Origin: Candidatus Fermentibacterota bacterium
Lineage (GTDB): Bacteria > Fermentibacterota > Fermentibacteria > Fermentibacterales > JCC-6
Direction: 5' to 3'
NCBI GenBank assembly: GCA_029571005.1
Contig: JAKPTG010000013.1
Location: 1 to 40,349 of the forward strand
DNA length: 40,349 nt
Part shown: piece by piece, positions 1-40,349 of the stretch
Layout: every line of letters begins with the position of its first letter
Position numbering within the stretch: the first letter of the stretch is position 1
The notes under the pieces: model-generated
Seen by the model: only the letters and a program-made list of their open reading frames with translations
The model's database searches: none
Told to the model about the DNA's origin: nothing
Translations under genes and position numbers: made by a program

Positions 1-380
1 GGGAGGCCGGAAGAACGGATGAAGCCTCCGATTCAGGCCCTGCGGCTTCCACTGTCCCGGGTTGTACCGGTTCCTGTCTTCATTGCCCCTCCGTGGCGGA
101 AACCACGGATTTCCGGGGAGAGACCGGGGGCTTCACCCGGCTTCCGAGAACGGTTTGCCGGCTCCGCCCTCACTCTTTCGAGAAGCTTTGCCGTCCCCCG
201 GGGCGGGACACCGGGCACGTTGACTTGACGCTCCGTGATCATCCCGGCCCTCATCGGGGGTGATTTCGGCGAAACGAACCGGACAAGCGGCCCCGACGTC
301 GCCGACAATGTGCCCGACCCCGCCGCCGCATCCACCGACCTCGACGGCACCCGGCCTCTCCCGTGATCCTTCCCCGAGGC
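1..380. other. Intergenic stretch downstream of fhs
   Basis: No gene with a credible start, ribosome-binding site and protein-like composition is visible on either strand. The minus-strand frame that overlaps the end of fhs stays open to about position 133 and has a Gly-rich patch near 300-350, but it has no start of its own and nothing I recognise. No hairpin followed by a T-tract was found beyond the fhs stop. Confidence 0.5.
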
Positions 381-2048
381 TCAGAACAACCCTGTGACCT
401 CGCCGTCGGCGGAGATGTCCATTGTTTCCGCCGCCGGTCTTTTCGGCAGGCCCGGCATCCTCATGATGTCTCCGGTGATGGGAACCAGGAAGCCGGCCCC
501 GGAGCTTATCACGATCTCCCTCACCGTGACCACGAAATCCTTGGGCCTTCCCAGCAGGTCGGGTTTGTCGGAGAGGGAGTTCTGGGTCTTGGCTATGCAC
601 ACCGGCAGCCCGGCGTAACCGTGCTTCATGATCCGGGAAAGGTCTCCCCTGGCCTGGGAGGTGAGGTCTATGTGCGCCGCCCCGTAGATCTCCCGGGCGA
701 CGATTTCGATTTTCTCCTCCACCGGAAGGCTCCAGTCGTACAGGGGTTTGAAGCCCGTCCCGGGGCGGTCCGCCGAGGCCATGACCTCCCGGGCAAGCTC
801 GATCATACCCTCGCCGCCCCGCAAAAAGCCCTCTCCCTGGGCCACGGGCACCCCCAGCTCCTTACAGCGGTCCATCACCACCGCCATCTCCTCCGGTGTA
901 TCGTCGGAGAACCGGTTCAGGCAGACCACCGCGGGAACGTTGAACTTGTGGATGTTCTCGATGTGCTTCTCCAGGTTGGGAAGCCCCCGGGCCACCGCAT
1001 CGGCGTCCGGATTGGAAAGGTCCCTCTTCTTCACCCCGCCGTGCATCTTCAGGGCCCGGCAGGTGGCCACCAGAACCACGATGCAGGGGGAGAACCCGCC
1101 GTAGGGACAGGCTATGTCGAAGAACTTCTCCGCCCCCAGGTCGAAACCGAACCCGGCCTCGGTAATCGTCCATTCCGCCAGGGACATGGCCATCCTGGTG
1201 GCGATCACCGAACTGCACCCGTGGGCGATGTTGGCGAAGGGCCCCCCGTGCATGAAGGCCGGGGTGCCTTCCAGGGTCTGGACCAGGTTCGGCCTGATCG
1301 CCTCCTTCAAGAGAAGCGTCATGGCGTTGGAAACCCCGATATCCTTAGCCAGCACAGGGTTTCCGTCGCCGGTGTACCCGACGAGCATCCGGTCAATACG
1401 GTCGTGCAGGTCATGCAGGTCCGACGCCAGGCAGAGTATCGCCATGACCTCGCTGGCGGCGGTGATGTCGAAACCGGTTTCCCTGGGCACTCCCTGTCTC
1501 CTGCCTCCCAGGCCGATGACGGCGGAGCGGAGCGAACGGTCGTTCATGTCAAGAACCCTGCGGAAGTTCACCGACCTGGAATCGAGCCCCGAGGGGCTGC
1601 CCCAGTAGAGGTGGTTGTCTATGGAGGCTGCCAGCAGGTTGTGGGCGGCGCTCACCGCGTGTATGTCGCCGGTGAAGTGCAGGTTGATGTCCTCCGCGGG
1701 AACAACCTGGGAGTACCCTCCCCCGGCGGCTCCACCCTTCATCCCGAAAACCGGGCCGAGGGAGGGTTCCCTGATGGCGCAGCATGCGGACTGCCCCAGC
1801 TTTCTCAGAGCGTCCGCAAGGCCTATCGTGGCGGTGGTCTTCCCCTCCCCGGCGGGGGTGGGTGTGATGGCGGACACCAGCACCAGCTTTCCCGGGCTGC
1901 GGTCGCCCATGGCTTCCTTCTTGATCTTGGCCTTGTACCTGCCGTAGTTGACGATGTTTTCCTGGGAAATCCCCAGCTGTTCCGCTATCTCATCGATAGG
2001 GCGCATCTTGATGCTCATGGCGATCTGCGAGTCGGTTCGGCCTGACAT
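381..2048 (-). CDS. fhs: Formate--tetrahydrofolate ligase
   Basis: Cytoplasmic enzyme that joins formate to tetrahydrofolate using ATP, giving 10-formyl-THF for one-carbon metabolism. At 555 residues it matches the usual family length. The N-terminus has the family start (MSIKMRPIDEIAEQLGI at about residue 10) and the ATP-binding loop TPTPAGEGKTT near residue 60, followed by the EPSLGPVFGMKGGAAGGGY region, which is characteristic of the family. The open frame extends 46 codons upstream, but ATG at 2048 is chosen because it follows AAGGGA at good spacing and fits family N-termini. A 77-aa ORF ends 13 bp upstream, so the two are probably co-transcribed. In acetogens it serves the Wood-Ljungdahl methyl branch; here it could equally supply purine synthesis or run in reverse. 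Confidence 0.97.
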   Translation of the reverse strand: MSGRTDSQIAMSIKMRPIDEIAEQLGISQENIVNYGRYKAKIKKEAMGDRSPGKLVLVSAITPTPAGEGKTTATIGLADALRKLGQSACCAIREPSLGPVFGMKGGAAGGGYSQVVPAEDINLHFTGDIHAVSAAHNLLAASIDNHLYWGSPSGLDSRSVNFRRVLDMNDRSLRSAVIGLGGRRQGVPRETGFDITAASEVMAILCLASDLHDLHDRIDRMLVGYTGDGNPVLAKDIGVSNAMTLLLKEAIRPNLVQTLEGTPAFMHGGPFANIAHGCSSVIATRMAMSLAEWTITEAGFGFDLGAEKFFDIACPYGGFSPCIVVLVATCRALKMHGGVKKRDLSNPDADAVARGLPNLEKHIENIHKFNVPAVVCLNRFSDDTPEEMAVVMDRCKELGVPVAQGEGFLRGGEGMIELAREVMASADRPGTGFKPLYDWSLPVEEKIEIVAREIYGAAHIDLTSQARGDLSRIMKHGYAGLPVCIAKTQNSLSDKPDLLGRPKDFVVTVREIVISSGAGFLVPITGDIMRMPGLPKRPAAETMDISADGEVTGLF

Positions 2049-2061
2049 GTCGTTCCCTTCT

Positions 2062-2295
2062 TCAGAACCCGTTGGTGCTGGTCTTCTCCGGAGGTTCGGG
2101 AAGGCTTCGCTCCCGGGACGGCCGAACCACTTCCTCCAGTACCGCGCCCGGCGGAAGACCGAAGCCCGGCAGCGGGTAAACCGCAAACACCGGCACTCCC
2201 TTCACCCTGCCGGACACCACGCACTGGGGAACCCCCGTGGATTCGGCGGTTCCGGCGGCATGTTCCATGGCCCGCGCCCGTTCGTGATGGATCAC
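2062..2295 (-). CDS. Small protein upstream of fhs, unknown function
   Basis: A 77-residue ORF that starts at GTG (2295), directly behind a strong ribosome-binding site (GGGGAGGA), and stops 13 bp before fhs. The GTG at 2310 is an alternative but would put the SD inside the gene. The sequence has a compact core (TGVPQCVVSGRVKGVPVFAV) that looks like a beta-rich cytoplasmic domain and a charged, Pro-rich tail. There is no signal peptide or membrane segment. I do not recognise the family. Its position suggests translational linkage with fhs. Confidence 0.5.
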   Translation of the reverse strand: MIHHERARAMEHAAGTAESTGVPQCVVSGRVKGVPVFAVYPLPGFGLPPGAVLEEVVRPSRERSLPEPPEKTSTNGF

Positions 2296-2501
2296 GTTTC
2301 CTCCCCGCACCGGTAATCATAGCCTTCAGGCAGGAAAAGGGCATCTTTTGCCCGTCGCGGCGGCCCTTCCCGCCGGACACCGGCGCGGGGGTGTGCCGGC
2401 CCCCTTGCCTTCTGAAATGCGGGATCGGCCCCTGCGCCGTGCGAAGAAGGCTCCCCGGCGCTGGACCGGTCCGACCCGCGGGCCGAACTCTCCGCAGAGA
2501 A

Positions 2502-3773
2502 TCAGATGTGTGCGGCGACCCCCAGGGCCAGGAAATTTACGTTCTTGGAATACCGGTGGCCCTCGAAAACGCCCGCTCCCTCGCCATCCTCCGTGAAGAC
2601 GTGAGCCCCGGAGACCACGACGCTCATGGTCCGTGTCGCCGCCCATCGGACACCACCGCTCAGCATCCCCGAGTTGAGCATGTACTCGAAGTCGCTGAAG
2701 GTCTCCCGGCCGCCCCCGTTATCGGCGTACATGTAGCCGATTCCCAGCTCCACCCCGGAACCGGCCTGCCAGACGGCGCTGAGCCCGGCCTCCCATCCGT
2801 CTTCGTAGAAGTCGGAAAGCCCGTCGTCCTCGCCCTGATCCGCGGCGCCGGTGAAGTAGTAGTTCCCGGCGACCCCCAGGGTCATCCGGGGCGTGACATC
2901 GCACTGCATTCCAAGCCCAAGAATCGCCGGGAGGTCCCTTCTCTGCAAGGCACCGTCGGCAAGTTCCGGCAGCAGGGCCGCCCAGGTGTTCTGCTCCGCC
3001 GTCGTCTCCCATTCCAGAGGGGTGGCGGTCTCGTAGCGCACCGCCAGGTTCACCCCGTCGGCGGGCATGTAGTTCAGCCCGATTATCCCCGCAAAACCCG
3101 AGGCTTTCCGGCTGCAATCCAGGACCGCCCGGGTGGAACCCACCACGGTACCGCTGTCGAGGCTCACGATAGCGAAGTCCGCATCGGCCTCGTAGTTTCT
3201 CACGCCGCTCGTGAACCTTCCCGCGAGGGAGGCGGACAGTTCGGGGGTTATCCCGTAGGCCGCGCCGGCGGTTCCGGCGTAGTACGCGGCCCCGGCCTTC
3301 AGGTAGCCGTCGGTCATGAAGGCGGCGTAGCCCGGGCCGTACTGGTACTGGACCAGCCCGGTCTGAAGTACAGGCATGACGGGCAGGCCGCGCTCGTACT
3401 CGAGGACGCCCCCTCCGGCGGGCACCGTGAAGGCCCCGAAAAGGGCCAGGTCGCCGGCCCCGTACACGGCGTAGAGGTTCGGGAGGAAGCCGGTGGGTTT
3501 GGCGCTCTCGAAGTCCTCCGACTCGACGGAGCCCGGAGGCGTCGCGCCGATGGTGTATCTCTTCGTGATGTACTGGGTGCCGGCGTTGATGTGGAAGCCG
3601 TCTTCAAGATGCACCAGCCCCGCCGGATTGTAGGTTACCAGGTCGGCCCCCTCCACCGCGCCGTTCCTGGCCACCGCCATGAAGTAGTCGGCGCTCCGCC
3701 CGCCCAGGTAATCAATATGCCCCGCCGGTACGGCGGAGGCGGCCAGCAGGAGTATCGTTACGGGCCTTTTCAT
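2502..3773 (-). CDS. FadL/OmpP1-family outer-membrane barrel
   Basis: Predicted outer-membrane beta-barrel of 423 residues. ATG at 3773 follows GGAGGAAGA and opens a short signal peptide (MKRPVTILLLAASAVPAGH). The mature N-terminus contains the signature of FadL-type channels: a GGRSADYFMAVARNGA segment and the NPAGL turn that forms the plug hatch, then alternating amphipathic strands rich in Tyr, Gly and Ala. FadL relatives import hydrophobic molecules such as fatty acids or aromatics; the substrate here cannot be read. The last residue is Ile rather than the usual terminal Phe. It lies 26 bp behind a propeller lipoprotein in the same operon, which could place both at the outer membrane. Confidence 0.85.
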   Translation of the reverse strand: MKRPVTILLLAASAVPAGHIDYLGGRSADYFMAVARNGAVEGADLVTYNPAGLVHLEDGFHINAGTQYITKRYTIGATPPGSVESEDFESAKPTGFLPNLYAVYGAGDLALFGAFTVPAGGGVLEYERGLPVMPVLQTGLVQYQYGPGYAAFMTDGYLKAGAAYYAGTAGAAYGITPELSASLAGRFTSGVRNYEADADFAIVSLDSGTVVGSTRAVLDCSRKASGFAGIIGLNYMPADGVNLAVRYETATPLEWETTAEQNTWAALLPELADGALQRRDLPAILGLGMQCDVTPRMTLGVAGNYYFTGAADQGEDDGLSDFYEDGWEAGLSAVWQAGSGVELGIGYMYADNGGGRETFSDFEYMLNSGMLSGGVRWAATRTMSVVVSGAHVFTEDGEGAGVFEGHRYSKNVNFLALGVAAHI

Positions 3774-3799
3774 TCTTCCTCCATTCATTCCAACCCGGT

Positions 3800-4912
3800 T
3801 CAGTACCTCAGGAGCACCACCTTGGGGTAGTCCTGCGGGTCCTCCTCGTAGGCGGCGATACCGTAGGGGGTCACCACGAAGGTCCATGACTCCATTTCGT
3901 CGGGGCCCGATGCGGTGCCGAGCCGGTCGCCGGTGTGCCGGTCGAAAAGATCGAAGACCGGGGTTCCCGGCCCTCCCCTCCGGGCCCACAGCCTCCCTTC
4001 GGCGTCGCTTCCCAGGGATATCACCGCGAAGTGGAACTCCCCGGGAGCGTACTCCGCCGACAACATGGCCGCGCCTCCCCTGCCCATCCCCACCATCTGC
4101 CGCCGGCGCTCTTCGAAGAGTTCCATCTCTTCGTCGAGTTCCTCCTGCGTTTTTCTCACGGGGGTATAGCCGGGTCTTGAAATGGTCCTTGGAGCGGCTC
4201 CGCTGCCGTCGAACGCCAGAATCCGGTAACTCTCATGGTCCGGAGGAGCGTAGAACACAAGGGAGCCCGAAACTTCCATGGGCGGTTCGGGAGCCATCAA
4301 CCGGGACGCCATCCGGCCCGGATCGAACCGGCTCCACTCCTCGGTGTAAACCACCACCGGCTCCGTACTGTTCCGGGACCAGCCGGCCAGCGCCTCTCCG
4401 CTGGAACCCGTCCGCCGGTCGAAGAGTTCCCGGCGCCCCACGATCAGGTCACCGTCCGCGTCTACGGTGGAGGGCACCCTGTGGGTGAAGCCCATCAGGG
4501 CTCCGATGTAGCCGGTATCAGGGTGAAAGAACTCGAACTCCCCGGCCCTGGGGTCCGTCACGACAATCACGCCGTCCCCCATCACCGCCAGGTCTCCCAC
4601 GCTCAGGAGTTCGCCCGGCGCCTCTCCCGGCCCTCCGTACTCCGCCAGGAACCGCCCCGTCGAAGAGAACACCCTAAGGGACCGCCGGTTGGAGTCCAGC
4701 ACCAGCAGCTCCCCGCCGGGGGTGAATTCCACCGATGCGATGGCTCCGAAGAACAGGTTCTCGTCGCCCAGCTCCACCCCCACGGTGTCCAGAGGAACGA
4801 GGACCGCCAGGGGCCCGTTCCCGGCGTCCGGGTCGCCCCGGGAGCCGCACCCCGGAATGACCGCCGCAGAGCCGCACACCAGAAGAGCGAACAGAAAAGA
4901 ACCCTTGCTCAA
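3800..4912 (-). CDS. 6-bladed beta-propeller lipoprotein
   Basis: A 370-residue predicted lipoprotein: hydrophobic signal peptide then IPGC as lipobox. It starts at TTG (4912); the SD-like GAGGGGAAGG lies somewhat far upstream, so the start is tentative. The body resembles NHL/6-bladed propeller proteins: repeated hydrophobic strands with G-G-L-V-V-D-like turns, the family's GGPGEAPGE motif near residue 95, and a late SLGSDAEGRLWARRG blade. It is a clear paralogue of the lipoprotein at 12470-13582: both share the G-x-GPGE motif, the SLG-DA-G-LW-RG motif and length. The role is unknown; such propellers usually bind partners or glycans at the cell surface. It is in an operon with the FadL-like barrel and a 42-aa membrane peptide. 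Confidence 0.8.
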   Translation of the reverse strand: MSKGSFLFALLVCGSAAVIPGCGSRGDPDAGNGPLAVLVPLDTVGVELGDENLFFGAIASVEFTPGGELLVLDSNRRSLRVFSSTGRFLAEYGGPGEAPGELLSVGDLAVMGDGVIVVTDPRAGEFEFFHPDTGYIGALMGFTHRVPSTVDADGDLIVGRRELFDRRTGSSGEALAGWSRNSTEPVVVYTEEWSRFDPGRMASRLMAPEPPMEVSGSLVFYAPPDHESYRILAFDGSGAAPRTISRPGYTPVRKTQEELDEEMELFEERRRQMVGMGRGGAAMLSAEYAPGEFHFAVISLGSDAEGRLWARRGGPGTPVFDLFDRHTGDRLGTASGPDEMESWTFVVTPYGIAAYEEDPQDYPKVVLLRY

Positions 4913-4934
4913 GGACGAACCGAAACCCTTCCCC

Positions 4935-5063
4935 TCACCGGTTCCGGGGGACCGGGGGCAGAATCTCGGCCGCCAGTCCGAAGACCACCATTCCCAGCCC
5001 GGTCATCACCGAGGCAAGCCTCAGAAATCCTACGGTTCCTTCGCTCAACTCGGACCTGGACAT
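4935..5063 (-). CDS. 42-aa single-pass membrane peptide
   Basis: A short ORF beginning at ATG 5063 behind GGGAAGG and ending 22 bp before the propeller lipoprotein. The peptide has a polar N-terminus (MSRSELSEGTVGF), then one hydrophobic stretch of about 20 residues (LRLASVMTGLGMVVFGLAAE) and a Pro-rich tail. It could be a small membrane protein or a failed gene start; the good ribosome-binding site and position at the head of the operon favour a real gene. No family is recognised. Confidence 0.45.
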   Translation of the reverse strand: MSRSELSEGTVGFLRLASVMTGLGMVVFGLAAEILPPVPRNR

Positions 5064-5404
5064 ACAAGCCGCCTTCCCTCCGTGTCGGACTCCCTGGGCA
5101 CACAATCCTATTTTCTGCAGACCATCGGTGCAAGTGCCCCGGCGTGCCCTCCTCCGCGGCACGTCCCGTTGCCTCCTTCCCGCGGGTTCGCTATAGGTTC
5201 ACAGTCGGCCGCTTCCCGACCCCGGCTTCCTGTAGCACGCGCCATGGAAACCGGGGCGACAGGGTTGTGCTGGAAACGGTGCAGCCTCCCGTGTTTTGGA
5301 AAGGGATAGAACGCCGAAGCGACGCCGCATCCGTTCCGGAGCGGTGTTCTTCCCTTTTTGTTCATCGAGCCTGCGGTCGGGTTCGACAACCGTGAGGAGG
5401 ATGT
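5064..5404. other. Divergent intergenic region upstream of tupA
   Basis: This 341-bp stretch separates the minus-strand envelope operon from tupABC and must carry both promoters. I see a strong SD (GAGGAGG) just before tupA but no clear -35/-10 pair. A stem-forming, GC-rich stretch around 5210-5320 could be a leader RNA. I could not match it to the Moco/Tuco or any other riboswitch consensus. Confidence 0.4.
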
Positions 5405-6295
5405 ATGCTGTCCCGGTTGCGTTTCCTCTGCCTCGCCCTCTGCCTTGGGCTTCTGCTGCCCGGATGCGGCGAACAGCCGCCTTCCCAGGACGCGGCGGCG
5501 GTCAGTGACGTCGTTGAGGGTTACCCCCCCAGGGAAAAGGTGGAGCGGCTGCTGATAGCCACCACCACCAGCCTCTATGACACCGGCCTCTGGGCGTACC
5601 TGGAGCCCATGTTCGAAGAGGAGTACGGCGTCGAACTCGACATCCTCTACGCCGGCACCGGCAAGGCGATGGAATGGGGCATGAGGGGGGATGTGGACGT
5701 AATCGTCGTGCATGACAGAACCCGGGAGGAGACCTTCATAGCCGACGGCTACGGCTTGTCACGCAATCCATTCGCCTACAATTACTTCATCGTGGTAGGT
5801 CCCCCGGAGGACCCCGAAGGTCTCCGGGACATGGCTCCGGATGCGGCGCTGGCCGCCCTGTACAACAGTGCAACCACCCCCTTCGTATCCAGGGGCGATG
5901 AGTCCGGCACCCACGCCCAGGAAAAGCGCCTCTGGACCGCTGCCGGGCTCGAGTACGAGACCGTCCGCACCTCCGGAGAATGGTACGTGGAGGCGGGAAC
6001 CGGAATGGGCCCCACCCTCAACATGGCCAACGAGATGAGGGGCTACGCCCTGTCGGACATCGCCACATTCCTGGCTTACCAGGGCGACGTTGATCTCGAC
6101 ATCATCATCGCCTCCAGCGACGCCATGCGTAACGTTTACTCGGTCATCCCCCTGGCCGCCGCCCGGAACCCGGAGATGGCACAGAACATGGTGACCTTCC
6201 TGACCTCTCCGGAGGTCCAGGAACTCATCGGCGACTACGGCGTGGTGGAGTGGGGCAACCAGCTCTTCACCCCCTGTTTCGGAGAGGACCTGTAG
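5405..6295 (+). CDS. tupA: Tungstate ABC transporter, substrate-binding lipoprotein
   Basis: Periplasmic or membrane-anchored protein that captures tungstate for the TupBC importer. It has 296 residues. A signal peptide ends in the lipobox LLPGC (C21). The mature domain opens with IATTTSLYDTGL; the TTTS oxyanion-binding motif is the hallmark of TupA and separates it from ModA. The later SRGDESGTHAQE and YALSDIATFLAYQ segments are also family-typical. ATG 5405 follows GAGGAGG. tupB starts 4 bp after the stop, so this is an operon. Tungstate uptake suggests tungsten-pterin enzymes such as aldehyde:ferredoxin oxidoreductase or formate dehydrogenase elsewhere in the genome. Confidence 0.95.
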   Translation: MLSRLRFLCLALCLGLLLPGCGEQPPSQDAAAVSDVVEGYPPREKVERLLIATTTSLYDTGLWAYLEPMFEEEYGVELDILYAGTGKAMEWGMRGDVDVIVVHDRTREETFIADGYGLSRNPFAYNYFIVVGPPEDPEGLRDMAPDAALAALYNSATTPFVSRGDESGTHAQEKRLWTAAGLEYETVRTSGEWYVEAGTGMGPTLNMANEMRGYALSDIATFLAYQGDVDLDIIIASSDAMRNVYSVIPLAAARNPEMAQNMVTFLTSPEVQELIGDYGVVEWGNQLFTPCFGEDL

Positions 6296-6299
6296 CCTA

Positions 6300-6992
6300 T
6301 TGCACAAGCTGGCGGAAGCCTTCGTCATCGCGCTGAGGCTCATCGTCACCGGGGATCCGGTGGTCATGGAGATCACGTTGCTGACCCTTGCGGTTTCCGC
6401 CGGCGCCACCCTTATCTCCTGCGTTCTCTTCACACCCCTGGCCTGCCTGATCCACTTCACCCGGTTTCCCGGCAGGAAGGCACTGATAGGCTTCATCCAG
6501 GCCCTCTACAGCATGCCCACCGTGTTCGCGGGCCTGATTGTCTTTCTCTTCCTCTCCAGGGCGGGCCCCCTCGGAAGCATGGGGTTGCTCTTCACACCCC
6601 GGGCCATGGTCATCGCCGAGGTGGTGCTGGTGGCGCCGGTCATCCTTGGGCTGGTCATTTCAGCCCTGAAGGTGTCCGCCGGCGACTCCGCCGATACCGT
6701 CCGGGCCCTGGGGGCCAGCCCGCTGCAGACCGCCGTGGTGGTTCTGGCCGAAGCCAGGTTCGCCGTTCTTTCCGCCTTCCTTCTGGGGTTCGGCAGAGCC
6801 ATTTCCGAGGTGGGGGCCGCCATGATGGTGGGGGGCAATATCGCCGGAAGAACCCGAACCCTGACCACCGCCATCTCCCTGGGAGTCGGCAAGGGCGAGG
6901 TGGCGGAATCCATCGCCCTGGGGCTGGTGCTCATGGCTCTGGCCCTGCTGGTGAGCCTGGCGGTCCACATGACGGGAATGAGAAAGACGTGA
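6300..6992 (+). CDS. tupB: Tungstate ABC transporter, permease
   Basis: Inner-membrane permease of 230 residues with about five to six hydrophobic segments. It carries the EAA-type loop that contacts the ATPase (VRALGASPLQTAVVVLAEAR, around residues 131-150) and the conserved FGRAISEVGAAMMVGGNIAG segment of molybdate/tungstate permeases. It starts at TTG 6300, which gives the usual family N-terminus; an ATG at 6366 would cut away the first conserved helix. It overlaps tupC by 4 bp. Confidence 0.93.
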   Translation: MHKLAEAFVIALRLIVTGDPVVMEITLLTLAVSAGATLISCVLFTPLACLIHFTRFPGRKALIGFIQALYSMPTVFAGLIVFLFLSRAGPLGSMGLLFTPRAMVIAEVVLVAPVILGLVISALKVSAGDSADTVRALGASPLQTAVVVLAEARFAVLSAFLLGFGRAISEVGAAMMVGGNIAGRTRTLTTAISLGVGKGEVAESIALGLVLMALALLVSLAVHMTGMRKT

Positions 6993-8053
6993 ACCTTCAG
7001 CTTGACCGCATAACCGTGGTCGCCGGAGGCCGGAAGATACTGGACGGTGTTTCGACGACGGTGGAAAAGGGCGACTTCTGCGCCCTCATAGGCCCCACGG
7101 GATGCGGGAAGACAACGCTCCTCAGGATAATGGACCTGCTGGCGAAGCCTTCGTCGGGCCGGGTGCTTCTGGACGGAGAGGAGTGCACCCGCAGCAGGGG
7201 CCGGAAAAGAACCGCCCTGAGACGCAGGATGTCCATGGTCATGCAAAGGCCCTTCATGCTCGCAGGCACCGTGGAGCGGAACGTGGGTTTCGGCCTGTCC
7301 GTCCGGGGAATACGGCCGACTGCCGGGAGAATCGCCGGAGCCCTGGAATCGGTCGGTCTTTCGGGAATGGGAAAACGGAACGCCCGGACCCTTTCCGGGG
7401 GTGAGATGCAGAAGGTGGCCATAGCCCGGGCGGTGGTCACCGAACCGGAGCTGCTGCTGCTGGACGAGCCCTTGACCTCCGTGGACCAGGGGTTCAAGCC
7501 GGAGCTGAGGTCCCTCATCGGAAGGCTTCACCGGGAGATGGGGATAACGGTGGTCATGGCGACCCACGATCTGGCCGACGCCCTGGTCCTGTCATCGAAG
7601 ACCGTGGTCATGTCAGAGGGAAGGGTTATGCAGGACGGCGACACCCCGGAGGTCTTCAACAATCCGTCCGGCCTCTTCGTGGCCTCCTTCATCGGGATGA
7701 AGAACATCTTCCAGGCGGAGTTCCGGGAGGAAGAAGCCCGGGTGGGGGACATCTCCATCACCATCACCGGACGGAGATCCGGGGCGGGCTACATCCACAT
7801 CCCCCAGGAGGCGATCACCCTCTCGCCCCGGCGCCCCGAATCAAGCCAGAGAAACGCCTTCGAGGGGGAGATAACCGAGGTCCTCCCCACCCCCCTTCAC
7901 GATGAAGTACACGTGAAAACCGGCGGCGTCGTACTTCAGTCATCGGTCACCCGGGAATCCGTCTCGAACCTGGGGTTGACCCCCGGAGCCCGGGTATGGG
8001 CATCCTTCAAGGCCACTTCCGTAAAAGTACTCTCCCGGCCCTCCCCGGACTGA
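6989..8053 (+). CDS. tupC: Tungstate ABC transporter, ATP-binding protein
   Basis: ATPase of the importer, 354 residues. It shows Walker A GPTGCGKT (35-42), the signature LSGGEMQKVAIARA, Walker B LLLLDEP and the switch His in MATHDLAD. The C-terminal roughly 70 residues (from FEGEITEVLP to the end) form a TOBE-type domain, which in Mod/Tup ATPases can bind the oxyanion and regulate transport. It starts at GTG 6989, overlapping the tupB stop (GTGA). Confidence 0.95.
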   Translation: MNLQLDRITVVAGGRKILDGVSTTVEKGDFCALIGPTGCGKTTLLRIMDLLAKPSSGRVLLDGEECTRSRGRKRTALRRRMSMVMQRPFMLAGTVERNVGFGLSVRGIRPTAGRIAGALESVGLSGMGKRNARTLSGGEMQKVAIARAVVTEPELLLLDEPLTSVDQGFKPELRSLIGRLHREMGITVVMATHDLADALVLSSKTVVMSEGRVMQDGDTPEVFNNPSGLFVASFIGMKNIFQAEFREEEARVGDISITITGRRSGAGYIHIPQEAITLSPRRPESSQRNAFEGEITEVLPTPLHDEVHVKTGGVVLQSSVTRESVSNLGLTPGARVWASFKATSVKVLSRPSPD

Positions 8054-8393
8054 TCCGCCTCACCCCGTCATGAGCCGTGATTCCCCGCACCGCCGGAGGG
8101 TTTCCGCCGAACGGCAATCATCCCAAAACCGGCGATGACATGGCAGGCGAGGTCGGGCAGTGCTCCATTCCGTCACCGAGGCGGCAGGGGACCGGACTGT
8201 CGTCGTTCGGGCTGCCGTAGAATATCCGTGCCCATCTGTCGCGGTTGTTCTACACCCCGAACCCCTGCTTCGCGTTCCACGATCCCCGGGACAACCCGTA
8301 CTCTTCCCCCTGCCCCGTGGACCGGAACGACGGCGCCGCGGGATTCACCATCCCGGGGATTTTTCCGAAGCCGATTCGGCTGAGTCCGATTAA
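8054..8393. other. Convergent intergenic region, possible gene debris
   Basis: This 340-bp gap lies between the ends of tupC and the BNR-repeat gene. No gene with a start and SD is visible. One plus-strand frame from about 8219 to 8393 reads protein-like, with clustered aromatic and Pro residues (FYTPNPCFAFHDPRDNPYS), but it has no start and runs antisense into the next gene. It may be a decayed gene fragment. No obvious hairpin terminator was found. Confidence 0.35.
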
Positions 8394-10583
8394 TTATCGG
8401 GGCAGCAGCACCACCCTGGCCGTCGCGGTCCGTCCGGAGCCGGACGCCCTGATCAGATACAGCCCGGCGGGAGTACCCGGCTCGGGAATCCACACCGCTC
8501 CCCGGCCCGTATCCTCAAGAGATGCCGCGAGCCTCCCGGCGGAATCGTAAACCCGAAGGACCACGGTTCCCCCGAAAGGTCCGGCCACGGCCATGCTGAC
8601 AGAACCCCGGGAGGGGTTTGGGGAAGCGGTGAGGCGAAACGCTCCGGGGGTGTCGCCCTGGATTCCCAGCTGGTCCTCGGTGAGTTCCACCACTCCGAAT
8701 CCACGAAGTCCGGCGAAAAGTTGAGCCGAGGTGGCCCCGTAGGTCAGGTCCCAGACGCATCTTCCCTCGATCCCGGTGTTGAGGGGCTGCCACGTGTTCC
8801 CTTGGTCGGGGCTCCATACCACTCCGTTGCTTCCCGTGGCGTTGAAGACGTGTTCGTTCCTTTCGCCCAGAACCGCCCAGGAGAGCCCGGAGGAACCCGG
8901 GCACGGCTCCCAGGTTTCCCCCCTGTCCCAGGATCGGTATATCCCCCCGTCGGTGGCCAGATAGGCCGCCGGGTCGTCGCCCCACCGGGCGGACAGCCCC
9001 GGGTGGTAGGAGCCCGGCACCGGAACCGCGGTATAGGTGGCTCCTCCGTCGTCCGACCGGTAAACCCCTGTTCCGCTCTGTTGGAATGACACCAGGATCC
9101 TGAGCCCCCGGTCGGGGACATCCATCAGTTCTATGGACGGGTACAGCGCGAAGGGCAGCCCGCTCCCGGCGGTCCAGGTCCGGCCTCCGTCTGTGGTGTA
9201 GTGGACCCCGGCGGCGGCGGTGCCGGCCCAGGCACGATCGGGGTCGCCGGGGTCGAAGGCGACCGCAGTAACCTGGGTCCCCTGGAATCCCGCCGGAGCC
9301 CAGCTGTCCCCGTGATCGTCGGACCTGTAAACGCCCCCGGCGGTGGCCATGTACATCACCGGCCCCTGGTAGTGAAGGTCCGACCGGGGCTGGATATCGT
9401 AGATGGTCCAGTTTCCGGGTCCGGGGAATACGATGTCCCAATTGGCGCCCTGATCACTGCTCCGCCAGAGGCCGTGGTACTCGCCGCCGGCGAAGAGCGT
9501 TCCGGTGGAGGCACTGTACGCCACAGCGTGGATGAAGGTATTCCCGATGCCCTGCTGGGAGACCGCATAGGTTTCTCCCGGCCCCGGAGTCCTGTATACC
9601 CCGCCGTAGTGGCCCGCCAGGTATCCCGCCGAGGAGGCGCACCCCGCCTGCCAGTAGGAAGCCACGATACCGGAGGTGTTCAGGTTCCAGGTCTGGCCTC
9701 CGTCTGTGCTCTCGTACACCCCGGCCGCAGAGTTCACCGGCGCGTAGAGGTTCTCCCCGTCGCACACCGCCGGGGCGTAGCTTCCGCCGGACACGGCCAG
9801 GTCCCAGGTGGCTCCATGGTCCTGGGAAACGTAGAACCCGTCAGAATGGGTGAGAATGATGGTTTCGCCGGTGCCGAAAGGCGCCACGAGCAGCCCCCAC
9901 CCGGACCCTTCGGGACCCATGGGCGACCAGGACGCTCCGCCGTCGGTGCTCCTGTAAAGAGGCCGGGACAGGCCGGACATGGCAACGTACATGGTGTCGG
10001 GGTGGTCCGGATCACAGCCGAATCCCTTCATGAATCCCGTGCTGAGACCCACCTCCTCCCAGGTCGCCCCGCCGTCGGCGGAGCGCCTGATGCCGGTGTT
10101 GCCGGCGAGCCCGGCGATGAGCAGGTTCGGGTCCGCCGGAGAGACGCCTATCCCGATAACGTAGGAAGACGGCATGCCGGAGACGGTGGACCACGTGACG
10201 CCCCCGTCTTCGGAGACGTAGAGGCCGGTCCGGGTGGCGGCGTAGAACTTCGAATCCGGCGCCGCGCAGGCGTCGTTGACCTGGATGCCGAAAAGGCCGG
10301 TGGACTCCCAGGTCCGGCCTCCATCGGCGCTCCGCCACACCCCGCCGGCGTCGGAAGCCATGGAGAACCCGCAGGCGGCCAGCACCAGGTCGTTATCGCC
10401 GGGGGAGGCGGCCAGGGCCTTCACATTGCCTCCCCAGGGGCCGTTGCCGGTCCACTCGCCCTGCCCCAAAACGAAAGGAGCCGCGTCCATTCCCGGGGCG
10501 TATCCCGGGCCCGCCCCCTCCACGGGCAGCCCGGTCTCCCGATCCACGACTCCCAGCACCACCGCCAATACAAGTGCAAGCAT
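8394..10583 (-). CDS. Secreted BNR/Asp-box (sortilin-like) propeller with C-terminal sorting domain
   Basis: A 729-residue exported protein. ATG 10583 follows GGAGG and opens a short hydrophobic leader (MLALVLAVVLGVVD). The body has about twelve Asp-box motifs of the type S-x-D-x-G-x-T-W (for example RSADGGRTW, SEDGGVTW, ESTDGGQTW, RSWDRGETW, SPDQGNTW), spaced 40-60 residues apart, as in sialidase-like and VPS10/sortilin propellers. No sialidase catalytic set was identified, so enzyme activity is not claimed. The last 80 residues are a FlgD/T9SS-type Ig-like domain (SPNPSRGS, then VLRVYDSAGRL, then PAGLYLIRASG), shared with the S8 and M28 proteins here. It is likely surface-exposed or released through a type IX-like route. 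Confidence 0.85.
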   Translation of the reverse strand: MLALVLAVVLGVVDRETGLPVEGAGPGYAPGMDAAPFVLGQGEWTGNGPWGGNVKALAASPGDNDLVLAACGFSMASDAGGVWRSADGGRTWESTGLFGIQVNDACAAPDSKFYAATRTGLYVSEDGGVTWSTVSGMPSSYVIGIGVSPADPNLLIAGLAGNTGIRRSADGGATWEEVGLSTGFMKGFGCDPDHPDTMYVAMSGLSRPLYRSTDGGASWSPMGPEGSGWGLLVAPFGTGETIILTHSDGFYVSQDHGATWDLAVSGGSYAPAVCDGENLYAPVNSAAGVYESTDGGQTWNLNTSGIVASYWQAGCASSAGYLAGHYGGVYRTPGPGETYAVSQQGIGNTFIHAVAYSASTGTLFAGGEYHGLWRSSDQGANWDIVFPGPGNWTIYDIQPRSDLHYQGPVMYMATAGGVYRSDDHGDSWAPAGFQGTQVTAVAFDPGDPDRAWAGTAAAGVHYTTDGGRTWTAGSGLPFALYPSIELMDVPDRGLRILVSFQQSGTGVYRSDDGGATYTAVPVPGSYHPGLSARWGDDPAAYLATDGGIYRSWDRGETWEPCPGSSGLSWAVLGERNEHVFNATGSNGVVWSPDQGNTWQPLNTGIEGRCVWDLTYGATSAQLFAGLRGFGVVELTEDQLGIQGDTPGAFRLTASPNPSRGSVSMAVAGPFGGTVVLRVYDSAGRLAASLEDTGRGAVWIPEPGTPAGLYLIRASGSGRTATARVVLLPR

Positions 10584-10645
10584 CTCAACCTCCACGGACC
10601 GTTCTCAAGCGGTATGATTGGGTGTCAAAATGCCGGTAACGCCAC

Positions 10646-10745
10646 AAAAGAATCGCCGACAATGAAACACTCCGTTACCGCGACAATGCTCGGTTGGAAC
10701 TCGAAACTCAAGGGCTCGATTCCCGCAGGGGCGCCGGCGGATTCG
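10646..10745. repeat. 100-bp direct repeat, copy 1
   Basis: Identical over 100 bases to 13651-13750 in the same orientation, and extended to the left (GCCAC) with a one-base A-tract difference. The copies are 3,005 bp apart and bracket the exporter/lipoprotein gene pair. The copy ends 19 bp before the exporter stop codon. On the plus strand it contains a 28-codon open stretch from the ATG at 10662. No transposase or integrase lies between the copies. Confidence 0.95.
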
Positions 10746-10764
10746 TTCCCGGCGGTTGACGTGC

Positions 10765-12477
10765 CTATACGCGGATGGTTCTGTCGAGGCAGTCGGTGAG
10801 CGACTCGCGGTGGGAAATCGCAATGATCGTGGAATCCCTCATCTCGTGGAGGATGTTGGAGATCACGAGCCGTTCAAGCTCCGGGTCGAGGGCGGATGTG
10901 GACTCGTCGATAATGGCGATGAGAGGGTTTTTCAGGAAGAGCCGCGCCAGGGCGATCCTCTGTTTCTGCCCGCCGGAAAGCTCCCTGCCCCCGTCTCCGA
11001 TCAGCGTTTCGAGGCCGTCCGCGAAGGTGTCGGTGAACTGGAGAACCCCGGCTTTTTCGGCCGCGAGCCTGATTTCCATCGGGGAGGCTTCGGGCTTGGC
11101 GATGCGGATGTTCTCGGAAATCGTTCCGCTGAACATGTGGGGGGCCTGAAACACCAGCCCGACGTTCCGCCTCAGGGAGCGCAGCTTGATCGCATCTATG
11201 GGGGTGCCGCCTATCAGTATCCGCCCTTCGATCGGGGAACGGAGGCCGATGAGCAGCGACGCTATCGTAGTCTTGCCGGAACCACTCCTTCCCACCAGCG
11301 CGATTTTCTCTCCCCTCTTCACCGTGCAGCGGAAGGACTCGAGCAGTTTCTCGGAGTCGTCGTATCTGAAGGTAACGCCGTCGAAGACCAACTCCGGGAA
11401 CTCCGCCGGAAACTCCACCTTATCGCAATCCGACGCCTCTTCGGGTTCGCCTTCGTCAAGTATTGCAAACACCCTTTCGGCGGCGCCGAGGCCGGCCCTG
11501 CCTATGCCGACGGAGTTGATGAAGTTGTTTATCGGCCCGAGCACCAGGGCCATGTATCCCCAGAATGCGATCAGGTCGCCCATCGTCATTTCGCCGGAGA
11601 TGACGCCTTTCCCGCCGACCCAGAGCATCGCTCCCGCAATCAGCCAGATAAACAGGTCAACCGATTGAAACATGGCCTGAATGGTCTCCATGCGTATCTC
11701 ACGGGTTCTGAGGCAGTCGAAGGAACCGTTCAGTTTCCGCATCATGTGTTCTTTACCGTTGAGGCTCTTGGTCTCTGCCAATGCGGTCCAGAACTCCTTC
11801 AAACCCGAGGACACCCCGGCCTTGGCCTCCTGAACGAGATTGGAGGCCTTCTGTATCGGCCTGGTCGCGTCTTTCATGAGGAACATCATCAGCACGAAGA
11901 GCGGTATGACTATGGCGGTCAGTTTCAAGTTCAGATAGACCATAATCCCGATAATGGCCATGAATTGGAGCAGATCAGAGGCGAGCCCGACAATCACCGG
12001 CCCGTAGAGATCGCTCATTCTTTCTACATCCTGAAGTACCGTCGATATGATGCCGCCGGTATCCTTGCCCTCGAGACACCGCATCTTCAGTGAGAAGAGC
12101 CAGTCGGAAACGGCCTCCCGGACATCCCTTGCGGTGTTCTCCTGAATCCTTGCGAAGAGGAACCTCTGTGTGATCCGGCAGACGACCTGCAGCACGGCGA
12201 CGCCGAAGAGCAGCCCGACGACCTTTGCAAGTTCCCGTGTGGAGCCGCCCAGGGTGACGTTGTCTATGAGAAGCTTCTGTATCCATGGGCGGGCGATGGA
12301 GAGCGAGCTGACGACGACGGTGACGAGGAAGGCGACCAGGAGGGTCGGCCAGTACCTGAACATGTACGACAGGGTCCTCGAAAGAAGCGGGGTCGGGCGC
12401 CCGGCACCGCACCCCCCGTTTTGCTCCGCCCCGGTAGCCGCCTCCGCCGGGGCATTCCCTTTGCGCCCCTCAGTCAT
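10765..12477 (-). CDS. ABC exporter, fused membrane and ATPase domains
   Basis: A 570-residue half-transporter of the MsbA/MDR/peptide-exporter type. About six membrane helices lie in residues 40-310. The nucleotide-binding domain follows, with Walker A VGRSGSGKTT (395-404), signature LSGGQKQRIALAR (about 500), Walker B LIAIIDESTSALD (about 520) and H-loop ISHRE. There is no N-terminal C39 peptidase domain. The open frame continues upstream, but ATG 12477 overlaps the lipoprotein stop (ATGACTGA), so the two are translationally coupled. The coupling suggests that the exporter and lipoprotein act together, perhaps exporting a lipid, peptide or glycan. The base composition looks less GC-rich by eye than its neighbours, consistent with acquisition. 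Confidence 0.9.
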   Translation of the reverse strand: MTEGRKGNAPAEAATGAEQNGGCGAGRPTPLLSRTLSYMFRYWPTLLVAFLVTVVVSSLSIARPWIQKLLIDNVTLGGSTRELAKVVGLLFGVAVLQVVCRITQRFLFARIQENTARDVREAVSDWLFSLKMRCLEGKDTGGIISTVLQDVERMSDLYGPVIVGLASDLLQFMAIIGIMVYLNLKLTAIVIPLFVLMMFLMKDATRPIQKASNLVQEAKAGVSSGLKEFWTALAETKSLNGKEHMMRKLNGSFDCLRTREIRMETIQAMFQSVDLFIWLIAGAMLWVGGKGVISGEMTMGDLIAFWGYMALVLGPINNFINSVGIGRAGLGAAERVFAILDEGEPEEASDCDKVEFPAEFPELVFDGVTFRYDDSEKLLESFRCTVKRGEKIALVGRSGSGKTTIASLLIGLRSPIEGRILIGGTPIDAIKLRSLRRNVGLVFQAPHMFSGTISENIRIAKPEASPMEIRLAAEKAGVLQFTDTFADGLETLIGDGGRELSGGQKQRIALARLFLKNPLIAIIDESTSALDPELERLVISNILHEMRDSTIIAISHRESLTDCLDRTIRV

Positions 12478-13582
12478 ACCCCAGCGAGAACAGGACCATT
12501 TCGTCCCCGGTATCCTCTGTGAAGGCGGTGATGCCTCCCGATCCGACCGTGCATTTCTCGATGACTTCCTCCGGCGCGTCGGCGAGAACGACGGACTTGA
12601 GGAGCCCGCCGTCCGGGGCCCAGACATCGAATGTGACCCGGGGGTGTGAATCCCCCCTCTGTACCCACAGGTTGCCCTGGGCGTCAACGCCGAGGGACCG
12701 GATCAGAGGGTAGTACTCATCCGGGCTGTACCCTCCCGTGTATCCCTGGTCTTGCGCCGCCCGGCGCTCGAACGCCTCCCGTTCGAAATCGATTACGCTG
12801 TCCGGTTTCGGCACGCGCTGCAAATCCGACCGTTGCAGCAGGTGAAGGAGGCTTCCTTCCGAATCGTAGACCTGAACAAGGTATTCGCCCGCATCCGGAG
12901 CGATAAAGAACCTGTTGTCGGGGCTCGCCGTGTAAAGAATCCTCTCGATGTCCTCGTAGAGGAGGTGCGAAGTCTCCGGCGTCCAGTTCCACTCCTTGCT
13001 GAAGTAGCAGACCTCCGGTTCGCTCGAGGCGGTGTACCGGTTCACGTCGAATGATATGGAAACCCCGTTCTCACCGTTCTCGACATTGAGCATGGTTCCG
13101 ACGAAGGAGCTGTCTCCCATCGCATGGATGTCCCAGGGAACGGAAGACCGCCAGGAGATGGGAGCCCCCAGATAGTCGCCTTCCGCCGAGAAAAGAAGGG
13201 ATGTCATCGATCCGTTGTCGTTTACAAGCAGCCTGTCGTTGCCGAGTACCGTGAATCCGCCGGGAACGGAAATCTCCCCCGGCCCCTCGCCCCGCCGGCC
13301 GATCGAGCGAACGTAGGCGCCGTGGGAATCGAATTTCTCGATTCGGGACTGTACCCTGTCGAAGAAATAGGTGTTTCCTTCGCTGTCGTAGCATATCGAG
13401 CTTACATCAAGGATCGTTCCTGCGTCGGCAACGGTCAGCGTATCCAGGATGCGGAGGGTATCCGTCGGCGTACCGCCGTCCGATTCCGGGGCGGCGCCTT
13501 TTCTGCCTGCGCCGCATCCGCCCGGCAGCACCGAGAGTGCGAACAGTACACAGCCCAGCTTTTGCATTCTTTTCATTTTCAT
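12470..13582 (-). CDS. 6-bladed beta-propeller lipoprotein, paralogue of 3800-4912
   Basis: A 370-residue predicted lipoprotein. A Lys/Arg-rich start (MKMKRMQKLG) and hydrophobic core precede the lipobox LPGGC. The propeller body has the shared GRRGEGPGE motif near residue 100, repeated strands (FDSHGAYVRSIG, LFSAEGDYLG) and the late SLGVDAQGNLWVQRG blade. The length and these motifs mark it as a paralogue of the lipoprotein at 3800-4912. ATG 13582 follows AAGGCGG behind an A-rich stretch. It overlaps the exporter by 8 bp. Both lie inside the 3-kb segment bounded by the direct repeats. Confidence 0.8.
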   Translation of the reverse strand: MKMKRMQKLGCVLFALSVLPGGCGAGRKGAAPESDGGTPTDTLRILDTLTVADAGTILDVSSICYDSEGNTYFFDRVQSRIEKFDSHGAYVRSIGRRGEGPGEISVPGGFTVLGNDRLLVNDNGSMTSLLFSAEGDYLGAPISWRSSVPWDIHAMGDSSFVGTMLNVENGENGVSISFDVNRYTASSEPEVCYFSKEWNWTPETSHLLYEDIERILYTASPDNRFFIAPDAGEYLVQVYDSEGSLLHLLQRSDLQRVPKPDSVIDFEREAFERRAAQDQGYTGGYSPDEYYPLIRSLGVDAQGNLWVQRGDSHPRVTFDVWAPDGGLLKSVVLADAPEEVIEKCTVGSGGITAFTEDTGDEMVLFSLGYD

Positions 13583-13650
13583 CCGCCTTTTTTCTTTTTT
13601 TAGCGGCGTTTCCCGAAAAACACCGTTTTAGCTCTGCCCGCGGCGCCACA

Positions 13651-13750
13651 AAAAGAATCGCCGACAATGAAACACTCCGTTACCGCGACAATGCTCGGTT
13701 GGAACTCGAAACTCAAGGGCTCGATTCCCGCAGGGGCGCCGGCGGATTCG
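13651..13750. repeat. 100-bp direct repeat, copy 2
   Basis: Perfect match to 10646-10745. It sits about 70 bp upstream of the lipoprotein start, with its right end inside a gene remnant. A core resembling a tRNA T-arm (GGGCTCGATTCCC) lies inside the repeat, but no full tRNA can be folded from it. Confidence 0.95.
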
Positions 13751-13947
13751 CCCTGAACCGCCATGCCGACAAGAAGACTCTCCCGTTCGATGCGGACTAC
13801 GTCTGCCGGAGCGGGATTTTCTTCACCTGCTGCAACCTCAGGCCCGGCACTCCGGTCAGACTGAAAGTGGTTTCCGACAGCTTCCCTGCAGGGGTGGATT
13901 ACTTCTTCAACCCCACCGATGGCTGCGGAACGCATCTCAGGCTTTAG
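13741..13947 (+). pseudogene. C-terminal remnant of an unknown protein
   Basis: The plus strand holds a protein-like reading frame of about 65 codons that ends at TAG 13945-13947. It is rich in Cys and aromatic residues (DADYVCRSGIFFTCC, VRLKVVSDSFPAGVDYFF, NPTDGCGTHL). The frame has no start with an SD: to the left it runs straight into the direct repeat, where the only nearby ATG (13667) is in another frame and stops after 29 codons. The most economical reading is the 3' end of a gene cut by the event that placed the repeat. The family is not recognised. Confidence 0.45.
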
Positions 13948-13950
13948 AGA

Positions 13951-13980
13951 GAAAAAAAGCGCCGGGGAGTATCCCGGCGG
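13951..13980 (-). terminator. Rho-independent terminator of tRNA-Asp
   Basis: Read on the minus strand, a 7-bp stem (CGCCGGG paired with CCCGGCG, 13960-13979) is followed by CTTTTTTTC. It lies just beyond the tRNA-Asp 3' end, so it ends that transcript. Confidence 0.85.
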
Positions 13981-13992
13981 CCTCTGCCCCTT

Positions 13993-14069
13993 TGGCGGTC
14001 CGGACGAGACTCGAACTCGCAACTTCCGGCGTGACAGGCCGGTGCTCTAACCAATTGAACTACCGGACC
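13993..14069 (-). tRNA. tRNA-Asp (anticodon GTC)
   Basis: A 77-nt cloverleaf with CCA encoded. The acceptor GGTCCGG pairs with CCGGACC, the D stem is GTTC/GAGC, and the anticodon stem CCGGC/GCCGG holds loop CTGTCAC. The T arm has TTCGAGT in its loop, the discriminator is G and the end is CCA. It has its own promoter (14085-14113) and terminator (13951-13980). Confidence 0.97.
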
Positions 14070-14084
14070 GCGCAAAGAGTGTGG

Positions 14085-14113
14085 AAATATCTTCAAAAAC
14101 CCCGCCTTGTCAA
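14085..14113 (-). promoter_or_regulatory. Promoter of tRNA-Asp
   Basis: On the minus strand a consensus -35 (TTGACA) is followed after 17 bp by ATATTT (or GATATT at 16 bp) as the -10, about 15 bp before the tRNA 5' end. This is a typical sigma70 tRNA promoter. Confidence 0.75.
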
Positions 14114-14133
14114 GGGTGACGCACGGTCGGCCC

Positions 14134-14162
14134 TTGCCGTGGAACATGCGGGAAAATAGAAT
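14134..14162 (+). promoter_or_regulatory. Promoter of the selenoprotein pair
   Basis: TTGCCG and TAGAAT are separated by exactly 17 bp, followed by an A/T-rich start region and about 50 nt of leader before the first gene. It is divergent from the tRNA-Asp promoter. Confidence 0.6.
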
Positions 14163-14215
14163 ACTACTATCACTGCTGGGAAAGGAAATTCATCCTTCTG
14201 AAAGGGAGTCCACGG

Positions 14216-14815
14216 ATGAGAGTACCTTTGATTGCGTTGGCGCTGATGGGGTGCTGGGCCTCCGCCTACGACGTGGAGATCGGCTCCAACGACTTCCCCT
14301 ACAACGCACCGCTCTGCGCTAATTGAACCGAGTCTTTGCGCTACCAGGTGGTAGTGCTCGGCAGCGAAATCGGCAATGCGATGACCATCAACTCCTTCGC
14401 CTTCAAGCCCACTTCCGGGGAAGGCGTTGTATTCGACGAATTCACGGTTTACATGGGGCCCGCTGCGGGGAATACGCTGGGCAGCGACTTCATGGCGAAC
14501 TACTCCGGAAGCAGGACCAAGGTGTACAGCCACACCAGCGTATCCTTCGCTCCCAGCGGAGGCTGGGTGACCATCCCCCTGGATACTCCCTACTTCCACG
14601 CCGGAACCGGCAACCTGATAATAGAAGTGGAATGGCCGGACGGAGAACAGGAGATATACGCGGGTTACTGGACGACAACCGGTGCAAGGCTTCTTACCGC
14701 CTCCTACGGGAGTTCAACGGGGTACGCCTACGATTTCTGCCCGAACCTCCTACTCTCGGGCACCCTCGATCTGGCACCCATGACGTTCGGATCCATAAAG
14801 GCCACTTTTCAGTAG
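14216..14815 (+). CDS. Candidate secreted selenoprotein 1 (CxxU, TGA read as Sec)
   Basis: Read through one in-frame TGA (14324-14326, residue 37), this gene encodes 199 residues. ATG 14216 follows AAGGGAG. A signal peptide (MRVPLIALALMGCWASA) precedes the mature start YDVEIGSNDFPYN, then a C-x-x-U motif (CAN-Sec), then a beta-rich domain ending at TAG. The domain resembles small secreted beta-sandwich repeats of FCB bacteria (FTVYMGPAAGNTLGSDF, then GGWVTIPLDTPYFHAGTGNL). The paralogue at 14855-15475 has TGA at the same aligned position with conserved flanks on both sides (VE-G---FP-N-P-C--U). Conservation after the TGA rules out simple decay. A hairpin fitting the bacterial SECIS rules starts 1 nt after the TGA. 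Function is unknown; CxxU suggests thiol/selenol redox or metal binding outside the cytoplasm. Standard gene callers would report only a 36-aa fragment plus a headless ORF. Confidence 0.85.
14328..14361 (+). promoter_or_regulatory. Bacterial SECIS hairpin, selenoprotein 1
   Basis: Outer stem CCGA/TCGG, a one-sided bulge of six bases, then an 8-bp upper stem GCGCTACC/GGTAGTGC closed by loop AGGT. The loop begins 20 nt after the last base of the TGA. The known bacterial SECIS rules ask for a loop about 16-37 nt after UGA, a short loop with G in its first two bases and an upper stem of at least 4 bp; all are met. Confidence 0.8.
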
Positions 14816-14831
14816 CTTTCCACGTGGCAGC

Positions 14832-14878
14832 GGGCGCCGCCCCATGAGGTTCACATGAAGCTTCTCCGGGCGGCGCCC
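14832..14878 (+). promoter_or_regulatory. Hairpin enclosing the start site of selenoprotein 2
   Basis: GGGCGCCGCCC (14832-14842) is perfectly complementary to GGGCGGCGCCC (14868-14878). The 25-nt loop contains the GAGG ribosome-binding site and the ATG of selenoprotein 2 (14855). A mini-ORF of four codons (ATG 14844, peptide MRFT) ends in TGA overlapping that ATG (ATGA). The structure could hide or present the start site. Confidence 0.55.
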
Positions 14879-15475
14879 CTCTTTATGCTGTTCGGCATCG
14901 GAACGGCCCGGGGCGTGGAGGTCGGTTACTCCAGCTTCCCTATGAATGTGCCCTTCTGCGGTGGTTGACACCCGGAGATACGCTGCCAGGTGGCGGTGCC
15001 GGGAAGCGTGCTTGGGGGAAGCGGGGTGATGGGGATCGAGGTGCATTCACTGTCGTTCAGGGCCGCAGGCGCCGACAGTGTTTTCTTCGGGAGCTTCACC
15101 GTGCGGATGGGTGTCATGGCGGGCGATTCCATGGGGACGGACTTCGCCGGAAACCTTGACCGCGGAGGCGCCGTCGTCTTCCACAGGGACGACGTGGTGA
15201 TCCGGCCGGGCCGGGGTTGGATCACCCTCCCCCTCGATACCCCTTACGTCTTCCGGGGGTCGGAGAACCTGCTGGTGGAGATAACCAACAGCGGAGCCGA
15301 CGGCGGGCTCCTGTACTGCGGCTACTGGGAGACCGAAGACGTCCGCACCGTTTACAGCGAGAGCCATCTGGCGGCGGGCGGTGAGCTTTACCGCTTCTCG
15401 CCCCACATGTATCTCGGCGGCGACGCCTTCCTGGATATGGGGCCGTTTCGTGCAAAACCGGCCGGTGACGAGTAG
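14855..15475 (+). CDS. Candidate secreted selenoprotein 2 (CxxU, TGA read as Sec)
   Basis: Paralogue of the gene just upstream (39-bp gap), 206 residues if the TGA at 14966-14968 (residue 38) is read as selenocysteine. It has a signal peptide (MKLLRAAPLFMLFGIGTA), then VEVGYSSFPMNVPF, then CGG-Sec. The following beta-rich domain is collinear with the first protein: R-x-Q-V-x-V just after Sec, FTVRMGVMAGDSMGTDF, then GWITLPLDTPYVFRGSENL. It ends in a charged tail at TAG. It has its own SECIS-like hairpin with the same loop and spacing as gene 1. ATG 14855 has GAGG 6 bp upstream. The alternative of two independent nonsense mutations at one aligned codon, with coding continuing, is unlikely. The function is unknown. 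Confidence 0.85.
14971..15003 (+). promoter_or_regulatory. Bacterial SECIS hairpin, selenoprotein 2
   Basis: Outer stem CCCGG/CCGGG, a five-base one-sided bulge (AGATA), a 7-bp upper stem CGCTGCC/GGCGGTG and loop AGGT. The loop starts 20 nt after the TGA, exactly as in gene 1. One upper-stem pair is A-T in gene 1 and G-C here, a compensatory change that supports the fold over mere coding conservation. Confidence 0.8.
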
Positions 15476-15763
15476 CTGTGGCGCAAGGGTAAGATGATGG
15501 TAACTAAGCGATAGAACGGGATTTCACTATGTTCAGGCGTTCGGCCTTTTGGAATGTGAAATCGCAATCCGTTTCCCTTGCTCGACAAACGGACGGATCC
15601 GCAGGGCGGAAAGTCCGGGACACGTATGGGAAGGAGATTGCGACGGCGATCGAGGTCGCCGGGAGGCGGGGATCTTCAACGGCCGAACGCGGCAGGCCCG
15701 GGTCCGGACATCAGACCGGGGCTTGTCCGTCGGCAGGCTTCGGGATTCAGGGAAGGTAGTATC
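15476..15763 (+). other. Leader region of the NapH-like gene
   Basis: This 288-bp gap holds no convincing gene. It has several potential stems: GGCGA/TCGCC near 15650, and a CCCG-GGTC/GACC-GGGG pair around 15690-15720. There is also a GGAAAGTCCGGG stretch near 15610 that recalls the P4 strand of RNase P RNA, but the rest of that RNA is absent. It may be a structured 5' leader; no known riboswitch is matched. Confidence 0.35.
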
Positions 15764-17203
15764 ATGAGGCTTGTTCTGTCACTGTTCATACTGGCCGCGA
15801 CCGCCGTTGCCCGGTGTCCCCTGGGTTTCTCCCCGGAGGAAGCATGCCATGGGGGCTCCCCGGGATGCGCCCTGTTCTCCGATGCGGATGGAAACGCCCG
15901 CTGCGACAACCCCGGACCCCAGCCGGTCACCGATCCGGAGCCGACCCGGGAGCCCGAACCGGTGGAGGAGACGGGACCCGCGGCGGAACCCGAACCGGCG
16001 GAGGAGACAGGCCCGACTGAAGAACCGGAGCCCGGGCCTGTGGAGGAACCGGAGCCCCATGCAGGAACTCCGACGGAGCGGGAGGAGCATCCGGCGGAGC
16101 CGGAAGCGTCTTCACAGCAGCCTGTTGAACCGATGTCCCCCGGAAGGGATGACCAAATGGAGGCCTCCCCGGCGGTCCCCGGCGAAGCCGCCGAAACGGA
16201 TACCGGTGCCGGGGCGGCGGATTCCCGGGCTTTTCACGGCTGCCCCATGGGCTGCACCGAGGAGCGGGCCTGCGCCGCCGAAAACCCGGGATGCGCCCTG
16301 TTCACGGATACCGACGGGAACGGGAGATGCGACAATCCCCTGCCCGGTGAAGCGCCGGACAGCGCCGAAGTATCGGCCGTTCCCGTGATCGGCTGTCCCC
16401 TCGGGCTTCCTCCGGAGGCCGCCTGCCCCGGGAGTCTCGCCATGTGTCCCCACTGGTTCGGGCAATCGAGGGCGGTTCCCTGCTCAAACCCGTCCGGGGG
16501 CGGCAGGAGGGTCGCTATCTCCCTGACAGCCCTCTCGGTGCTGATGATCATGTCAACCGTGCTCAGCAGACGGCTCAAGGGCAGAAAGCCCCACGAGAAG
16601 CTCCGGCGGAACCTGGCCTGCAGGACTGTCCACGGGTTGAGCCTGATCGTCCTTGGATTCGGCATCCAGGGGTGTTTCTGCCCCTTAGGGGCCTTCCAGT
16701 ACGTCTTTCTGAAGAACGGACCGGCGTTCCTGGGCTGGATGGGCGTCGCGATACTCGTCATCCCATTCCTGTTCGCCTCCTTCTTCGGAAGGATTTTCTG
16801 CTGCTGGGTCTGTCCCATGGGCGCCATGCAGGAGCTGGCCTTTCAGATACCCTCCCCGGGAAAGCTCAATCCCAGGGGGAGGGTGAGCAGGGCCGTAGGC
16901 CGATTCCGTTTCGTCGTTCTGGGAGCGGTGGTGACCCTCCTGCTCCTGATCCGCTCCGGGACCGTCTCGGTGCCCTGGCCGGCGGTTTTCTGCCGGCTCG
17001 ACCCCTTCCGCCCCATCTTCACCCTGTTCCTCTCCGGAAGTGCGGTGGCGGCGGGCGTTACATTGATTCTCTCGGTGTTCGTCAGGAGGTTCTTCTGCCG
17101 CTACCTGTGCTTCATGGGAGCGGCCCTCAGCCTGTTCTCACCGCTCCGGCTGTACAGCCGGATCAGGGGAAAGAAGCCGCACGGGGACGACTGCGAACCC
17201 TGA
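15764..17203 (+). CDS. NapH-like polyferredoxin membrane protein with N-terminal Cys repeats
   Basis: A 479-residue protein with two parts. After a signal peptide (MRLVLSLFILAATAVA) come three Cys modules of the form CP-x-G...AC...C...C-x-NP, at residues 18-50, 160-192 and 211-243. The first two end in a Ca-loop-like stretch (DADGNARCDNP, DTDGNGRCDNP). A linker of about 100 residues, rich in Pro and Glu (EPEP repeats), separates modules 1 and 2. The C-terminal half has four to five membrane helices with the NapH/YccM/NosR-type 4Fe-4S motifs CFCPLGAFQ (304), CWVCPMGAMQE (347) and CRYLCFMGA (445; the last lacks the usual Pro). Such proteins pass electrons between quinols and periplasmic partners. 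ATG 15764 follows GGGAAGG. The neighbours are the CxxU pair upstream and the exported-ferredoxin operon beyond the protease. Confidence 0.82.
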   Translation: MRLVLSLFILAATAVARCPLGFSPEEACHGGSPGCALFSDADGNARCDNPGPQPVTDPEPTREPEPVEETGPAAEPEPAEETGPTEEPEPGPVEEPEPHAGTPTEREEHPAEPEASSQQPVEPMSPGRDDQMEASPAVPGEAAETDTGAGAADSRAFHGCPMGCTEERACAAENPGCALFTDTDGNGRCDNPLPGEAPDSAEVSAVPVIGCPLGLPPEAACPGSLAMCPHWFGQSRAVPCSNPSGGGRRVAISLTALSVLMIMSTVLSRRLKGRKPHEKLRRNLACRTVHGLSLIVLGFGIQGCFCPLGAFQYVFLKNGPAFLGWMGVAILVIPFLFASFFGRIFCCWVCPMGAMQELAFQIPSPGKLNPRGRVSRAVGRFRFVVLGAVVTLLLLIRSGTVSVPWPAVFCRLDPFRPIFTLFLSGSAVAAGVTLILSVFVRRFFCRYLCFMGAALSLFSPLRLYSRIRGKKPHGDDCEP

Positions 17204-17421
17204 CCTGGGCGGGCGGGTCCCGCCGACCCACCCGGGAAAGAGTTCTCCGCTCCGACCATATCCGGCATGCCGTCGGGAAGCGTGTCGTCTGGGTCGAACG
17301 GGAAGCGGTTCATCTGAAACAGCCGGGGCCTGCGCAGCATTCACCGGCGGTAACCTTGATCCCGCCCATGCCGGGGCCGGGTCAAGCCGCGGAACGGAGC
17401 GGCAGATTCATGGGGTGAGCG

Positions 17422-17452
17422 GGGGCCCCGGACGGATTCCGTCCGGGGCCCC
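17422..17452. terminator. Long hairpin between convergent genes
   Basis: A perfect 14-bp stem (GGGGCCCCGGACGG with its complement, 3-nt loop ATT) lies between the NapH-like gene and the S8 peptidase, 8 bp from the latter's stop codon. There is no strong T-tract on either side, but the position suggests a bidirectional terminator. Confidence 0.6.
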
Positions 17453-17459
17453 GTTCATG

Positions 17460-19163
17460 TTACCTTATTACGGTCATCCTTCCCACGGCTGTTCCCGAGG
17501 GAGCTTCCGCACGAACGAAGTAAAGACCGCTGCCCAGGGTTTCCGGCACGTTCCACAGAAAACTGTGGCTGCCCGGGGACAGATGGCCGCAGTGGATCAC
17601 CGCCACGGTTCTTCCCGTCACGTCGAAAACCGTCACCTTAGCGTTCCCGGCCGTGGGGGAGAAGACGGAAAAAGCTGCAGAGCTGCTTGCAGGGTTCGGG
17701 GTTACCGGTGAAACCGATACCAAGGAAGGCTGAAGGCCGGCATGTGAGTAACCCCCGGTTCCCACGGTCTCCAGAGCGGCGAGTGCGGCCTGATAGGCAT
17801 CCACCCTTCCGGCGCCGAAAGTGTTGTCCTTGCCGGTGGCTCCCAGATCGAGGGAGGTCACCTCTATCAGGGAGTCCAGCTGAGCGACGGACAACTCGGG
17901 GTTGATGCTCAACAGAAGGGCGGCGACCCCCGCCAGGTGCGGAGTGGCCATGGAGGTACCGCTCATCGTGGTGTAGCCTCCGCCGGGATAGGTGCTGAGC
18001 ACGTCAACACCGGGGCCGCTGATGTCCGGGCTGATGAGGGGGGAGGTGTCGGAGTAGTCATGCCAGGGAGCCACATTCAGCCACCAGGTCACCGGCCCCC
18101 TGCCGGAAAAGCTGGCTATGGCGTCGTTGGAATCGGTGGCCCCCACCGTGACCACCGCCGTCTGTCCGCCATGGAAGGTCTGGTCAGGGTGGAACCACGG
18201 GGGAGGACAGTCTCCGCTGGCCTTGATGCTCCCCGAGTACGGTCCGCTGTTGCCTGCGGCGACGCTGTGATAGATCCCGGCCAGAAGGGCGTTCTCCTCC
18301 GCCGTGCGAAGGGTGGCGTTCCCAACGGGGGTTGTTCCCAGGGACATGGAAAGGACCGATGCGCCATGCTCCGCGGCAAACTCCATCGCCTGTATCCAGG
18401 TTGGGTAACCGCCCTGGTAGTAGTAAATCCGCAGGGCCATTATGGTCGCGGAAGGGGCAACGCCCGTCTCGGTTCCCGCTGAGCCGTCGCCTGCCACCGT
18501 TCCGGCGCAGTGGGTGCCGTGACCGTTGTCATCCATTGGGTCCAGCGGGTTACCGGAGCCGTAGAAGTTGTACCCGTAGTGGTAGCCCGCATCGGTGTCG
18601 TGCCACATGTTGTTTCCCAGGTCGGGGTGGTTGTAGTCAACCCCGGTGTCAATGATGCCGACGATGACGCCCTGACCCTCGTAACCCAGTTCCCAGACCT
18701 GGGGGGCGTTGATCTTGGACACACCCCAGGCCAAACCACGATTCAGCTCGTCCGGCGATGCCTCGCGGCGTTCGACCGGTTCGATCAGCGCGGTTTCCAC
18801 AGCCCCGTGGTCAATGTACATTACGTCGGACCTCTGAGCGAGAAGCCTGATCACTTCCGGGGTGGTCTCGCAGTAGAAGCCGTTCACAAGCCAGAAAGGC
18901 ACCAGCCTCTCCACCGGACAGCCCTCAAGAAAGGCCAGCGCTTCCGTTTGAGACAATGAGGCCTGGGAGCGAAGCGCCTCCACCACGAAGACCTGCCTTT
19001 CGGCCCTGCTCATCCCCGCCGTCACGGAATTCACCCATTCCGTATCGAGTGCCCCCTCCATGTGCACCACCACCGGCAGCATTTCACCGGGGGACGCCAG
19101 GGCCATGTCCATCTGCAGGTCGGGGTGTATGACTCCGGCGCAAAGCATCAAAAGAATACTCAT
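17460..19163 (-). CDS. Secreted subtilisin-like (S8) protease with C-terminal sorting domain
   Basis: A 567-residue exported serine protease. A short leader (MSILLMLCAG) and a propeptide-like region (residues 20-140) precede the catalytic domain. The triad is visible as D172 (GIIDTGVDYNHPD), H215 (DDNGHGTHCAGT) and S404 (MSGTSMATPHLAG), with the oxyanion Asn in AAGNSGP (N305). The final 80 residues are the same FlgD/T9SS-like Ig domain as in the BNR and M28 proteins (TPNPASSSA, VTVFDVTGRTV, GSGLYFVRAEA, ending in R). ATG 19163 has AAAGGA upstream. A promoter at 19428-19456 and a collapsed paralogue lie just upstream. It is probably an extracellular or surface protease for peptide nutrition. 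Confidence 0.95.
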   Translation of the reverse strand: MSILLMLCAGVIHPDLQMDMALASPGEMLPVVVHMEGALDTEWVNSVTAGMSRAERQVFVVEALRSQASLSQTEALAFLEGCPVERLVPFWLVNGFYCETTPEVIRLLAQRSDVMYIDHGAVETALIEPVERREASPDELNRGLAWGVSKINAPQVWELGYEGQGVIVGIIDTGVDYNHPDLGNNMWHDTDAGYHYGYNFYGSGNPLDPMDDNGHGTHCAGTVAGDGSAGTETGVAPSATIMALRIYYYQGGYPTWIQAMEFAAEHGASVLSMSLGTTPVGNATLRTAEENALLAGIYHSVAAGNSGPYSGSIKASGDCPPPWFHPDQTFHGGQTAVVTVGATDSNDAIASFSGRGPVTWWLNVAPWHDYSDTSPLISPDISGPGVDVLSTYPGGGYTTMSGTSMATPHLAGVAALLLSINPELSVAQLDSLIEVTSLDLGATGKDNTFGAGRVDAYQAALAALETVGTGGYSHAGLQPSLVSVSPVTPNPASSSAAFSVFSPTAGNAKVTVFDVTGRTVAVIHCGHLSPGSHSFLWNVPETLGSGLYFVRAEAPSGTAVGRMTVIR

Positions 19164-19186
19164 ACGGGCGATCCTTTCATGTAAGG

Positions 19187-19211
19187 GCGCCCGCCCGATA
19201 TGGGCGGGCGC
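19187..19211. other. Perfect 10-bp hairpin upstream of the S8 protease
   Basis: GCGCCCGCCC and its complement enclose a 5-nt loop (GATAT). It lies between the collapsed paralogue and the intact protease on the minus strand and has no T-tract, so it may be an attenuator, an mRNA-stabilising stem or an inefficient terminator. Confidence 0.5.
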
Positions 19212-19228
19212 TGTGATTCACGGCCTGG

Positions 19229-19377
19229 TCACCTGACTACGGTCATCCTGCTCACCGCCATGCCCGAGGGGGAATCGGCTCTGACGGTGCGGCCTTTGCC
19301 ATGTCCGGCAGAAGCTCGGGCTGAACGGCGCCGGCCAGCGGGACTCCCTCTATAAAAAGCGTTAAAATGCATTTCAT
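19229..19377 (-). pseudogene. Internally deleted S8 protease paralogue
   Basis: ATG 19377 starts a leader whose sequence (VQPELLPDMAKAAPSE) matches the N-terminus of the intact protease (IHPDLQMDMALASPGE). After about 35 codons the frame shifts directly into the very end of the C-terminal domain (VRADSPSGMAVSRMTVVR, matching VRAEAPSGTAVGRMTVIR) and stops. About 510 internal codons are missing. This is a deletion remnant of a tandem copy. It kept its promoter and start, so it may now act as the leader of the intact gene. Confidence 0.8.
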
Positions 19378-19427
19378 TTCTTCCCGTTCCCTACCTTTCA
19401 AGAGATTGATGCCTGGTAGTTTAGGCG

Positions 19428-19456
19428 AATATAACCTATCGGGAAACAAGGTGCAA
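19428..19456 (-). promoter_or_regulatory. Promoter for the S8 protease locus
   Basis: On the minus strand TTGCAC and TATATT are separated by 17 bp, about 50 bp upstream of the remnant's ATG. This is the best sigma70-like promoter near the protease gene; it would transcribe the remnant and then the intact gene. Confidence 0.65.
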
Positions 19457-19759
19457 GCCGTCGCGCACCCGTCACGTACTCTGAGGGTGTTCCTGATTCC
19501 CCGGGCCGGGAAGTTCGCCCGGATTCATTCCAACCTTCAGGCATTACCGCTGAGATACTGACCAGACCTTCTTCCCGACATGGACGGCTTCTCTGAAGCA
19601 AGGGTCGGGGTCTGTTCAGAAGAGGGCCGGGAGCGTTCCGGATTTCGCTCCCGGCCCTCATTCAAGGCATTACTCCTGAAACCAGGGCAAGTACCCAGCC
19701 TCAAACCCCTTGAAACTCTGAAAACCGGCTGCCTTCAAGGGGCTGGTGAGAAATCCGGG
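19457..19759. other. Intergenic region with a strong hairpin (19622-19659)
   Basis: No gene is supported here. A perfect 14-bp stem (GAGGGCCGGGAGCG and its complement, 10-nt loop) lies about 100 bp past the end of the exported-ferredoxin operon. A smaller GCTTC/GAAGC stem sits near 19590, inside outer pairing CAGACC/GGTCTG. The large hairpin is a candidate terminator for that operon, although it lacks a T-tract. Confidence 0.5.
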
Positions 19760-20869
19760 CTAATACCTTCCGAAGGCCGGGCAGGCGGAGCAGTCCGAGG
19801 CTGTGCACTCCGCATCGGAGCGTATCAGGAAGCTGAACCCCGAGTCGGGTTCGCACCGGTAGCCGAAGCCGCTGAGGTACTGGTACACTATGCCCGCCCG
19901 CTCACGATTGTAGGGTTCGTACTCCACCGCAAACAACCGGAACCTCCTGGCTTCGGCGTGGGAAACCGCTTCCCGCTGCCACGGGGCGAGGGTCGTTTCG
20001 GACCTCCAGTCAAACCACTCCGGGGCGATCACTCCGGAGAGTTCGGGAATCCTCTCCAGGGCGACGCGCCAGTTCACCGAATCCGAGGGGACCACCACCA
20101 GTGCGGGCATGCTTCCGCCGGCCAGGTCCGCCGCCAGATCGTTCCCCCGATCCCCGGCGGCCTCCGGGAAGGTCAGAAGGTACAGGGTGTCCTGGTCCAT
20201 GGCGTTGTACACCCCCTCCAGTCCGGAGGAGGACTGAACCGTTCTCTCGTCCCGGGGTGCGAGGAAAAAGGCCGCCAGCCCCCGGATCCCGATCACCAGG
20301 AAGTAAACCGCCACGAACACCGCCAGGACCCTTGCGGCGGCGGTGAACCATTTCCGAGCGGTGAAGAGTCCGACTATGGACAGGGGCAGCATGTAGACGG
20401 TGGTTCCCAGGAAGAACCCGGAGAACAGCAACGCCCCGTTGAAGGCTCCGCCGGCGTCCAGGGCGCTGGTCAGGGCGATGAGGAAGGCGGGGCACAGGGA
20501 GAAGCCGGTCAGCACTCCCAGAAGGAACGGGCTCCCGGTGAACTTCATCCACTTCGAGACGCCGCAACCCCCGCACTGCCGGTTCACCCTCAGGGTGCTG
20601 ATCATCAGAAAAACGCTGAAGAGAACGTATCCGGCGTAGGCCAGGGGAACCCTCACGCCGTAGGGAATGGTTCCGCCAAGAAGCCCCGTCAGGGCTCCGA
20701 AGCACACGTAGGCGGCAAACCTTCCCAGGTTCAGGATGAGGAGAACCGCCAGGGATTGCCGTCCGGTGCGCTTCTCGCTGAACAGGTAAGCAGCGTACAC
20801 CGGACCGCAGGAGGCCAGGCACGAAACCCCGGTGGCAAGCCCCAAGGTCAAACCCTCGACAAACCCCAA
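19760..20869 (-). CDS. DsbD/SafE-like membrane protein with Cys-rich tail
   Basis: A 369-residue protein. The first 210 residues form about six membrane helices of the cytochrome-biogenesis/SafE (TauE-related) type, opening with GVSCLASCGPVYAAYL, which has the paired Cys-CGP seen in these carriers. A CGGCG motif lies in a loop after helix 3. The remaining 160 residues form a soluble domain of no family I recognise, ending in a Cys cluster (ECTASDCSACPAFGRY). DsbD/CcdA relatives move electrons across the membrane as thiols; SafE relatives export sulfur anions. In an operon with four exported Fe-S proteins, an electron carrier or Fe-S maturation role is plausible but unproven. It starts at TTG 20869, with AAGGCGGG upstream; it is the last gene of the operon. 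Confidence 0.75.
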   Translation of the reverse strand: MGFVEGLTLGLATGVSCLASCGPVYAAYLFSEKRTGRQSLAVLLILNLGRFAAYVCFGALTGLLGGTIPYGVRVPLAYAGYVLFSVFLMISTLRVNRQCGGCGVSKWMKFTGSPFLLGVLTGFSLCPAFLIALTSALDAGGAFNGALLFSGFFLGTTVYMLPLSIVGLFTARKWFTAAARVLAVFVAVYFLVIGIRGLAAFFLAPRDERTVQSSSGLEGVYNAMDQDTLYLLTFPEAAGDRGNDLAADLAGGSMPALVVVPSDSVNWRVALERIPELSGVIAPEWFDWRSETTLAPWQREAVSHAEARRFRLFAVEYEPYNRERAGIVYQYLSGFGYRCEPDSGFSFLIRSDAECTASDCSACPAFGRY

Positions 20870-20902
20870 AAAGCCCGCCTTCCCGGTTGGTCCGAAGGAA
20901 TC

Positions 20903-22111
20903 CTACAGCAGGTGCGCCGCCGGGTGGAAGGCGACGCCTCCCTGAATCGAGTTCCAGGTTTCCGTGTACTCCAGCTCCGAAGCCTGCCGCCGGAAGACGA
21001 ACCACGCGGACAACCCGTTTTTCATCCTGTACTCCAGGCCGCCACCGTAGGTTTCCCGGCGACGGGAGCCGCCGGTGCCTGCAATGCTGCTGGGGCCTTT
21101 CCAGATCTTCCCGCCAAGAAGCACGGAGAGGCCGCGGTAAACCCCCACCCGTGTCTCCAGTTCGCCGAACCCGGTGGTCACAAAACTCCTGGTGCCCTGA
21201 CCGTACAGGCCGACGCTGGACGGGTGGTCTCCCCAGCCGCGGAAGGCCAGCCTGAGCCTGGCCCCGGCCTGGAAGGCGGCCAGGCGGGTGGTGCCGTCAT
21301 CGAAATCCAGGGTCTGCGCCACGGTGAAGTTGAAGGTGAGGTTCCGGGCCAGGGTCTGCACCGCCCGAACCCTGCCGGTGGCCCTGTCGGGGAGCGGGTT
21401 GCCGTTATGGTCGTCGCCGCCCTGGAAGGACCAGACCATGTCCGCCGTGAGCTGTGTTCCGGCGGGGGCCCTTCCGGAGGTCAGGGAGGCCGCAACGTTC
21501 ACCCGGCTGTACCCCCGGTCGAAACCGGTCTCGTCTATGGCGGTGTTTCCCGCAAGACCGCCGATGCCAAGGCTTACCCCCAGGGGGGAAGTCCACACCG
21601 CGCCGCCGCCGGCCATGGTCTCCGTCCAGGACAGTTCGCCGTCCTCAAATCCGGCCCCCCCACGGTTCCAGTATCGGCCGAAGGCGTTGAGTGTAACATC
21701 GCCCGGGGCCTTCCAGGCCAGCTTGAGCCCGGGACGCAGAGTGGAGCCCCTTTCGGCGACGCCTTCGGAGGCCGGAAGCACCACCGTGGAGCTGTCCAGG
21801 TCGGTGACGAACCGGAACTCCGGCTCCACCGAGAAGGCGCCTTCGATATAGCCAAAGTTCAGGGTGGTCTCGGAACGGTTCCTCGAGAACCTGGGAAGGG
21901 CCGCACCGTCCCCGGACGCCTTTCGGTACGTCTGCTCCAGGCGCATCACCCAGGGCCCGCTGAAGAGCCTGACCCCGGCGGAGGCGTCGAAGTACATACC
22001 CCCTCCGTAGAGAATGCTGTCCTGCGCCACGGCGAACCCGGCGTGTTCCTCCACCCCCAGCGCCATGCAAAGGCCCGCGGCCCCGGCAAGGACAAGAACC
22101 ACAGCCCTCAT
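20903..22111 (-). CDS. Predicted outer-membrane beta-barrel protein
   Basis: 402 residues from ATG 22111, which overlaps the stop of the preceding ferredoxin gene (TGATG). A signal peptide (MRAVVLVLAGAAGLCMALG) is followed by repeated amphipathic strands with alternating aromatic or hydrophobic and polar residues across the whole length, for example GDVTLNAFGRYWNRGG, GLSVLLGGKIWKG and YGGGLEYRMKNGLSAWFVF. The strand pattern and Gly/Arg/Tyr content fit a barrel; no known family motif is seen. Tight coupling to exported ferredoxins suggests an outer-membrane partner for them, loosely like porin-cytochrome conduits, but no haem motifs (CxxCH) are present. Confidence 0.65.
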   Translation of the reverse strand: MRAVVLVLAGAAGLCMALGVEEHAGFAVAQDSILYGGGMYFDASAGVRLFSGPWVMRLEQTYRKASGDGAALPRFSRNRSETTLNFGYIEGAFSVEPEFRFVTDLDSSTVVLPASEGVAERGSTLRPGLKLAWKAPGDVTLNAFGRYWNRGGAGFEDGELSWTETMAGGGAVWTSPLGVSLGIGGLAGNTAIDETGFDRGYSRVNVAASLTSGRAPAGTQLTADMVWSFQGGDDHNGNPLPDRATGRVRAVQTLARNLTFNFTVAQTLDFDDGTTRLAAFQAGARLRLAFRGWGDHPSSVGLYGQGTRSFVTTGFGELETRVGVYRGLSVLLGGKIWKGPSSIAGTGGSRRRETYGGGLEYRMKNGLSAWFVFRRQASELEYTETWNSIQGGVAFHPAAHLL

Positions 22112-22356
22112 CAGTACACCGCCCCTTCGGGACAGATCTCCACACAGCGGTAGCAGAGGCGGCACAGGCTCGGGTTTATCACCGCATCGCCGTCAATGAC
22201 CTCGATGGCGTTGTAGGGGCATACCTTTTCGCACTCGCCGCAGCCGATGCACGCGGTCGTGTCAACCACCAGCCCGGTGGCCTCGGTGGGACCGGCGCAG
22301 GATGCGGACAGCAGAAGGGCGAAGCAGATCAGTAAAGCCTCAATGTATCGCATCAT
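22111..22356 (-). CDS. Exported ferredoxin-like lipoprotein, 2[4Fe-4S]
   Basis: An 81-residue protein: a hydrophobic signal ending in lipobox LSASC (C20), then a complete 2[4Fe-4S] ferredoxin fold. Cluster ligands are visible as CIGCGECEKVCP (C36, C39, C42, C46) and CRLCYRCVEICP (C65, C68, C71, C75). There is no twin-Arg motif, so it should go out by Sec unfolded and gain its clusters outside, which is unusual. It overlaps the previous ferredoxin gene by 17 bp and the barrel gene by 1 bp. Confidence 0.85.
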   Translation of the reverse strand: MMRYIEALLICFALLLSASCAGPTEATGLVVDTTACIGCGECEKVCPYNAIEVIDGDAVINPSLCRLCYRCVEICPEGAVY

Positions 22357-22570
22357 ACGTGCATACCCTTTGGCACAGCCCGCAACCTATGCAGATCTCG
22401 GGGTCTATCCACGATTTGCCGTCCTCGACGGTGACCGCCCCGGTGGGACAGACCCTGGTGCAATCGCCGCACCCGGAACATCGGACGGGCTCCACCCAGT
22501 ACCTCGTCGCCCCCATGGCCGCTGCGGCAGTCAGGCAGACCAGCAGCAGCAATCCCCACCGAAGCCTCAT
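22340..22570 (-). CDS. Exported ferredoxin-like protein, 2[4Fe-4S]
   Basis: 76 residues. A Sec-type signal peptide (MRLRWGLLLLVCLTAAAAMGA) is followed by RYWVEPVR and two ferredoxin motifs: CSGCGDCTRVCP (C31-C41) and CIGCGLCQRVCT (C60-C70). The N-terminus may stay as a membrane anchor, since there is no lipobox. The start ATG 22570 lies 1 nt past the stop of the preceding gene (TGACATG), so translation is coupled. Confidence 0.85.
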   Translation of the reverse strand: MRLRWGLLLLVCLTAAAAMGATRYWVEPVRCSGCGDCTRVCPTGAVTVEDGKSWIDPEICIGCGLCQRVCTYDAIH

Positions 22571-22571
22571 G

Positions 22572-22991
22572 TCATAACACCTCGAATTCCACGTCCAGGG
22601 GGATCTCCTCCCCGTCCTTCACCCCCACGAGACTCAGGTTGCCCACATCCACGGTCTCGACGGCGCCGATGGGACATCTGGACATGCAGTGGCCGCACCG
22701 GTCACATAGTTCCGGGTCTATCCGCGCCCTGTTGTCTTCGGTAATGCTTATGGCTCCCACAGGACATGCACCGACACAGATCTGACAGCCTATGCAGGAT
22801 TCGGGATTGATGATGTAATCCTCGACCAGCTCGACGGAACATTCGGTGGGGGCGACTTCGGCCACCACCCTGTCGAAGGACTTGACCCTGAGGGACTCGT
22901 ACTGTCCCTCGACGGGGGGCCAGCTCACGGTGAACAGCCCGGCCGCGGCTACGGCTGCGAGAGCGGGAACGATGAACGGGTGCTTTTTCAT
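22572..22991 (-). CDS. Exported or membrane-anchored ferredoxin-like protein, 2[4Fe-4S]
   Basis: 139 residues from ATG 22991, behind AAAGGA. The upstream open frame is not used: the codons there overlap the previous gene. The N-terminal hydrophobic segment (FIVPALAAVAAAGLFTVSW) is a signal or anchor. The soluble part has a preceding Cys (C51), two cluster motifs CIGCQICVGACP (C66-C76) and CDRCGHCMSRCP (C96-C106), and a 30-residue acidic beta-rich tail. It is the second gene of the operon, and its role is probably electron transfer outside the cytoplasm. Confidence 0.83.
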   Translation of the reverse strand: MKKHPFIVPALAAVAAAGLFTVSWPPVEGQYESLRVKSFDRVVAEVAPTECSVELVEDYIINPESCIGCQICVGACPVGAISITEDNRARIDPELCDRCGHCMSRCPIGAVETVDVGNLSLVGVKDGEEIPLDVEFEVL

Positions 22992-23008
22992 CGGTATCCT
23001 TTCGTTTG

Positions 23009-23980
23009 CTACCGCCTGGAGGGGGGCGTGGGGACATCGGGCAGGGTCCCCGCGGGAAGCACCAGCCTTCTGACCGCCTGATTGTGCTGGTAGTACTCGT
23101 CGGGATTGATCACGTCCCTGTAGTTCCAGCACTCGAGGAAGCATTGCCCGCAGTTGATGCACAGTTCGTAGTTGATATAGACCATTCCCCGCGGTCCATA
23201 AGCACCGTCGAAGTCCTGCCAGATAGCGCCGACGGGGCAGGACGGGCCGGTATAGACCCCGGAGTCATTGTACTCCATGAGCAGTGCGCAGGTGCTGCAC
23301 GTGCCCTCGGGGCCGGAAGTCATGCACCTGAGGCAGCCGCCGGTGGGTATGGAGTCGTAGATGAAATTGACCATCTGCAGGGGTTCCTGTGATACCTGTA
23401 TGTCCCCGGACGCCTCGGTGTCACTGAAGAAAGCCCTGACCCCCACATAGTAGCCTTCGCCCAGACGGCCTCCCTCGATGGCTCTCACGGGGCACGCGTC
23501 TTCGCACCGTCCGCAGCTTCCGCAAAGCGTTTCATCAATCACCGCGACCCCGTTCTCCACGGAAACCGCGGTGCGGGGACGAACCGGGCACGCGGCCTCG
23601 CACAGCCCGCAGCCGATGCACACTTCGGAAATGACCCGGGGCTGGAGGAACACGAGGGCCGAATCGGCCGGTGCAGGAATCTCTCCCGCGATCAGTGCGT
23701 CGTCCCAGTTCGCGGTGGTTATCGGGGAAGTGGAAAGCCTGGCCTGGTACCAGGCGGCCCCTTCAACCGGAGTGAAGAAAACCGTGAACGCCTTGTACTC
23801 GCCGCCCTTTATCCAGGGATAGGCGCCGCCCAGCTCGGGTGACATGGCGGTGAAACCGGTATTAACAACAACGGTCCCGGGCTGGATCATCGAAGGCGAA
23901 AGCGGCCGGGGGGACTCCTTGAGGCAACCCACAAGCACCGCCAGGACCGCCGCCGGAATCAAAACCGATTTCTTCAACAT
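23009..23980 (-). CDS. Polyferredoxin lipoprotein, up to four Fe-S sites
   Basis: 323 residues from ATG 23980, behind AGGAGG; the longer open frame upstream is ignored. The signal peptide ends in lipobox LVGC (C19). Residues 30-110 form a beta domain that looks like a fibronectin/Ig-like module. Fe-S motifs follow: CIGCGLCEAAC (121-131), CGSCGRCEDAC (153-163), C-x2-C-x8-C-x2-C (216-231), a lone Cys in SCPVGAI (248) and CINCGQCFLEC (274-284). A beta insert (172-212) splits the set. It is the first gene of the operon 23980 to 19760. It could be a surface-exposed electron hub; no catalytic site is seen. Confidence 0.85.
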   Translation of the reverse strand: MLKKSVLIPAAVLAVLVGCLKESPRPLSPSMIQPGTVVVNTGFTAMSPELGGAYPWIKGGEYKAFTVFFTPVEGAAWYQARLSTSPITTANWDDALIAGEIPAPADSALVFLQPRVISEVCIGCGLCEAACPVRPRTAVSVENGVAVIDETLCGSCGRCEDACPVRAIEGGRLGEGYYVGVRAFFSDTEASGDIQVSQEPLQMVNFIYDSIPTGGCLRCMTSGPEGTCSTCALLMEYNDSGVYTGPSCPVGAIWQDFDGAYGPRGMVYINYELCINCGQCFLECWNYRDVINPDEYYQHNQAVRRLVLPAGTLPDVPTPPSRR

Positions 23981-24062
23981 GGCAGCCTCCTGTTCAAGCA
24001 CGCCCGAAGGCGGGAAAAACCTCTCGTAACACCCGTGCAGGGAATGCTCCGGGCTTGCGCAT

Positions 24063-24076
24063 CGTACTATCGTACG
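24063..24076. promoter_or_regulatory. Inverted repeat CGTAC-N4-GTACG between divergent genes
   Basis: A 14-bp inverted repeat lies in the 144-bp region between the polyferredoxin lipoprotein (minus) and the cupin gene (plus). Its place, about 85 bp from one start and 50 bp from the other, suits a regulator site. It is short, so chance is possible. Confidence 0.3.
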
Positions 24077-24124
24077 GCGGAGGATCGGACGCAAGGTTAC
24101 CGGAAAACTGCGGAAGGGGAGAAC

Positions 24125-24469
24125 ATGAAAATCGCCGGCAACACCGTTACAACCCGGAAACGGCTGTTCGAAGGCGCGGGAGAGGTGCTCATGGAGAACC
24201 TCTTCGAGCCCGGGGACTTCTCCACCGGAGTGAGGCTGTGCGCCAGAATCACCCTCCCCCCGGGCTGCTCCATAGGGTATCATGTCCATCGCCGGGAGGA
24301 CGAGCTGTACTACATCCTCACCGGCACCGGGTGGGTGACGGACGCCGGGGAGAGCCACGAAGTGGGGCCCGGTTCCGCGGTGCTTACCCGGGACGGGGAG
24401 GGACACAGCCTGGAAAACACCGGAGACGGGGACATGACCCTTCTGGCTGTGATTCCCTTGCAGCGGTAG
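24125..24469 (+). CDS. Small cupin-domain protein
   Basis: A 114-residue single-domain cupin. The first metal-binding motif is G-Y-H-V-H-x-R-E-D-E-L-Y (around residues 57-68) with the following ILTGTGWV turn; the second is DGEGHSLENTGD with its His. ATG 24125 follows GGGGAGA. The ligand and reaction cannot be read. It is transcribed divergently from the exported-ferredoxin operon and ends 19 bp before tRNA-Ser. Confidence 0.85.
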   Translation: MKIAGNTVTTRKRLFEGAGEVLMENLFEPGDFSTGVRLCARITLPPGCSIGYHVHRREDELYYILTGTGWVTDAGESHEVGPGSAVLTRDGEGHSLENTGDGDMTLLAVIPLQR

Positions 24470-24488
24470 TTATAGTAGCACTTCCGGC

Positions 24489-24577
24489 GGAGGGGTGCCG
24501 GAGCGGTTGAACGGGGCGGTCTCGAAAACCGTTGACTCCTTTGGGGTCCGTGGGTTCGAATCCCACCTCCTCCGCCA
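24489..24577 (+). tRNA. tRNA-Ser (anticodon CGA)
   Basis: An 89-nt class II tRNA. The acceptor GGAGGGG pairs with CTCCTCC, the anticodon loop is CTCGAAA (CGA, reading UCG), and a long variable arm (GACTCCTTTGGGGTC) is followed by a T arm with TTCGAAT and discriminator G plus encoded CCA. TATAGT at 24471-24476 is well placed as a -10 box, though no good -35 is seen. Confidence 0.97.
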
Positions 24578-24762
24578 GGGCGAAACCCGGGAACGCGGCC
24601 GCCGGTTCATCATCGTCCCTTCCGGCACCGGTCGGAAAACAAGGGATGATAGATCCGGAACCATGGAACGGTTTCCACGGGGCCGTGTAAAACAAGGCAT
24701 CCGGTTCGGACGAACAGAACGAACCCCGAATGCGGTATCCAATCGGAACTGGAGAGAGTGCC

Positions 24763-25806
24763 ATGAGTAGACGGTTCCTCGTCACCGGAGGTTCGGGTTT
24801 TCTGGGTATCAACCTTGTGAGGTACCTGCTGAACAAGGGCCAGGAAGCCACGGTGCTGGACCTGGTAGAGTTTGATTATCCCGACTGTAGCCATAAGATA
24901 AGGTTTGTTCAAGGCGATATCAGAAACCGTGATGATGTAATAAAAGCCCTTGAGGGGGTTGACGTGGTCGTCCATACCGCGGCCGCGCTTCCCCTTTACA
25001 AGCCGCAGGACATATTCAGCACCGATATAGACGGCACGAGAACCGTCATGGAGGAGTCCGTAAAGGCCGGTGCGAAAAGGATCATCCACATATCCACCAC
25101 CGCGGTGTACGGAATCCCCGACCACCATCCGATCGAGGAGACCGACAGGCTTCACGGCGTGGGCCCCTACGGGGAGGCCAAGGTGGCCGCCGAGAGGGTC
25201 TGCGAGGAGTTCAGAAGCGACGACGTCACGGTGCCTATCCTCAGGCCGAAGTCATTCCTGGGGCCGGAGAGGCTCGGGGTGTTCGCCATCCTCTACGAAT
25301 GGGCAAGGGACGGCCGCGGCTTCCCCCTGCTGGGGCGGGGAGACAACCTGTACCAGTTCCTGGACGTGGAAGACCTCTGTGATGCGATCTGGCTGAGCGC
25401 CGAACTGCCCTCCGAATCGGTCAACGACGCCTTCAATATCGGGGCGGCGGTTTACGGAACCCCGCGGACCGACTTCCAGGCGGTGCTGGATTACGCCGGA
25501 CACGGGAAGAAGGTGGTTTCCATCCCGGTGAAGCCCGCGGTGGCGATACTGAGGGTGCTGGAGCGCCTTCATCTCTCTCCCCTCTACAAGTGGATATACG
25601 AAACCGTGGACAAGGAATCCTTCGTGTCCATAGAGAAGGCCCGGCGGATGCTCGGGTTTGCACCGAAGTATTCGAACACCGACGCCCTGCTGAGGAACTA
25701 TCGCTGGTACCTGGATAATCCCGCCGGAAGCGCCGGAGGGTCCGGGCTCACCCATCGCAAACCCTGGGCCCAGGGGGCTCTGAAGCTCGCCAAGGTGTTC
25801 TTCTGA
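24763..25806 (+). CDS. NAD-dependent epimerase/dehydratase (extended SDR)
   Basis: 347 residues from ATG 24763, behind GGAGAGA. The Rossmann motif is [16 protein letters not shown] at the N-terminus, then GDIRNRDD and VVHTAAALP. The catalytic centre reads STTAVYG plus Y-G-E-A-K (the YxxxK pair). The second half contains [13 protein letters not shown] and [12 protein letters not shown], typical of sugar-nucleotide epimerases and dehydratases. The substrate is not evident. The tail ([19 protein letters not shown]) is like WcaG-type proteins. It is followed 46 bp later by a second SDR, so both may act on one nucleotide sugar for surface glycans. Confidence 0.88.
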
Positions 25807-25852
25807 CCGGAGAACCGTTTCGCCCGGGAAATCCGGGGAGGTGTGAAACGCT

Positions 25853-26755
25853 ATGAGGTACCTTGTCACCGGAGGAACGGGTTTCGTGGGATCGAACCTG
25901 GTCCTGGAGCTGGTGTCCGCCGGGCACGATGTGGTTTTCACCGGGAACGAGTCGGAACAGCAGATGAACGACCTTCCGTGTAAATGCCTGTATCCCGGCC
26001 TCACGGGCATAGACTGGGATTCCCTGGGAACCTTCGACGCGGTTTTTCATCAGGCGGCCATGAACAACACCCGCTGCCGGGACTCGGCCGAAATGTTCAG
26101 GGCCAACGTGGAATCGTCCGCAGCCCTGTTCCGGAAGGTGGTGGAAAACGGGTGCAGAAGGATCGTCTATGCGTCCTCCACCGCGGTTTACGGCCGTAAC
26201 CCCGCCCCCTTCACGGAGAGCGGCCCCTTCGACCTGAACACCCCCTACGCCGCCTCGAAAAAGGCCCTCGAGGAATTCGCCGCCTCCTTCGCCGCGGAGC
26301 ATCCCGGCGTTTCGGTGGTGGGCCTCAGATACTGCAACGTTTACGGTCCCCGGGAGAACCACAAGGGTACCCGGGCGTCCATGATCCATCAACTGGCGAA
26401 ACAGATGGTCCACGGGGACCCCCTGTTGTTCGAGTTCGGCGAACAGCGCCGGGATTACATCCATGTGAAGGACGTGGTCAGGGCCAACCTCCTGGCCGCC
26501 GAAGCCCGGGAAAGCTGCATCGTCAACTGCGCCTCGGGAAAGGCTACCACCTTCAATCAGCTCGTGAACATCCTGAACGAAGTCATGGGAGTGAACAGAA
26601 AGCCGCGGTATTTCCAAAACCCCTACGCCGGCGATTACCAGACCGACACCACCTGCATCACCGATGGCGCCTTGCGGCACATCGGCTTTCGGGCCTCTTT
26701 CTCCATCGAGGACGGGATAGAAGACTACTTCGCCGGCGGCTGGATGCTCCGCTGA
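25853..26755 (+). CDS. NAD-dependent epimerase/dehydratase, HldD-like
   Basis: 300 residues from ATG 25853, behind GGGGAGG. N-terminal TGGTGFVGSNLVLEL binds NAD(P). FDAVFHQAAMNNT resembles ADP-heptose 6-epimerase (HldD). The catalytic set is SSTAVYG and Y-A-A-S-K, followed by LRYCNVYGPRENHKG and RDYIHVKDVVRANLLA. It probably modifies a nucleotide sugar for lipopolysaccharide or another surface glycan; exact substrate uncertain. The terminator-like hairpin at 26813 follows. Confidence 0.85.
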   Translation: MRYLVTGGTGFVGSNLVLELVSAGHDVVFTGNESEQQMNDLPCKCLYPGLTGIDWDSLGTFDAVFHQAAMNNTRCRDSAEMFRANVESSAALFRKVVENGCRRIVYASSTAVYGRNPAPFTESGPFDLNTPYAASKKALEEFAASFAAEHPGVSVVGLRYCNVYGPRENHKGTRASMIHQLAKQMVHGDPLLFEFGEQRRDYIHVKDVVRANLLAAEARESCIVNCASGKATTFNQLVNILNEVMGVNRKPRYFQNPYAGDYQTDTTCITDGALRHIGFRASFSIEDGIEDYFAGGWMLR

Positions 26756-26812
26756 CACCCTGCCGGGCGGTTCATCCCACGGAGGCTGATCCGATCCGAA
26801 CCCGTTTCAGGG

Positions 26813-26838
26813 CGGGGGGCCGCAGCGGCCCCCCGTTT
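26813..26838. terminator. GC-rich hairpin between convergent genes
   Basis: CGGGGGGCCGC and its near-complement pair with a 1-3 nt loop, followed on the plus strand by GTTTC. Flanking CCCGTTTCAGGG and CGATTCAGG can extend it. It sits between the SDR gene end (26755) and the M28 peptidase end (26857), so it is probably a terminator for both. Confidence 0.6.
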
Positions 26839-26856
26839 CGATTCAGGCGACGGCCC

Positions 26857-28395
26857 CTACCGGTGGACCACCGCCACCCTGGCGTCGGTGTGGCCGCCGC
26901 CGGAGGAAACCCGCAGAATGTACACCCCGGCCGGGAACGGGGACATGTCCACCGACACGGTGTTGTCTCCGGGGGTCAGAACCAGTTGTTCGCCGTGCAC
27001 TGTTCTCCCCGCGAGGTCGAAAACCTCCAGCAGCGCCCGGGCCGGGGACGACACCGTAACCCGCACCGCAGCCGGACCGGAGACCGGGTTCGGGGAAACC
27101 CTCACCTCGACCCCTGAAGACACCGGAACGACGGACTCTCCGGCGGTGCCCACGGGGATAGGGCCGGCCAGGTACGCCACCGTGGCTATGGAGGCCTTGG
27201 CCATGTTGGTGCCGAAGGGGAAGTACTGTATGTAGTTGGCTATAAGGTCGCTGGTTTTGTGGTAGTGTGGGTTGCTGTACACCAGTCTTTCGATGTTGAG
27301 TATGGCGACGTAGCCGTGGTTCCAGAAACTGGCATGGTCACTGGCGCTCGAGGGGCTGGAGGCCACTTCCTTGACCAGGGCCGGGACGTAGGTGTCGCTG
27401 ATGGCCTGGAAGGCCACCCTCAGCCCGGTGGAGGCGGTGTTGTTGTGGAGCCAGGCGATGTCGTTGCCCGCGGGACCGTAGAAGGTCATGTCCAGGTTCA
27501 CCACCCCCAAAATGCTGTCACCGGCGGAAGCGGCGTTCGAGGCGTAGTAGGCGCTGCCGTAGAGCCCCTGCTCCTCGCCGCCGAACAGGATGTACTTCAC
27601 GGTGTATTCGAACTGGTACCCGCTCATGATCCGGGCCGCCTCCATCACCGTGGCGGACCCGCTGCCGTTGTCATCGGCTCCCGGGGCGTCGTAGTAGGGG
27701 TTGGGGGAGGTGCTGTCCAGGTGGCCGCAGATGATCCAGTAGCGGTTGGGGTAGGTTTGGCCGGTCTGGGTGGCTATGACGTTCTGACAGGTGTAGCCGC
27801 TCATGGGGAAGGGCTGTACCTCCACCTCGAGGCCCATGCCCTCGAACCTGTCCTGGCTCCAGGCGCACGCGGTGTCGTACCCGTCCGTGGAGGAGTGCCG
27901 GGTGAGATAGTTCTGGTAGTTGGTGGTGTAGGAGATCAGGGAGTCCTGGTTTACCGCTTCCACTATTTCAGCGACGATCTCGTCGTAACCGCTCCTCATG
28001 GGAATGGGGATGGCTTCGGCGGGGGCCCGGTTCTCCCGGAGGGGCTGAACATGGTGTATGCCCGGGCGGACGAAGGGGTCCGGCACGGGGCGGGACAGCC
28101 TCACTATGACCGAATGGTGGTCACGGTAAACCGGCTCACCGATTTCCGCGATGTCTGCCAACCCTCCCTCACCGCGGATGGTTACCAGGGCGTAGTCACC
28201 GAGCCCGGCTGCATCCGAGTCCAGCACCCTGCAGCCCTCCCCGGAAACGCCGAAGGCCACCGAGTGATCCGGTGTGCGGTAAACGATCACATAGCCGTCG
28301 CAGGCCTGGGCCCCAGGGTCCGGGATGACGAAAAGGCCGCCGGCGGCGGCGGTTCCAAGAACCAGAGCCAGAACCGGAAAAACCGTTCTTTTCAT
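26857..28395 (-). CDS. Secreted M28 zinc aminopeptidase with C-terminal sorting domain
   Basis: 512 residues with a signal peptide (MKRTVFPVLALVLGTAAAG). The metal-binding residues of family M28 are visible: H225 (CGHLDST), D241 (PGADDNGSG), E274/E275 (FGGEEQGLYGS), D302 (LDMTFYG) and H379 (HYHKTSD). The domain before it (40-120) is a propeptide-like region. The last 80 residues are the FlgD/T9SS-like Ig module (SPNPVSGPA, LEVFDLAGRTV, PAGVYILRVSS). The start lies 1 nt after the stop of the methyltransferase gene, so it is the last gene of a long coupled run. It is likely to trim extracellular peptides together with the S8 protease. Confidence 0.93.
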   Translation of the reverse strand: MKRTVFPVLALVLGTAAAGGLFVIPDPGAQACDGYVIVYRTPDHSVAFGVSGEGCRVLDSDAAGLGDYALVTIRGEGGLADIAEIGEPVYRDHHSVIVRLSRPVPDPFVRPGIHHVQPLRENRAPAEAIPIPMRSGYDEIVAEIVEAVNQDSLISYTTNYQNYLTRHSSTDGYDTACAWSQDRFEGMGLEVEVQPFPMSGYTCQNVIATQTGQTYPNRYWIICGHLDSTSPNPYYDAPGADDNGSGSATVMEAARIMSGYQFEYTVKYILFGGEEQGLYGSAYYASNAASAGDSILGVVNLDMTFYGPAGNDIAWLHNNTASTGLRVAFQAISDTYVPALVKEVASSPSSASDHASFWNHGYVAILNIERLVYSNPHYHKTSDLIANYIQYFPFGTNMAKASIATVAYLAGPIPVGTAGESVVPVSSGVEVRVSPNPVSGPAAVRVTVSSPARALLEVFDLAGRTVHGEQLVLTPGDNTVSVDMSPFPAGVYILRVSSGGGHTDARVAVVHR

Positions 28396-28396
28396 G

Positions 28397-29239
28397 TCAT
28401 GCCTTTCGTGTAAGGGAAAACGTCTTTGGTTCCGAGGTACTTTCTTTATTCCGGCCGAGTCGGCGGGTTCCGAGGATTTCCCGCAGGTGGTAGAGGATCA
28501 GGGAAGCCGACACGCCGGCGTTCAGGGACTCCACTCCACCCCCCATCGGTATGGACAGCAGACAGGCCACGGCGTCCGCCGAGTCCCTGGAGAGGCCGCG
28601 GGCCTCGGAGCCGACCACCAGGCAGACTGGCCGGTCCGGCCGGAACCCGCTCAGAGGCGTCCCCCGGGGGTCCGTCCCGGCGAAGATGTAGTCCGGGTGT
28701 CTGGAGACCAGATCCGAGAGTGCCCCGGCGGTGATGACGGGCAGCCGGATGTTTGCTCCGGCGGAGGCCCTGGTGGCCTTGGGGCCGTAGGGGTAGGCGG
28801 ACCCCGGCAGGAACACCGCACCGCCGCCGAAGGCCGCCGCGGACCTCATCACGGTTCCGGCGTTGCCCGGGTCGGAAACCCCGTCCAGGGCCGCCACCGT
28901 CCCCCCCCGGAAGACATCCTCCTCGGTCCAGGCCGGCAGGGGGAACACCGCCGCCACTCCCTGGGGAGTCCTGGTGGACGATACCTTTGCAAAAACCCCA
29001 GGCTCGACCTTCAGCACCTTGGCGCCGGAGGCTTCCGCCCTTTCCCCGGCCGCCCCGGCCTCGGGCGTGGCCTCCGTGGACACCAGCACGAACAGGGGAA
29101 GGGTGTCCCCGGCCCCGTCGAGAAAGCGGGGGCCTTCCACCAGGAAGGCCCCGTGCTCGATACATGCGTTCGGACGGCGAAGGGACGCCGCCAGCTTCAC
29201 CCGGCGGTTGTCGCCGCTGACGATGGGCGGACCCTTCAA
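28397..29239 (-). CDS. SpoU/TrmH-family RNA 2'-O-methyltransferase
   Basis: 280 residues. The SpoU-fold motifs are clear: VAALDGVSDPGNAGTVMRSA (motif 1), LVVGSEARGLS (motif 2) and IPMGGGVESLNAGVSASLILY (motif 3), which form the SAM-binding knot. The N-terminal substrate-binding domain has the usual HGAFLVEGPRF. It starts at TTG 29239, overlapping the SDR stop (TTGA) with GGAAGGGG upstream. The target (rRNA or tRNA) cannot be told. It is one of the unrelated genes carried in the methylmalonyl-CoA run. Confidence 0.92.
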   Translation of the reverse strand: MKGPPIVSGDNRRVKLAASLRRPNACIEHGAFLVEGPRFLDGAGDTLPLFVLVSTEATPEAGAAGERAEASGAKVLKVEPGVFAKVSSTRTPQGVAAVFPLPAWTEEDVFRGGTVAALDGVSDPGNAGTVMRSAAAFGGGAVFLPGSAYPYGPKATRASAGANIRLPVITAGALSDLVSRHPDYIFAGTDPRGTPLSGFRPDRPVCLVVGSEARGLSRDSADAVACLLSIPMGGGVESLNAGVSASLILYHLREILGTRRLGRNKESTSEPKTFSLTRKA

Positions 29240-30222
29240 TCGGCCCCTTCCGGAATACCGTGGTCGAGGATGGAGTGGATGATGTCCTCGATCGAAGCCC
29301 CCGGCGAGAATCCGATCAGCCCCCGGAGGACGGAGACATCCGGAACCCTCCTCTGCATGTCCTCGAAGTCGCCGGGGTAAGCCTCATCGTAGGGAGTGAG
29401 CACGATGGGCGATTCGGAGCGGGTGATCTCCTTCACCCTCCTGGCCAGCTCCAGGATGGTTATCTCCTGGACCGAGCCGATGTTCACGACCCTGCCCAGC
29501 GCCTTCGGGGTCTCCATGAGGTCGCAGATGCACCTGACAACCTCATGCACGGCGCTGAAACACCTGGTCTGGGTGCCGTTGCCGAAAACCGTGATGGGCT
29601 TGCCCGTCATGGCCTGGTTTATGAACCTTGGCAGGACCATGCCGTACAGGCCGGACTGCCTGGGACCCACGGTGTTGAAGAGCCTGCCCACTATCACCGG
29701 CAGCCCCCGGGCCTTGTGGTAGGCCAGGGCCAGGAACTCGTCCAGTGCCTTGCTGCACGCGTAACTCCAGCGGCTGCGGCTGGTGGCGCCCAGGACTATG
29801 TCGCCGTCCTCCCTGAAGGGGGCCTCCCAGCTCTTGCCGTACACTTCGCTGGTGGAGGCCAGGAACATAGGCAGCCCCCGGGAGGCCGCGGCGGACAGCA
29901 CCTTTTCGGTTCCTCCTATGTTTATCTCTATGGTCTCCACCGGCTTGCGGATGATGTTCTCCACCCCCACCGCCGCCGCCAGGTGAATCACGGCTCCGGA
30001 GCGGGCCGCCAGGGAATCAACCGCATCCGAATCCATCACCGAACCCAGGTGGAAGCGGAACAGGGGATTGCCCTCCAGGTGCCTCACGTTTTCCCGGCGT
30101 CCGGTGGACAGATTGTCCAGCACCTGGACGCTCTTTCCCATGGAAACCAGCCTGGTGCACAGGTGGCTGCCGATGAAGCCGGCGCCCCCGGTCACCAGAT
30201 AGTCGCTGGTTTCGGCGATCAC
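29236..30222 (-). CDS. NAD-dependent sugar-nucleotide epimerase (SDR, GalE-like)
   Basis: 328 residues starting at GTG 30222, overlapping the decarboxylase beta stop (GTGA). VTGGAGFIGSHLC binds NAD, followed by VLDNLSTGRREN, IHLAAAVGVENI, STSEVYGKS and the YACSK catalytic pair. GRLFNTVGPRQSG and the YPGDFEDMQRRVPD stretch, which marks substrate binding in UDP-sugar enzymes, follow. Most like UDP-glucose/GlcNAc 4-epimerases or UDP-glucuronate decarboxylases. Its coupling to the Na+ pump genes is unexpected. Confidence 0.88.
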   Translation of the reverse strand: MIAETSDYLVTGGAGFIGSHLCTRLVSMGKSVQVLDNLSTGRRENVRHLEGNPLFRFHLGSVMDSDAVDSLAARSGAVIHLAAAVGVENIIRKPVETIEINIGGTEKVLSAAASRGLPMFLASTSEVYGKSWEAPFREDGDIVLGATSRSRWSYACSKALDEFLALAYHKARGLPVIVGRLFNTVGPRQSGLYGMVLPRFINQAMTGKPITVFGNGTQTRCFSAVHEVVRCICDLMETPKALGRVVNIGSVQEITILELARRVKEITRSESPIVLTPYDEAYPGDFEDMQRRVPDVSVLRGLIGFSPGASIEDIIHSILDHGIPEGAD

Positions 30223-31421
30223 TTGCCCACCACGCTCAAAAGGACTCCCGCCGCTATGGCGCTTCCGATGACCCCCGCCACGTTGGGAGCCATGGCGTGC
30301 ATGAGCAGGTGGTTCTTCGGGTCGTACTCCCTGCCGATGATCTCGGACACGTGCGCCGCGATGGGAACGGCCGACACGCCGGCCGATCCGATCAGCGGGT
30401 TTATCTTGTTCTCTTCCTTGAGAAAGAGGTTCATGAACTTGGCGAGCAGGACCCCGCCCATGGTGGCCACCACGAAGCTGAAGGCCCCCAGGGCGAATAT
30501 CTTTATGCTGTCCAGGGTGAGGAAGTACCGGGCCTGGGTGCTGGTGCCGACGCTGAAGCCAAGGATGATCACCACTATGTTGTTCAGGGCGCCCTGGGCG
30601 CTCTCCGCGAGCCTCCTGGTCACGCCGCTCTCCTTGAGCAGGTTGCCGAAGAACAGCATTCCCAGCAGGGAGATGGCCCCCGGGGCGACGAAAGACGTGA
30701 CGATGAAGGAGACGATGGGGAACAGGATCTTCTCGGTCTGGCTCACCCTCCGGGCGGGCTTCATCCGGATCAGGCGCTCCTTCCTGATGGTGAGCAGCCT
30801 CATGACCGGGGGCTGTAGCACCGGCACCAACCCCATGTAGGAGTAGGCGGCGATGGCTATGGCCCCCAGCATTCCCGGAGCCAGCTGACTGGCCAGGAAA
30901 ATAGCCGTAGGACCGTCGGCGCCGCCGATGATGCCGATGGACGCCGCCTGCTTGAGGTCGAAGCCCAGAAGAAGCGAACCGATAAGGGTGACGAAGATGC
31001 CGATCTGCGCCGCCGCGCCCAGAAGAAGAAGCTTGGGGTTGGAAAGCAGGGCGCTGAAATCCGTCATGGCCCCGATCCCCAGAAATACCAGAGGCGGGAA
31101 GAGACCGCTCTTGACACCGTAGTAAAACAACCGGAACACCGACTCCTGCCCCCCCAGGACATCGAGGTAGCCGATGGGCATCAGGTCCGGATTGTAGGGC
31201 ATGTTCCCGGCAACGACGCCGAAGCCTATGGGGATCAGGAGGAGGGGCTCGTAGTTCTTGCGGATGGCCAGATATATCATGGCGAGGCCTAACAGGATCA
31301 TCACCGCATTACCCGGTTCCATGAGAAGGAACCCGGTGTTCTGCAGGTAGCTCATAAGGCCCTCGGAGCCGACACCGGAGGCGCCGGTGAGCAGAGAGGC
31401 CAGTTTCGAGAACGGGGTCAT
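30219..31421 (-). CDS. mmdB: Na+-translocating methylmalonyl-CoA decarboxylase, beta subunit
   Basis: A 400-residue inner-membrane subunit with about nine to eleven helices, homologous to OadB/MmdB/GcdB. It couples decarboxylation of carboxybiotin to Na+ export. Family motifs are visible: GIGAMTDFSALLSNP, SIGIIGGADGPTAIFLAS (the conserved Asp sodium site region), and AHVSEIIGREYDPKNHLLMHAMAPNVAGVIGSA as a continuous family block near the C-terminus. ATG 31421 follows GGGAG and lies 3 bp after the biotin-carrier stop. It works with the alpha, delta and biotin subunits encoded just upstream. Confidence 0.95.
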   Translation of the reverse strand: MTPFSKLASLLTGASGVGSEGLMSYLQNTGFLLMEPGNAVMILLGLAMIYLAIRKNYEPLLLIPIGFGVVAGNMPYNPDLMPIGYLDVLGGQESVFRLFYYGVKSGLFPPLVFLGIGAMTDFSALLSNPKLLLLGAAAQIGIFVTLIGSLLLGFDLKQAASIGIIGGADGPTAIFLASQLAPGMLGAIAIAAYSYMGLVPVLQPPVMRLLTIRKERLIRMKPARRVSQTEKILFPIVSFIVTSFVAPGAISLLGMLFFGNLLKESGVTRRLAESAQGALNNIVVIILGFSVGTSTQARYFLTLDSIKIFALGAFSFVVATMGGVLLAKFMNLFLKEENKINPLIGSAGVSAVPIAAHVSEIIGREYDPKNHLLMHAMAPNVAGVIGSAIAAGVLLSVVGK

Positions 31422-31424
31422 GGT

Positions 31425-31865
31425 TCAGCTCCCTATGCTCATGATGAGGGCGTTCTCCAGAATCGTGTCTCCTTCATGGACCGCCACCCTTGAGACCACC
31501 CCTGCCAGGGGCGACTCGATTTCGTTCTCCATCTTCATGGCCTCCATGATGGCCACGATCTGCCCCTTCTCCACCCGGTCGCCGGCCTTGACCATGACCT
31601 TCAGGATATTGCCGGGCAGCGGGGAGAGAATATCCCCCCGGCCTCCGTGTTCCCCCGGCGGAGTGGTGCGGTCCGGGGACAACGAGGCATCGGGAATCCT
31701 CTGTTCCCGGACGATGGTCGGGGTCTTGGGGTTCTTTCTCACGGAAGACTCCACCTGGGCGGTGAAGGTTCTGTCGCCCAGCCTGATCTCCACCCGGTCG
31801 TCCTCCACGCGGCCCACCCCCACATGGTAGGTATTGCCTCCTATGGTCACCACATAATCGGGCAT
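31425..31865 (-). CDS. mmdC: Biotin carrier (gamma) subunit of the decarboxylase
   Basis: 146 residues. The N-terminal 40 residues form a beta region (YVVTIGGNTYHVGV), followed by a Pro-rich charged linker and a biotinyl domain with EAMKM, so K111 is the biotinylation site. ATG 31865 overlaps the previous stop (TGATG) and has AGGAG 6 bp upstream; the GTG one codon earlier is less likely. It carries CO2 from the carboxyltransferase to the membrane subunit. Confidence 0.93.
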   Translation of the reverse strand: MPDYVVTIGGNTYHVGVGRVEDDRVEIRLGDRTFTAQVESSVRKNPKTPTIVREQRIPDASLSPDRTTPPGEHGGRGDILSPLPGNILKVMVKAGDRVEKGQIVAIMEAMKMENEIESPLAGVVSRVAVHEGDTILENALIMSIGS

Positions 31866-32268
31866 CACACTCTCCTATCCCTGAGCCTCAGGCCGGCTCT
31901 GCCCAGCAGAAGCTTGGCTCTGCCGGCGAGCCTCCAGGGCGAGTAGGGTTTCTCATGGTCCCGCCATGTCATCTTCCAGTCGTATTCCCGGTCGAGTTGG
32001 AGGAAGTGGGCGTGGATCGCGGCGGTCACCGCAGCCACCTCTTCGCTCGTCAGCCCCGGGGGGGCGCCGTCCCCGCCGGACTTCCGGGCCGCCTTGCGGT
32101 CCTTTTTCGGTTCGACCGCCTTCTGAAGCAGCGGGAGTATCACCGCCAGGGCGATCAGCCCGAAGAAAACCGCTAACATGCCCAGGTAAGCTATACGAAC
32201 ACCCACAGCGAGCAGCTCGGCTTTGGAAGCGGCTGCCGCCAGGGTATCGGCCTGTGGAGTGAGATCCA

Positions 32269-32272
<4 letters not shown>
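31865..32272 (-). CDS. mmdD: OadG-family (delta) subunit of the decarboxylase
   Basis: 135 residues with one membrane helix ([22 protein letters not shown], about residues 27-48), a Lys-rich cytoplasmic linker and a C-terminal segment with [13 protein letters not shown], the pattern of OadG/MmdD. The subunit anchors the complex. The tail after residue 95 ([22 protein letters not shown]) resembles those of long MmdD proteins. The ATG overlaps the alpha-subunit stop by 4 bp. Confidence 0.85.
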
Positions 32273-33819
<1,547 letters not shown>

Positions 33820-33838
33820 TCTGGGGAAATCCTTTCTG

Positions 33839-34240
33839 TCAGTGCTGACAGATCTCGGTGAGAACCCTGCCGCTGGCCCTGGGATGGATGAAGGCGATCC
33901 TGGAACCGCCGGCGCCGGGCCTGGGAACGGCGTCTATCATGTCCACTCCGGCTTCCGTAAGCGTCTTCACCGCTTCGTCCGCATCGGGCACCGAGTAGGC
34001 GATGTGGTGGATCCCCTGCCCCCGGGACTGGAGGAAACCGGCAATGGGGCTGTCCTGTGATGTGGGCTCCAGGAGTTCAATCCTGGCTTCTCCCACGGCG
34101 AACATCGCAACCCGGACCTTCTGGTCCGGAACGTCCTCGAAGCCCAGGAAGGCCAGCCCCAGGACGTCCCGGTAGAAGGGTACCGTCTTCTCCAGGTTTT
34201 CCACTGCGATGCCGATGTGGTCAATCCTGCTGATTTTCAT
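33839..34240 (-). CDS. mce: Methylmalonyl-CoA epimerase
   Basis: 133 residues of the glyoxalase/VOC fold. It interconverts (R)- and (S)-methylmalonyl-CoA between mutase and decarboxylase. Metal-binding and catalytic positions: [12 protein letters not shown] (His), [17 protein letters not shown] (Glu), GIHHIAYSV (His) and a final RVLTEICQ (Glu). ATG 34240 follows GGAGGAAG; the upstream frame extension lies in meaB. It overlaps meaB by 20 bp. Confidence 0.95.
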
Positions 34241-35189
34241 CTTCCTCCAGCATCCTTTCGGCGACGCGGACCAGTCTGAGTCCGGCTTCGTATGGTGTGA
34301 CGGAACCGCCGGAGATGAGTTCCAGCAGTTCGTTCTCCGAACCGTATTCACTGCGGAGAAGCATCTCCCCGAATCGGGCTCCGCTTTCCCCGAGTATGCC
34401 TCTGAGTATCCTCCTGGTGTTCTCCAGCCTGCGCAACTCCGGATCCGTCGAGGACAGAAGCAGATCCAGGGATGTCCACAACGCCTCGAGCCCTTCGCCG
34501 CTCTCCGCTGAAACCCTCACCACCGGAGGTCTGGGCCTGTCCTCGGGAGCCAGCTCAAGAGAAGCCGCAACCGCCGCCTCCAGTTGGTCCATTCCAGGCC
34601 TGTCCGCCTTGTTCAGCACTATCAGGTCGGCTATTTCCATGATTCCCGCCTTCATGGCCTGGACTTCGTCACCCGTGCCGGGGACCAGCACCAGCGCCGT
34701 GACATCGGCGATTTCGGCTACCTCCACCTCCGCCTGGCCGACTCCCACGGTTTCCACCAGCACCGGATCGTACCCCGCGGCGGCCAGTATAAGGCCCGCA
34801 TCCCGGGTGGCCCCGGATATCCCCCCAAGGTGCCCCCGGTTGCCCATGCTGCGGATGAACACCCCCGGATCCACGGCGTGGGACTGCATCCGCAGCCGGT
34901 CGCCAAGGAGCGCACCGCCGGTGAAGGGGGAAGAGGGATCAACGGCTATCACACCCACCCTGCGTTCCTGTGACCGGAACCTGGTTATCATCCGGTCCAG
35001 AAGGGTGCTTTTACCCGCCCCCGGAGGCCCGGTCACACCGATGGTAACGTGGTCGGGGATCGCCGAGAACAGGGTGTGGAGAAGTTCTCCGGCTCCGGGA
35101 TCTCCGTTCTCCACCATGCTCAGACCCCGGGCCAGCGCCCGTACTTCTCCACGATGGATCCTCTGCGCGAGGGTATCCCTGGAATTCAT
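34221..35189 (-). CDS. meaB: MeaB/ArgK-type GTPase, methylmalonyl-CoA mutase chaperone
   Basis: 322 residues. G-domain motifs: Walker A GPPGAGKSTLLD, AVDPSSPFTGGALLGDR, VETVGVGQAEVEVAE and NKADRPG. This P-loop protein gates B12 loading and protects methylmalonyl-CoA mutase. ATG 35189 is 4 bp after the end of the mutase B12 subunit gene, which fits the role. Confidence 0.95.
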   Translation of the reverse strand: MNSRDTLAQRIHRGEVRALARGLSMVENGDPGAGELLHTLFSAIPDHVTIGVTGPPGAGKSTLLDRMITRFRSQERRVGVIAVDPSSPFTGGALLGDRLRMQSHAVDPGVFIRSMGNRGHLGGISGATRDAGLILAAAGYDPVLVETVGVGQAEVEVAEIADVTALVLVPGTGDEVQAMKAGIMEIADLIVLNKADRPGMDQLEAAVAASLELAPEDRPRPPVVRVSAESGEGLEALWTSLDLLLSSTDPELRRLENTRRILRGILGESGARFGEMLLRSEYGSENELLELISGGSVTPYEAGLRLVRVAERMLEEDENQQD

Positions 35190-35193
35190 CGGA

Positions 35194-35595
35194 TCAGTTT
35201 CTGTTCTTCAGTTCGTTCTCTATGAAAGCGACAACCTCCGAAGCGGGGGTTCCCGGGGTGAATATGGCCTTGAATCCGGCCTGCTTCAAGCCCGGGATGT
35301 CCTCCTCGGGAATCACGCCGCCGCCGAACAGGATGATGTCCGCCCCCCCCTTGTCCCGGAGAATCCTTGCCACCTCCGGAAACAGGTGGTTGTGGGCGCC
35401 GGAGAGCAGCGAGAGCCCGACGAAGTCCACATCCTCCTGCAGGGCCGCTTCGGCGATGGCCTGCGGAGTCTGACGGATGCCGGTGTAAATGACCTCCATA
35501 CCGGCATCCCGAAGGGCGCGGGCGATGTATTTGGCCCCCCGGTCATGGCCGTCCAATCCTGGTTTTCCTATGAGAACCCTTGTCCTGCGGTCCAT
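35194..35595 (-). CDS. Methylmalonyl-CoA mutase, B12-binding (small) subunit
   Basis: 133 residues forming only the cobalamin-binding domain: [18 protein letters not shown] (D-x-H-x-x-G), [11 protein letters not shown] and ILFGGGVIP, the three base-off B12 motifs. It matches the separate C-terminal subunit of split mutases. The catalytic large subunit is not in the window, and no gene for it lies immediately downstream. First gene of the run 35595 to 26857; ATG 35595 follows GAGAGGG. Confidence 0.94.
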
Positions 35596-35738
35596 GAATC
35601 CCTCTCTTCGATAATAAAGCCCCGGTTCCCGCCTGTACCCCGGCGGCGGCCCGGACGGGCATCGCTCACGTTACGCATATCATCTTCAATCAACCGTTTT
35701 CTGTAAAGACCGGCTCACTCCCTCGGAGGCGAATCGTG

Positions 35739-35750
35739 TGTAATATTACA
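35739..35750. promoter_or_regulatory. Palindrome TGTAATATTACA
   Basis: A perfect 12-bp, A/T-rich palindrome in the GC-rich divergent region between the mutase run and the YbjN-like gene, about 60 bp upstream of the latter's ATG. It looks like an operator half-site pair or part of a -10 region. Confidence 0.4.
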
Positions 35751-35808
35751 TTGCAGGAGCCCGGTAGTCACTGTGTGTGCCGCCACTGCCAAAAGGAAAG
35801 GTATTCCC

Positions 35809-36273
35809 ATGAAACTCGCCGCAGTCCTTGCCGTCCTTGCCGCCCCACTGGCATTCGCCGTAGTAACTCCTCAGGTAATCGCCGGTTATCTCGATCGGAT
35901 CAATGCCACCTACGAGAACGAAGGAGACATCTTCTTCCTGATCCAGGAAGACGAAACCACCGGAGAGCGGTACGCTATCTTTTACATTGCGGTGGATGCG
36001 GAGGTAGAGGCATGCTTCATGGCCGGCCCGACCCCGGGTCTGGTTCCCGCCTCGGGCCCGGGCCGTACCGACGCACTCGAGCTGATGGCCGAGCTGAACA
36101 GTACCTACCCCTTCATCAAGTTCGAGGCCGACCCTTCGACGGGGGAAATCATGTGCACCTACACCTTCTCCACCGAGAACGGGCTGGGCTTCGAGGCCTT
36201 CACTGCAATGATAAGCGTCATTTTCAATTCGATTGAGGACACGGCCGATCAGTTTATCGCCCTCAGGCAGTAG
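35809..36273 (+). CDS. Exported YbjN-like domain protein
   Basis: 154 residues from ATG 35809, behind AAAGGAAAGG. It has a signal peptide (MKLAAVLAVLAAPLAFA), then a domain resembling YbjN/type III chaperone-like folds: acidic FFLIQEDETTGERYAIFYIA, LELMAELNSTYPFIKFEAD, and STENGLGFEAFTAMISVIF. YbjN proteins are usually cytoplasmic, so export is odd. The assignment is by pattern only. It lies 24 bp upstream of the PRPP synthetase-like gene and is probably in one transcript. Confidence 0.6.
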   Translation: MKLAAVLAVLAAPLAFAVVTPQVIAGYLDRINATYENEGDIFFLIQEDETTGERYAIFYIAVDAEVEACFMAGPTPGLVPASGPGRTDALELMAELNSTYPFIKFEADPSTGEIMCTYTFSTENGLGFEAFTAMISVIFNSIEDTADQFIALRQ

Positions 36274-36297
36274 ATCCGGGGCACTGAAGGGGGAGAG

Positions 36298-37332
36298 ATG
36301 TACGGCAGCATAGCCATATGCTCGGGCCGGGCCAGTACCGGGCTCTGCCGGAATGTCTGCAGGATACTCGGGATAGAGCCGGAACCGGTTGAATTCCACC
36401 AGTTCTCCAACGGAAACATGATGGTCAATTTCCCCGGAGGCACGGTCCGGGAAAAGGACGTATTCATCATCCAGTCCGGCGAGAGGTCCATCCTTGGCGA
36501 CAAGACCGAAGCCTACAGAACCGTCTCGGGGGACATCCTGGAAATGCTGCAGATGATCAGCGCCCTGAAGGACAGCGCCGGCAGGCTGACCGCGGTCACC
36601 CCCTACTTCCCCTACGCCAGGAGCGACAAGAAAGACAAACCAAGGATAGCCATAACCACGAAGATGATCTTCGACCTCATCGCCGCCGTGGGGGCCCACC
36701 GGGTGCTGGCCATGACCCTTCACAGCCCCCAGAGCCAGGGCTTCAGCAACATTCCGGTGGACCAGCTTCACGCCTACACGGTATTCATCACCAAGATACT
36801 GAACATGGGCTTTGAGAAACTCGCCTTCATCGCGCCGGATTCGGGTTCGATCCTGGACAACGACTTTCTCGCCCTCCACGCCGCCAAGGGAATCAGGGAC
36901 GCCGGAGGCTCCCCGGACATCACCACGGGGTACGTCAAGAAGGTGCGGGTGGACGACAGTGAGAAACCCCTGGTGCGCACCGTGGAGGGGATAGACGACC
37001 TGAGCGACAGAACCGTGATCATGAGCGACGACGAGATCCTCAGCGGGAGGAGCCTCATCCTCTGCGCCGAAACCGCTAAGGCAAAGGGCGCAAATGATAT
37101 ATACGCCTTCATAACCCACGCGATCCTCAGCGGGGACGCGGTGAAAAGCATCGAGGAAAGCCCCATTACCAAGCTCTACATCACGGACACGGTGGAATTC
37201 AACCGGGAAGCGGCCCAAAAAATAACCGGGGGGCCCCTCACCAAGATAGAAACCCTCTCCGTGGCCCACATCTTCGCCGAAGCCATAAAGAGGATCCACC
37301 AGGGCCGCAGCCTCAGTTCCCTCTTCCTCTGA
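36298..37332 (+). CDS. Ribose-phosphate pyrophosphokinase-like protein with divergent PRPP loop
   Basis: 344 residues from ATG 36298, behind GGGGGAGAG. The fold matches PRPP synthetase: FSNGNMMVNF near the start, the ATP loop YFPYARSDKKDKPRIAITTK, and LHSPQSQGFSNIPVDQLHA. Two sites differ from the canonical enzyme. The PRPP loop (usually V-V-D-D-x-x-x-T-G-G-T) reads IMSDDEILSGRSL, and the conserved PDxGGxxRA site reads APDSGSILDN. It could be a true prs with relaxed sites, or an enzyme for another sugar phosphate. ATG of the next cupin overlaps its stop (TGATG). Confidence 0.82.
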   Translation: MYGSIAICSGRASTGLCRNVCRILGIEPEPVEFHQFSNGNMMVNFPGGTVREKDVFIIQSGERSILGDKTEAYRTVSGDILEMLQMISALKDSAGRLTAVTPYFPYARSDKKDKPRIAITTKMIFDLIAAVGAHRVLAMTLHSPQSQGFSNIPVDQLHAYTVFITKILNMGFEKLAFIAPDSGSILDNDFLALHAAKGIRDAGGSPDITTGYVKKVRVDDSEKPLVRTVEGIDDLSDRTVIMSDDEILSGRSLILCAETAKAKGANDIYAFITHAILSGDAVKSIEESPITKLYITDTVEFNREAAQKITGGPLTKIETLSVAHIFAEAIKRIHQGRSLSSLFL

Positions 37333-37664
37333 TGCGAATCATCCCTTTCGACGACCACCGCGACCGAAGGGGCTACGTGGTGAACCCCTTCGAGGGAGTC
37401 GGGGATACCGGTGACATCCAGCGGTGCCACGCCTTCTCCGTGGCACCGGGTTGCATCCGGGGCGACCACTCCCACCCTGACCGGAACGAGAAGGTTCTTC
37501 TCCTGGCGGGAAGTGTGGAAGTCGGGGCCGACGGTGGGAGCCGGACGTTCCGGGCCCCGGCCTTCCTCGAGTTCGATCCGGGGGAGCACCACTCCTTCCG
37601 GGGGCTGGACGACACCCCGGCGGTGCTCATCTGCTGGAGTGACCGACGCCTCGGGGAACCCTGA
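37332..37664 (+). CDS. Cupin, WxcM/FdtA-like
   Basis: 110 residues. The order of motifs is DDHRDRRGYVVNPFEGV, then GDHSHPDRNEKVLLLAGSVEV with the metal His residues, then FDPGEHHSFRGLDDTPAVLICW. The initial DxRG and the compact barrel resemble the sugar-nucleotide cupins (3,4-ketoisomerase or WxcM-like), but the match is weak. It is translationally coupled to the PRPP synthetase-like gene. Confidence 0.7.
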   Translation: MRIIPFDDHRDRRGYVVNPFEGVGDTGDIQRCHAFSVAPGCIRGDHSHPDRNEKVLLLAGSVEVGADGGSRTFRAPAFLEFDPGEHHSFRGLDDTPAVLICWSDRRLGEP

Positions 37665-37839
37665 GGTTCCTCCCCCGTCCGGCCCCGCTCAACGCCGGTC
37701 TTCAGGAATCCAACGCATCTTTTCCCCGGTTCCGCGTCACCGGGCCAGCAACGACCATACACGGACGGCCGGGGTATCCCCGCGGTCCGGAGGGGTCACA
37801 GGGGAGATCCGGAGCAGGGAGCGTCGCAGACCGGCCTGA

Positions 37840-38436
37840 TTACGCCTTGACCTCCTGATGGGGAACCGCTCTTCCCTGCCTGAAGGCTTCCATGTTCACT
37901 TCCAGCGTCTTCCCGGGCACCCGCTCGGCGATGGCCGCTTCCCAGGCGTCCGGGGAGATGTCCGGAATGAGCGACGACGCAGCCCCAAGAAGCGCCACGT
38001 TCATCACCTTGAAGTTGTCCAGCCGCCGGGCGATGGAAAGTACCGGCACCTCGGTGCACGGTATCCCCTTAGCCGTAACCATTTGGTCCACATCGGGATA
38101 CTCCGCATCCCCGGTGTTCACCGTCATGGGATTGATCCTGATGTCGGCGGAAACCAGCCTGCCCCGGGGGGAGAGGTAGTGGGTCCACCGCAGCCCCTCC
38201 ATCTTTTCCAGGGCAAGGATCATGTCCGCAGTACCCGCCTCCACCAGAACGCTGTGGACTTTCTTGCCGAAACGAACATGGCTGGACACGCTGCCGCCCC
38301 GCTGGGCCATGCCGTGCACTTCGCTCTTCTTCACGTCGAAGCCGCTCTTGATCGCCGCGGCGCACAAAACCTCGCTGGCCAGAAGGATTCCCTGCCCTCC
38401 GGTGCCGCAGAGGATGACATTGGTAGTCCGCTCCAT
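37840..38436 (-). CDS. iorB: Indolepyruvate ferredoxin oxidoreductase, beta subunit
   Basis: 198 residues of the pyruvate/ketoisovalerate oxidoreductase gamma-type domain: VILCGTGGQGILLASEVL, KKSEVHGMAQRGGSVSSHVRFG and a late VALLGAASSL. With IorA it oxidises aryl 2-oxo acids (indolepyruvate, phenylpyruvate) to aryl-acetyl-CoA, reducing ferredoxin. ATG 38436 overlaps the iorA stop (TGATG). Confidence 0.95.
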   Translation of the reverse strand: MERTTNVILCGTGGQGILLASEVLCAAAIKSGFDVKKSEVHGMAQRGGSVSSHVRFGKKVHSVLVEAGTADMILALEKMEGLRWTHYLSPRGRLVSADIRINPMTVNTGDAEYPDVDQMVTAKGIPCTEVPVLSIARRLDNFKVMNVALLGAASSLIPDISPDAWEAAIAERVPGKTLEVNMEAFRQGRAVPHQEVKA

Positions 38437-40226
38437 CACACCACTCCTTCGAGATCCTTGCTCAGAGCCCCCACGGGACAGACCTGAACACAAAGGTTGC
38501 AGTTGGGCCAGCACTGCATCTCGCTCACCACCGGAACGTTGTCCTCCCTGTTCCAGCTGATCGCCGGGCATCCCAGCCTCAGACAGGCCTTGCAATGCAC
38601 GCACTTGGCCGGATCATGCACCGACACGGTCTTCCTCAGGGGTTTGTAGGCCATGATGCAGGACCTTCTGGCGATGATCACGCTGAGTTCCGGCACCCCG
38701 GTCTCCTCCTTGAGAACCTGCTTCATCAGCTTGAGATCGTGGGGGTCAACCACCCTCACCCGCTTGACTCCGCATGCCCTCACCACCTGCTCGATATCCA
38801 GCATGGGAGCGGGCTCGCCCCGAAGGTTTCTGCCGGTGGAAGGGTTCTGCTGACCGCCGGTCATGGCGGTGAGGCTGTTGTCCATGATCATCACCGTGCC
38901 GGTGTTGCCGTTGTACACCATGTCAATCAGCCCCGTGATGCCCGAATGGATGAAGGTTGACTCACCGATGGCCGCCACCAGTTTCGGCATGCCCTCCCGG
39001 CCCAGGGCCTTCTCGAGCCCCGACAGGACCCCTATCGCGGCGCCCATGCAGACCGTGGTCTCCAGGGCCTTGTACGGAGGCATGAGACCTAAGGTGTAGC
39101 AGCCTATATCGCCGGTGGAACTGTACTTCATGGATGCAAGCGTATGAAAGGCGCCCCGGTGCGGACATCCCGGACACAGAGAGGGCGGCCTTCCCGGCAG
39201 ATCCGTCTCCCCGTAGAAGGGAGCCGCCACGCTGTCGGGACTCACGGCCTTCCTGACGAGCTCCGGGTTGAGTTCGCCCTCGATGGGTATCAGCTCCTTC
39301 CCCGGGGCGTCCACCAGGAAGCGGCTCCTGATGCTTTCCTCCAGGTAAGGCTCCCCTTCCTCCACCACCATCACCCGGGAAACCCGGCCGATGAAATCCT
39401 CTATAAGCTTCCAGGGCAGTGGATTGGTAAGCCCGAGCTTGAGAACGCTGGCCCCGGGGCACACCTCCCGGACGTACTGGTATGAAATCCCGCTGGTGAT
39501 GATGCCCAGGGAAGTGTCACCCATCTCCATCCGGTTCAGCGGACTGTCCGCCCCCCACTCCGAGAGTCTGGCAAGCCTCGCCTCCACCCGGCTGTGCATC
39601 CTGCGGGAGTTGGCCGGGATGGGAACCCTCTTGGCGATATCCTTCACGTAACCCTTCACCGGCACCTCGGTTCTGGGGGACACCCGCACCAGGCTCTTGG
39701 AGTGGCATACCCGGGTGGTCATCCTCAGAAGCACCGGGGTGTCGAACTCCTCGCTGATCCGAAAGGCCTCCCGGGTGAAGTCCAGGGCTTCCTGGCTGTC
39801 CGACGGTTCCAGAATCGCCAGCTTGGCCGCCCTTCCCATCAGCCTGTTGTCCTGCTCGTTCTGGGAAGAGTGCATGCCCGGGTCGTCGGCGCTCACCACC
39901 ACCGTGCCCCCGGTGGCTCCGATGTAGCTCAGGGTGAACAGGGGGTCCGCCGCCACATTGAGACCGACATGCTTCATGGCGGAAAGAACCCTGGCTCCGG
40001 CGAAACCGGCGCCGGCCACCACCTCCACCGCCACCTTCTCGTTGGGTGCCCACTGGGCCGTTATTTCAGGGTAGTGCTCGCCGATCTCCTCCATTATCTC
40101 CGTGGAGGGCGTGCCCGGGTAAGCGGCGGCGAAGTGAACCCCGCACTCCCATGCCCCCCGGGCGACGGCCTCGTTGCCGGAGAGGAACAGGGTCCCCGTT
40201 TTTTCCTGATTGCGTTTCTTCACCAT
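38436..40226 (-). CDS. iorA: Indolepyruvate ferredoxin oxidoreductase, alpha subunit
   Basis: 596 residues. The N-terminal domain (FAAAYPGTPSTEIMEEI, ADDPGMHSSQNEQDNR) and a TPP-binding domain (CPGCPHRGAFHTL, GDIGCYTLG, IGESTFIHSGITGL and MDNSLTAMTGGQQNP) precede the C-terminal ferredoxin module with CVHCKACLRLGCP and CWPNCNLCVQVCP clusters. It makes reduced ferredoxin during amino-acid fermentation. ATG 40226 follows GGAAGGA. Length and motif order are normal. Confidence 0.97.
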   Translation of the reverse strand: MVKKRNQEKTGTLFLSGNEAVARGAWECGVHFAAAYPGTPSTEIMEEIGEHYPEITAQWAPNEKVAVEVVAGAGFAGARVLSAMKHVGLNVAADPLFTLSYIGATGGTVVVSADDPGMHSSQNEQDNRLMGRAAKLAILEPSDSQEALDFTREAFRISEEFDTPVLLRMTTRVCHSKSLVRVSPRTEVPVKGYVKDIAKRVPIPANSRRMHSRVEARLARLSEWGADSPLNRMEMGDTSLGIITSGISYQYVREVCPGASVLKLGLTNPLPWKLIEDFIGRVSRVMVVEEGEPYLEESIRSRFLVDAPGKELIPIEGELNPELVRKAVSPDSVAAPFYGETDLPGRPPSLCPGCPHRGAFHTLASMKYSSTGDIGCYTLGLMPPYKALETTVCMGAAIGVLSGLEKALGREGMPKLVAAIGESTFIHSGITGLIDMVYNGNTGTVMIMDNSLTAMTGGQQNPSTGRNLRGEPAPMLDIEQVVRACGVKRVRVVDPHDLKLMKQVLKEETGVPELSVIIARRSCIMAYKPLRKTVSVHDPAKCVHCKACLRLGCPAISWNREDNVPVVSEMQCWPNCNLCVQVCPVGALSKDLEGVV

Positions 40227-40242
40227 TGTAATTCCTTCCCGG

Positions 40243-40349
40243 TCAGTTGTACCGTCGCTCCTGCTCCACCCCGTCCAGCACCCGGAGAACCCCCCTCGTC
40301 AGGGCTTCAAGTTCGGCTTCTCCGGGAAAAACGAGAACCGGGGCGATGA
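40243..40349 (-). CDS. 3' end of an unidentified gene (truncated by the window)
   Basis: The minus strand reads IAPVLVFPGEAELEALTRG and RVLDGVEQERRYN up to TGA 40243, then 16 bp to the iorA start. The frame is open to the window edge. The fragment is too short to assign; it is probably the previous gene in the ior operon. Confidence 0.55.
   Translation of the reverse strand, partial: IAPVLVFPGEAELEALTRGVLRVLDGVEQERRYN

Follow-up and report, generated by a model that had tools for sequence, protein, structure and literature searches.

A probable new family of putatively exported, beta-rich selenoproteins in Candidatus Fermentibacterota

The window analysed here, a stretch of 40,349 nt from a Candidatus Fermentibacterota genome of the order Fermentibacterales, carries two adjacent genes, ORF1 and ORF2, each of which contains a single in-frame TGA, at codon 37 and codon 38 respectively (Table 1). 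A preliminary description, made from the letters of the window alone, had recognized adjacent paralogues split by TGA at these codons, with flanks that align on both sides. Its coordinates and description are exact, and the alignment in fact runs over the whole length of the read-through products, which are 33-37 % identical from end to end, with the two TGA codons in one column. Both products have the motif P-x-C-x-x-[TGA] followed by R-x-Q-V-x-V. For each gene, standard gene callers would instead report a peptide of 36 residues followed by a headless ORF, and they would miss such genes throughout the order. A third, divergent member of the same type is present elsewhere in the window's own genome (G000:C11:14954-15568, L064), where the sequence around the TGA would read PFCGSUGDPGRRYQ.

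Table 1. Positions of the paired genes, their predicted recoding signals and the flanking genes within the window
Feature	Position	Strand	Remarks
ORF1, Sec family member, 199 aa, U37	14216..14815	+	ATG at 14216; TAG at 14813-14815 included; best family match in the window
UGA, putative U37 of ORF1	14324..14326	+	TGA or Cys codon in 122/122 site-covering members
ORF1 predicted bSECIS hairpin, GCGCUACC-AGGU-GGUAGUGC	14338..14357	+	
ORF2, paralogue, 206 aa, U38	14855..15475	+	ATG at 14855; TAG at 15473-15475 included
UGA, putative U38 of ORF2	14966..14968	+	Aligned with the family Sec site
ORF2 predicted bSECIS hairpin, CGCUGCC-AGGU-GGCGGUG	14981..14998	+	Compensatory A-U to G-C change; 36-nt fold
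Membrane 4Fe-4S protein (Fer4_5, NapH/NosR-like), with Cys-rich, putatively exported N-terminal part	15764..17203	+	PF12801, E 2.8e-13
tRNA-Asp(gtc)	13993..14069	-	Other flank of the locus; kept in several relatives

When the genomes of the order, all of them MAGs, were searched with profiles of these proteins, matches were found in 40 of 42 using a two-sequence profile and in 41 of 42 using a 60-sequence profile. Each matched genome has between one and nine matches, almost all of which contain a single TGA, and the 13 named records among the matched genomes are all Candidatus Fermentibacterota (Fermentibacteria, Fermentibacterales, Aegiribacteria or Hyd24-12). From the better matches we aligned 123 distinct members, one of them truncated so that 122 cover the site; a few weaker matches with an additional stop were left out. 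The aligned codon is TGA in 109 of the 122 and Cys in the remaining 13 (10 TGC and 3 TGT), with no other residue represented, and a second in-frame TGA is absent from all 122. This pattern of TGA and Cys at the aligned site is far beyond chance. The preliminary description had proposed looking for homologues with Cys in place of TGA and had held that homologues ending at this codon would refute its interpretation; the former exist and the latter do not, every member either continuing through TGA or having Cys. The segment of ORF1 downstream of the TGA is under purifying selection as a protein, since comparison with the orthologue from the other congeneric genome gives dN of 0.19 and dS of 1.53, a dN/dS ratio of about 0.12 that is approximate because dS is near saturation.

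An in-frame TGA would by itself also be permitted by global reassignment of the codon (to Trp or Gly, for example), by pseudogenes or by sequencing errors, explanations that can for practical purposes be dismissed. At least five neighbouring genes in the window, five of them with Pfam support, end normally at TGA, and the codon is thus not globally reassigned. Sequencing error is ruled out because the TGA recurs in 109 distinct genes, which come from about 40 genomes. Recoding of TGA and pseudogene formation are ruled out by these ordinary TGA stops, by the presence of exactly one TGA in every TGA-bearing member, always at the Cys-equivalent site, by the purifying selection downstream of it and by the conservation of the hairpin described below. 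The window's genome (1.87 Mb in 125 contigs, 92.6 % complete) contains a tRNA-Sec scoring 72.7 bits against a cut-off of 47, together with SelA, SelB and SelD, all over their cut-offs and with SelA adjoining SelB; the complete set of components for which a search had been suggested is therefore present. SelD (G000:C2:4807-5727, L016) has a single in-frame TGA of its own, read as ...CAGUAGKM...

The 45 nt that follow the TGA in the Sec genes are predicted to form a more stable fold than do shuffles of synonymous codons (mean z -1.58), as compared with values of -0.14 to -0.45 in later segments of the same genes and +0.54 in the Cys genes. The family hairpin has the form GCUACC-AGGU-GGUAGU, with an AGGU loop in 88 of the 109 Sec genes and a loop that starts 19 or 22 nt downstream of the UGA. 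Among the Sec genes, 97-100 % form a standard pair at each of the six core positions, with exchanges between C-G and U-A (70/35) and also between U-A and C-G, whereas in the Cys genes one of the six never pairs, one does so in 16 % and one in 23 %. Published constraints on bSECIS elements specify a loop of 3-9 nt with G in the first two positions, a stem of 4-16 bp, a location 16-37 nt after the UGA and an MFE of at most -7.5 (PMC13188914), and these are satisfied at the site by 92 % of the Sec genes and by none of the 13 Cys genes, and by 7-33 % in later segments. The ORF1 hairpin passes; that of ORF2 is seen only in a 36-nt fold, the minimum-energy fold of 48 nt being in silico a longer and better-scoring alternative pairing. 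SelB and tRNA-Sec would thus decode the UGA as selenocysteine under the guidance of the AGGU-loop hairpin just downstream, and on the sequence evidence it is almost certain that the UGA codons of ORF1 and ORF2 are decoded in this way. The hairpin encodes R-Y-Q-V-V-V in Sec members, and most Cys members have R-Y-Q-T-L-Y instead; this suggests an RNA constraint behind part of the apparent protein motif. The contrast between Sec and Cys genes is in effect a natural experiment, in which a change from Sec to Cys would free both the SECIS hairpin and the residues that it forces.

In a tree of the members and one copy from outside the order, the Cys genes interleave among the Sec groups, and the distribution of the two labels requires three changes, of which well-supported branches force at least two. 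Most Sec sites are CxxU, with some paralogues having CU (PFGCU), CxU (PFCHU) or no nearby Cys at all (APIGIGU). Because the partner Cys varies in position or is absent, Sec is the conserved element of the site, and it is more conserved than the partner Cys in the sequences compared. The earlier proposal of a new CxxU selenoprotein family is accordingly upheld as regards the family and its Sec, but CxxU cannot be taken as its defining feature.

No match to the family was found in Pfam, NCBIfam or among PDB sequences, and 60 members gave no meaningful NCBIfam or Pfam match. An AF2 model based on a 60-sequence alignment (pLDDT 91.5, pTM 0.85) consists almost entirely of strands, with the Sec in a loop preceding strand 41-47 and a helix at residues 3-14. 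The N-termini of ORF1 and ORF2 resemble signal peptides, and nearly all members have a hydrophobic N-terminus, in both cases as judged by eye only; we infer from this that the family proteins are very probably secreted. The exported product would be a small beta-rich domain in which an N-terminal loop holds the Sec, usually with a Cys nearby. A thioredoxin fold is not indicated, the model being nearly all strands and no thioredoxin being present among the PDB fold matches listed; comparison with the PDB yielded weak and uninformative matches to beta-sandwiches at best (TM about 0.5 or below), and no structural homologue with known function. The best fold match among viral models is an uncharacterised phage protein (TM 0.73). 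A viral origin was rejected as no sequence relative was found in viral contigs.

Relatives of the domain occur in 15 of about 343 genomes outside the order, for the most part within large open reading frames. By profile these beta-sandwich domains are the same domain as that of the family (E 4e-4 to 3e-23), and several stand behind a hydrophobic N-terminus or within a large, apparently exported protein. They differ from it in belonging to much larger proteins, in lacking a TGA and in mostly having Tyr at the Sec position (Tyr in 19 and Cys in 1 of 28 aligned domains). As the domain is non-redox elsewhere, its Sec-bearing form would be a test case for the gain of Sec. Since the outside relatives are domain repeats in large, apparently exported proteins, 27 of 28 of them without Cys at the site, a structural or surface role for the Sec might be envisaged, such as a cross-link between exported beta domains without turnover. 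We regard this as improbable, given the same linkages to a membrane electron carrier and thioredoxin-like proteins that are described below; moreover, Sec is a costly residue that, elsewhere, is known chiefly from redox or catalytic sites. One of these 15 genomes (G161, outside the Fermentibacterota), with a SelA over its cut-off, has a single short Sec-type copy with the site PFCGGU (L155:1501-2103, - strand), which in the tree groups, by long branches, with the third family member of the genome that contains the window and could possibly reflect horizontal transfer.

A catalogue from May 2026 comprises 119 prokaryotic selenoprotein families, none of which matches the new family (PMC13188914); the earlier suggestion, made without a search, that no selenoprotein of such architecture had been described is thus borne out against this catalogue, Pfam, NCBIfam and PDB sequences. 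We found no paper linking Fermentibacteria with selenocysteine, nor any literature on selenium in the phylum, although preprints and most subscription journals were outside the search and a prior description is possible; the Aegiribacteria genome paper makes no mention of selenium. The catalogued CxxU selenoproteins (for example SELENOW-like, AhpD-like and GrdA; PMC13188914, Table 1) likewise have one in-frame UGA with a bSECIS just downstream and a Cys at the third position ahead of the Sec, the last as in most members of the new family, which is distinguished from them by its lack of NCBIfam or Pfam matches, its beta-rich fold, its putative export and the varying position of its partner Cys. 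The mechanism of incorporation is ordinary; what is new is the family of proteins, together with its fold and distribution. It would add a large selenoprotein family with no catalogued sequence relative, a non-thioredoxin fold and a putative extracytoplasmic location, and would make the Fermentibacterota unusually rich in selenoproteins, with up to nine matches per genome from a single family.

In at least 30 genomes, according to our own mapping of loci to genomes, and in all three families of the order, the window-type orthologue is followed by a Fer4_5 membrane protein, usually 26-300 nt from the end of the orthologue or of its tandem partner. The matches of the window's Fer4_5 protein to NapH and NosR are below the cut-offs of those families. 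Its putatively exported N-terminus is Cys-rich and EF-hand-like, with two to three repeats of the form CPLGxxPEEAC...CALFxDxDGNxRCDNP. A possible additional Sec at the end of this gene (CEP-TGA, 17201-17203) was rejected, as orthologues use different stops close to this point and have no conserved continuation. A tRNA-Asp gene is often present on the opposite flank of the window-type locus. The other paralogues have no common neighbour beyond single genera, and most have no shared neighbour, which limits the link with an electron carrier to one subfamily. Downstream of the members of the PFGCU subfamily (G196-type loci L196-L198; G009, G016 and G005) comes an exported protein of about 215-240 aa that is conserved and matches nothing in Pfam.

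A secreted thioredoxin-like protein (DFTNxxCGPC and variants, Omp28-like) is encoded near 12 of the 13 Cys members, in several cases with a T9SS-type tail. Nine of these genes are directly upstream on the same strand at a distance of 35-56 nt, one more is upstream on the same strand (L214) and the remaining two are on the opposite strand within 1.05 kb. These neighbours are weak relatives of the Omp28-related selenoprotein NF045500 (GOS_C in PMC13188914), which is exported, as is inferred for the new family, but is a thioredoxin-like protein with UxxC and unrelated to it in sequence, and is thus related to the family as a neighbour and not as a homologue. In genome G022 another such weak relative, an Omp28-like exported protein (L047:323-1321, - strand), lies beside a Sec member and is itself read through a TGA at the first active-site Cys (EFTSTGUGSCG); this TGA makes it a probable second selenoprotein beside the first, distantly related to NF045500.

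We consider it quite probable that these genes represent an undescribed Fermentibacterota selenoprotein family whose members are extracytoplasmic selenol/thiol redox proteins, with export, exchange and the source of electrons all inferred and no experiment available. That the Sec has a redox role is likely, but the activity is untested. The family protein would act outside the cytoplasm as a selenenylsulfide/dithiol exchange partner, and the Cys-bearing paralogues would, by inference from gene order, work with the secreted thioredoxin-like protein. The NapH/NosR-like membrane Fe-S protein may feed electrons through the envelope to the family protein, an assignment that is plausible without quite being the one to be expected. 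Members without a nearby Cys (GIGU) poorly suit a simple CxxU exchange, and these, like the CU members, would be easier to accommodate if the Sec were a ligand for a metal or metalloid (Hg, As or Cu, for example) in a secreted binding protein without redox function; metal binding has been proposed for several of the catalogued selenoproteins, and as many as nine matches per genome would suit a binding protein. The genes linked to family members, for a membrane electron carrier and for thioredoxin-like CxxC proteins, point instead to electron transfer, and we think a metal ligand unlikely, although it and the structural cross-link are the two alternatives to a redox function that remain live, recoding and pseudogenes being excluded.

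If the redox reading is extended, these phylum-wide secreted beta-rich selenoproteins, in which Sec would have been gained on a domain that has no redox residue elsewhere, might together with the Fe-S protein and the Omp28-like thioredoxin constitute a selenium-based extracytoplasmic electron relay, a suggestion that we offer only tentatively. Such a relay would include a thioredoxin partner that sometimes itself bears Sec, and up to nine copies of the family protein per genome. The window also encodes a subtilase (PF00082; 17460-19163, - strand) with a sub-threshold FlgD-Ig/Por_Secre_tail C-terminus, which suggests that a T9SS-like secretion system may be present in this genome.

Follow-up and report, generated by a model that had tools for sequence, protein, structure and literature searches.

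Exported ferredoxins encoded with a predicted outer-membrane barrel and two membrane carriers: a possible cytochrome-free electron-transfer chain in the envelope of Candidatus Fermentibacterota

In this analysis, we found that seven genes, A to G, on a 40,349-nucleotide stretch of DNA from a Candidatus Fermentibacterota bacterium (GCA_029571005.1, JAKPTG010000013.1:1-40349; the window) very probably encode an Fe-S electron-transfer system of some kind that works in the cell envelope. We also propose a full chain, in which exported Fe-S proteins take the place of cytochromes, and we regard the chances for and against it as evenly balanced. The window is one contig of a 1.87-Mb genome that is 92.6% complete, and its genes are listed in Table 1.

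Table 1. Positions and predicted products of genes A to G, counted from the first nucleotide of the window
Gene	Position	Strand	Predicted product
A	23009..23980 (23980-23009)	-	Lipoprotein, four [4Fe-4S] motif sets
B	22572..22991	-	Signal peptide, two clusters; dicluster ferredoxin
C	22340..22570	-	Signal peptide, two clusters; dicluster ferredoxin, 76 aa
D	22111..22356 (or start 22353)	-	Lipobox SASC, two clusters; 80-81 aa
E	20903..22111	-	20-strand beta-barrel, 402 aa, no Pfam family
F	19760..20869	-	DsbD_2 membrane protein; TTG start uncertain
G	15764..17203	+	NapH/NosR-like Fer4_5 membrane protein

The minus-strand genes are closely spaced and lie in the order A-B-C-D-E-F (23980-19760). 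An earlier note on this DNA had described six genes in the interval 19760-23980, and all six were found at those positions in the same layout; the interval itself ends too early, since G (15764-17203, plus strand) belongs to the set. The gene-neighbourhood search that the note had suggested found the order A-B-C-D-E-F and its coupling, with G nearby, conserved across the phylum in about 30 genomes. Among the related loci, 22 of 24 have a C/D overlap of exactly 17 nt, 20 of 22 have a D/E overlap of 1 nt, and the B/C junction ranges from a 4-nt overlap to a 1-nt gap. The C/D and D/E overlaps are constant despite protein identities to the window of 56 to 75% for D and 27 to 70% for E, which indicates that translational coupling of C, D, and E is under selection. 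Thus, the products of these three genes are probably made in fixed proportion.

The proteins encoded by A to D all match the Pfam family Fer4 above its cut-off (A, 1e-16; B, 2e-15; C, 1e-14; D, 3e-17), with two CxxCxxCxxxC sets per Fer4 domain at the exact ferredoxin spacing and ten cluster motif sets in total. Conservation was counted over homologous loci within the same order. All 16 cluster cysteines of A, forming four [4Fe-4S] motif sets, are invariant in 30 of 30 sequences, as are the eight of C and the eight of D (25 to 30 sequences per alignment), and the eight of B are invariant save one, which is kept in 22 of 26. The lipobox cysteine is fixed in A (LVGC, Cys19; 30 of 30 sequences) and in D (SASC; 26 of 26), although A and D share as little as 32% and 56% identity, respectively, with the window. 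Invariant cluster and lipobox cysteines at such divergence place the motifs of A to D beyond chance. The earlier description of four ferredoxin-like proteins with Sec-like signals and two to four motifs each, two of them with lipoboxes, was therefore borne out, as was its statement that haem motifs are absent: CXXCH occurs in no protein of the window. The residue at position +2 after the lipobox cysteine is Leu in 27 of 30 A sequences; in D it is often charged, with Asp in 6 of 26. In E. coli, Asp at +2 leads to lipoprotein retention in the inner membrane.

To identify export signals, we applied hydropathy and lipobox rules instead of SignalP. A twin-arginine pair is found in 0 of 26 D, 1 of 26 B, 6 of 25 C, and 4 of 30 A sequences, and the simple gene caller may have produced the four A cases by misplacing start sites. 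Thus, no Tat signal is conserved in A to D across homologues of the order, in line with the earlier note, with some doubt over Tat export of C given the pair in a fifth to a quarter of its sequences. An order that lacks Tat altogether was ruled out, since TatC is present in the genome of the window and in nearly all genomes of the order. With TatC present and the twin-arginine pair not conserved, the Tat route appears to be available yet not consistently used.

The AlphaFold model of A (pLDDT 68) has a confident core, and beta strands flank the first dicluster ferredoxin on both sides. Insertion of this ferredoxin in a fibronectin-III-like domain is suggestive only: 3 of 25 family members match fn3 near E 0.05, one homologue gave 3.5e-4 after removal of the insert, still below the Pfam cut-off, and a fold search of A returned the ferredoxin core and weak Ig-like matches only, none at E<=0.001. 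B homologues match the ferredoxin half of A, which makes B a probable paralogue of that half. One extra copy of A (locus L132) adjoins a gene for a His-rich cation-transporter-like protein.

Gene E has no match in Pfam. Its AlphaFold model, built from a 23-sequence alignment, is a 20-strand barrel with a pLDDT of 84.8, and the strands are two-faced (2.13, versus a shuffled mean of 1.07 with an sd of 0.18; 0 of 2,000 shuffles reach this value). Every one of the top Foldseek matches is an outer-membrane barrel; the best are TonB-dependent iron receptors at 8 to 12% identity, MOMP and OmpG are also among them, and MtrB of the Mtr complex ranks 17th. These matches are a generic barrel likeness, and they agree with the earlier prediction of an outer-membrane barrel, a location that we likewise predict from the model. 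Invariant residues R243, R249, D269, R321, and E360 all lie on the face that the model calls lumenal. Mean conservation of the lumen residues is no higher than that of the lipid-facing ones, which gives no indication that the barrel holds a protein. E was found in 36 of 42 sampled genomes of the order and, by profile search, in none of 343 sampled genomes of other groups, and it appears to be specific to the phylum.

F belongs to the family DsbD_2 (PF13386, CcdA/SafE-like; 3.5e-22), and cysteines C17, C21, C99, C102, and C126 are kept in 22 of 22 sequences. Loop charge predicts that both ends are outside and that C99-x2-C102 lies in a cytoplasmic loop. An extra acidic C-terminal domain with the cysteine cluster C355/C360/C363 is predicted by the same measure to be outside, which matches the DsbD/SafE-like carrier with a terminal cysteine cluster that had been described earlier. 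This layout would be expected of a carrier that moves thiol electrons outward. Sequence profiles of F and G found no solved relatives.

G carries Fer4_5 (PF12801, 2.8e-13) and scores 41.6 bits against the NapH equivalog TIGR02163, for which the cut-off of 213 is not reached. The N-terminal part of G is an exported, acidic tract built of 4-Cys repeats (in most cases three, with 2 to 6 detected), and five helices follow it. There is one CX3CP motif (C347-C351) and one CX3C motif without Pro (C446-C450), both invariant, and no Fer4 motif in G, including C-terminal 4Fe-4S motifs. Judged from charges, the pairs 347/351 and 446/450 would face the cytoplasm, with C305, C307, and C411 outside. In 26 of 36 genomes, G and F are 0.4 to 5.3 kb apart; in the remainder G is on another contig or was not found, with F mostly near a contig end. 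The best G-like matches in other phyla lack the N-terminal cysteine repeats in the parts read and have ordinary contexts. G probably feeds the electron chain of A to F.

In a scan of 84,980 species genomes with A, full-length relatives among the matches listed were found only on Sabulitectum/Fermentibacteraceae contigs, and nearly all other matches listed lie around the Fer4 part only. Profiles of E, F, G, and A found no full set elsewhere among 385 genomes. None of the loci has a linked catalytic gene, which extends the earlier remark that no catalytic domains are visible; no terminal reductase or outside acceptor is encoded close by, and the loci hold no genes for Rnf or another complex linked to A to F. 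The cytochrome c assembly family (Cytochrom_C_asm) is absent from 32 genomes of the order, and the same search found it in 8 of 10 outside genomes. The menaquinone enzymes MqnA and MqnD are absent across the order, and MenD gave at most two weak matches, below the cut-off. Sabulitectum silens is described as a strict fermenter that has Rnf and no respiratory chain (PMC5763382). With the tested menaquinone enzymes missing and no respiratory chain in S. silens, it is unlikely that a quinol serves as donor for G; the natural candidate would be reduced ferredoxin from the cytoplasm. None of the seven proteins matches FMN_bind, and the single ApbE of the genome sits elsewhere, outside the locus; searches for UbiA and ApbE were uninformative on mechanism.

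A related pairing occurs in another lineage. In one of its genomes (G044, locus L211), an exported ferredoxin of 206 aa, which has four Fer4 motifs and a Sec-type signal, lies downstream of an AIR-synthase-family (HypE-like) gene and ends directly before a DsbD_2 gene, with no barrel and no lipoproteins adjoining. In a relative (G331, locus L228), the ferredoxin again follows a HypE-like gene and no adjoining DsbD_2 gene was called. An exported ferredoxin and DsbD_2 thus seem able to stand as a unit, and this supports a thiol-keeping role for F.

In the route that we infer, cytoplasmic electrons would cross the inner membrane through G, most likely from the low-potential ferredoxin of fermentation, because the tested menaquinone enzymes are missing. 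In the periplasm, the exported ferredoxins B and C would receive them and relay them to A and D, lipoproteins positioned at or within barrel E, so that Fe-S clusters would span the outer membrane and reach an external acceptor such as sulfur, Fe(III), humics, or a partner cell. The direction would be outward but could also be inward. F would spend cytoplasmic thiol reductant to keep the cysteines of the Sec-exported apo-ferredoxins reduced, so that the clusters would be assembled outside the cytoplasm, much as CcdA and DsbD serve apocytochromes before haem attachment. This chain is supported by the conserved order and coupling, the invariant lipoboxes and cluster ligands, the barrel model with its two-faced strands and exclusively barrel-type top matches, the linkage of G and its predicted cysteine sites on both sides of the membrane, the presence of TatC without a conserved Tat motif, the lack of a cytochrome c assembly family and of the tested menaquinone enzymes, and the independent pairing of a Sec-exported four-cluster ferredoxin with DsbD_2 in the other lineage. 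Asp at +2 in 6 of 26 D sequences counts against it, as do the twin-arginine pairs of C, which make Tat export of that protein possible, the lumen that is not more conserved, the lack of a nearby acceptor or terminal reductase, the absence of any known extracytoplasmic Fe-S donor, and the description of S. silens as strictly fermentative (PMC5763382).

The earlier note had offered two functions for the locus. A haem-free Fe-S conduit draws real support from the conserved operon, the invariant signals and ligands, the barrel model, G, and the missing cytochrome c assembly family and tested menaquinone enzymes, with passage through the outer membrane, the acceptor, and the filling of the clusters inferred. 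Extracytoplasmic Fe-S assembly suits a helper role of F, which would keep cysteines reduced, better than it accounts for the set as a whole. The combined reading, in which a haem-free outer-membrane conduit is wired through the 20-strand barrel and [4Fe-4S] assembly outside the cytoplasm draws on a DsbD_2 thiol reductant, all phylum-wide, is possible and we put it forward tentatively. The note had staked its reading on two points, and on these we found that the export signals are conserved and found no homologous operon with cytoplasmic subunits.

We also weighed the possibility that G and the exported ferredoxins supply an unlinked reductase of the periplasm or inner membrane, with E put to another use such as substrate uptake. 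NapGH and MauMN feed a periplasmic enzyme in this way, through a NapH-like protein and a periplasmic ferredoxin (PMC8238504, PMC5928378), and the often charged +2 residue of D, with its six Asp cases, is in keeping with such a module. However, no locus has a linked catalytic gene, the D/E overlap of 1 nt, seen in 20 of 22 loci, speaks for E acting together with the ferredoxins, and A carries Leu at +2 in 27 of 30 sequences instead of the inner-membrane Asp; we judge this explanation unlikely, although it fares best among the alternatives. Handling of iron or iron sulfide, with E as the importer of Fe-S material that the lipoproteins would trap or store beyond the cytoplasm, is improbable. It could draw on TonB-dependent iron receptors as the best fold matches of E and on the extra A copy beside the cation-transporter-like gene, but those matches are generic at 8 to 12% identity, E consists only of a 20-strand barrel of 402 aa and lacks the plug domain found in TonB receptors, and full ferredoxin ligand sets with a NapH-like partner favour electron transfer.

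Quite improbable, too, is a thiol/disulfide system with F as the real electron source, in which the exported cysteine-rich proteins would do thiol redox chemistry or hold metals other than 4Fe-4S clusters: the DsbD_2 membership and predicted topology of F are consistent with it, and the 4-Cys repeats in G might, from their sequence, form disulfides that enclose a calcium loop, but the exact CxxCxxCxxxC spacing of A to D and their scores above the Fer4 cut-offs speak for ferredoxins. In a control of 155 Fer4 proteins from loci outside the phylum, 14 have an N-terminal hydrophobic stretch and no later helices, and these look like RnfB-type anchors or Rossmann folds, not secreted ferredoxins. It is very improbable that A to D are cytoplasm-facing subunits of a known complex whose apparent signal peptides are anchors, for although RnfB-type polyferredoxins likewise start with a hydrophobic helix, the lipobox cysteines of A and D are invariant (56 of 56), A has a possible FN3-like domain, no Rnf or other complex genes are linked, and NCBIfam models of Rnf, Nuo, and Hdr subunits all score below cut-off.

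The envelope chain proposed for A to G shares features with several known systems. Like porin-cytochrome systems (MtrCAB/Pcc), the set couples a barrel gene to exported multi-centre redox proteins that include lipoproteins; in contrast, it has no haem motifs and its order no cytochrome c assembly family, the cofactors would be [4Fe-4S], and E, with 20 strands and 402 aa, is much smaller than MtrB (649 residues in 6r2q_B). As in NapGH and MauMN, a NapH-like Fer4_5 membrane protein stands alongside exported ferredoxin-type proteins, but A to D use Sec-like and lipoprotein signals instead of Tat, the two C-terminal 4Fe-4S motifs are missing from G, the loci have no linked terminal reductase, the tested menaquinone enzymes are absent, and a barrel and DsbD_2 are added. 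Flavinylated extracytosolic systems share the NapH-like or DsbD-type inner-membrane entry and the haem-free logic (PMC8238504), whereas the A-G locus has no FMN-binding protein or ApbE. F resembles the CcdA/DsbD thiol pumps of cytochrome c maturation in family and in cysteine pairs laid out to carry reductant outward; its clients would instead be exported apo-ferredoxins, and it has its own C-terminal cysteine domain, predicted outside. The pair at L211 likewise joins a Sec-type signal and Fer4 repeats to an adjoining DsbD_2, but has one long ferredoxin and neither barrel nor lipoproteins alongside. Thus, the set is outside the porin-cytochrome and NapGH families and works like both. We found no exported or periplasmic ferredoxin conduit, or the same combination, in the open-access literature searched, which is weak evidence because subscription papers and preprints lay outside the search, and there is a real chance that the set is categorically new.

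In Gram-negative bacteria, multihaem cytochromes or flavoproteins are generally considered necessary for moving electrons to the cell surface, and the prevailing view is that [4Fe-4S] proteins exit the cytoplasm mostly in folded form, via Tat. If the proposed chain is correct, Sec-exported ferredoxins with a barrel, found phylum-wide, would break both expectations. A, D, E, F, and G are precise targets for testing extracytoplasmic Fe-S assembly. The chain would also explain how bacteria of digesters and sulfidic sediments that have no respiratory chain, and are supposed to be strict fermenters, could dispose of low-potential electrons.

The genes for the exported ferredoxin C and the ferredoxin-type lipoprotein D overlap at 22340-22356, by exactly 17 nt in 22 of the 24 related loci, an overlap that is fixed to an unusual degree for the whole order. 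Directly 3' of F, the DsbD_2 membrane protein gene, many relatives carry a gene whose product (as in L119) fuses an MdcD/CitD-like acyl-carrier domain to a CitE-like lyase (HpcH_HpaI); in the window, this fusion gene is not directly 3' of F. In a different lineage, the L211 locus reads HypE-like gene, Sec-type exported ferredoxin (four Fer4 motifs) and DsbD_2 gene; in the relative L228, the ferredoxin likewise lies behind a HypE-like gene. At L132:8350-10197, we also observed a stand-alone additional copy of lipoprotein A, adjoining a His-rich cation-transporter-like membrane protein.

Features of the window (bare coordinates) and of other loci
Feature	Coordinates	Strand	Remark
Two paralogous proteins (~160 aa, MVVLGSEIG...)	14348-14815, 14990-15475	+	Just upstream of G
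G N-terminal tract with Cys repeats	15764-16500	+	C-x9-C-x6-C-x11-C
Cys repeats in L114	L114:2992-4842	+	Same spacing
Subtilase and M28 peptidase	17460-19163, 26857-28395	-	Flank the region
Acyl-carrier/lyase fusion	L119:12022-13161	+	Same place in many relatives
Sec-type exported ferredoxin	L211:13203-13823	-	Different lineage
DsbD_2 gene	L211:12259-13272	-	Different lineage
Ferredoxin in the relative L228	L228:8814-9455	-	Behind HypE-like gene

Both flanking peptidases end in type-IX-like sorting domains (Por_Secre_tail/FlgD_ig), weak or clear. The paralogues matched no Pfam family, and a relative also adjoins G, the NapH/NosR-like membrane protein, in most other loci. Among the Cys repeats of G, usually three and at most six detected, the spacing is invariant; each repeat ends in D-x-D-G-x-x-C-D-N, and Glu/Pro-rich linkers separate them. 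These repeats, which likewise matched no Pfam family, may be calcium/disulfide modules or, alternatively, a new cluster-binding repeat.
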